Below the pieces are notes generated by a model. That model did not search any database and had not been told where the DNA came from. It was given only the letters and a program-made list of their open reading frames with translations. A stretch of DNA of 41,309 nt from an uncultured Rhodospirillales bacterium (GTDB taxonomy: Bacteria > Pseudomonadota > Alphaproteobacteria > Azospirillales > Azospirillaceae): positions 1 to 41,309 of the forward strand of contig CAIOBP010000003.1 in NCBI GenBank assembly GCA_903856295.1, read 5' to 3'. This document shows positions 1 through 41,309 of the stretch, one piece after another. A program made the position numbers and the translations under genes. How positions within the stretch are numbered: position 1 is the stretch's first letter; each line of letters begins with the position of its first letter.

Positions 1-123
1 GAGGGCATCAACAGCTTGGTCCAGGCAGCCAAGGCCAAGGCACGGGGATACCGCTCTACCCGCAACCTGGCCGCGATAATCTACCTCGTCGCCGGAAAGC
101 TAGAACTCAAGCTACCCACGTGA
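1..123 (+). CDS. ISL3-family transposase, C-terminal fragment
   Basis: Frame 1 is open from the window edge to TGA at 121-123 and gives 40 residues that start EGINSLVQAAKAKARGYRST and end in a hydrophobic stretch followed by KLELKLPT. The pattern 'N-x-L-V/I-Q-x-A-K-x-K-A-R-G-Y-R' is typical of the C-terminus of ISL3-type DDE transposases, just after the last catalytic acidic residue. The 5' part is beyond the left edge, so whether the enzyme is intact is unknown. The stop lies within the terminal inverted repeat, as is common in compact IS elements. Confidence 0.75.
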   Translation, partial: EGINSLVQAAKAKARGYRSTRNLAAIIYLVAGKLELKLPT

Positions 124-137
124 AACAGCGAAGAGCC
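121..137 (+). repeat. Terminal inverted repeat (right end) of the ISL3-like element
   Basis: The sequence TGAAACAGCGAAGAGCC is the reverse complement of a GGCTCTTC-starting end, as seen at ISL3-family termini. Only the right end is in the window, so its match to a left end cannot be tested. Confidence 0.6.
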
Positions 138-159
138 CTTTTTTGGGTGCTATTGTCGC

Positions 160-2019
160 GTGTACAAGGACGAAATCTTGCCACACTCAATCTCACGCTT
201 GCTCTTGGAAGCCATCACACACCACCAGCAGGGAAGGGGTGCTGAGGCAAAAGAAATATATTTAAAAATTATTGCATTAGATCAAAATAATGCCGCTGCA
301 TTAAATAACCTTGCCCTGATAATTGGCGGAGATGACGGTATCGATTTGCTGTCACGAGCATTGGCTCTAAAACCAGATTATCTTGATGCCTCAAACAATC
401 TGCATGTCGCTCTTCATCGTGCGGGATTGTCGCTTGCGGTTCAGGGAATGTATGAGAAGGCCGCTCCTTACCTGCTGCGAGCCCTATCCCTGAAGCCTGA
501 TCATAAAGAGACACGGAGGAATGCGCTTTCAGTCGTCACTCACCTGGGGTTGGCGGCGCTAGCCAAGGGAAGCAACAAAGACGCCAGCGGTTGGCTCGAC
601 CAGTTGCTGAAAGTTGCCCCAGATATTGTGGAGGCCAATGTTCTACACTGTATATTGACATTGCCTCGCATTTTTTCCGATGAGGCGCAAGTCGAAACCC
701 AAAGAAAAGCTTATTCACAATCATTGATAGCGCTTCGTCAAGCTTATGACCGCACGCCAGGGGCGGATTGGGAAAACGCCATCGGCGTCGCTCTGCCGTT
801 TTACCTCCCGTATCAGGGTGAGGATGATCGCGAATTACAGAGCATCTATGGGAATCTTGTTTGCAGAATTATGGCCGATCGATATCCACCAGCAAATCTG
901 GCCGGGCCGCCGACAGACGGAGAACCAATCCGAATCGGGATTGTCAGCGACTTTTTTCGCCAGCACTCCAATTGGAAAATTCCGATCAAGGGTTGGGTCA
1001 GTCAGATTGACAAGAATAAGTTTAGGCTTTTTGGCTACCATACCAGTCATGACCATGATTGCGAAACAAGTATCGCGGCCAGTTTTTTTGAGAGATTTGT
1101 CCAGGGACCGCTTTCTATCCCGGACTGGCGCACGGAAATTGCCACTGACCGCCCTCATATCCTGATCTATCCTGAGATCGGCATTGCGGCAATGCCCTTG
1201 AAATTGGCAGGACTCCGCTTGGCCCCCATACAATGTACGTCCTGGGGGCAACCTGTCACAAGCGGCATGCCGACCATTGACTACTATCTCAGTAGCGATC
1301 TCATGGAAGTTAATGATTCTGACAAATATTATACCGAGCAACTCATACGCCTGCCCAACCTGTCGATATATTATCAACCACAGCCACAGCCATCGCTCCC
1401 GCTCCCACTGACACGCGATCAATTTTGCCTGAATTCGAAGAATGTTGTTTACTGGTGCGGGCAAAACTTATCAAAATTTCTCCCAAAATACGACAGCGTC
1501 TTTCCAAGAATTGCGCAACATGTTCAGGCAAGCAGATTCATATTTCATGAACCCCCATTTGGGAAAGACTATACCGAAATATTCCAATCCAGGCTTTGCA
1601 AAGCCTTCAATAACTTTGGATTGAACTCGGATGATCATTGTATCATCCTTCCAACAGTCCCCTTCGAAATCTTTTCATCGATTCAGAAGCTGTGCGACGT
1701 CATTCTGGATAGCATCGATTGGTCTGGATGCAACACAACCCTGGAAAGCCTGCTTCATGATATTCCGATCGTGACGGCGCCAGGGGCGTTTATGCGCGGC
1801 CGCCACACATCGGCCATTCTCAATATGATGGGCGTAACGGAAACAATTGCCTCGGGCATTGATGGCTACGTGGAAATATCGACTAAACTTGGCCTTGATC
1901 CGGCATGGCGGCAGTTTATAAGGACTAAAATGGCTCTAAATGTGCACAAGGTATATTCAGACAAGTCCTGCATCTCTGGGCTTGAGTCTTTTTTTGTATC
2001 GGCAACCAAAGCGTTGTAA
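160..2019 (+). CDS. TPR-repeat O-GlcNAc-transferase-like glycosyltransferase (GT41/SPINDLY type)
   Basis: The 619-aa protein has TPR-like helices over about residues 15-165 (motifs such as AEAKEIYLKIIALD and AAPYLLRALSLKP). A two-lobed GT41 domain follows. The N-lobe motif GIVSDFFRQHSNW (about 260-272) holds the His found at this place in OGT-type enzymes; the C-lobe has QCTSWGQPVTSGMPTIDY and SGCNTTLESLLHDIPIVTAPG (from about 522). The family transfers sugar from a nucleotide donor to protein Ser/Thr; bacterial members often modify flagellins or surface proteins. The substrate here is unknown. GTG at 160 is used because it precedes the first TPR, but there is no good ribosome site and the frame stays open back to the transposase stop, so the IS may have removed the original 5' end. 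The gene is clearly AT-richer than its neighbours, which suggests transfer. Confidence 0.85.
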   Translation: MYKDEILPHSISRLLLEAITHHQQGRGAEAKEIYLKIIALDQNNAAALNNLALIIGGDDGIDLLSRALALKPDYLDASNNLHVALHRAGLSLAVQGMYEKAAPYLLRALSLKPDHKETRRNALSVVTHLGLAALAKGSNKDASGWLDQLLKVAPDIVEANVLHCILTLPRIFSDEAQVETQRKAYSQSLIALRQAYDRTPGADWENAIGVALPFYLPYQGEDDRELQSIYGNLVCRIMADRYPPANLAGPPTDGEPIRIGIVSDFFRQHSNWKIPIKGWVSQIDKNKFRLFGYHTSHDHDCETSIAASFFERFVQGPLSIPDWRTEIATDRPHILIYPEIGIAAMPLKLAGLRLAPIQCTSWGQPVTSGMPTIDYYLSSDLMEVNDSDKYYTEQLIRLPNLSIYYQPQPQPSLPLPLTRDQFCLNSKNVVYWCGQNLSKFLPKYDSVFPRIAQHVQASRFIFHEPPFGKDYTEIFQSRLCKAFNNFGLNSDDHCIILPTVPFEIFSSIQKLCDVILDSIDWSGCNTTLESLLHDIPIVTAPGAFMRGRHTSAILNMMGVTETIASGIDGYVEISTKLGLDPAWRQFIRTKMALNVHKVYSDKSCISGLESFFVSATKAL

Positions 2020-2052
2020 CCAGTTTCATCTCCCGCCCCTCCACACCCCGCT

Positions 2053-2922
2053 CTAATAACGCCCGATCAGACTCCGCCAGCACAGCAGCAGTGGCGCCAG
2101 CGGTTGGCGCTGAACCCGTGCCGCCGTGACGTCGCACCCGGCGCGGCCCAATGCTTTCAGATACATCTCGGCAAGCGGGGCTTGCAGGAACGCCGGCAAG
2201 GCCGCTTGGGGCACCTGCCTCGCCGGACGTCTCGCCTCGTCGAGATGGTGACGGGCCAAGGTCGCGATTTCGGCAACCAGCGGTGCCAGGGCGTGGGAAT
2301 CAAGGCTTCTGCCGGTCGCGGCGCAGGGTAGAATGCGGTGGCGGGCAAAAAGCTCTGCTGGCAGCATCGTCCGGTTGTGCGCGGCGTGAAACGGCACCGC
2401 CCGCAGTTGGCCGGTCAGCGCCCAGGCGAGTCCGATGTGACGCCCGGCCGCCGCTGCCGCCGCCCTGCCGGCCTCGGGCCAGCCAGCCGCCCCCAGCACC
2501 TCAAGGAACAACGCCACCAGCGGCGCTGAACTGGCTTCGGCATAGGCGGTGAAAGCGTCGAGACCGGAGAAGGGATGCTCCTCCAGATCGGCCTCGCGCG
2601 CATCGATCAGGGTGTCGAAATGCCCCCGGCTGAGGTGGTGACCACGAATTGCGGCCCCGAGTGGGCCGGCCACCGGATGACCACCCAGCGCCGAGTCTGA
2701 AGTGCCGATCGCCTTGATGGTATCGCGCCACCACTGGAGGCGGATACGGCCCATCATCGGCTCGCGCACCAAATCACGGATGCGGGCGATCTCGGCATTG
2801 AAGGCCAGCAGCGCGAACAACGCCTCGCGCCGGTCAGCGGGAGCGAAGAGGCAAGTCAGGTATCGGTCGCGATCGGCGCGGCGCGCCTCCTGACCGCAGG
2901 GTGACAGCTGATCTTTCGGCAC
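2053..2922 (-). CDS. Squalene/phytoene synthase family protein, NDUFAF6-like (probably non-catalytic)
   Basis: The 289-aa protein has the fold signature of the squalene/phytoene synthase superfamily: RDRYLTCLFAPADRREALFA near the N-terminus, then FNAEIARIRDLV and MGRIRLQWWRD. The two Asp-rich motifs that bind magnesium-diphosphate in true synthases are absent: EIARIRDLV stands at the first, and LAWALTGQLRAVP at the second. This pattern is typical of NDUFAF6-type proteins, whose mitochondrial member helps assemble complex I. I therefore infer an assembly or accessory role rather than terpenoid synthesis. The start is GTG, preceded by an AAGGGGG ribosome site. It is convergent with the glycosyltransferase gene. 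No carotenoid or hopanoid genes are nearby. Confidence 0.8.
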   Translation of the reverse strand: MPKDQLSPCGQEARRADRDRYLTCLFAPADRREALFALLAFNAEIARIRDLVREPMMGRIRLQWWRDTIKAIGTSDSALGGHPVAGPLGAAIRGHHLSRGHFDTLIDAREADLEEHPFSGLDAFTAYAEASSAPLVALFLEVLGAAGWPEAGRAAAAAAGRHIGLAWALTGQLRAVPFHAAHNRTMLPAELFARHRILPCAATGRSLDSHALAPLVAEIATLARHHLDEARRPARQVPQAALPAFLQAPLAEMYLKALGRAGCDVTAARVQRQPLAPLLLCWRSLIGRY

Positions 2923-3148
2923 CGCGCCCCCTTTTAAACTCTCTGGACTCGTTCGAAACTCGACGTTAACGCCCTGAAAATATGTTGGCCATCGGGATTT
3001 TTATCGCTGCAACGCGGTATTGCGCCTTTTCAAATCCACAATCATGCGCGATATCTCTTGGTGTTCGGGCTCGGGCTACCGGGGGCTTCAGCCACCCTGC
3101 CCCGGCCCTCCCGGGTTTCTTCCCCTCAGCCAGTCGAAAGGTCTTTCC

Positions 3149-3748
3149 ATGGCATTCGAACTCGCCCCGCTGCCCTACGCTCACGACGCCCTTGAGCCGC
3201 ATACCTCGTCGCAGACCTTGCATCTGCACCACGGCAAGCACCTGCAGACCTACGTCACCAACCTCAACAACCTGACCAAGGACAGCCCGCTGGCGTCCCT
3301 CAGCGTTGTCGACGTGGTGAAGGCCACCGTCGGCAAGGCCGACCAGCAGGGCATTTTCAACAATGCCGGCCAGATCTACAACCACGACCTGTTTTTCGCC
3401 TGCATGAAGCCGAATGGCGGCGGCGCGATTCCGGCCGCGCTCGAAGCCAAGCTGATCGCCGATTTCGGCAGTGTCGCCGCCTTCAAGGAGGCCTTCCATC
3501 AGGCCGGCCTCACCCAGTTCGGCAGCGGTTGGGCTTGGCTGGTGCTCGACGGCGGCAAGCTGTCGGTGACCAAGACCGGCAACGCCGACACCCCGATCGC
3601 CCATGGCAAGACGCCGATTCTGGTCTGCGACGTTTGGGAGCACGCCTACTACGTCGATTTCCAGAACCGCCGCGCCGACTTCCTCAAGGCGTTCCTTGAG
3701 AATCTGGTCGACTGGGACGCCGCCGCCGCGCGTTTGGCTGCGGCTTAA
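3149..3748 (+). CDS. sodB: Superoxide dismutase [Fe]
   Basis: This 199-aa cytoplasmic enzyme converts superoxide to oxygen and hydrogen peroxide. The expected metal ligands are all present: His27 (in LHLHHGKH), His79 (in YNHDLFF), Asp161 and His165 (in CDVWEHAYYVDFQNRR). QFGSGWAWLV is also conserved. Residues around the active site favour iron, although cambialistic use cannot be excluded from sequence. ATG at 3149 is chosen because it gives the standard N-terminus MAFELAPLPYAHDALEP and follows a GAAAGG ribosome site; the longer open frame upstream is not conserved-looking. A GC hairpin follows the gene. Confidence 0.95.
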   Translation: MAFELAPLPYAHDALEPHTSSQTLHLHHGKHLQTYVTNLNNLTKDSPLASLSVVDVVKATVGKADQQGIFNNAGQIYNHDLFFACMKPNGGGAIPAALEAKLIADFGSVAAFKEAFHQAGLTQFGSGWAWLVLDGGKLSVTKTGNADTPIAHGKTPILVCDVWEHAYYVDFQNRRADFLKAFLENLVDWDAAAARLAAA

Positions 3749-3765
3749 GTTCCGCCACTCCTTTG

Positions 3766-3789
3766 CCTCCCCTGCCTCGGCGGGGGAGG
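3766..3789 (+). terminator. GC-rich hairpin after sodB
   Basis: CCTCCCC and GGGGAGG form a 7-bp stem around a 10-nt loop, 18 nt after the sodB stop. There is no T-run directly behind it; a run of six T lies about 20 nt further on. It may be a weak or Rho-assisted terminator. Confidence 0.4.
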
Positions 3790-3860
3790 ATGGGCGATCC
3801 GTCTGGCATTTTTTAGCTGGTCCAGCCAGACTGTAGGACGATGGTCAAGTGGAGGAGATG

Positions 3861-4094
3861 ATGCAGTCGGCCCTCGAGGTGCGGGTAACCAATCTGGAAA
3901 ACGCGCTGCTCAACCTCTCAGCCGCGACCATGAGTCTTGTGTTTGCCATTGCACGTCCTCCGGCATCTTCCGACGCGAATACAATAGCGGAAAATATCGA
4001 TCCCACAGAAGCGGTTAGTCGGGCCATCCAGTATCTGCGGACAACCTCGGAACTTGTGAGCGGAGAACATGCCCCAGGACCCGACGAACCTTGA
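3861..4094 (+). CDS. Small hypothetical protein (first of three overlapping small genes)
   Basis: The frame encodes 77 residues starting MQSALEVRVTNLENALLNLS, an amphipathic and coiled-coil-like N-terminus, and ending in an acidic, Pro-containing tail (GEHAPGPDEP). GGAGG at 3851-3855 sits 5 nt before ATG 3861; ATG 3858 and GTG 3849 are alternatives. No known domain is recognised. Its end overlaps the next small frame by 26 nt, which suggests translational coupling. A longer antisense frame crosses the same region but lacks any recognisable protein sequence, so this strand is preferred. Confidence 0.5.
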   Translation: MQSALEVRVTNLENALLNLSAATMSLVFAIARPPASSDANTIAENIDPTEAVSRAIQYLRTTSELVSGEHAPGPDEP

Positions 4095-4209
4095 CACGTC
4101 CCGTACCCTCCGTTGGATAGAGGCAATGGCGCAGCGGGGCCGCAAGGTTGACGATCCGTCTGGACCACCCCATGATGTGGTGGCATGGATGACCTTTTGC
4201 GCCGCGTAA
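4069..4209 (+). CDS. 46-aa hypothetical protein overlapping both neighbours
   Basis: A short frame starts at ATG 4069, just after GAGCGGAG, and reads MPQDPTNLDTSRTLRWIEAM and so on, ending DVVAWMTFCAA before TAA at 4207-4209. It overlaps the upstream small gene by 26 nt and the downstream one by 25 nt, each in a different frame. The composition is protein-like, with a Trp-Ile-Glu amphipathic segment and low repetition. The spacing of the ribosome site to ATG is short (about 3 nt). No family is recognised. It may be a real coupled gene or a chance frame. Confidence 0.4.
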   Translation: MPQDPTNLDTSRTLRWIEAMAQRGRKVDDPSGPPHDVVAWMTFCAA

Positions 4210-4397
4210 CCGCCCTCGAAGGCGACCTGAAAGAGATCAAGGCCGACTTGAAGGCTTTGACGCGGGGACAGTCGGTTATCGAGTGCAAGCTCTCAAACAT
4301 GCCAACGACGTTCCTGATGCTGACATGGTTCGTTGGCATTGCGCTCGGCCTTACGGGCTTGGTGTTCACCATCGCCCGCACGGTCGGAGCGCATTAA
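4185..4397 (+). CDS. Small coiled-coil membrane protein
   Basis: The 70-aa protein begins MDDLLRRVTALEGDLKEIKA, a heptad-like coiled coil over residues 1-40. One transmembrane helix follows (LMLTWFVGIALGLTGLVFTIA), then a short basic end. This layout, a short coiled coil plus a C-terminal membrane helix, is common in small proteobacterial and phage-derived proteins of unknown role. It overlaps the preceding 46-aa frame by 25 nt. Its stop codon overlaps the secF stop on the other strand by 4 nt. The predicted place is the inner membrane with the coiled coil in the cytoplasm; function is unknown. Confidence 0.65.
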   Translation: MDDLLRRVTALEGDLKEIKADLKALTRGQSVIECKLSNMPTTFLMLTWFVGIALGLTGLVFTIARTVGAH

Positions 4398-5353
4398 CCC
4401 CCCGTTGTTCCCTCCGATGCCGCCGCGTCCTGCTCCGTGAGCGATCCGCGCCGCAGCCGGCCCTCGCCGAGGAACAGCAGAATCGGCGCCGCGATGAAGA
4501 TCGAGGACGAGGTGCCGATGACGATGCCGAACAGCAGCACCCAGGCGAATTCCTCCAGCGCCTCGCCACCGAACAGCGCCAGGGGCAGGCAGGCCAAAAA
4601 CACGGTCATCGAGGTGCCGAGAGTTCGGTTCAACGTCTCGTTGATCGAGCGGTCGATCAACTCGCGCAGGGGCAATTTCTTGTAAATACGCAGATTCTCG
4701 CGCACCCGATCATAGACCACCACCTTGTCGTTGATCGAATAGCCCATGATGGTCAAAATCGCCGCGATAGCGGTGAGATTGAACTGTAAGTCGGTAATGG
4801 CGTAAAAGCCGACGGTTTTGGTGATATCGAGGATCAACGTCACCACCGCACCGAGCCCGAACTGCCATTCGAACCGGAACCAGATGTAAATCAGCATGGC
4901 CACAATCGCGAGGCCAAGCGCCAGCATGCCGTTGCGGAACAACTCGCCACTCACCGAGGCGCCCACCGCCTCGACCCGGCGAATCTGGGTGCCGGCGAAA
5001 TTCTTATTGAGCGCGCCGCGCACCTTTTCCACCGCCGCCTGCTGGGCCTGATCGCCGCCGGCTTGGCGTTCGAAGCGAATCAGCACGTCCTGGGGCGAGC
5101 CGAATTGCTGCAAAGCCACCTGCCCCAGCCCGAGATGGCTGAGACTGCCGCGCAATGCCGGGAAGTCGGTGACCTGGGGAGTGCGCGCCTCGATCACGAC
5201 ACCGCCAACGAAGTCGATGCCGTAATTAAGGCCAGGATAGAAGAACAGAATGACCGAGAGCGTGCTCAAAACCGCCGAAACGATCAGCCCGGCATAGCGT
5301 CCCTTCATAAACGGAATATTGGTGTCGTCGGGGGCCAAACGAAGCCGAAACAT
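4394..5353 (-). CDS. secF: Protein translocase subunit SecF
   Basis: SecF (319 aa) is an inner-membrane partner of SecD that uses the proton gradient to help pull exported proteins through SecYEG. The N-terminus shows the first transmembrane helix and the conserved LNYGIDFVGGVVIEAR segment; a periplasmic domain follows, then the five-helix RND-like bundle with GYSINDKVVVYDRVREN and SINETLNRTLGTSMTVF. The length is typical. It lies 62 nt downstream of secD in the same direction, and ends by overlapping the stop of the small coiled-coil gene. Expression is most likely from the promoter before yajC. Confidence 0.97.
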   Translation of the reverse strand: MFRLRLAPDDTNIPFMKGRYAGLIVSAVLSTLSVILFFYPGLNYGIDFVGGVVIEARTPQVTDFPALRGSLSHLGLGQVALQQFGSPQDVLIRFERQAGGDQAQQAAVEKVRGALNKNFAGTQIRRVEAVGASVSGELFRNGMLALGLAIVAMLIYIWFRFEWQFGLGAVVTLILDITKTVGFYAITDLQFNLTAIAAILTIMGYSINDKVVVYDRVRENLRIYKKLPLRELIDRSINETLNRTLGTSMTVFLACLPLALFGGEALEEFAWVLLFGIVIGTSSSIFIAAPILLFLGEGRLRRGSLTEQDAAASEGTTGG

Positions 5354-5415
5354 GGGAATGCCTCTCGGTATGTAGTCCTGTGCGTCAAAAGCCGTTCTAT
5401 TTCATCCACCCTGCC

Positions 5416-7026
5416 CTAAACCGGCAGCGTCTGCGGCCGCTTCCAGCGCAACCAACTCACCATCATCAAGCGCGCCAGCACGGTGGCGGTGAACATCGAG
5501 GTCAGGATGCCGAAGCTGATGGTGACCGCGAACCCCTTGACCGGTCCGGAGCCGAGAGCGAACAGCAGCAGCATCTTGATCAGCGTCGTCAGGTTGGCAT
5601 CGACGATGGTCGAAAACGCCCGCCTGAAACCGGCCTCCATGGCCGCGAACGGCGACTTGCCCTTGCGGGTTTCCTCACGGATGCGCTCGTTGATCAGAAT
5701 ATTGGCGTCCACCGACATGCCGAGGGTCAGCAGAATGCCAGCGAGACCGGGCAGGGTCAGTGTTGCCTGAAGGATCGAAAGCACGCCCAGGGTCAGGATC
5801 AGGTTGAACAACAGGGCGACGTTAGCCATCAAGCCAAAGAGACCATATGCCGCGGCCATGTAGGTGATGACCAGCAGAAAGCCGGCGATGATCGAGTAGA
5901 AACCGGCCTTGATGGCGTCGGCGCCAAGGTCCGGACCGATCGAGCGTTCCTCAATGATCGTCAGCGGCGCCGGCAGCGCGCCCGCTCGCAGCAGCACCGC
6001 GAGATCGTTGGCGCTCTGAGCGGTGAAATGGCCGCTGATCTGGCCGCGCCCGCCCAGAATCGGCTCGCGGATGACCGGGGCGCTGATCACCTTGTTGTCG
6101 AGCACGATCGCGAAGGGGCGCCCGACATTGGCCTTGGTGACCTCAGCGAAACGCCGGCCGCCGATCGAGTCGAACTCGAAATTGACGATCCACTCATTGG
6201 TCTGGCTGTTGGCGCCGGCGCGAGCATCGGTCAGGTTGCCGCCATCGACCTCGATGCGCTTGCGCACCAAGTGACGCGCCGGCCCCATCGAGCGACGGTC
6301 GACGTCGGTGCTGGGCAGAAGTTCGAAGCCCGGCGGCACCCGGCCGCTCGCCGCCTCGCTGTCGGACCCGAGCAGGCGGAAGGTCAGCTTGGCGGTCTGG
6401 CCCAGCAGGCGCTTGATGCGGTCAGGATCGTCGACACCGGGCAATTGCACCAGAATCCGGTTCTCGCCCTGACGGGCGATGGTCGGTTCGTTGACGCCGG
6501 TCTCGTCGATGCGACGGCGGATGATCTCGATCGACTGCTCGACCGCGCGGGCCGCCTTGTCGTGCAGCGCCGCCTCGACCAGGGTAATAACACCGTTGCC
6601 TTCGGGACTGATGTCGATCTGCAACTCGCTGATGCCACCGCCCAGCGCCGAACCGCCGACCGTGTTGGACAGGGTCTTGAGGTCCTTCAGCGCCGCCTCG
6701 CGGTCCTTGGGATCGCGCAGGGTGAAGGTCACCGACCGGTCGTCGTTGGTCAGGTTGACATACCCGATGTTGGCGGTGCGGAACTGGCCGCGCACCCCGT
6801 CCTGGAGCGACCCCAGCCGCTCCTTGACCACCGTCGGCATGTCGACCTCAAGCAGCAGGTACGAACCGCCGCGAAGATCGAGGCCAAGGTGAATCTGGCG
6901 ATGTGGGAGCCAGGGCGGCAGGCTGGCCGAGGTCTCGCGGCTGAGGAAGTTCGGCAGAGTGAAAACCAGCCCGGCCAAACACACACCAATGATCGTGTAG
7001 ACTTTCCAGCGAGCGAAGAAGAGCAT
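5416..7026 (-). CDS. secD: Protein translocase subunit SecD
   Basis: SecD (536 aa) forms the SecDF-YajC complex at the inner membrane. Visible features are an N-terminal transmembrane helix (KVYTIIGVCLAGLVFTLPNF), the LGLDLRGGSYLLLEVD signature, a large periplasmic P1 region, and a C-terminal six-helix domain with GMSVDANILINERIREE and the NLTTLIKMLLLF segment. All core motifs are intact and the length is standard. It follows yajC after 24 nt and precedes secF, the classic order. The long open frames on the opposite strand are GC-driven shadows. Confidence 0.97.
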   Translation of the reverse strand: MLFFARWKVYTIIGVCLAGLVFTLPNFLSRETSASLPPWLPHRQIHLGLDLRGGSYLLLEVDMPTVVKERLGSLQDGVRGQFRTANIGYVNLTNDDRSVTFTLRDPKDREAALKDLKTLSNTVGGSALGGGISELQIDISPEGNGVITLVEAALHDKAARAVEQSIEIIRRRIDETGVNEPTIARQGENRILVQLPGVDDPDRIKRLLGQTAKLTFRLLGSDSEAASGRVPPGFELLPSTDVDRRSMGPARHLVRKRIEVDGGNLTDARAGANSQTNEWIVNFEFDSIGGRRFAEVTKANVGRPFAIVLDNKVISAPVIREPILGGRGQISGHFTAQSANDLAVLLRAGALPAPLTIIEERSIGPDLGADAIKAGFYSIIAGFLLVITYMAAAYGLFGLMANVALLFNLILTLGVLSILQATLTLPGLAGILLTLGMSVDANILINERIREETRKGKSPFAAMEAGFRRAFSTIVDANLTTLIKMLLLFALGSGPVKGFAVTISFGILTSMFTATVLARLMMVSWLRWKRPQTLPV

Positions 7027-7050
7027 GATCCGAGCGTCCCGATCGGGCAG

Positions 7051-7407
7051 TTATTTCTTGGAGTCCTCGGCGTCGGCCTTGGTGGGCTCGGTCCTGGCCA
7101 GCACGGTGGCGATGGTCGAGCGAACCACCCGCACCCGCACCCCCTCGGCGATCTCAACCGAGATTTCGTCGTCGCCACCAACCCGGGTCACGGTGCCGAT
7201 CAGGCCGCCGGCGGTGACGATGCGGTCGCCACGGCGCAGGGCATCGACCATGGTCTTGTGTTCTTTCAACTTTTTCTGCTGGGGCTTGATCAGCAGAAAA
7301 TAGAACACCACGAAGATCATAATGAGCGGCAGGAACGACATGAAGTCGATCGCCGGCGAAGGGGCGACGCCGCCCGCCGCCTGGGCATAGGCTGTGGATA
7401 TCAACAT
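7051..7407 (-). CDS. yajC: Preprotein translocase subunit YajC
   Basis: The 118-aa protein has a short N-terminal segment rich in Ala and Gly, one transmembrane helix (PLIMIFVVFYFLLIKPQQKK) and a cytoplasmic domain with LRRGDRIVTAGGLIGTVTRV, the YajC hallmark. It is the small accessory subunit of SecDF. The C-terminal tail is charged (Lys/Glu/Asp). ATG 7407 fits the family N-terminus. It is the first gene of yajC-secD-secF; a good -35/-10 pair lies about 75-100 nt upstream. Confidence 0.95.
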   Translation of the reverse strand: MLISTAYAQAAGGVAPSPAIDFMSFLPLIMIFVVFYFLLIKPQQKKLKEHKTMVDALRRGDRIVTAGGLIGTVTRVGGDDEISVEIAEGVRVRVVRSTIATVLARTEPTKADAEDSKK

Positions 7408-7478
7408 CCCTGAATTCCTCGTGCGTGACCGTGCCGCGCCCTGGCAGGCGCGGGGCCGCGGAAAGTGCGGACGCCCGG

Positions 7479-7506
7479 ACTATAGCGACCGGAACGGCCG
7501 TTGCAA
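7479..7506 (-). promoter_or_regulatory. Candidate promoter of yajC-secD-secF
   Basis: On the minus strand TTGCAA (7506-7501) is followed after 16 nt by TATAGT (7484-7479), a good match to the housekeeping sigma consensus. Transcription would start near 7472, leaving a leader of about 65 nt before the yajC ATG. Confidence 0.5.
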
Positions 7507-7926
7507 CGGAATATGCCGCCCACCCGCGTCACCGCGTAGCGTCGGAGGCATCGCCCCCGACGGCGCCATATTAAAGGTAACGGATTTCTTAATGCGATTT
7601 CGGGGCCGACTCCGATGCCGGAGGATTCGGCCGTACCTGTGCCGTACTTGTCCAAGTACACCCGGGAAAGCGGCCGCTATCCGGCCGAAGTCGCGAGTAT
7701 GCCGTAAGGATGTCGATTGTATGCCGATGCCAACACCAATCATGGTGGGTCAATCGGTTAGCCTGCCCTTGATCTTGTCGCTGCAGCGCAGCGCCGAGTC
7801 GCCCCTGCGACGAAGCGGCGGGCGTACGTGTCGGCGATAAATTGCTGTAGACACCGGCGTTTTCTTTGCATACTTTGCGGCGGTTCCGGAAGCTGGCGTC
7901 CGATGGCGTTTACAAGCTCCGGAATC

Positions 7927-7962
7927 CGGGAACCGGGCGCTCTTTAATAAAACCGGTTCCGG
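7927..7962. repeat. Inverted repeat upstream of the coiled-coil membrane protein gene
   Basis: CGGGAACCGG (7927-7936) pairs at 9 of 10 positions with CCGGTTCCGG (7953-7962) around a 16-nt AT-rich centre containing TTTAATAAAA. Related TTCCGGAA (7884-7891) and TCCGGAA (7918-7924) elements lie just upstream. This could be an operator or a transcript hairpin; no factor is assigned. Confidence 0.45.
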
Positions 7963-7989
7963 GGTGTGGCGGATTGTGTGGAGCCTCCG

Positions 7990-8523
7990 ATGAAATTCCT
8001 GGGCACTTTGGCCTTCGGCTTTTCGACCATCGCGGCGATGATCGCCGCGCTGCTGGCCTTCGGTTTTCAGGTCAAGGTCGAAAGTCCGGTCAGTCCGACT
8101 CAGATCGCCAAAGAACAGCAGTTGAGCCAGTGCACCCTTGCTCTGGGGCAGGCCGAGGCGCAGGTCGCCGAGACTGGCACCAAGGTTCGCGGGCTGGAAG
8201 CCAGACTTGCCGAATCGGCCCTGCTCGTCCAGCAGACCGCGAGCCAGCTTTCCACCGCCATCGCCCAGCGCACTCAGATGGCCCGCGAAAGCTCGGCGAT
8301 CGGGGGCGGTTCGGCTTCGATGGCCACGGGAATCGGCATTGGACTGCTGATGTTTCCGATCGGCTTCGCGTTCGGACGGCACCGGCCCTCGGGTCCGCCG
8401 ATTCTGGAAGCCCGGGCCCAGGAGGCCGTGATCGTCGACTCTCCCCGCGAACCGCTGAATTCCCTGCCGCTGTTCACCAACACGCGCGCCCGGCAGCACA
8501 CCCACACCCGGCCTGTCCGCTGA
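7990..8523 (+). CDS. Hypothetical two-helix membrane protein with central coiled coil
   Basis: The 177-aa protein has an N-terminal transmembrane helix (about residues 4-26, FLGTLAFGFSTIAAMIAALLAF). A long Ala/Gln/Glu-rich coiled coil follows (about 35-100, with segments such as LSQCTLALGQAEAQVAETGT). A Gly-rich second hydrophobic helix (about 112-132, TGIGIGLLMFPIGFAFG) leads to a basic, His-ending tail (HTHTRPVR). ATG 7990 is preferred over upstream starts because GGAG lies 6 nt before it. No known family is recognised. A strong hairpin terminator follows, so it appears to be a single-gene unit. Confidence 0.65.
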   Translation: MKFLGTLAFGFSTIAAMIAALLAFGFQVKVESPVSPTQIAKEQQLSQCTLALGQAEAQVAETGTKVRGLEARLAESALLVQQTASQLSTAIAQRTQMARESSAIGGGSASMATGIGIGLLMFPIGFAFGRHRPSGPPILEARAQEAVIVDSPREPLNSLPLFTNTRARQHTHTRPVR

Positions 8524-8599
8524 TATCCCGCGCCTGCGCCCATTCGGGCTGGCCCTGACGGCGGTCCGGACGATATGATCACCCCCTGAATGTCGATGA

Positions 8600-8636
8600 C
8601 AGGCCACCGTTTCCGGTGGCCTGTTTGGTGTTTATC
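8600..8636 (+). terminator. Rho-independent terminator between the membrane-protein gene and pepN
   Basis: A perfect 9-bp stem CAGGCCACC / GGTGGCCTG with loop GTTTCC is followed by the T-rich stretch TTTGGTGTTTAT. It ends transcription from the gene stopping at 8523; pepN starts 23 nt later and so needs its own promoter or some read-through. Confidence 0.7.
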
Positions 8637-8658
8637 CCGTTTCCTGAAAGTCGCAGCC

Positions 8659-11310
8659 ATGAGTCCGTCGATGCCGAAGGCCACCTTCCTGAAAGACTAC
8701 CTGCCTCCGGCTTTTCTGATCGACACCGTGGACTTGCACTTCACCCTCGGTGAAGAGGAAACGCTGGTGCGTTCGCGCCTAGCCATGCGCGCCAATTCCA
8801 AGCGCGACGACGGTCCTCACCCTTTGGTCCTGGATGGCGAGCGGCTCGATCTGCGCTCGGTGACCCTTGATGATAGGGTGCTGCACGCGGCCGAATACCA
8901 GATGTCGCCAGCCAGTCTCACCCTGCCCCGGGTCCCCGAGACCTTCACCCTTGAGATCGTCACCGCGATCAAGCCTCAGGAAAATCTGGCCCTCGAGGGA
9001 CTCTACAAGTCGAGTGGCAATTTCTGCACCCAATGCGAGGCCGAAGGTTTTCGCAAGATCACCTATTACCTCGACCGTCCCGATGTCATGGCCCGCTACA
9101 CCACCACCATCGAGGCCGACGCCAGCCGTTATCCGGTGCTGCTGGCCAACGGCAATCCGGTGGCCCACGGCGTCCTCGCCGACGGACGGCACTGGATGCG
9201 CTGGGAAGACCCGTTTCCCAAGCCCTGCTACCTGTTCGCCCTGGTCGCGGGCAAGCTGGAGTTGGTCGAGGACAGCTTCACCACCCGCTCGGGACGCCGG
9301 GTAGCGCTCCGGCTGTATGTCGAACCCGGCAACCAGGACAAGTGCGAGCACGCGCTGCGCTCGCTCAAGAAGTCGATGCGCTGGGATGAAGACGTCTATG
9401 GTCTTGACTATGATCTGGATATTTTCATGATCGTCGCAGTCAGCGACTTCAACATGGGAGCGATGGAGAACAAGGGCCTGAATGTCTTCAACACGAAATA
9501 TGTGCTGGCCCGCCCGGAAACCGCGACAGATTTTGATTTCCAGGCCATCGAAACGGTGATCGCCCACGAGTATTTTCACAACTGGACCGGCAACCGGGTC
9601 ACCTGCCGCGACTGGTTCCAGCTCAGCCTCAAGGAAGGGCTGACGGTGTTTCGCGATCAGCACTTCTCGGCCGAGATGAATTCCCCGGCGGTCAAGCGCA
9701 TCGCCGATGTTCAAAAGCTGCGCGCCGGCCAGTTCGCCGAGGATTCGGGGGCGCTGTCCCACCCAGTGCGCCCGGATTCCTACATCGAAATCAATAATTT
9801 CTACACCGCCACCGTCTATGATAAGGGGGCCGAGGTGGTGCGGATGATCCATACCCTGCTTGGCGGTGCCGGCTTCCGCAAGGGCATCGATCTCTACTTC
9901 CAGCGCCATGACGGCCAGGCCGTGACTTGCGACGACTTCGTCGCGGCGATGGAGGACGCCAACGGCGCCGATCTCGGCCAATTCAAATACTGGTACAGCC
10001 AAGCCGGCACCCCGGTGCTGGAGGTTTCCGGACACCATGACCGCGCCCGCCGCAGCTACCGCCTGACCGTCCGTCAGCACTGCCCACCGACCCCGGGCCA
10101 GCCGTTCAAGCTGCCGATGCACATTCCGCTGGTGCTGGGCCTGCTCGGCCCCGATGGCCGCGACCTGCCGTTGCGGCTGAATGGCGAAGCCGAAGCGCGG
10201 GGCACCACGCGGGTTCTGGACCTCCGCGCAACCGAGCAGGTTTTCGAGTTTCTCGATATCGCCGACCCGCCGGTGCCGTCGCTGCTGCGCGGTTTCTCGG
10301 CGCCGGTCAAGCTCAAGGCCCCGCTTTCCGACGCCGATCTGGCGTTCCTGCTCGCCCATGACAGCGACTCCTTCAACCGCTGGGAAGCCGGTCAGACACT
10401 GGCCACCCGGCTGATGCTGAACCTGATTCAGGATTACCGCGCCGGCCGGCCGTTACACCTCGACCAGAGTTTCATCGAGGCGTTCGGGCGCCTGCTGGCG
10501 GATGCCGAGCGCGACCGCGCCTTCGCGGCCAAAGCCCTGACTCTGCCCGGCGAAGGCTACCTCGCCCAGCAGATGGAGGTGATCGACGTCGACGCCATTC
10601 ATCTGGTGCGGGAGTTCGTGCGGCGGCGGCTCGCCGAATCCCTCAAGGCGGGATGGAGCGCAACCTATCATTCTTGCCTGTCCGATCAGCCATTCTCGGT
10701 CGATGCCGGGGCGATCGGCCGGCGGGCGCTGAAAAACCTCGCTCTCGCCTATCTGATGGCGCTGGAGAGCGACGAGGCCTACGCCCTCGCCGCCGACCAG
10801 TTCCACGCCGCCGCCACCATGACCGACGCCATCGACGCGCTGGCGCTGCTGGCCAACAGCGACGCCCCCGGGAGAGAGGTGGCGCTCGAAACGTTCTACC
10901 GGCGCTGGAGCCAGGACCCGCTGGTGGTCAACAAGTGGCTGGGCATTCAGGCCGGCTCGGCCCGCGGCGATACCCTGGCGCGGGTCACCGCGCTGCTCGA
11001 ACATCCAGGGTTCGACATCCGCAATCCCAACAAGGTGTACGCGCTGATCGGCGGCTTTTCCTCGGGCAATCAGGTGCGTTTTCATGCCGGGGATGGCGGC
11101 GGCTACGCCTTTCTCGCCGATCGGATTCTACGGATCGATCCGATGAACCCGCAGGTCGCCTCCCGCCTCGCCGGCTCGTTCGCGCGCTGGAACCGCTTCG
11201 ACACCGAACGCCAGGCTCTGATGCGCCATCAACTGTCGCGCCTCGCCGACGCCGCGGGGTTGTCGCGCGACGTTTCCGAGATCGTCGGCAAGAGCCTCAA
11301 GGCCGGCTGA
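8659..11310 (+). CDS. pepN: Aminopeptidase N (M1 family zinc peptidase)
   Basis: This 883-aa cytoplasmic exopeptidase removes N-terminal residues from peptides. Visible are the exopeptidase motif GAMEN at about residue 267, the zinc motif HEYFH at about 303 with the downstream Glu in LKEGLTVFRDQ, and the NWTGNRVTCRDWFQ context typical of the gammaproteobacterial PepN subgroup. The C-terminal helical domain is complete (ending EIVGKSLKAG) and the total length is close to E. coli PepN (870 aa). The ATG at 8659 gives MSPSMPKATFLKDYLPP, which matches the family start; ATG 8671 is an alternative. The open frame upstream runs through the terminator and is rejected. Confidence 0.95.
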   Translation: MSPSMPKATFLKDYLPPAFLIDTVDLHFTLGEEETLVRSRLAMRANSKRDDGPHPLVLDGERLDLRSVTLDDRVLHAAEYQMSPASLTLPRVPETFTLEIVTAIKPQENLALEGLYKSSGNFCTQCEAEGFRKITYYLDRPDVMARYTTTIEADASRYPVLLANGNPVAHGVLADGRHWMRWEDPFPKPCYLFALVAGKLELVEDSFTTRSGRRVALRLYVEPGNQDKCEHALRSLKKSMRWDEDVYGLDYDLDIFMIVAVSDFNMGAMENKGLNVFNTKYVLARPETATDFDFQAIETVIAHEYFHNWTGNRVTCRDWFQLSLKEGLTVFRDQHFSAEMNSPAVKRIADVQKLRAGQFAEDSGALSHPVRPDSYIEINNFYTATVYDKGAEVVRMIHTLLGGAGFRKGIDLYFQRHDGQAVTCDDFVAAMEDANGADLGQFKYWYSQAGTPVLEVSGHHDRARRSYRLTVRQHCPPTPGQPFKLPMHIPLVLGLLGPDGRDLPLRLNGEAEARGTTRVLDLRATEQVFEFLDIADPPVPSLLRGFSAPVKLKAPLSDADLAFLLAHDSDSFNRWEAGQTLATRLMLNLIQDYRAGRPLHLDQSFIEAFGRLLADAERDRAFAAKALTLPGEGYLAQQMEVIDVDAIHLVREFVRRRLAESLKAGWSATYHSCLSDQPFSVDAGAIGRRALKNLALAYLMALESDEAYALAADQFHAAATMTDAIDALALLANSDAPGREVALETFYRRWSQDPLVVNKWLGIQAGSARGDTLARVTALLEHPGFDIRNPNKVYALIGGFSSGNQVRFHAGDGGGYAFLADRILRIDPMNPQVASRLAGSFARWNRFDTERQALMRHQLSRLADAAGLSRDVSEIVGKSLKAG

Positions 11311-11324
11311 CCGGCGGTCCCGTC

Positions 11325-11357
11325 TTGTGGCAAATTTGCGTGTTGTGGCGAATTTGC
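11325..11357. repeat. Tandem 15-bp near-palindromic elements, possible operator
   Basis: TTGTGGCAAATTTGC (11325-11339) and TTGTGGCGAATTTGC (11343-11357) differ at one base and are 18 bp apart. The first contains the perfect palindrome GCAAATTTGC. They lie between pepN and the outer-membrane-type gene at 11517, about 160-190 nt upstream of its start, a fair place for a repressor or activator site. Confidence 0.45.
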
Positions 11358-11516
11358 CCCATTGCCGGAGGATCATGTCGTCCAGCCCGCCCGCTCCGAC
11401 TTATTTCGTTCATCTCCCAACCTTTTTGACGTAACCTGGAGATGCGGTTTTGTCTGCGGAATCCCATATATATTGGGGCCGCAGCGGTGTGGACGCCAGT
11501 CCGGCGGAGGTTGGTT

Positions 11517-12089
11517 GTGAAGAGCAAAGCTGTCCATATCTGTCTTGCATTGGCTGCGGCGACGAGCGTGGCGCTGCCGGTGTTCGCCGGGGTGGGCATA
11601 CAGGCTCTCGACGCCAAGGATTCATACAGTGGCGCCGCCCTTGATCCTCTGGGCAACGGCTTCCTCAAGATCGCTCCCGAGGACCAGCGGCTGGGCGTAA
11701 CGGCTCCCCAGCAATCCAGGTTCGATATCCCGCTGGGCTCCGTGACCGAGCCCTACGCCTCGCTGAAACCGTGGCTCGGAACCGAACGGACGGCCAGCCG
11801 GAACTCCTTCAACGTCGGCGGAATTCTGGTGGATGTGCCGCTCGGTAGCTTCGTCTTCACGCCCAGCATCGGCGGTGGCCGCTATTCCGAGAATTTCGGC
11901 CGCGACCAGAACAGCGCCTACCAACTCCGCTCGTCGCTTGAACTGGGCTACCGGTTCGACAATCAGTCGCGGTTCTCGCTGGATTACAGCCGCACGACCA
12001 CCACGGCGCAAACCGTTGGCGGTCCGGTTGGTGGTTCCGCCTTGTCGTTTACCTACCGTGCTCCGACCGGTTGGCTGTTCGGCCAATGA
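11517..12089 (+). CDS. Exported outer-membrane-type beta-barrel protein
   Basis: The 190-aa protein has a signal peptide (KSKAVHICLALAAATSVALP, cleavage near VFA-G). A Ser/Gly/aromatic-rich mature part follows with alternating hydrophobic strands such as SFVFTPSIGGGRYSE, SSLELGYRFDNQSRFSLDYS and a final strand SALSFTYRAPTGWLFGQ. This pattern resembles small outer-membrane barrels of the acyloxyacyl-hydrolase/PagL-like or OmpA-like fold, but no catalytic His-Ser pair is certain. GTG 11517 is chosen because GGAGG (11506-11510) lies 6 nt upstream and it starts the signal peptide exactly; the longer frame lacks both. Confidence 0.6.
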   Translation: MKSKAVHICLALAAATSVALPVFAGVGIQALDAKDSYSGAALDPLGNGFLKIAPEDQRLGVTAPQQSRFDIPLGSVTEPYASLKPWLGTERTASRNSFNVGGILVDVPLGSFVFTPSIGGGRYSENFGRDQNSAYQLRSSLELGYRFDNQSRFSLDYSRTTTTAQTVGGPVGGSALSFTYRAPTGWLFGQ

Positions 12090-12147
12090 GGCTGCCCCCG
12101 CCTTATCGTCTCGTGCATCTGAAACTAACGGGGTGGAGAAACGGATA

Positions 12148-12651
12148 ATGGCCAATGACTCCTCGGGTGCCGCGGAAAGCGCGCGCGGACCGTCGCCGAT
12201 CCCCGACTCCATCGTCGATCTGTCGATCCTTGATCAGGATGCCCGGGCCCTGGCGGAAGCCGCCGACATGCTGTCCCTGGCCGAAAAGCCGGAGCAGCTT
12301 GCCGGAGCCCTGGTGCATAATCTCGGTGTCTGGGTGGCGATACAATCGATCATCGGCTCCGAGCGCAATCCCTTGCCCGAAGATGTTCGCAACAACTTCA
12401 GGCAGTTGGCCTCATTCGTCATCCGCTCGACTCTGACCATCGGAAGCGGTGAGATCAAGGTTTCGACGATCGAGACCATGATCCGGATCAACCTTCACAT
12501 CGCCGAGGGTCTGATCCGTAGCCAGCGCAACCGTTTAGTGCGTGACCGCGCCTACCAGATATGGGAAGAACAGGGCCGGTTGAGCGGACGCGAAACGGAA
12601 AACTGGCTTCAGGCCGAGCGGGAAATCCTCGCCCTGATGGCCGGCTGCTAG
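12148..12651 (+). CDS. FlaF-like domain fused to DUF2934
   Basis: This 167-aa cytoplasmic protein carries a FlaF-type helical domain at about residues 25-128: helices with ALAEAADMLSLAEKPEQLAG, then NPLPEDVRNNFRQLASFVI, then TIETMIRINLHIAEGL, which is the order seen in alphaproteobacterial FlaF (a regulator of flagellin synthesis or secretion). Residues 132-164 match DUF2934 (RDRAYQIWEEQGRLSGRETE, then NWLQAEREI). The two together are unusual. The ATG at 12148 follows GGTGGAG. No flagellin, FlbT or other flagellar gene is in the window, so a flagellar role is inference from the domain only. Confidence 0.7.
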   Translation: MANDSSGAAESARGPSPIPDSIVDLSILDQDARALAEAADMLSLAEKPEQLAGALVHNLGVWVAIQSIIGSERNPLPEDVRNNFRQLASFVIRSTLTIGSGEIKVSTIETMIRINLHIAEGLIRSQRNRLVRDRAYQIWEEQGRLSGRETENWLQAEREILALMAGC

Positions 12652-12703
12652 GTCCTTCACCGCCTCGGGACAATCGGGTCCGGGGGTGTCGGGCGTTTTT
12701 GAC

Positions 12704-13600
12704 ATGGCCATTCAGTGTGACACCGTCCCCGCCGGTCGCGACCGGGTGGGACTGGGCATCGTTTACATGCTTGCCAGCGTGCTGGCCCTGGCGCTGCTCA
12801 ACGTTCTGGTCAAGCTGCTGTCGGCGCGATATCCGGTGATCGAGATCGCCTTCTTTCGCAGCGTCTTCGCCCTTGGGCCGGCTTTGCTGGCGCTGACGAC
12901 CTCGGGCGGTGTGGCCAGCTTGCGCACCCGCCGTTTCGGCTCCCACCTGACCCGGGCGAGCATCGGGCTGGTGGCGATGCTGCTGATGTTCTGGTCCTAC
13001 CACCTGCTGCCGCTGGCCGACGCGGTGGCCATCGGCTTTTCGGCGCCGCTGTTTCTCACCGCGCTTTCGGTGCCGCTGCTGGGGGAAAAGGTCGGCCCGG
13101 TGCGCTGGGGCGCGGTGCTGGTCGGTTTCTCCGGCGTACTGGTGATGGTCAGGCCCGGCGGCGCCGTGCTCGATTTCGGGGCGCTGGTGGCGGTCGGCGC
13201 GGCGCTCGGCTATGCCCTGGCCGTGATCGCGGTGCGTCAGCTTGGCCGCACCGAGCATCCCAACACCATCGTTTTCTATTTCACGCTCAACACCGGAGCG
13301 TTGTCGGCACTGGCGCTGCCCTGGGCCTGGACGACGCCCACCCCAAGCGATCTCGGCCTGATGGCGCTCAGCGGCCTGCTCGGCGGCGCCGTCCAGTATT
13401 GCGGCACCCATGCCTATACATTGGGGCCGGCGGCGGTGATCGGGCCGTTCAACTACTCGGCGATTTTATGGGCGACGCTGTTCGGCTATCTGATCTGGGG
13501 TGACCTGCCCGACCGCTGGGTGATACTGGGCGCGGCGGTGGTGATCGCCAGCGGCCTGTTCATCGTGTTCCGGGAGACACGGCGGGGAAAAGCAGGTTAA
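12704..13600 (+). CDS. DMT-superfamily (EamA) transporter
   Basis: The 298-aa polytopic inner-membrane protein has about ten hydrophobic helices in two EamA-like halves. Recognisable parts are the first helix with VLALALLNVLVKLLS, EIAFFRSVFALGPALLAL, the PLFLTALSVPLLGEKVGPVRW segment, GFSGVLVMVRPGG, and in the second half GTHAYTLGPAAVIGPFNYSA with WGDLPDRWVILGAAVV. Such proteins export or import small metabolites; substrate cannot be read from sequence. ATG 12704 is preferred; GTG 12686 in the same frame is possible. It is followed by a short gap before proA. Confidence 0.88.
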   Translation: MAIQCDTVPAGRDRVGLGIVYMLASVLALALLNVLVKLLSARYPVIEIAFFRSVFALGPALLALTTSGGVASLRTRRFGSHLTRASIGLVAMLLMFWSYHLLPLADAVAIGFSAPLFLTALSVPLLGEKVGPVRWGAVLVGFSGVLVMVRPGGAVLDFGALVAVGAALGYALAVIAVRQLGRTEHPNTIVFYFTLNTGALSALALPWAWTTPTPSDLGLMALSGLLGGAVQYCGTHAYTLGPAAVIGPFNYSAILWATLFGYLIWGDLPDRWVILGAAVVIASGLFIVFRETRRGKAG

Positions 13601-13638
13601 GAAGACGCGTTTATTTCTGAGCGTCGCCTAAGAAGACT

Positions 13639-13666
13639 TTGCCCGTTGGTGGCAATTCGCTACCAT
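13639..13666 (+). promoter_or_regulatory. Candidate promoter of proA
   Basis: TTGCCC (13639-13644), a 16-nt spacer and TACCAT (13661-13666) lie 29 nt before the proA GTG. The -10 match is only moderate. Confidence 0.35.
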
Positions 13667-13694
13667 CGCCGACCACTTTGATGGGACTACCGCC

Positions 13695-14966
13695 GTGACC
13701 TCCGATCTCGAAGCGCTGAAACGGGACATGCTGCGCCTGGGCCACGCCGCGCGCGCGGCTGCTGAAATCCTCGCCCAAACCCCGACCGCCGCCAAGACGG
13801 CGGCGCTGAAGGCGGCGGCGGCGGCGGTGCGGGCGGCGGGACCGGAGATTCTGGCCGCCAATCGCGAGGATGTCGAACACGCCAAGGCGCGCGGCCTCGC
13901 CGGACCGATGCTGGAACGTCTGGTACTCGACGCCAAGCGACTCGAAGCCATGGCCCAGGGGCTGGAGGACATCGCCACCCTGCCCGACCCCATCGGCACC
14001 GAGATCGCCCGCTGGCAGCGGCCCAACGGTCTTGATATCGCCCGGGTGCGGGTGCCGCTGGGAGTGATCGGCATCATCTATGAATCCCGACCCAACGTCA
14101 CCGCCGATGCCGGCGGATTGTGCCTGATGTCGGGCAACGCCTGCATCCTGCGCGGCGGTTCCGAGAGCTTCCGCTCCTCCACCGCCATCGCCCGCGCCCT
14201 GTCGTCCGGGCTGGAGGCGGCCGGGTTGCCCGCCGAGGCGATTCAGCTCGTGCCGACCACCGACCGGGCCGCGGTCGGGGTGCTGCTGACCATGACCGAG
14301 TCCGTGGACGTCATCATTCCCCGGGGCGGCCTGTCGTTGATCGAGCGGGTGACGGCGGAGAGCCGGATTCCGGTGATCAAGCATCTCGACGGCATCTGTC
14401 ATGTCTATGTCGACGGCGCGGCCGACGAAGCCAAGGCGCGCCAGGTCACCCTGAATTCCAAGATGCGCCGAACCTCGATCTGCGGCGCCACCGAGACCCT
14501 GCTGGTCGATCGCCGGGCCGCCGGCACCCTGCTGCCGCTGCTGGTCGCCGATCTGCTCGGCGCCGGCTGCGAGGTCCGGGGTGACGCCGAAACCCAGGCC
14601 GTCGATGCGCGGGTCAAGCCCGCCACCGAGGAGGACTGGCGCACCGAATATCTCGACGCCATCATCTCGGTGCGGGTGGTCGGCGGCGTCGACGCGGCCG
14701 TGGACCACATCAACACCTATGGTTCGCACCACACCGACAGCATCATTACCGAAAATGCCGTCACCGCCGAGCGCTTCCTGGCCCGGGTCGACAGCGGCAT
14801 CGTGCTCCACAACGCCTCGACCCAGTTCGCCGATGGCGGCGAGTTCGGCATGGGCGCCGAGATCGGCATCTCCACCGGCAAGCTGCACGCCCGGGGACCG
14901 GTCGGGGCCGAACAGCTGACCAGCTACAAGTACATGGTGCGCGGCAACGGTCAGGTCCGCCCTTGA
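13695..14966 (+). CDS. proA: Gamma-glutamyl phosphate reductase
   Basis: ProA (423 aa) is a cytoplasmic enzyme that reduces gamma-glutamyl phosphate with NADPH in the second step of proline synthesis. Diagnostic segments are [18 protein letters not shown], the [12 protein letters not shown] loop, [26 protein letters not shown], and the catalytic-Cys region [17 protein letters not shown]. The length is normal. It starts with GTG and ends overlapping the nadD start by 4 nt (TTGA), so the two are translationally coupled. proB is not in the window. It is the first gene of the long plus-strand run ending with rppH. Confidence 0.97.
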
Positions 14967-15610
14967 GCATTCATCCTCACGCCTTGAGTGGCGCCGGCTG
15001 GGCCGGGCGGCGAATCGGCCTGCTCGGCGGTTCGTTCAATCCCGCCCATGATGGCCACCGCGAAATCACCCTCTATGCCCTGCGCGCGCTCCGGCTCGAT
15101 CAGGTCTGGTGGCTGGTCAGCCCGCAAAATCCGCTGAAATCCAGCGCCGACATGGCGTCGCTCGACCAGCGATTGGCCGGGGCGCGGGCCGCGATGCGCC
15201 ATCCCCGGGCGCTGATCACCTCCCTTGAGACCAGCCTTGGCACCCGCTACACTGCCGATACCCTCGCCGAGTTGGACCGCCGCTATCCGCGCACCCGTTT
15301 CGTCTGGCTGATGGGTGCGGACAATCTGACACAGATCTCGCGCTGGCGCTCCTGGCGGCGCATTTTCGAGCGAATGCCGGTTGCCGCCTTCAGCCGCCCT
15401 GCCTATTCTTTGAAGGCGCTGGCGGGACACGCGGCGCGACGCTATTTCAAGAACCGGATCGATGTCCGGAGCGCTGGCCGTCTGGCCGGCCTTCGCCCGC
15501 CGGTCTGGAGTTTTCTGCGCAACCCCCTGCACCCTGAGTCGGCGACCGCGATCCGCCGCAGCCGTCTGACCCGAACCACGACACACGAGGCACCGCCATC
15601 TCAACCGTGA
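14963..15610 (+). CDS. nadD: Nicotinate-nucleotide adenylyltransferase
   Basis: NadD (215 aa) joins nicotinate mononucleotide and ATP to deamido-NAD in NAD synthesis. The nucleotidyltransferase motif [11 protein letters not shown] (residues ~22-32), the substrate segment [31 protein letters not shown], and the C-terminal [12 protein letters not shown] (the ISSTxIR equivalent, here SAT) are all present. The start is TTG overlapping the proA stop; a start further in is possible since the core begins around residue 16. It overlaps rsfS by 4 nt (GTGA), the usual alphaproteobacterial arrangement. Confidence 0.95.
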
Positions 15611-16104
15611 TTTCCCCCGATGCCGGGCAGCAAAGCCCCGCCCCCGCCGCCACGCTCCCCACCGCCGCCGAGGTGCTGGAAGCGGCCGAGCGCTCCCTCG
15701 ACGACGATAAGGCCGAGGGCGCGATCGTGATCGACCTTGCCGGCCGGTCGAGCATGGCCGATTACCTGATCATCGCCACCGGCCGTTCGACCCGTCATGT
15801 CGGCGCCATGGCCGAGAACCTGCGCGAACGCCTGAGGGCCAGAGGCGTACGGGGCATCGAGATCGAGGGTCTGCCCCATTGCGACTGGGTGCTGATCGAT
15901 GGCGGCGACGTCATCGTCCATTTGTTCCGCGCCGAGGTTCGCGCCTTCTACAACCTGGAAAAAATGTGGGGTGTCGAGTCGCCGGTGACCGGTCTGACCG
16001 GTCTTGCCCCCGTCTCCGCCGAGGGTGGCTACGAGGACGACGAGTACGGGGACGACGAGGTCTGCGATGACGATGACGCGTATGACGTCGACTCGGAAGC
16101 ATAA
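15607..16104 (+). CDS. rsfS: Ribosome silencing factor RsfS
   Basis: RsfS binds ribosomal protein L14 and blocks subunit joining when nutrients are short. The conserved core is at about residues 30-125: LDDDKAEGAIVIDLAGRSS, MADYLIIATGRSTRHVGAMA, EGLPHCDWVLIDGGDVIVHL and YNLEKMWG. The 165-aa protein is longer than the typical 105-120 aa. It has an Ala/Pro-rich N-terminal extension and a very acidic C-terminal tail of about 25 residues dominated by Asp and Glu. GTG 15607 overlaps the nadD stop. The acidic tail is unusual and may change ribosome binding. Confidence 0.95.
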   Translation: MISPDAGQQSPAPAATLPTAAEVLEAAERSLDDDKAEGAIVIDLAGRSSMADYLIIATGRSTRHVGAMAENLRERLRARGVRGIEIEGLPHCDWVLIDGGDVIVHLFRAEVRAFYNLEKMWGVESPVTGLTGLAPVSAEGGYEDDEYGDDEVCDDDDAYDVDSEA

Positions 16105-16110
16105 CCGTCC

Positions 16111-16569
16111 ATGCGCGTCCTGATCGCTGCGGTTGGGCGAATGAAAGCAGGGCCTTACCGCGCTCTTTGCGATGAGTATGCCTCCCGTATGACGTGGCCG
16201 ATGACCATCCGGGAAGTCGAAATCAGGAAACCCCTGGCGGTGGACGAACGGCGGCGCCAGGAGGCCGCGCTTTTGCGGGCCTTGATTCCTCCGGGAGCCC
16301 GGCGGGTCGTGCTCGACGAACGGGGCGCCAGCGTTTCCAGCGAGGATTTCGCCCGGCGCCTGGGAGACTGGCGTGATCAAAGCGTCTCGGATGCGGTTTT
16401 TTTAATCGGCGGCGCCGATGGCGTCGATCAAAGCCTACGCAATGACGCGGATCTGGTGCTATCACTTGGTTTGATGACTTGGCCGCACATGCTCGTTCGC
16501 GGTATGCTCGCCGAGCAGCTTTACCGGGCTCAACAGATTTTGGCTGGTCATCCGTATCATCGTGCTTAA
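16111..16569 (+). CDS. rlmH: 23S rRNA (pseudouridine1915-N3)-methyltransferase RlmH
   Basis: This 152-aa SPOUT-class enzyme methylates pseudouridine 1915 in helix 69 of 23S rRNA on the 70S ribosome. The expected features are the N-terminal MRVLIAAVGRMKAGPYR, the knot region VFLIGGADGVD with LSLGLMTWPHMLVRGMLAEQ, and the conserved C-terminal RAQQILAGHPYHRA. The length matches the family. It starts 6 nt after rsfS, and the pairing of rsfS and rlmH is widely conserved. Confidence 0.97.
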   Translation: MRVLIAAVGRMKAGPYRALCDEYASRMTWPMTIREVEIRKPLAVDERRRQEAALLRALIPPGARRVVLDERGASVSSEDFARRLGDWRDQSVSDAVFLIGGADGVDQSLRNDADLVLSLGLMTWPHMLVRGMLAEQLYRAQQILAGHPYHRA

Positions 16570-16600
16570 GGGACGCGTTCCGTTTCCCCGTGAGGTCGTC

Positions 16601-16681
16601 ATGAGTTTATTCGTTCTCATCTTCCTGATTGGAGCCGCCATTTTGTGGCTGAACCCGCCCTCCGCGGGCGGGCATCATTGA
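16601..16681 (+). CDS. 26-aa small hydrophobic (membrane) protein
   Basis: A short frame starts at ATG 16601, 5 nt after GAGG (16592-16595), and encodes MSLFVLIFLIGAAILWLNPP followed by SAGGHH before TGA. It is one transmembrane-like helix of about 17 residues with a short polar end, typical of bacterial small membrane proteins. It sits between rlmH and gpmI in the same direction. No known family is recognised; a chance frame is possible, but the ribosome site and composition favour a gene. Confidence 0.45.
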   Translation: MSLFVLIFLIGAAILWLNPPSAGGHH

Positions 16682-16709
16682 CAGCACGGCAGAGAGTCCG
16701 GAGAGTGCG

Positions 16710-18287
16710 ATGAAACATCAGTCCCTGCGGCGACGCCCCGTGGTTCTGTGCGTCCTCGATGGCTGGGGCTATCGTCCCGAAAGTGCCGACAACGCCATTG
16801 CCCAGGCCCAGACCCCGGTCTGGGACCAGTTGTGGGCGGCGGGGCCGCGCGCCCTGCTCCAGGCCAGCGAGGAAGAGGTCGGGCTGCCCAAGGGGCAGAT
16901 GGGCAATTCCGAGGTCGGCCACATGAATCTCGGAGCCGGCCGGGTGGTGTTCCAAGACCTGCCGATGATCGACAAGGCGATCGCCGAGGGGGAATTCCCC
17001 CGCAATCCGGCGCTGCTCGAGGTGGTCGCGCGGCTCCGCGCCAGCGGCGGCAAGGCGCACATCATGGGCCTGCTCTCTCCCGGCGGCGTCCATTCCCATC
17101 AGGATCATATGGTGGCGCTGGCGGCCATGCTGTCGGCGGCGGGCGTGCCCGTGCTGTTCCACGCCTTCACCGACGGCCGCGACGTGCCGCCCCAGAGCGC
17201 CGACGCGCAACTCCGCCGCTTCGTCGCCGATATCGCCGGGCTGAGCGGCGTCGCCGTCGGCACCGTGACCGGCCGTTACTATGCCATGGACCGCGACACG
17301 CGCTGGGAGCGGGTTTCGCGCGCTTACGCCGCCCTGGTCGAAGGCAAGGGCGAGCGCCGGGCCGCCGACCCGGTGAGCGCGGTGACCGGGAGTTACGCCG
17401 AGCAGGTCAACGACGAGTTCATCCTGCCGACCGTGATCGGCGATTACGTCGGCATGGCCGATGGCGACGGCCTGATCATGGCCAATTTCCGGGCCGACCG
17501 GGCGCGCGAGATCCTGTCGGCGCTGCTTGATCCGGCCTTCACCGGCTTCGAGCGCGGCCGCCGGGTCGATTTCGCCGCCGCCGCCGGCATGGTCGAGTAT
17601 TCGACCGATCTCAGCCGCTTCCTCTCCCTGGTCTTTCCGCCCAAGCAGCTGACCCGGGTGCTGGGCGAAGTGGTCTCCGAGGCCGGACTGAAACAGCTGC
17701 GCATCGCCGAAACCGAGAAATACCCCCACGTCACCTTCTTCTTCAATGGCGGCGAGGAGAAGGTTTATCCCGGCGAGGAGCGCATTCTCGTGCCCTCGCC
17801 CAAGGTCGCGACCTATGATCTTCAGCCTGAGATGTCAGCGGCCGAGGTCACCGACAAGCTGGTGGCCGCCCTCGAGAGCGACGTCTTCGATCTGGTGGTG
17901 GTCAACTACGCCAACCCGGACATGGTCGGCCATACCGGCGACCTCGGCGCCGCGATCCAGGCGGTGCAGACGGTCGACGCCAGCCTCGGCCGGCTTGAGC
18001 GAGCGGTCCGGCAGCGCGGCGGCGTGCTGCTGGTGACCGCCGATCACGGCAATTGCGAACTGATGCGCGATCCCGATACCGGGGGGCCGCACACCGCCCA
18101 TACCCTCGATCTGGTACCGGCGGTGCTGGTCAACGCTCCGTCCGACGTCCAGGCGTTCCGCGATGGCCGCCTCGCCGACGTCGCACCGACGCTGCTGGCC
18201 CTGCTGGGATTGCCTCAGCCCGTGGAAATGACCGGGGTGAGCCTGATCGGCCCGGCGCCGGACACGTTGCCACAGGCCGCCGATTGA
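16710..18287 (+). CDS. gpmI: 2,3-bisphosphoglycerate-independent phosphoglycerate mutase
   Basis: This 525-aa cytoplasmic enzyme interconverts 3- and 2-phosphoglycerate in glycolysis and gluconeogenesis, using two manganese ions. Evidence: VVLCVLDGWGYR with the first metal Asp, the phospho-accepting Ser67 in QMGNSEVGHMNLGAGR, GVHSHQDHM, HAFTDGRDVPP, the metal motif NYANPDMVGHTGD, and VTADHGNCELM. The length is normal and all catalytic residues are present. It overlaps no neighbour; envC follows 35 nt later. Confidence 0.97.
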   Translation: MKHQSLRRRPVVLCVLDGWGYRPESADNAIAQAQTPVWDQLWAAGPRALLQASEEEVGLPKGQMGNSEVGHMNLGAGRVVFQDLPMIDKAIAEGEFPRNPALLEVVARLRASGGKAHIMGLLSPGGVHSHQDHMVALAAMLSAAGVPVLFHAFTDGRDVPPQSADAQLRRFVADIAGLSGVAVGTVTGRYYAMDRDTRWERVSRAYAALVEGKGERRAADPVSAVTGSYAEQVNDEFILPTVIGDYVGMADGDGLIMANFRADRAREILSALLDPAFTGFERGRRVDFAAAAGMVEYSTDLSRFLSLVFPPKQLTRVLGEVVSEAGLKQLRIAETEKYPHVTFFFNGGEEKVYPGEERILVPSPKVATYDLQPEMSAAEVTDKLVAALESDVFDLVVVNYANPDMVGHTGDLGAAIQAVQTVDASLGRLERAVRQRGGVLLVTADHGNCELMRDPDTGGPHTAHTLDLVPAVLVNAPSDVQAFRDGRLADVAPTLLALLGLPQPVEMTGVSLIGPAPDTLPQAAD

Positions 18288-18322
18288 GACGGGCTCCGAC
18301 AGCCACCATGAAGGGCGATGAC

Positions 18323-19561
18323 ATGGGGTGGCGAAGTCTGGCGGCGATCATCGGCCTGGGGCTGCTGCTGCTCGCGCCCGTGCCCGCGCGGGCCGCCGAC
18401 CAGCCACCTCCCGCGACCACACTGCGCAAGCTCGAAAAAGACATCAGCGCCAGCCGCGATAAGCAGAACCGGCTCGACCATCAGTCCGAGGCGATCAAGG
18501 CCGACCTCGCGGCTCTGCGCGTCCGGTTGGTGACCGCCGCCGAAGAGGCCGCGCAAAAGCAGGCCGCGCTTGGCGCCATCGATGCCGCGCTCGCCCGCAC
18601 CGAAATCGAGGAACAGCGTCAGGCGGCATCCTTGTCCACCCACCGGCGGGAAATTTCCGAACTGGTGGGCGCGCTTTACCGCCTCAGCCTGACCCCGCCC
18701 GAGGCGCTGATCGTTCGTCCGGACGCCCCGATCGACGCTCTGCGCACCGCCCTCCTGCTGCAAACCGCCCTGCCCGCTCTGCGCGAACGCTCCGAGGCGC
18801 TGAACGCCTCCCTCGACCGGCTTCAGAACACCCGGCGCCGGCTCAAGATTCAGCGTGACGAAGCGGCCGGCGCCCGCATCGCCTACGCGGTCCGGCTTCA
18901 GGAAATCACGGATCTGGTCGCCGAGCGCGAAGCCCTCGCCCGCGAGACCGACGCCGAGCGCCAGCAAAACACTCAGCGCATGGCCGCCCTCGCCGGCCAG
19001 GCCACGGATATGCGCCAGTTGCTCGACCGGGTGGAGGGCGAACACCGCAAGGCGGCAATGGAACCGCCACCGCCAGCCCTCCCTCCGCCACCGCCGCCTC
19101 AAGCGAAATCACCCGAGTCCGTGGCGGCGCCCCCCGCCGACCCCGTTCCTCCCCCTCGTTCGAGCCATTCCTACGCCCGGTTGCCGGTGTCCGGAAGCAT
19201 CGCCACCAACTATGGGGAGGTCGACCGCTTCGGCACCACCAGCCGCGGGCTGCACATCGCCGCGCCGGCAGGGACACCGGTGGTGGCGCCGATGGATGGC
19301 ACGATAAAGTTCGCCGGACGTTTCCGAACCTACGGGCAGATCTTGATCGTGGAACACCGCAATGGATATCATAGCCTTATTGCCGGGCTGGGACGGATCG
19401 ACACCAGTGTCGGCCGCCCGGTCTCGGCAGGGGAACCGATCGGCGTCGTGGCCGAGCCGGCCGATGCCGCTCCCGACCTTTATTTCGAACTCAGGCGCAA
19501 CGGTCAGCCGATCAATCCGCGAAACGGGCTCCCCGCTTTGGACGGAAAGGGACAAGGGTAG
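18323..19561 (+). CDS. envC: EnvC-like murein hydrolase activator (degenerate M23 domain)
   Basis: This exported protein of about 412 residues has a signal peptide (GWRSLAAIIGLGLLLLAPVP, cleavage after ARA). A long coiled coil spans roughly residues 25-255, then a Pro-rich linker, and a C-terminal LytM/M23 fold (about 290-405). The zinc site is degenerate: the HxxxD motif reads GLHIAAP with no Asp, and LYFELRR stands where active enzymes have HxH, as in E. coli EnvC (LYFEIRR). It should therefore activate amidases at the division site rather than cut peptidoglycan itself. ATG 18323 is preferred because AAGGG lies 7 nt upstream; ATG 18308 is possible. The stop directly abuts the ctpA ATG (TAGATG). 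Confidence 0.9.
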   Translation: MGWRSLAAIIGLGLLLLAPVPARAADQPPPATTLRKLEKDISASRDKQNRLDHQSEAIKADLAALRVRLVTAAEEAAQKQAALGAIDAALARTEIEEQRQAASLSTHRREISELVGALYRLSLTPPEALIVRPDAPIDALRTALLLQTALPALRERSEALNASLDRLQNTRRRLKIQRDEAAGARIAYAVRLQEITDLVAEREALARETDAERQQNTQRMAALAGQATDMRQLLDRVEGEHRKAAMEPPPPALPPPPPPQAKSPESVAAPPADPVPPPRSSHSYARLPVSGSIATNYGEVDRFGTTSRGLHIAAPAGTPVVAPMDGTIKFAGRFRTYGQILIVEHRNGYHSLIAGLGRIDTSVGRPVSAGEPIGVVAEPADAAPDLYFELRRNGQPINPRNGLPALDGKGQG

Positions 19562-20980
19562 ATGATCAAGGTTATGAGAGTCGCCGTGCTGGCGGCATGT
19601 TTGCTCCTTACGGCCCGCACCGGAGCCTTTGCCGAATCGAATACCTCTGAAACCTACCGTCAGCTCAATCTGTTTGGCGACGTCTTCGAGCGCGTGCGCT
19701 CGGAATATGTCGAGAAGGTCACCGACGAGCAGCTGATCGAGTCCGCGATTAACGGCATGCTGACCTCGCTGGACCCCCATTCCAGCTACCTCAACAAGAA
19801 GAACTTCCAGGACATGCAGGTGCAGACCCGCGGCGAATTCGGCGGGCTCGGCATCGAGGTGACCATGGAAAACGGCCTGGTCAAGGTGGTTTCCCCGATC
19901 GATGACACCCCGGCCGCCCGTGCCGGCCTTCAGGCCGGGGACCTGATCACCCACCTGAACAGCGAACCGATTCTGGGCATGACTCTCAACGACGCGGTCG
20001 AAAAGATGCGCGGCGCGGTCGGAACCGAGATCAAGATCACCGTGCGCCGGGGCGAAACCGCCGAACCGTTCGACGCCACCTTGACCCGCGCGGTCATCCG
20101 GATTCAATCCGTGCGCTCGCGCGTCGAAGGCTCCGTCGGCTACCTGCGGATCACCACCTTCAACGAGCAGACCCAGAGCGGGCTCGACAAGGCCATCGCC
20201 AAGATCAAAGGCGAGTTGGGCCCCAAGCTGGCCGGCTTTGTCCTCGATCTGCGCAACAATCCCGGCGGCTTGCTCGATCAAGCGATTTCGGTTTCCGATA
20301 CATTCCTCGACCATGGCGAGATTGTCTCGACCCGTGGCCGCAAGCCCGAGGACACCCAGCGCTTCAATGCCAAGTCCGGCGATCAGGCCGATGGCCTGCC
20401 GATCGTGGTTCTGATCAATGGCGGATCGGCTTCGGCTTCCGAGATCGTCGCCGGCGCGCTTCAGGACCATCACCGGGCGGTGATCATGGGCACCCAGTCC
20501 TTCGGCAAGGGCTCGGTGCAGACCATCATTCCGCTTCAGGGACATGGCGCGATCCGCCTCACCACCTCGCGCTACTATACGCCGTCGGGGCGCTCGATCC
20601 AGCAACTCGGCATCACCCCGGACATCGAGGTGCGACAGGCCAAGATCGAGGAAATCGAGCAGCCGGCCAATCGCCGCCGCGAGTCCGACCTCAAGGGCGC
20701 CCTGCGCAACGACAACGCCGCCGCCAAGGCCAAGCCGGCAACCGCTCCCGCCGCCAAGCCCGCCGTGGTCGCGCCGCCGGCTCCGTCTCCGGCCGCGCCG
20801 GCGACGCCGCCCGCCACGGTGCCGAATGAAAACACGCCGGCGCCGGTTTCCCCCGCGCCCGGCGAAGAGGGAGGCGAAAGCGCCAAAGGAGCGACGCCCA
20901 CCGCCGCCGATTATCAGTTGGAGCGGGCACTCGACTTGTTGCGCGGTGTCGCTCTGTTCCGTAACCGTACCGCTGACTGA
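19562..20980 (+). CDS. ctpA: Carboxyl-terminal processing protease (S41 family)
   Basis: The 472-aa protein has a signal peptide (MRVAVLAACLLLTARTGAFA). An S41 N-terminal helical part contains SLDPHSSYLN. A PDZ domain sits at about 85-170 (GGLGIEVTMENGLVKVVSP, GLQAGDLITHLN). The protease core has the catalytic pair Ser291 in GGSASASEIVAG and Lys316 in SFGKGSVQ, 25 residues apart as in the family. The tail (about 385-450) is a Pro/Ala-rich extension before a conserved last helix (YQLERALDLLRG). It acts in the periplasm on C-termini of envelope proteins. Its link to envC in the same operon supports a role in cell-wall hydrolase control. Confidence 0.95.
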   Translation: MIKVMRVAVLAACLLLTARTGAFAESNTSETYRQLNLFGDVFERVRSEYVEKVTDEQLIESAINGMLTSLDPHSSYLNKKNFQDMQVQTRGEFGGLGIEVTMENGLVKVVSPIDDTPAARAGLQAGDLITHLNSEPILGMTLNDAVEKMRGAVGTEIKITVRRGETAEPFDATLTRAVIRIQSVRSRVEGSVGYLRITTFNEQTQSGLDKAIAKIKGELGPKLAGFVLDLRNNPGGLLDQAISVSDTFLDHGEIVSTRGRKPEDTQRFNAKSGDQADGLPIVVLINGGSASASEIVAGALQDHHRAVIMGTQSFGKGSVQTIIPLQGHGAIRLTTSRYYTPSGRSIQQLGITPDIEVRQAKIEEIEQPANRRRESDLKGALRNDNAAAKAKPATAPAAKPAVVAPPAPSPAAPATPPATVPNENTPAPVSPAPGEEGGESAKGATPTAADYQLERALDLLRGVALFRNRTAD

Positions 20981-20994
20981 TCACAGAACAACAG

Positions 20995-22278
20995 GTGAAG
21001 ATTCCACAGCTGCCACTTCCGAAACTGCCAGATCTGGGCGCGCTCCTGCGGCTGCGAAGCGAAGGGCTGCGTTTGCCGCCGAGGCTCGCCCAAATTCTGG
21101 AACGTCTCAAGGCGCTGCCGCTGCCGCCGCCTTTTCCTGCAGCGGTGCTGCTGACTGTCGGCATCGCCATCGGAGCCATTCTCTGGCTCTGGTTGAACAC
21201 CGAGGATACCCTCAAGCTACGGGCCGAGGCAGTTCACCCGGTGACCATACCGGTGACCGGGGGTGTTCCCCCCAAAGCCGAAGCCGCCTCTCACGAAGCC
21301 CCCTCGGGTGACGCTCACGCCCACGCCACAAGCGACCCTCATGCCCACGGCGACACCAACTCCCACGCCACGCCGGCGGGCGAGGCGGCAACGGCACCTG
21401 ATCCGGTGGCGTCCGGCCCCGGTCCCGACGAGGTGTTCCCGCTGACCAAAGCGCCAGTCCAGGGCATGACCGAGGACAGCCGGAACGGCCCGCTGCCGAC
21501 GATCGCCGCCGACGGTGCCGTTTCCTGGCAGGTCTATGCCCGTCCGTTCTCCAAGGCCGACAAACGCGGCCGGATAGCCATCATCATCGGGCAGATGGGG
21601 TTGGCCGGAGCCGCCACCGGGCTGGCCATGCAGCGCTTGCCGCCCGGCGTCACCTTCTCCTTCGTTCCCATTGCCGACCGCATCGACGGCTGGACCGACG
21701 CCGCGCGCAATCAGGGACACGAAGTCATGCTCAGCGTGCCGATGGAGCCGCTGAACTATCCTCATGACGATCCGGGGCCGAATACTCTGCTGCTCTCCCT
21801 CAACGCCGCTCACAATGTCGACCGGTTGGAATGGGCGCTCGGTCGGTTCACCGGCTATGTCGGCATCATCAGCCCCACCGGTTCGCGCTTCACCGCCGAA
21901 CCCAGCGCCCTGCGCCCGGTACTGGAAACCCTGAAAAAGCGCGGACTGGTCTGGGTCGACGCCCGAAGCACCCCATATACCGTCGGAAACCTGCTGGCCG
22001 TGGATATGGGACTTGCCCATGCCCATGTCGATGTCATGATCGACCAGGATCCGTCGCGCGGCGGTATCGATGCTGCCCTGACCGCGCTGGAGACGATCGC
22101 CCTGCAGAACGGCAGCGCGGTCGGGTATGGCGAACCCTACCCGACCACCCTTGAACGCATCGCGAAATGGGTGCCCCTGCTTCCCGACAAGAAGCTGATC
22201 CTGACACCGCTCTCTGCGGTGATCAATCTTCAGAAGCCGCCACCGCCGCCGCCGCCAAGAGCGGAAGAAAAGCACTGA
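20995..22278 (+). CDS. Divergent polysaccharide deacetylase (YibQ/DUF610) family, apparently inactive
   Basis: The 427-aa protein has a short N-terminal region rich in Pro/Leu, one transmembrane helix (AAVLLTVGIAIGAILWLWL), a His-rich linker (about 106-125, DAHAHATSDPHAHGDTNSHA), and a NodB-like fold from about residue 190. The fold is clear from GYVGIISPTGSRFT, KRGLVWVDARST, and LDKKLILTPLSAV-like end. Key residues are replaced: the metal-binding DD is GQ (IIIGQMGL), the NNHM segment is ISPT, and the GHPH motif is GEPY. I infer a non-enzymatic role. GTG 20995 begins 14 nt after ctpA. In many proteobacteria this family sits beside envC and ctpA, which fits envelope work. Confidence 0.85.
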   Translation: MKIPQLPLPKLPDLGALLRLRSEGLRLPPRLAQILERLKALPLPPPFPAAVLLTVGIAIGAILWLWLNTEDTLKLRAEAVHPVTIPVTGGVPPKAEAASHEAPSGDAHAHATSDPHAHGDTNSHATPAGEAATAPDPVASGPGPDEVFPLTKAPVQGMTEDSRNGPLPTIAADGAVSWQVYARPFSKADKRGRIAIIIGQMGLAGAATGLAMQRLPPGVTFSFVPIADRIDGWTDAARNQGHEVMLSVPMEPLNYPHDDPGPNTLLLSLNAAHNVDRLEWALGRFTGYVGIISPTGSRFTAEPSALRPVLETLKKRGLVWVDARSTPYTVGNLLAVDMGLAHAHVDVMIDQDPSRGGIDAALTALETIALQNGSAVGYGEPYPTTLERIAKWVPLLPDKKLILTPLSAVINLQKPPPPPPPRAEEKH

Positions 22279-22288
22279 GTCGAAAACC

Positions 22289-22774
22289 ATGCATTCCGTA
22301 AAAAATACTGCGTCGCTGCCATACCGGCCCTGCGTCGGGATTCTGCTGTTTAACGCCAGCGGTCAGGCCTTCGTTGGGGAACGGGGGGATACTCCGGGAG
22401 CTTGGCAGATGCCTCAAGGCGGCATCGATCCCGGCGAAACTCCAGCCCAGGCGGCGTTGCGGGAGCTGAAAGAAGAGATCGGCACCAATAACGCCGTACT
22501 GGTCGCGGAAACCCGAGGCTGGCTGCGCTATGATCTGCCGGAGGCTCTTATCGGTGTCGTCTGGCACGGCCGCTGGCGCGGTCAAGAACAGAAATGGTTC
22601 GCCGCCCGCTTTCTCGGCAGCGACAGCGAGATAACCGTCGCCACGCCCCACCCCGAATTCACGAGATGGCGCTGGGCACCACCCGAACACCTGGTTTCAC
22701 TGGTCGTGCCGTTCAAACGCGATGTCTATCAAGCGGTGGTTGCCGAGTTGCGGCCCGCAATCAAGCCGGAATAA
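22289..22774 (+). CDS. rppH: RNA pyrophosphohydrolase (Nudix)
   Basis: RppH (161 aa) removes the 5' pyrophosphate from transcripts and so starts RNase E-dependent decay. The Nudix box spans about residues 44-66 (GGIDPGETPAQAALRELKEE then IG) with all the metal-binding Glu residues. The N-terminal YRPCVGILLFNASGQAFVGE and WQMPQG segments, and KWFAARFLG with the FKRDVYQAVVAEL end, are those of RppH/IalA. It starts 10 nt after the deacetylase-like gene. It is the last gene of the plus-strand run and meets the atp operon tail to tail. Confidence 0.95.
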   Translation: MHSVKNTASLPYRPCVGILLFNASGQAFVGERGDTPGAWQMPQGGIDPGETPAQAALRELKEEIGTNNAVLVAETRGWLRYDLPEALIGVVWHGRWRGQEQKWFAARFLGSDSEITVATPHPEFTRWRWAPPEHLVSLVVPFKRDVYQAVVAELRPAIKPE

Positions 22775-22805
22775 CAAAAAAGGCAGCGCCGAATGGCGCT
22801 GCCTT
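22774..22805 (-). terminator. Rho-independent terminator of the atp operon
   Basis: A perfect 11-bp stem AAGGCAGCGCC / GGCGCTGCCTT with a 4-nt loop. On the minus strand it is followed directly by a T-run (TTTTTTGTT), so it is best read as the end of atpHAGDC. It lies 115 nt beyond the atpC stop. For rppH on the other strand the stem lacks a downstream T-run but may still act. Confidence 0.85.
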
Positions 22806-22921
22806 GTATAAAAAGTATAAAAAGCTCTTTCCCGCAAGACGATCACCAGCAGAACGACCGGCTCAGCCTCCTGGTTCACCTTTAAACGCCCAGGGACCGC
22901 TCGGAGCCCCTCAATGCTTAC

Positions 22922-23344
22922 TCAATGAGTGCTGGCGGCATCCTGAATCGCAATAAGCTTCGCCTGAGCAATACCAAGATTATGGGCAGCTGTCTTGCGC
23001 TCATCCTCGGTCTTGGCGTCTTCGACATCTTCGCCGAAGTTCTTGATTTCCTGCTCAACCTTGGCCCGGTCGAGACTGCTAACCTTCAAGGCGCCCTCAA
23101 CCAGCACAGTGACGCGTTCACCAGTGACCTCGGCAAAGCCACCGCTGACGAAGATACGGTCGGTAACCTGGCTCCCCTCATAGGTCGCGATGGCACCGGG
23201 CCGAACCGTCGTGATCATCGGAATGTGCCCGGCAAGGACACCGTAGTACCCCTCACCACCAGGAACAACCACCATATCCACCGGACGGGAGATCAGCAGT
23301 TCCTCGGGCGAGACCAGCTCGAATTCGATCTTTTCCGACATCAT
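22922..23344 (-). CDS. atpC: ATP synthase epsilon subunit (F1)
   Basis: The 140-aa subunit of the F1 central stalk begins SEKIEFELVSPEELLISRPV. It contains VVVPGGEGYYGVLAGHIPMI, RPGAI and IFVSGGFAEVTGERVTVLVE, the epsilon beta-sandwich signature, and ends in an alpha-helical hairpin. The start is set at the first ATG of ATGATG (23344), because AGGGA lies 5 nt upstream; ATG 23341 is equally possible, and a TTG further up is rejected. It is the last gene of the operon, followed by a strong terminator. Confidence 0.96.
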   Translation of the reverse strand: MMSEKIEFELVSPEELLISRPVDMVVVPGGEGYYGVLAGHIPMITTVRPGAIATYEGSQVTDRIFVSGGFAEVTGERVTVLVEGALKVSSLDRAKVEQEIKNFGEDVEDAKTEDERKTAAHNLGIAQAKLIAIQDAASTH

Positions 23345-23422
23345 CAATTCCCTCAACCCTCTCCTGTGACCAGGAGAGGGATTTTCCGGCTTTCACACCT
23401 GCTCATCCGCATGGATAGCAGA

Positions 23423-25817
<2,395 letters not shown>

Positions 25818-25872
25818 ATAAGGCCTTCATCTTACAGGGTTGGCAAATCGCAGACCGAATTCAGGGTTTCGT

Positions 25873-27401
<1,529 letters not shown>

Positions 27402-27402
<1 letters not shown>

Positions 27403-27971
27403 TAGTGGTGCCCCCCCGGAGCTTTCATAGCAAGTTGCAACTTATCGATCTTGGTCCTGAGGGAATTGTCGATCAGGCGTGAGCCGACCTTGACAACCAT
27501 CCCACCGAGCAGGCCGGAATCGACCCTTACAGAAATGGCGACCCTGTCACCCAGAGACTTGCGGACTGCTGCGCTCATCATCTCCGTTTGAGACTCGCTC
27601 AACGGCCGCGCCACCGTGACCTCGGCGCTGACCCTGCCCTGTCTGCGGGCAAGATCGGACAAGAACGCGTCGATCATCCCCCCCAGAGCGAACAATCGCC
27701 GGTTCTTGGCAACCAGGACGATGAACTGCCGCGTCAGGTCGGAAACACCGAGCTGCTGCAAAAGCGGTTCCATCGCTTGGCTTTGTTGCTGCCGGGTCAA
27801 GACCGGGCTGCGGAGGAACCGGCGCAAATCTGATGACCGAGCGAGCACGTCCTTAAGGCCGGTCAAATCACTCGCTACTTGGTCAAGACAATTGCGCTCG
27901 GTCGCGAGATCGAACAGTGCGGCTGCATATCGTACCGCAAGTCCGGATGCTGCTGTTCCGTCGGATGCCAC
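27402..27971 (-). CDS. atpH: ATP synthase delta subunit (F1)
   Basis: The 189-aa peripheral-stalk subunit links F1 to F0. The conserved pieces are [17 protein letters not shown] at the N-terminus, [12 protein letters not shown], the [20 protein letters not shown] segment and the C-terminal [20 protein letters not shown], followed by a short basic end. It starts with GTG (27971). It is the first gene of the F1 operon; the F0 genes are elsewhere, as is usual in alphaproteobacteria. Confidence 0.96.
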
Positions 27972-28071
27972 TTGGTTCCTCGACTGGGTCCGTAGACGCT
28001 GGTTATTTCATTTGGGCCATGCAGCGGAGGCATCCGTCGTATGCGGTGTCCCCCCGTGCTCGCCGAGCGGT

Positions 28072-28100
28072 CAGATATCACAGAGGCGAAGGGTGTGCAA
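28072..28100 (-). promoter_or_regulatory. Candidate promoter of atpHAGDC
   Basis: On the minus strand TTGCAC (28100-28095) is separated by 17 nt from TATCTG (28077-28072). Spacing is ideal and the -35 is good, but the -10 is a weak match. It would give a leader of about 95 nt before the atpH GTG. Confidence 0.35.
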
Positions 28101-28286
28101 CCCAGTCTGGACATCTTTGGCCGACGATTCTGGCCTTTCGTTGTTGGACAGCATGTTAGCAGTCCCCTTCCCAACCGTCATTAAGGGTGGATGCTAGGTG
28201 TTCATACGTACCCACAACCACCCGTTACTTAACGTTTGGAAAACGATATGGCCTTTTCCGAAATCTCCGGCGGCGAGTCGGGGCGG

Positions 28287-28310
28287 GCCAAGGCGGGGAG
28301 CCGCCTTGGC
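28287..28310 (-). terminator. Hairpin downstream of the PfkB sugar kinase
   Basis: GCCAAGGCGG and CCGCCTTGGC form a perfect 10-bp stem with loop GGAG, 37 nt past the kinase stop. No T-run follows on the minus strand, so it is either a weak terminator or an mRNA 3'-end stabiliser. Confidence 0.4.
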
Positions 28311-28346
28311 ACCGCCAGGCCCCACCCCTGATCGCGACCGGATGGT

Positions 28347-29339
28347 TCAGCCGAGTTTCGGCGCCACCAGCCCGGCCAGAACCACCTCGGGACGGGCGCC
28401 GACATGACTGATGATCTCCGCCGAGGCGGTGGCGCCGATCCGGGCGCTCTCCTCCAGCGAATAGCCGTTGGTGTGGCCATAGAGGAAACCGGCGGCGAAC
28501 AGGTCTCCGGCTCCGGTGGTATCCACCACCTGGGCCACCGGCGCCGCCGGAACGGTGATGATGCCGTTCCGAGTCACCACGCTCGCCCCGGCCGCGCCGC
28601 GGGTCAGAACCGCGAGAGTGCCGGTCGCACGAACGGCCGCAGCCGCCGCCTCGAAGCTTGAAGTCTCGAACAACGCCAGAATCTCGACCTCGTTGGCGAA
28701 CAGGATGTCGACATGTCCGGTCACCAGATCCAGGAATTCCTTGCGGTAGCGGTTGACGCAGAAGGCGTCGGAAAGACTGAGCGACACCTGCCGCCCGGCC
28801 TTGTGCGCGATCGCCGCGGCCTTGAGAAAGGCCTCCTTGGCCCGCGGCGGATCCCAAAGATACCCTTCGAGATAGGTGACCTTGGCCGCCGCGATCTCGC
28901 TCTCGATCACGTCCTCGGGACCAAGGTCGATACAGGCGCCGAGAAAGGTGTTCATGCTGCGCTGGGCATCGGGAGTGACCAGAATCAGGCAGCGCGCCGT
29001 CGGGGCGCCGCTGGTGGCCGGCGGCGTGGCGAATCTCACCCCGGCGGCCCGGATGTCGTGGGCGAACACCCGGCCGAGCTGATCATCACGAACCTTGCCG
29101 ACATAGGCCGCGCGCCCGCCGAGCGAGGCGACCCCGGCCATGGTGTTGGCCGCCGAACCTCCGGAAATTTCGGTCCCCCGCCCCATGCGGGAATACAACG
29201 CCTCGGCCCGCTCGGAGTCGATCAGGGTCATGCCGCCCTTCTCGATGCCGTTTGCCGCCAGAAAAGCATCGTCGGCGTGACTCAGCACGTCCACGATCGC
29301 GTTGCCAATACCGATGACATCGTAGTCCGCCCGCGTCAT
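28347..29339 (-). CDS. PfkB-family carbohydrate kinase, adenosine kinase type
   Basis: The 330-aa cytoplasmic kinase of the ribokinase superfamily has YDVIGIGNAIVDVLSHADDA at the N-terminus, GGSAANTMAGVASLGGRAAY (first PfkB signature), FANEVEILALFE, and the second signature DTTGAGDLFAAGFLYGH with the catalytic Asp. The length and the SLSDAFCVNRYRKEFLDLV segment resemble the adenosine-kinase-like clade widespread in alphaproteobacteria; substrate is inferred from this. ATG 29339 (MTRADYDVIG) is chosen as it starts the conserved strand; the upstream in-frame ATG lies in a 16-bp tandem duplication and encodes an untypical extension. Confidence 0.88.
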   Translation of the reverse strand: MTRADYDVIGIGNAIVDVLSHADDAFLAANGIEKGGMTLIDSERAEALYSRMGRGTEISGGSAANTMAGVASLGGRAAYVGKVRDDQLGRVFAHDIRAAGVRFATPPATSGAPTARCLILVTPDAQRSMNTFLGACIDLGPEDVIESEIAAAKVTYLEGYLWDPPRAKEAFLKAAAIAHKAGRQVSLSLSDAFCVNRYRKEFLDLVTGHVDILFANEVEILALFETSSFEAAAAAVRATGTLAVLTRGAAGASVVTRNGIITVPAAPVAQVVDTTGAGDLFAAGFLYGHTNGYSLEESARIGATASAEIISHVGARPEVVLAGLVAPKLG

Positions 29340-29354
29340 TCTCTCGTGGTTCCT

Positions 29355-29386
29355 CTCATTGTCGGGGAAGCTCATTGTCGGGGAAG
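29355..29386. repeat. 16-bp tandem duplication upstream of the kinase
   Basis: CTCATTGTCGGGGAAG occurs twice, head to tail and without mismatch (29355-29370 and 29371-29386). It lies in the leader of the minus-strand kinase gene and provides two CAT (ATG) triplets there. It looks like a recent slippage event. Confidence 0.8.
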
Positions 29387-29481
29387 CGGGGTCGCGCCCC
29401 GGGAATCATGCCCCCGAAGTCTGGCCTTGAATGGCTCGCGCCAGTATACTTGGAAACCGGCGCCACGCTACGGAAACGCAA

Positions 29482-30159
29482 ATGTTCACCGCATTGATCC
29501 ACGCCATCCTTCAACTGAGCGATCCCAAGGTGCGCCGGGTAGTCTGGATCAGCGCGCTCGGGACGATCACCGGCTTTGCCGGGCTGATTTTCGGTGTGCC
29601 GGTGCTGCTGCACGCGCTCCGCCTCACCGGCATCGTCTGGCTCGACTGGACGGTGGATCTGCTGGGCGGAGTCGGTGTTTTCATCATCGCCTGCCTGCTG
29701 TTCCCGGCGATCATGGCGGCGGTGTCGAGTCTGTTCCTCGACGAGGTCGCCGTGGCGGTGGAACGCCGCCACTTCCCGGACCGGGTGTCGACAGTCTCCC
29801 AGCCGGTCGGCGAGATGCTGCTCTCCGCCTTGCGCCTGCTGCTGATGGCGGCCGTGCTCAATCTGCTGGTGCTGCCGCTCTACCTGATCCCGGGGGCGAA
29901 CCTGCTGCTGTTCCTGACCATCAACGGCTACCTGCTCGGCCGCCAATACTACGAACAGGTCGCGGGCCGGCATCTCGGAGTCGAGGCGATGACCGTCTTG
30001 CGCCGGACGCACCGCTTGCGATTGCTGGTCGCCGGCGCGGTGATCTGCGGTTTGGCCGCCGTCCCGGTGGTCAATCTGCTGGCGCCGGTGATCGCCACCG
30101 CCTTCATGGTCCATATTTTCCATCGCTCTCCGCCTTTTGCCGGAGATTCCGCACTGTGA
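29482..30159 (+). CDS. EI24 / CysZ-family membrane protein
   Basis: The 225-aa inner-membrane protein has about six hydrophobic segments, for example VVWISALGTITGFAGLIFGV, LLGGVGVFIIACLLFPAIMA, LLLMAAVLNLLVLPLYLIPG and LLVAGAVICGLAAVPVVNLL. The segment INGYLLGRQYYEQVAGRHLG, followed by RLRLLVAG and VPVVNLLAPVIATAFMVHIF, is typical of the EI24 domain (CysZ in enterobacteria is linked to sulfate uptake). No sulfur genes are near, so the sulfate role is not supported here. ATG 29482 begins the family-like sequence; the open frame further up has no ribosome site. Confidence 0.85.
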   Translation: MFTALIHAILQLSDPKVRRVVWISALGTITGFAGLIFGVPVLLHALRLTGIVWLDWTVDLLGGVGVFIIACLLFPAIMAAVSSLFLDEVAVAVERRHFPDRVSTVSQPVGEMLLSALRLLLMAAVLNLLVLPLYLIPGANLLLFLTINGYLLGRQYYEQVAGRHLGVEAMTVLRRTHRLRLLVAGAVICGLAAVPVVNLLAPVIATAFMVHIFHRSPPFAGDSAL

Positions 30160-30315
30160 CCCCCGACTTGGGCCTGTTGTTGGACGGACTCCCGGTTGGA
30201 ATCGACTCCGTGCTTGCCGCCGGAAGCCGGCCGTGATACCGCCTTAATCGCCGACTCGAGGACGGATCGGAATCGAAAAGCCGTCTTTTTGCGAAGAATG
30301 ATCGGGAGTTCCGAG

Positions 30316-30882
30316 ATGAGCACCACGCCCAAGCAGCCACCGGTTTCCGTTCCGGGAAACTCGGGAGCTGGCGCCCTCCGCCGCACCGTCGATCTGCCGG
30401 TTCCGGCGCCGCGCCGGCCCGGTGCCGGTGAATCCCTCGGCGGCGCCTCCGATGCCCGCAAGATGTTCATCGGTCGAGAGATCGTGATTTCCGGCGACAT
30501 CACCTCGTGCGACCAGTTGCTGCTCGAGGGCACGGCCGAGGCCAAGCTGCGCGAGAGCCGGCACCTCGAAGTCACCGAAAGCGGCATCTTCAAGGGATTG
30601 GCCGAGGTTGACGACGCCGACATCGCCGGACGGTTCGAAGGCGAACTGATCGTTCACGGCCGGCTGCGCGTGCGCGCCACCGGTTCGATCGAGGGCCGCA
30701 TCCAGTACGGCGAACTCGAAGTGGAATCCGGCGGCCGCATGATCGGCGACATCCAGGTCTCGGCGGTGCCGCGCGCCAGCGCGCCGCTTGAGCCTTCGCG
30801 CCTCTCGGGCTTCCCCTCGGTGCCGCCGGCCAGCGCCGCCAGCCGGGCCGCCAGCCAGGATGGCAGCACAACGCCGGCCTGA
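30316..30882 (+). CDS. Bactofilin (polymer-forming cytoskeletal protein)
   Basis: The 188-aa protein has a disordered Pro/Ser-rich N-terminus, a right-handed beta-helix core (about residues 50-150) and a disordered Ala/Ser-rich tail. Core motifs are FIGREIVISGDITSCDQLLL, EGTAEAKLRE, LEVTESGIFKGLAEVDDADI, GRFEGELIVHGRLRVRATGS and IEGRIQYGELEVESGG, typical of the bactofilin repeat. Bactofilins form filaments that position cell-wall enzymes. ATG 30316 is chosen because GGGAG lies 7 nt before it; ATG 30298 is possible. A strong terminator follows. Confidence 0.9.
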   Translation: MSTTPKQPPVSVPGNSGAGALRRTVDLPVPAPRRPGAGESLGGASDARKMFIGREIVISGDITSCDQLLLEGTAEAKLRESRHLEVTESGIFKGLAEVDDADIAGRFEGELIVHGRLRVRATGSIEGRIQYGELEVESGGRMIGDIQVSAVPRASAPLEPSRLSGFPSVPPASAASRAASQDGSTTPA

Positions 30883-30920
30883 TTAACCGGTTTCCAAAGG
30901 CCCCCGGCCTTTGGTCGGGT

Positions 30921-30947
30921 CCAGGGGCAACGCCCCTGGCCTTTTTG
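30921..30947 (+). terminator. Rho-independent terminator after the bactofilin gene
   Basis: CCAGGGGC and GCCCCTGG form a perfect 8-bp stem with loop AAC, followed by CCTTTTTGG. It lies 38 nt after the stop. A smaller hairpin (CAAAGGC...GCCTTTG) lies just before it. Confidence 0.75.
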
Positions 30948-30965
30948 GTTCGGCCGAGTTCAAAT

Positions 30966-31166
30966 TCAGCCGAGAAACTCGAACCCCGCCGCTTCGACCG
31001 CTTTCCTGATGGCGTCGCCCCCGCCGGTCACACCATCCACGGAAACGACGCCGCTCTTGACGTCGATTTCGACCTTGGCGGCGGGCAGCGCGCGGGTGAT
31101 CGCGCCGGTGACGGAGCGGGCGCAACCGCCGCAGGTCATGCCGCCGACCCGGTATTGTTCAGTCAT
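30966..31166 (-). CDS. copZ: Heavy-metal-associated (HMA) copper chaperone
   Basis: The 66-aa cytoplasmic protein has the single ferredoxin-like HMA domain. The metal site is MTCGGC with Cys12 and Cys15. VKSGVVSVDGV and AIRKAVEAAGFEF complete the fold. It should bind Cu(I) and pass it to the copper ATPase encoded just upstream on the same strand (32310-34481), though a deacetylase gene lies between. The first strand (TEQYRVGGM) begins directly after ATG 31166. The short spacing and shared direction suggest, but do not prove, common transcription. Confidence 0.88.
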   Translation of the reverse strand: MTEQYRVGGMTCGGCARSVTGAITRALPAAKVEIDVKSGVVSVDGVTGGGDAIRKAVEAAGFEFLG

Positions 31167-31235
31167 TCTTCTGGTCCCTTTCCTGTTTCTTGGAGGGGGC
31201 AGCCTTCGGCGACCGGGGCTCGGCCCTGGACCCCG

Positions 31236-31254
31236 CCGGGGCCTAAGGCCCCGG
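31236..31254. repeat. GC-rich hairpin at the end of the deacetylase gene
   Basis: CCGGGGCC and GGCCCCGG form an 8-bp perfect stem with loop TAA, starting at the stop codon of the deacetylase gene. No T-run follows. Its wording (GGGTCC plus a G4/C4 stem) resembles the terminator 300 nt away and may belong to a dispersed palindromic family. Confidence 0.5.
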
Positions 31255-32309
31255 ACCCCATGACTTTCGCACCACTGCGCTGACCGGCGCCAGCACGAAT
31301 CCTTTGGCCGCGAGCCCGGCGAGCCAGGGTGTCACCACCTGAAGCGTCACTTCGTGGGGATGGCCGATGGCCACCGCGGCGCCGGTATGACGGGCGATGT
31401 CCTCGAGCCGGCGCAAATTGGCGTGAATGGCGGCAGCGGTCAACTCATCGTCGAGAAAGACGTTGCGGTGAGTGTGGGGCAGATGCAGCGAGGCCGCGAC
31501 CTCCGACCCCACCGAACTGCTGGCGGTTTCCGAGTCGAGAAACAGCAGGCCCTGCCGCTTCAATTCCGCCAGCACCGGTGTCATCACCGCCCGGTCGGAG
31601 GTGAAGCGGCTGCCCATGTGATTGTTGAGTCCGACATAGCCCTCGAAGGCGGCGAGCCCATGATCGAGCCGGCGCGCGATCTCCTCGGGCGGCAGCCGGG
31701 TCAGCAGCGCGCCGGGGCCGGGATCGAGGCCGGCGGCCAACGGTTCCATCGGCATGTGCACCAGCAATTCGTGACCAGCGGCCCGGGCCGCCGCCGTCTG
31801 GTGCGGCAAATCACCGGCGTAGGGCAAAAAAGCCAGGGTCAGCGGGCCAGGCAGGCGAATCACCCGGGCGGTGTGGCTGCGGTCCATGCCGAGATCATCG
31901 AACACCAGGGCGATCATCGGCCCCGGCGCCGGCAGGGTGAACGGCACGGCGTTGCGCAGCCAGGGCAGGCGTTCCGGCGGCTGCGAGGGCTGCGGCGGTT
32001 TGAGAATGGCGGCCAGCACCGGACTGTCCTCCCGGCCCTCCGACAGCGTCATTCCCGGCACCAGCGCCAGGGCCGGCGGCAAATTGGCCGGGTCCAGAGA
32101 CGGGGGGGGGGCTGCAACCGGCTCACGCAGCGGATCGTCCGCCGACAGCGGTTCGGAGCGCCCCGGCTCCTCGCCGCCGACCTCATGGGGAGCGGCCACG
32201 GCCTGAACCGGTGCCGACAGCGGCTCGGCGCTCAGCCCGAGCAGCAGCCCGAAGACAATTCCGGCCATGACCACCAGCAGCGCGCCGGGCAAATACCGGC
32301 CCGCCGGTT

Positions 32310-32313
<4 letters not shown>
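31243..32313 (-). CDS. Divergent polysaccharide deacetylase (YibQ/DUF610) family, residues intact
   Basis: The 356-aa protein has an N-terminal membrane anchor ([20 protein letters not shown]), a Pro/Ala-rich spacer and a NodB-like domain from about residue 130. The metal and catalytic positions are present: Asp139-Asp140 in LVFDDLGMD, His232 in NNHMGSRFT, and His318/His320 in [29 protein letters not shown] is also typical. It may act on a periplasmic glycan. It is a paralogue of the gene at 20995. ATG 32313 overlaps the copA stop (ATGA), so it is translationally coupled to copA; the TTG start further up is rejected. Confidence 0.9.
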
Positions 32314-34470
<2,157 letters not shown>

Positions 34471-34481
<11 letters not shown>

Positions 34482-35427
34482 CGATTTGCCTCGGGTTGCG
34501 GCGGAACGGATGGGCGGGATAGGCGCCGATGATCTTGACCATGGCCCCGCGTGCCGAGGGCGGGTTGAGCCGCTGGTCGCACCCGGTGAAGAAGGTCGAC
34601 TCCTCGTCGCTGTCGCAGCGCTGGACGAAGAAACGCAGTTCCTCCAGAGCGTGGCGCATGCCCTTGTCATCGGGATGGCCCTCGACCTCGGCATAGAATT
34701 GCGCCGCAGAGAACCGGCCGCCGACCAGATAGCTCTCCAGCTTGGTGATGTTGACGCCGTTGGTGGCGAAGCCGCCCAGGGCCTTGAACAAGGCCGCCGG
34801 CACGCTGCGCACCCGGAACACCAGGGAGGTGATCGGCGCCTCATCGCCGCCGAAGACCAGCAGGTCCGGCTGGCGGGCCAGGATCACGAACCGGGTGGTG
34901 TTGTGCTCGTGGTCCTCGATGCCCTGGCGAATGACGTCGAGCCGGTAGATTTTCGCCGCCAGACCCGAGGCGATGGCGCCCACCGAGCGGTCGCCCAGTG
35001 CCGCGATCTCCGCCGCCGCCCCGGCCGTGTCGGCATGGCTGACCGGCTTGATGCCCAGCCGGCGCAAGGTCTCCCGGCATTGGGACAGCGCCTGGATGTG
35101 ACTGCGCACCGTGCGCAACTCCTCCAGTTTGGTCCCCGGCAGCGCCAGCAGATGGTGATTGACCCGCTGGAAATGCTCGCCGACGATGGTCAACCCGCCA
35201 TCGGGCAGCAAATGATGAATGTCGGCCACCCGCCCGGCCACCGAATTTTCGACCGGAATCATCGCAAAACCGGCCGTGCCCTCATGAACCGCCGCGAAGG
35301 CGTCCTCGAACGAGGCGCACGGCAGCGTCTTCGGGTCTTCACAGACGCTGTGGCAGGCGAGATCGGAATAAGCACCCGGCGAGCCCTGAAAGGCGAACAC
35401 GGTACCGGCGGGATAAGCAAACGACAT
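34471..35427 (-). CDS. pheA: Prephenate dehydratase
   Basis: The 318-aa cytoplasmic enzyme converts prephenate to phenylpyruvate in phenylalanine synthesis. The catalytic domain shows [52 protein letters not shown], and the catalytic TRF motif in [15 protein letters not shown]-terminal ACT domain follows with [20 protein letters not shown] and [20 protein letters not shown], so feedback control by phenylalanine is likely. There is no chorismate mutase domain, which is normal for alphaproteobacteria. Its 3' end overlaps copA, an unusual metabolic partner. Confidence 0.96.
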
Positions 35428-35548
35428 GAGGCAGGCCCGACAGAAAGATGAAGCGTCCGAGAGTATCGGGGCCTATCCCCGCCCCGTCAACCTCCGCCGG
35501 ATTCGACACCGGGCGCCGTTTAGGGTATAGCTCGGTTTCAGGGAGTGA

Positions 35549-35974
35549 ATGATGTCCGCGCTCGCGTTCGATACACACCGGATCGTAAAAAAGCTCAAGC
35601 TCGCCGGTTTCACCGAGGAGCAGGCCGAAGCCGTCACCGAGGCCGTCCAGGACGCGGCCGCGCTCGATCTTTCGCATTTGGCGAGCAAAGAACAGGTGAT
35701 GGCCCTGGATGCCAGGGTCGACCGGCTCGACGCCAAATTCGAGGCCAAGATCGACCAGCTCGACGCCAAGTTCGAAGCGAAATTCGACCAGCTCGACACC
35801 AAGATCGACTACGTCGAGTCCGTCCTTTCCGAGCGGATCGAGCGGCGGGGCGCCGAGACCGAGAACCGGTTGGTCAGGCTGGCGCTGTGGATCGGCGCCA
35901 CCACGATTTTGACGTTGTGCGGGGCCATTGCCGGTTCCGCCTGGACGATCATCCGCTACCTGTCCGCCCACTGA
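35549..35974 (+). CDS. Coiled-coil membrane protein, DUF1640-like
   Basis: The 141-aa protein begins with a helical region, FDTHRIVKKLKLAGFTEEQA with the ensuing EAVTEAVQDA, as in the DUF1640/CCDC90 family. A coiled coil follows with near-perfect 11-residue repeats (RLDAKFEAKIDQ, QLDAKFEAKFDQ, QLDTKIDYVES), and one C-terminal transmembrane helix (TILTLCGAIAGSAWTIIRYL). GGGAG lies just before the ATGATG start. The mitochondrial relatives (MCUR1) act on calcium uptake or respiratory assembly; bacterial function is unknown. It precedes the SRP RNA gene. Confidence 0.8.
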   Translation: MMSALAFDTHRIVKKLKLAGFTEEQAEAVTEAVQDAAALDLSHLASKEQVMALDARVDRLDAKFEAKIDQLDAKFEAKFDQLDTKIDYVESVLSERIERRGAETENRLVRLALWIGATTILTLCGAIAGSAWTIIRYLSAH

Positions 35975-35999
35975 GTTTCGGAAGGGCGTCTTAAGCCCC

Positions 36000-36030
36000 T
36001 TGCCGCCGCCCCCTCCTATCCTGCTATAAG
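36000..36030 (+). promoter_or_regulatory. Candidate promoter of the SRP RNA gene
   Basis: TATAAG (36025-36030) is a good -10 and lies 6 nt before the first paired base of the RNA. TTGCCG at 36000-36005 is a possible -35 but the spacing of 19 nt is long. Confidence 0.4.
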
Positions 36031-36032
36031 GC

Positions 36033-36134
36033 GGTGGGAGGTTGGCAGCGGACGGGTCCCTCGCCAACCCGGTCAGGTCCGGAAGGAAGCAGCCGTAACG
36101 AGTTCCGGCTCGGGTCGCCGGTCAGCCTCCCACC
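36033..36134 (+). ncRNA. ffs: Signal recognition particle RNA, bacterial small (4.5S) type
   Basis: The segment holds the invariant SRP core: GGTCAGGTCCGGAAGGAAGC followed by AGCC, in which the GGAA tetraloop and the internal loops bind the Ffh M domain. GGTGGGAGG (36033-36041) pairs perfectly with CCTCCCACC (36126-36134), so the ends of the single hairpin are clear. The RNA works with Ffh to bring membrane proteins to SecYEG. Position just before dnaX is known in alphaproteobacteria. The exact 5' end (36033-36037) is not certain. Confidence 0.95.
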
Positions 36135-36186
36135 CTTTGCCCGTATCGGCCCGCCTGGACCCGACAACGGCCGCCGGAAGCCGCGC

Positions 36187-38004
36187 GTGAACGATAAGCC
36201 CAACGCCTACCGCGTCCTTGCCCGCAAATACCGTCCGACCACGTTCTCGGAACTGATCGGCCAGGACGCCCTCGTTCGCACGCTGACCAACGCCATGGCC
36301 TCGGGGCGCATCGCCCAGGCTTTCATGCTGACCGGGGTACGCGGAGTCGGCAAGACCACCACCGCCCGCATCGTCGCCCGCGCGCTCAATTGCATCGGCC
36401 CCGACGGCACCGGCGGCCCGACCATCGCGCCCTGCGGCGTCTGCGAGCCTTGCCAGGCGATCATCCAGGACCGGTTCGTCGACGTGCTGGAGATGGACGC
36501 CGCCTCCCATACCGGCGTCGACGACATTCGCGAAATCATCTCCGGGGTGCGCTACAGCCCGGTTTCGGCGCGCTACAAGCTCTACATCATCGACGAAGTG
36601 CACATGCTGTCCAAGAACGCCTTCAACGCCTTGTTGAAGACGCTGGAGGAACCGCCGAGCCATGTGAAGTTCATTTTCGCCACCACCGAAATCCGCAAGG
36701 TGCCGGTGACGGTGCTGTCGCGCTGCCAGCGCTTCGATTTGCGCCGGGTGTCGACTCCGGAACTGATCGGCCATTTCACCAAGGTCGCGGGGCTGGAGGG
36801 CGTCACCATCGAGCCCGACGCCGTGGCCCTGATCGCCCGCGCCGCCGATGGTTCGGTGCGCGACGGTCTCAGCCTGCTCGATCAGGCGATTGCCTTGGGC
36901 GGCGCCGCGGTCACGACCGAACAGGTCCGCGACATGCTGGGGCTGGCCGACCGCGCCGCGATCATCGATCTCTTCGAAGCGGCACTGACCGGCAAGCCGG
37001 CCCGCGCCCTGGAGATTCTCGCCGATCTGCACCGGGCCGGCGCCGACCCGCTGGTGGTGCTGCGCGATCTCCTGGACCTCACGCACTTCCTGACCCGCGC
37101 CAAAGTGGTGCCCGAGGTGCTGACCGACCCGACCACTCCCGAGGCCGAACGGTCGCGGGGCGGCGCTCTGGCCGGTGGCCTGACCGTGCCTTTATTGACC
37201 CGCGCCTGGCAACTGCTGCTCAAGGGCACCGGCGAGGCCATGAACGCGCCGGTGCCTCATCAGGCGGTGGAAATGGTGATCATCCGCCTCGCCTACGCCG
37301 CCGATCTGCCGACGCCCTCCGATCTGATCCGCCAATTGCCCGGACGGGCTCCCGGAGGCGCCGCTCTCGCACCGGTTTCCGGAGGCGGCCCCACCGGCGG
37401 CGCGGCCGCTCGCGGACCGGCATCCGGCGTCATGGCATCGGCCGCCCTCACGGCGATTGGCGGTGGCGCTTCGGCACATGCCGCCCGGGCTCAGTTGCGC
37501 GCTCCGCAGCCGGCCGCGTTCGCCGTTCCCGAGCCCTCGGCCGCTCTTCAGGCCGGCCCGGCCCACGAGTTCCGCGCCCTGGTCCAGTTGTTCGCCGAGC
37601 ATCACGAGGGCATGCTGTTCGCCCACCTTTACCGCTCGGCGCATCTGGTCCGGATCGAGCCGGGGCTGCTGGAACTCCGGCCGGAACCGACGGCGCCGCG
37701 GGATCTGGTCAACCGCGTCGGACCACTGCTCAGCGAATGGACCGGCCGGCGCTGGACGGTGGTGGCCAGCTTCGAGTCGCCCGGCCAGCCGACGCTCCAG
37801 GAACAGGACGACGAGGCCAAAGCCCGAGCTCTGAGGGAAATCGAAGCCCATCCGTTGGTGCGGGCGGTGCTCGAAGCCTTTCCCGGCGCGCGCATCAACA
37901 AGGATATTCGCGACACCACCCCGGTCACCGCCACCGAAGACGAGTCGGCGCAGTCCGACTCGCCCCCCGACCCTTACGAGGACGAAGGAGAGTTCGATCT
38001 ATGA
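36187..38004 (+). CDS. dnaX: DNA polymerase III subunit gamma/tau
   Basis: DnaX (605 aa) is the motor of the clamp loader and links the two polymerase cores. The N-terminal AAA+ domain has the P-loop GVRGVGKTTTAR (from about residue 50) and a four-Cys zinc module (Cys69, Cys83, Cys86, Cys89 in CGVCEPCQ). YIIDEVHMLSKNAFNALLKT with LEEPPSHVKFIFATTE, and the sensor SRCQRFDLRR, follow. The tail is Pro/Ala-rich with a tau-like C-terminal domain and an acidic end. GTG 36187 begins the conserved NAYRVLARKYRPTTF; the frame upstream runs through the SRP RNA and is rejected. The stop overlaps the ybaB ATG (ATGA). Confidence 0.96.
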   Translation: MNDKPNAYRVLARKYRPTTFSELIGQDALVRTLTNAMASGRIAQAFMLTGVRGVGKTTTARIVARALNCIGPDGTGGPTIAPCGVCEPCQAIIQDRFVDVLEMDAASHTGVDDIREIISGVRYSPVSARYKLYIIDEVHMLSKNAFNALLKTLEEPPSHVKFIFATTEIRKVPVTVLSRCQRFDLRRVSTPELIGHFTKVAGLEGVTIEPDAVALIARAADGSVRDGLSLLDQAIALGGAAVTTEQVRDMLGLADRAAIIDLFEAALTGKPARALEILADLHRAGADPLVVLRDLLDLTHFLTRAKVVPEVLTDPTTPEAERSRGGALAGGLTVPLLTRAWQLLLKGTGEAMNAPVPHQAVEMVIIRLAYAADLPTPSDLIRQLPGRAPGGAALAPVSGGGPTGGAAARGPASGVMASAALTAIGGGASAHAARAQLRAPQPAAFAVPEPSAALQAGPAHEFRALVQLFAEHHEGMLFAHLYRSAHLVRIEPGLLELRPEPTAPRDLVNRVGPLLSEWTGRRWTVVASFESPGQPTLQEQDDEAKARALREIEAHPLVRAVLEAFPGARINKDIRDTTPVTATEDESAQSDSPPDPYEDEGEFDL

Positions 38005-38324
38005 AGAACCTTGGCAACATGCTGAAACAAGCCCAGCAGATGCAGACCAAAATGGCCGAAATGCAGGATCGCCTGGGCGACATCGAGTTGGTCGGGCAGT
38101 CGGGCGCCGGCATGGTCCAGATCACCGTCAACGCCAAGGGTGAAATGAAGCGGGTCAAGCTGGCCAAGGAAGTCGTTGATCCCACGGACGTCGAAGTGCT
38201 GGAAGACCTGATCGTCGCTGCCTTCAACGACGCCAAATCCAGAATCGACGGCGTGGTCGCCGAGGAAACCCAGAAGCTGATGGGCGGGCTGAAGCTGCCG
38301 CCGGGCATGAAACTGCCGTTCTGA
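38001..38324 (+). CDS. ybaB: YbaB/EbfC family nucleoid-associated protein
   Basis: This 107-aa dimeric DNA-binding protein begins MKNLGNMLKQAQQMQTKMAE, the standard helix. It continues with GAGMVQITVNAKGEMKRVKL and DLIVAAFNDAKSRID, then a Gly/Leu/Pro-rich C-terminus (GGLKLPPGMKLPF). It is coupled to dnaX by a 4-nt overlap, as in most bacteria. Usually recR follows; here the next gene is dnaN. Confidence 0.95.
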   Translation: MKNLGNMLKQAQQMQTKMAEMQDRLGDIELVGQSGAGMVQITVNAKGEMKRVKLAKEVVDPTDVEVLEDLIVAAFNDAKSRIDGVVAEETQKLMGGLKLPPGMKLPF

Positions 38325-38362
38325 AGTGTCGGCGGTGCGGCATCGTTGCACCGCAAAATCGC

Positions 38363-38390
38363 TTCGGTGGAGACGCGGGCGTGCTATAGT
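38363..38390 (+). promoter_or_regulatory. Candidate promoter of dnaN
   Basis: TATAGT (38385-38390) is a good -10 element, 32 nt before the dnaN ATG. The -35 (TTCGGT at 38363-38368, spacing 16) is weak. It lies in the gap between ybaB and dnaN. Confidence 0.4.
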
Positions 38391-38422
38391 GCGCGCCCGT
38401 TCAGCGCCCGCAGAAGATAGTC

Positions 38423-39556
38423 ATGAACATCACCATCGAACGCGCCGCCCTCCTCCGCTCCCTCGGACACATCCAAAGCGTTGTCGAACGCCGGAGCACC
38501 ATTCCCGTGCTCGCCAACGTTCTGTTGAAGGCCCATGGCTCCGAGTTGTCGCTGGCCGCGACCGACATGGACCTGGAGATCGTCGAGGACGTACCAGCGG
38601 TGGTGACGCGGCCGGGAACGACCACCGCCCCTGCCCATACCCTCTATGAAATCGTGCGCAAGCTGCCCGATGGCGCCCAAGTCGAACTGGATTGCGATGC
38701 CGGGGCGTCATTGCTGACGCTGCGCTCGGGGCGGTCCCAGTTCAAGCTGGGCTGCCTGCCCGCCGACGATTTTCCGCAGCTCACCGGCTCCGGCTTCACC
38801 CACAAGTTCACGCTCCCGGCCGCCGATCTCAGGGCGCTGGTCGACCGCACCCGATTCGCGATCTCCACCGAGGAGACCCGCTATTACCTCAACGGCATTT
38901 ACGTCCATGCCGGCCGCGCCGTGATCGGCAGCGGCCCCGAGGTTTCGGTGCTGCGCGCCGTGGCCACCGACGGCCATCGCCTCGCCCGCATCGAACTGCC
39001 CCTGCCCGAGGGCGCCGCCGGAATGCCGGGGGTGATCATTCCGCGCAAGACCGTGGGTGAGATTCGCAAGCTGATCGACGAGGCGGCGGCCGGCATCGAG
39101 GTTTCCCTTTCGGAAACCAAAATCCGCGTCGCTTTCGATTCGATCGCGGTGACCTCGAAGCTGATCGACGGCACCTTTCCCGACTATGAGCGGGTGATCC
39201 CGGTCGGTAATGACAAGATCATGGAGGTCAAGGCCAAGCCCTTCGCCGCCGCCGTCGACCGCGTCGCCACCATTTCCACCGAGAAGAGCCGGGCGGTGAA
39301 ACTGGTGATTCACCGCGACACCCTCACCCTCTCGGCCACCAGTCCGGAAGCGGGCAGCGCCACCGAGGAAATCGAGGTGCAATACAGCGGCCCGCCACTG
39401 GAAATCGGCTTCAACTCCCGCTACCTGCTCGACATCGTCCAGCAGATCGAAAGCGGCGACGCCCGCTTCATCATGGCCGACGCCGCCGCGCCATCCATCG
39501 TCCGCGACATCGCCGTCGGCGGCGCCCTTTTCGTGCTGATGCCGATGCGGGTGTGA
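38423..39556 (+). CDS. dnaN: DNA polymerase III beta subunit (sliding clamp)
   Basis: The 377-aa protein forms the ring that tethers DNA polymerase to its template. All three clamp domains are present: N-terminal MNITIERAALLRSLGHIQSV with VERRSTIPVLANVLL, the middle domain with ISTEETRYYLNGIYVH and AVATDGHRLARIELPLPEG, and the C-terminal LIDGTFPDYERVIP with the end FVLMPMRV (the MPMRV end is a clamp hallmark). The length is usual. It follows ybaB rather than dnaA, so the clamp and clamp-loader genes are neighbours here. Confidence 0.97.
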   Translation: MNITIERAALLRSLGHIQSVVERRSTIPVLANVLLKAHGSELSLAATDMDLEIVEDVPAVVTRPGTTTAPAHTLYEIVRKLPDGAQVELDCDAGASLLTLRSGRSQFKLGCLPADDFPQLTGSGFTHKFTLPAADLRALVDRTRFAISTEETRYYLNGIYVHAGRAVIGSGPEVSVLRAVATDGHRLARIELPLPEGAAGMPGVIIPRKTVGEIRKLIDEAAAGIEVSLSETKIRVAFDSIAVTSKLIDGTFPDYERVIPVGNDKIMEVKAKPFAAAVDRVATISTEKSRAVKLVIHRDTLTLSATSPEAGSATEEIEVQYSGPPLEIGFNSRYLLDIVQQIESGDARFIMADAAAPSIVRDIAVGGALFVLMPMRV

Positions 39557-39603
39557 CGGTTGACGGGGTATGCTGGAGTCCGCGAACGCACGAGGGCAAG
39601 GTC

Positions 39604-39828
39604 ATGACTGAATTGCTCCAAACTGCCTTCAATCGTCTGTCGCAGTTGCCGCCTGAGCGTCAGGACGCGCTGGCGCGCGAAATCCTCGCCGACCTTGAAG
39701 ACGAGGACCGATGGGATGCCACGTTCTCCCGCTCCGGGGCACTGCTGGATCGGCTTGCCGACGAGGCGGAAATGGAGATCACGTCTGGCACAACCCGCCC
39801 CGGCGACCCGGGGCATGAGACCGTGTGA
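39604..39828 (+). CDS. Putative antitoxin of a type II toxin-antitoxin pair
   Basis: The 74-aa protein starts MTELLQTAFNRLSQLPPERQ, a helical segment common to antitoxins placed before RelE/ParE-type toxins. It continues with DALAREILADLEDEDRWDAT and an acidic, unstructured tail. No classic DNA-binding motif is seen. ATG 39604 has an AAGG site 3-4 nt upstream; the longer frame starting at 39553 inside dnaN is rejected. Its stop overlaps the toxin GTG (GTGTGA), so translation is coupled. Confidence 0.7.
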   Translation: MTELLQTAFNRLSQLPPERQDALAREILADLEDEDRWDATFSRSGALLDRLADEAEMEITSGTTRPGDPGHETV

Positions 39829-40088
39829 AGTCCTTCACCACCAGCCGGTTCCGTGACCTCTACGCGGCGTTGCCAGAGGATGTGCGGGCAGCGGCGCGGG
39901 AGAGCTATCAGCACTGGCGCCTGGACGCCGGACACCCGGGATTAAGGTTCAAACCGGTCCATCCGTCCCGGCCGATCTGGTCGGTCCGCATTGGCCGGGG
40001 CTGGCGAGCCCTGCGCTTGCGCAAGGATGACGGCATCACATGGTTCTGGATCGGCTCCCATGCCGATTACGATCGCTTGCTGGGTTGA
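39825..40088 (+). CDS. RelE/ParE-superfamily-like toxin
   Basis: The 87-aa basic protein begins MKSFTTSRFRDLYAALPEDV and has the short alpha/beta pattern of RelE/ParE-fold toxins: an N-terminal strand, two helices (VRAAARESYQHWRLDAGHPG), then strands WSVRIGRGWRALRLRKDDGI and TWFWIGSHADYDRLL. The final SHADYDRLL end matches the usual 'G-x-H-x-x-Y-x-x-L' of this fold. Such toxins cut mRNA on the ribosome or poison gyrase; which one applies is not clear. It overlaps the antitoxin gene and lies just outside the tRNA fragment. Confidence 0.72.
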   Translation: MKSFTTSRFRDLYAALPEDVRAAARESYQHWRLDAGHPGLRFKPVHPSRPIWSVRIGRGWRALRLRKDDGITWFWIGSHADYDRLLG

Positions 40089-40173
40089 ACGGCCGGTACC
40101 GGCGCGCCACGGAAGGCGTGCCCCCCAAAAACCAGCCCTGACCTGACTCTTATACATGAGAAGTTGGTGAGGA

Positions 40174-40223
40174 TGGTGGGCGCGACAGGGATTGAACCTG
40201 TGACCCCTGCGATGTCAACACAG
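40174..40223 (-). other. 3' fragment of tRNA-Val(GAC), likely attachment site (att)
   Basis: Read on the minus strand, the 50 nt fold into an anticodon arm CTGTG-TTGACAT-CGCAG (anticodon GAC), a variable loop, a T arm ACAGG-TTCAATC-CCTGT, the acceptor 3' strand CGCGCCC, a discriminator A and CCA. The D arm and the 5' acceptor strand are missing; upstream sequence is AT-rich and unrelated. Tyrosine integrases recombine in tRNA 3' halves, often from the anticodon loop, leaving such a fragment on the far end. The element would extend to higher coordinates. The complete tRNA gene is not in the window. Confidence 0.8.
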
Positions 40224-40314
40224 TTACTATTTAATAAAAACATCGCATTATAGATACAACCGAACGCAACTTCCGCTAATTGATTCCTACGGAATCAGCC
40301 ATGTAGGCAGCTGG

Positions 40315-40341
40315 TGCGTTTGATCTGCGTTCTAGTGCGTT
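40315..40341. repeat. Three TGCGTT motifs at helical spacing
   Basis: TGCGTT occurs at 40315-40320, 40326-40331 and 40336-40341, starts 11 and 10 bp apart, with the reverse form AACGCA at 40263-40268. They are 90-165 bp inside the tRNA fragment, where integrase arm-type or excisionase sites are often found. Confidence 0.4.
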
Positions 40342-40392
40342 TTAGGAACGGATGTGAACGCCGCCACCCTGTCTCAGTTCCCTGAGTGCAAA

Positions 40393-40428
40393 ATTCATCC
40401 CGCCAAGCCGAAGCTTGACGGGATGAAT
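40393..40428 (-). terminator. Long hairpin downstream of the phage-like gene
   Basis: ATTCATCCCG pairs with CGGGATGAAT (10 bp); after one mismatch CAAGC pairs with GCTTG around loop CGAA. It sits 20 nt past the stop of the minus-strand gene ending at 40448 and is followed on that strand by TTTGCAC, a short T-run. Confidence 0.6.
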
Positions 40429-40447
40429 ATCCGTGAGGGTAACCGGA

Positions 40448-41077
40448 TCAAGTCTGCGGTGCGGCCGGCCGGTTGGCCCTCGCCGCCGCGCAGCCGGCGC
40501 TGAGGCTACGATAAAGGTCGGCCGCCGCCGCCTCGGTCGCCGGAATGGCCTTACTGCCGGTCAGGGCGACGAGGCCGATGACCGCCGGAGCGATGCTCTG
40601 GCCGGCAGCGGCGGCTTGATCGACCATGTCGCAGGCATGGGCGATGCCGGCATTGAGCTGCTGGGCGGCTGCCTCGACCCGCTCAGCTCCCGCCGCCACC
40701 TTGGCATCGAGAGCGGCCAGACCGCTACAGGCCGTCATCAGCGGCACCGACAGCAAGGCGGCCAGCAGTAGCGCCAGACGCCCCCCCGAAGACGTCGGGG
40801 GAGACCACCCGAGCAGCTGCGCGGCGACCGCCGACTCGGAAGCCGCCGTCGAGAGATCGCCCCGGCTCGCCGCCTCGAAGGCGGTTTTGGCGGCGGCAGC
40901 GGCGTCGGGATGGGCCTTGGCATTTTGGCCGACCAGAGCCAGCAGCTCAATCACGCGGTAGCCCAGGCGCTGCCACGCCGGGGCATCGGCGCCCGGAGTC
41001 GGAATGATGTTGGTGAGCAGCGAGGCCCCGGTCACCAGGGCGGTGACAAGGGTAAACCAATCGATAGAGGTCAACAT
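40448..41077 (-). CDS. Phage-like membrane protein with internal lipobox (possible two-gene fusion)
   Basis: The 209-aa frame starts MLTSIDWFTLVTALVTGASL with an ideal AAGGAG site 6 nt before ATG 41077. The first ~75 residues hold a weak N-terminal membrane helix and LGYRVIELLALVGQNAKAH. From about residue 98 a second hydrophobic stretch (LALLLAALLSVPLMTAC) ends in a perfect lipobox at Cys117, followed by an Ala/Glu-rich helical part. A run of seven G precedes the lipobox segment; with six G the frame would split into a first protein ending at 40738 and a lipoprotein starting at an overlapping GTG. I infer a lysis- or envelope-linked phage gene; the family is not recognised. Confidence 0.5.
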   Translation of the reverse strand: MLTSIDWFTLVTALVTGASLLTNIIPTPGADAPAWQRLGYRVIELLALVGQNAKAHPDAAAAAKTAFEAASRGDLSTAASESAVAAQLLGWSPPTSSGGRLALLLAALLSVPLMTACSGLAALDAKVAAGAERVEAAAQQLNAGIAHACDMVDQAAAAGQSIAPAVIGLVALTGSKAIPATEAAAADLYRSLSAGCAAARANRPAAPQT

Positions 41078-41097
41078 GATGAGCTCCTTTCGAGCAC

Positions 41098-41126
41098 AAA
41101 AAAACCGCCGGGCAATGCCTCGGCGG
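41098..41126 (-). terminator. Rho-independent terminator of the gene at the right edge
   Basis: On the minus strand, CCGCCG-A-GGC pairs with GCC-CGGCGG around loop ATT (one bulged base), followed directly by seven T. It lies 28 nt after the stop of the partial gene at 41155. Confidence 0.8.
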
Positions 41127-41154
41127 ACGGGTGATGGGGATTGGTGCAGTCAGG

Positions 41155-41309
41155 CTATTTCGGCAGCACCACTTTGCCGGTCAGGAACAGGGTGCGCTCG
41201 CAGGCCCGGTTTGTGCATACTAGCTTCTGTAAATTAATTGCTTGCTGATACTGCGCAGCCGGGCCTCCCGGAGTGATGAGGACGCGTAAGCGTCCGAAGA
41301 ACGGAGGGA
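41155..41309 (-). CDS. C-terminal end of an unidentified protein (runs off the right edge)
   Basis: A minus-strand frame without start is open from the window edge to TAG (41157-41155) and gives about 51 residues, including PPFFGRLRVLITPGGPAAQY and LVCTNRACERTLFLTGKVVL then PK. Two Cys spaced by four residues are visible. The amino-acid pattern is protein-like, and a strong terminator follows, both of which support a real gene. It shares direction with the phage-like gene downstream. No family is recognised; a phage structural or hypothetical protein is the best guess from context. Confidence 0.5.
   Translation of the reverse strand, partial: PPFFGRLRVLITPGGPAAQYQQAINLQKLVCTNRACERTLFLTGKVVLPK

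Follow-up and report, generated by a model that had tools for sequence, protein, structure and literature searches.

Very probably, a mobile element has split the native tRNA-Val(GAC) gene of this bacterium, restored it at neither junction, and brought with it a complete spare copy. The genome contains two halves of a tRNA gene with a common core, a complete spare gene and an integrase gene, and no other intact tRNA-Val(GAC) gene was found. A tyrosine integrase would have recombined a 21-bp attP core with the anticodon stem-loop of the host tRNA-Val(GAC), breaking the native gene so that its 3' half would now lie in the window (the whole 41,309-bp stretch analyzed) and its 5' half on a second contig, C236, while the element's own tRNA-Val(GAC), located between the integrase and the core, would keep the lysogen supplied. 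The spare, which is presumably expressed and needed, is best understood as standing in for a native gene that remains broken, and the arrangement appears to match tRNA-dependent lysogeny. The result is a bacterium whose only detected tRNA-Val(GAC) gene apparently belongs to a mobile element. The features on which this reading draws are collected in Table 1.

Table 1. Features of the window and of contig C236 at the tRNA-Val(GAC) junctions
Feature	Location	Strand	Basis
Host flank: dnaN, DNA polymerase III beta subunit	window 38423..39556	+	Pfam
Host flank: small ORF, no Pfam match	window 39604-39828	+	antitoxin role from position
Host flank: ParE-like toxin ORF	window 39825-40088	+	Pfam ParE_like 3.7e-10
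3' part of probable native host tRNA-Val(GAC) gene, anticodon arm to CCA	window 40174..40224	-	sequence, BLAST, ARAGORN-accepted join with C236 6588 onward
Proposed 21-bp attachment core, anticodon stem-loop, contains TTGACA	window 40204..40224	-	identical to C236 6588-6608
AT-rich element arm with four candidate arm-type sites	window 40225..40345		motif picked after looking
First long element ORF at window end, 209 aa	window 40448..41077	-	ORF list
Multi-copy repeat closing the contig	window 41209..41309		25 genome matches, itself included
Excisionase-like ORF	C236 4460-4891		PHROG E 1.6e-4
Tyrosine integrase	C236 4642-5847		Pfam Phage_integrase 2.2e-11, PHROG integrase 1.3e-28
Complete tRNA-Val(GAC), spare copy	C236 6413-6487	-	Rfam tRNA model, 68.1 bits
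5' half of second tRNA-Val(GAC), beginning with the core	C236 6588 onward (core 6588-6608)		exact match

The window is the entirety of contig C3 in a 4.02-Mb draft genome of 255 contigs that is 98.97% complete. Positions 40174-40224 of its minus strand read ACTGTGTTGACATCGCAGGGGTCACAGGTTCAATCCCTGTCGCGCCCACCA, comprising an anticodon arm with the anticodon GAC, a T arm, the 3' acceptor strand and CCA. When the junction was compared by BLAST with its own genome, it matched a tRNA-Val(GAC) gene (98% over 53 nt, E 1.2e-19), so the likeness of the fragment to a tRNA is not due to chance. The partial tRNA-Val(GAC), from the anticodon arm to CCA, that a sequence-only reading had reported at 40174-40223 is real, and its placement was right to within one base: identity with the native gene stops at 40224. 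ARAGORN detected no complete tRNA in the window, and positions 38000-41309 contain no Rfam tRNA match at E ≤ 1, as expected since the tRNA there is a fragment. Immediately to the right the composition shifts abruptly toward AT (45% GC over 177 bp versus 64% for the window), in agreement with the same reading's proposals that AT-rich DNA has replaced the D arm and 5' end and that an element extends from about 40224 past the right edge; its start is placed here at about 40225, and it does run off the contig.

The first long ORF of the element has no family in Pfam or NCBIfam and only weak matches in PHROGs (best E 0.014). Both ends of the window are multi-copy repeats (1-137, with 39 matches in the genome, and 41209-41309, with 25), probably insertion sequences at which the assembly broke off. 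A likely toxin-antitoxin pair (39604..40088) occupies the interval from dnaN to the split tRNA; its ParE-like toxin ORF matched nothing in NCBIfam, and the antitoxin is assigned by position only.

A search of the genome with the window junction led to contig C236 (9,035 bp), on which a DNA methyltransferase gene is followed by the excisionase-like ORF, the tyrosine integrase, two small ORFs, the complete tRNA-Val(GAC), an arm, a tRNA 5' half, and a host gene for a PPK2-family polyphosphate kinase (Pfam). The complete tRNA and the 5' half are separated by 100 bp of 45% GC DNA. The phage-type matches on C236 (PHROG) are to the integrase, the excisionase-like protein and the DNA methyltransferase; no structural phage gene was seen on the assembled ends of the element, the middle of which is not assembled. 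The two contigs are not joined, each terminating in a repeat that the genome has in many copies (25 and 39 matches). The window and C236 most likely represent the two ends of one element, probably a prophage. The earlier proposal of a tyrosine-integrase element accordingly gains its integrase on C236, and the search it suggested yielded both an integrase and a full tRNA-Val(GAC) on that contig. It had also predicted that the element would end at this complete gene, which appears not to be the restored attachment partner: the partner of the window half is most likely the 5' half with its 21-bp core. The C236 flank shows loose synteny with relatives: PPK2 and tRNA-Val(GAC) lie 3.7 kb apart in the same orientation in one of them (G001), and never on one locus in the four other PPK2-bearing relatives with fetched loci. 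The dnaN and toxin-antitoxin genes of the window flank were not found in the 11 loci fetched from relatives.

The 5' half on C236 and the 3' half in the window overlap by exactly 21 bp, the anticodon stem-loop, and joined at this core they form a tRNA accepted by ARAGORN, with a leader and trailer (TGAGGAT/ATCCTCA) able to pair. Both halves contain the anticodon stem CTGTG/CGCAG, which is found in none of 12 relatives and is not in the spare. The join, the pairing leader and trailer, and the shared stem indicate that the two halves most likely derive from one native gene; the empty site rebuilt from both flanks is a tRNA-Val(GAC) gene, with attB inside it. With a core of 21 bp, neither junction regains a whole tRNA: the window half has no Rfam match, and the C236 5' half scores 26.4 bits with the Rfam tRNA model (threshold 29; 68.1 for the complete copy), running into the core and then the element arm with no tRNA 3' half there. 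The layout of an ordinary element (host 5' half joined to an element 3' half at one junction, and a 3' half at the other) is not found here. Simple insertion into tandem host tRNA genes was considered and rejected, as a complete tRNA between the 5' half and the integrase fits no such insertion.

Of the 75 positions of the spare, 4 do not agree with the joined native gene; three of these fall in the core and the fourth in the D loop. Its 75 nt are identical to genes of other genera in the family (G012, G006, G034 and G082), and acquisition from another genus was rejected because the adjoining leader and trailer match the native gene only, being found in none of the 12 relatives. For the same reason a close relative of the host is the favored, if not proven, source of the captured gene. 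Under the split model the spare itself lies 100 bp within the element.

Candidate arm-type integrase sites fit the proposed position of the core. The motif TGCGTT(T/C), chosen after the sequence had been seen, occurs on the window side at 40262 (inverted), 40315, 40326 and 40336, within about 80 bp, and twice on C236 between the core and the spare tRNA, against a background of eight occurrences in the first 40 kb of the window. The other copies on C236 are at 1760 and 5033, and none lies between the integrase and the spare. A 10-mer shared between the two arms was also tried as proof, but the test is weak: such a 10-mer turned up in 111 of 5000 pairs of shuffled arms and in 500 of about 5000 pairs drawn at random from the window. 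The argument therefore uses motif clustering. The split reading is favored because candidate sites flank the core on both contigs.

The same placement argues against the complete tRNA as the attachment site, and so against the foremost alternative, ordinary restoring integration, in which the complete tRNA on C236 would have been rebuilt, the window copy would have arisen as a duplicate of the 3' half, and the 5' half on C236 would be an unrelated relic of a second, neighboring tRNA gene. Such an event finds some encouragement in the orientation of the complete tRNA, whose 3' end faces the integrase like the restored junctions of relatives, and in the presence of two tRNA-Val(GAC) genes within about 320 bp in G102 and G014, of another genus of the family. 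It would also demand that the relic stop exactly where the window half starts, overlap it by 21 bp and share its rare stem, and exchange at the anticodon loop would, by reasoning, imply a pre-integration stem of CTACG/CGCAG with an A-C mismatch; restoring integration is therefore considered unlikely. Far less probable still is the action of two elements, a first that split the native gene and brought the spare, and a second, with the present integrase, that entered the spare in the ordinary manner: the group to which the integrase belongs does keep the 3' half of tRNA-Val(GAC), but an additional 3' half of the spare type is predicted and none was found in the genome, which at 98.97% completeness could have missed one. 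A chimeric join at the tRNA core is the least credible explanation, for even in a 255-contig draft with many repeat-broken ends, each junction enters its own AT-rich arm with similar candidate motifs, the halves combine into a single tRNA whose leader and trailer can pair, and a mechanism with this arrangement has been published.

A pattern search for the 3' half of valine tRNAs identified five places in the genome: for GAC the split window copy and the C236 gene, for CAC a gene and a 3' half, and for UAC a single gene. By this pattern and by BLAST, no intact tRNA-Val(GAC) gene other than the C236 copy was found in the genome, of which a 98.97% complete assembly may have missed one. On that assembly the disrupted gene appears not to be redundant, and the host probably depends on the element for tRNA-Val(GAC). 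Among the 216 valine codons of five long ORFs presumed to be host genes (PPK2 and four in the window), 117 are GUC or GUU, so that loss of this tRNA should be costly; tRNA-Val(UAC) may read some of these codons. One complete tRNA-Val(GAC) gene per genome was found in the 12 relatives, based on the 30 of 46 BLAST matches that were made into loci and typed; the other 16 comprise 15 at 74-78% and one 27-nt piece. Two were found in five of nine genomes of a second set (G102, G014, G083, G064 and G066) picked for carrying relatives of the integrase. A single gene is the usual state among the 12 relatives, not throughout the family.

Relatives of the integrase give a before-and-after comparison. A search of 145 genomes located the integrase or a relative of it at 12 places in 11 genomes, its own included, and 82 genomes of the order (E 1e-45) added no further place. 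At seven of the 11 other places there are a complete tRNA and a 3' half, both on the integrase contig in G083, G064, G014:C2, G082, G102 and G109 (in G109 the two flank the integrase, the nearer at a distance of about 16 kb), and with the half on another contig in G101; the remaining four places are G066, G014:C1, G085 and G097. Rfam detected four complete tRNAs (L031, L033, L076 and L077) and no partial one at six integrase loci, and L032 has a very short (21-nt) 3' piece of tRNA(CAT). Phage records contain only seven relatives of the integrase, all under 60% identity, and scans found one in viral contigs and two, from a Henriciella sp. and an uncultured alphaproteobacterium, in genome contigs. 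The viral contig, from IMG/VR (L075), encodes a 49% identical integrase beside 45 nt of a tRNA-Val(GAC) 3' half.

In a tree of 14 integrases (midpoint rooted for drawing only, and without L077, which has no matching ORF over 150 aa), the C236 integrase forms a group (support 98/96) with those of G102:C62, G082:C9 and the IMG/VR contig, and is sister to these three, which are 45-49% identical to it. All are found at tRNA-Val(GAC), and the split reading is favored also because the three closest integrases share this target. The five members of a second clade use a CAT tRNA, and four of them are restoring. The three sister sites resemble C236 in the tRNA used and in a 5' boundary of the match within the anticodon arm, but they keep 45-50 nt up to the CCA end, whereas the C236 core is 21 bp; G082 and G102 have a complete tRNA at one junction, and a split gene with a spare was not seen at any of the three. 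The similar 5' boundary, with the 3' side reduced from 45-50 nt to 21 bp, suggests by parsimony, from few taxa, that the C236 lineage had a restoring ancestor and took to splitting and replacement later. Its core would then have shrunk from 45-50 nt to 21 bp, at an unchanged target, once a complete tRNA was carried.

tRNA-dependent lysogeny was described in 2024 for Fionnbharth, Gaia and other actinobacteriophages (PMC10865867). In the parts of that paper drawn upon here, the phages infect Mycobacterium and Gordonia and use cores of 8-17 bp in Lys, Ile2 and Leu tRNAs; Table 2 there, in conflict with the paper's text, lists Omega (core 44) among the tRNA-dependent phages too, and the discussion mentions the Lactobacillus prophage Lj965. 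Common to those cases and the C236 element are a tyrosine integrase, attB in a tRNA gene, a short core that does not rebuild it, an element tRNA of the same isotype, and canonical relatives with longer cores. The present case differs in the alphaproteobacterial family of its host, in the use of tRNA-Val(GAC), and in the location of the spare 100 bp from the core. Its core of 21 bp, compared with 8-17 bp in the phages, is a reason for caution about the split reading, as are the unjoined contigs. A requirement for survival defines the published cases (PMC10865867); for the present lysogen such a requirement is a prediction from sequence. The authors regarded the evolutionary relation to restoring integration as not clear and the spread beyond actinobacteriophages as needing study (PMC10865867). 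According to the portions of two further reports used here, a prophage of Sinorhizobium meliloti replaces tRNA-Leu(UAG) (PMC11476347), and the phenomenon is not seen in phiLM21-like prophages (PMC12429752). The S. meliloti case is likewise one of an alphaproteobacterial host, a tRNA gene inactivated by integration and a phage-related replacement; it involves a different tRNA, and its replacement resembles genes of distant species (PMC11476347), whereas the leader and trailer of the present spare match the host gene. No tRNA-Val case of tRNA-dependent lysogeny was encountered in literature titles and the openings of abstracts.

Tentatively, the core may double as part of a promoter for the spare tRNA, from which transcription would enter the spare after about 80 nt. 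A sigma-70 scan of C236 5800-6800 gave two sites (mean of 0.6 in shuffled sequences), including TTGACA-17-CATAAT (11 of 12 matches) on the strand reading into the spare. Its perfect -35 box is the anticodon loop of the split tRNA and its -10 box lies in the element arm, and it is the sole site with at least 8 matches on its strand in C236 6488-6660. A -10 box as good at a spacing of 16-18 nt arose in 67 of 10,000 dinucleotide shuffles of the arm, a figure to be read with the overlap of core and promoter having been noticed after the fact. The intact host gene has no such -10 box after TTGACA, and no promoter of equal score was found at the native 3' half, the complete copy or the IMG/VR site. 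If the overlap is functional, integrase on the core could block the spare until integration is complete, tying tRNA supply to the state of the attachment site. The tRNA of Fionnbharth has its own promoter, demonstrated with a reporter in the part of the study consulted (PMC10865867).

Other valine tRNA genes may bear marks of insertion. In the same genome, a complete tRNA-Val(CAC) on contig C194 (33459-33545) and a copy of its 3' half on C221 (770-833) have the appearance of opposite ends of one element that restores its tRNA in the ordinary way. A relative of the same genus (G002:C302) has tRNA-Val(GAC) (L045, 1497-1571) with a degenerate copy of the 3' half 2.4 kb downstream (L059, 1501-1554) and a membrane-protein-like ORF between them; the degenerate half is perhaps a relic of another insertion at this gene. 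Two genomes of another genus contain a Val(GAC)-Asp(GTC)-Val(GAC) cluster (L121, 5982-6276; L122, 4281-4673). The acceptor stem of the second Val gene in L121 is altered, and next to that gene lies a 7.6-kb element carrying a relative of the C236 integrase.
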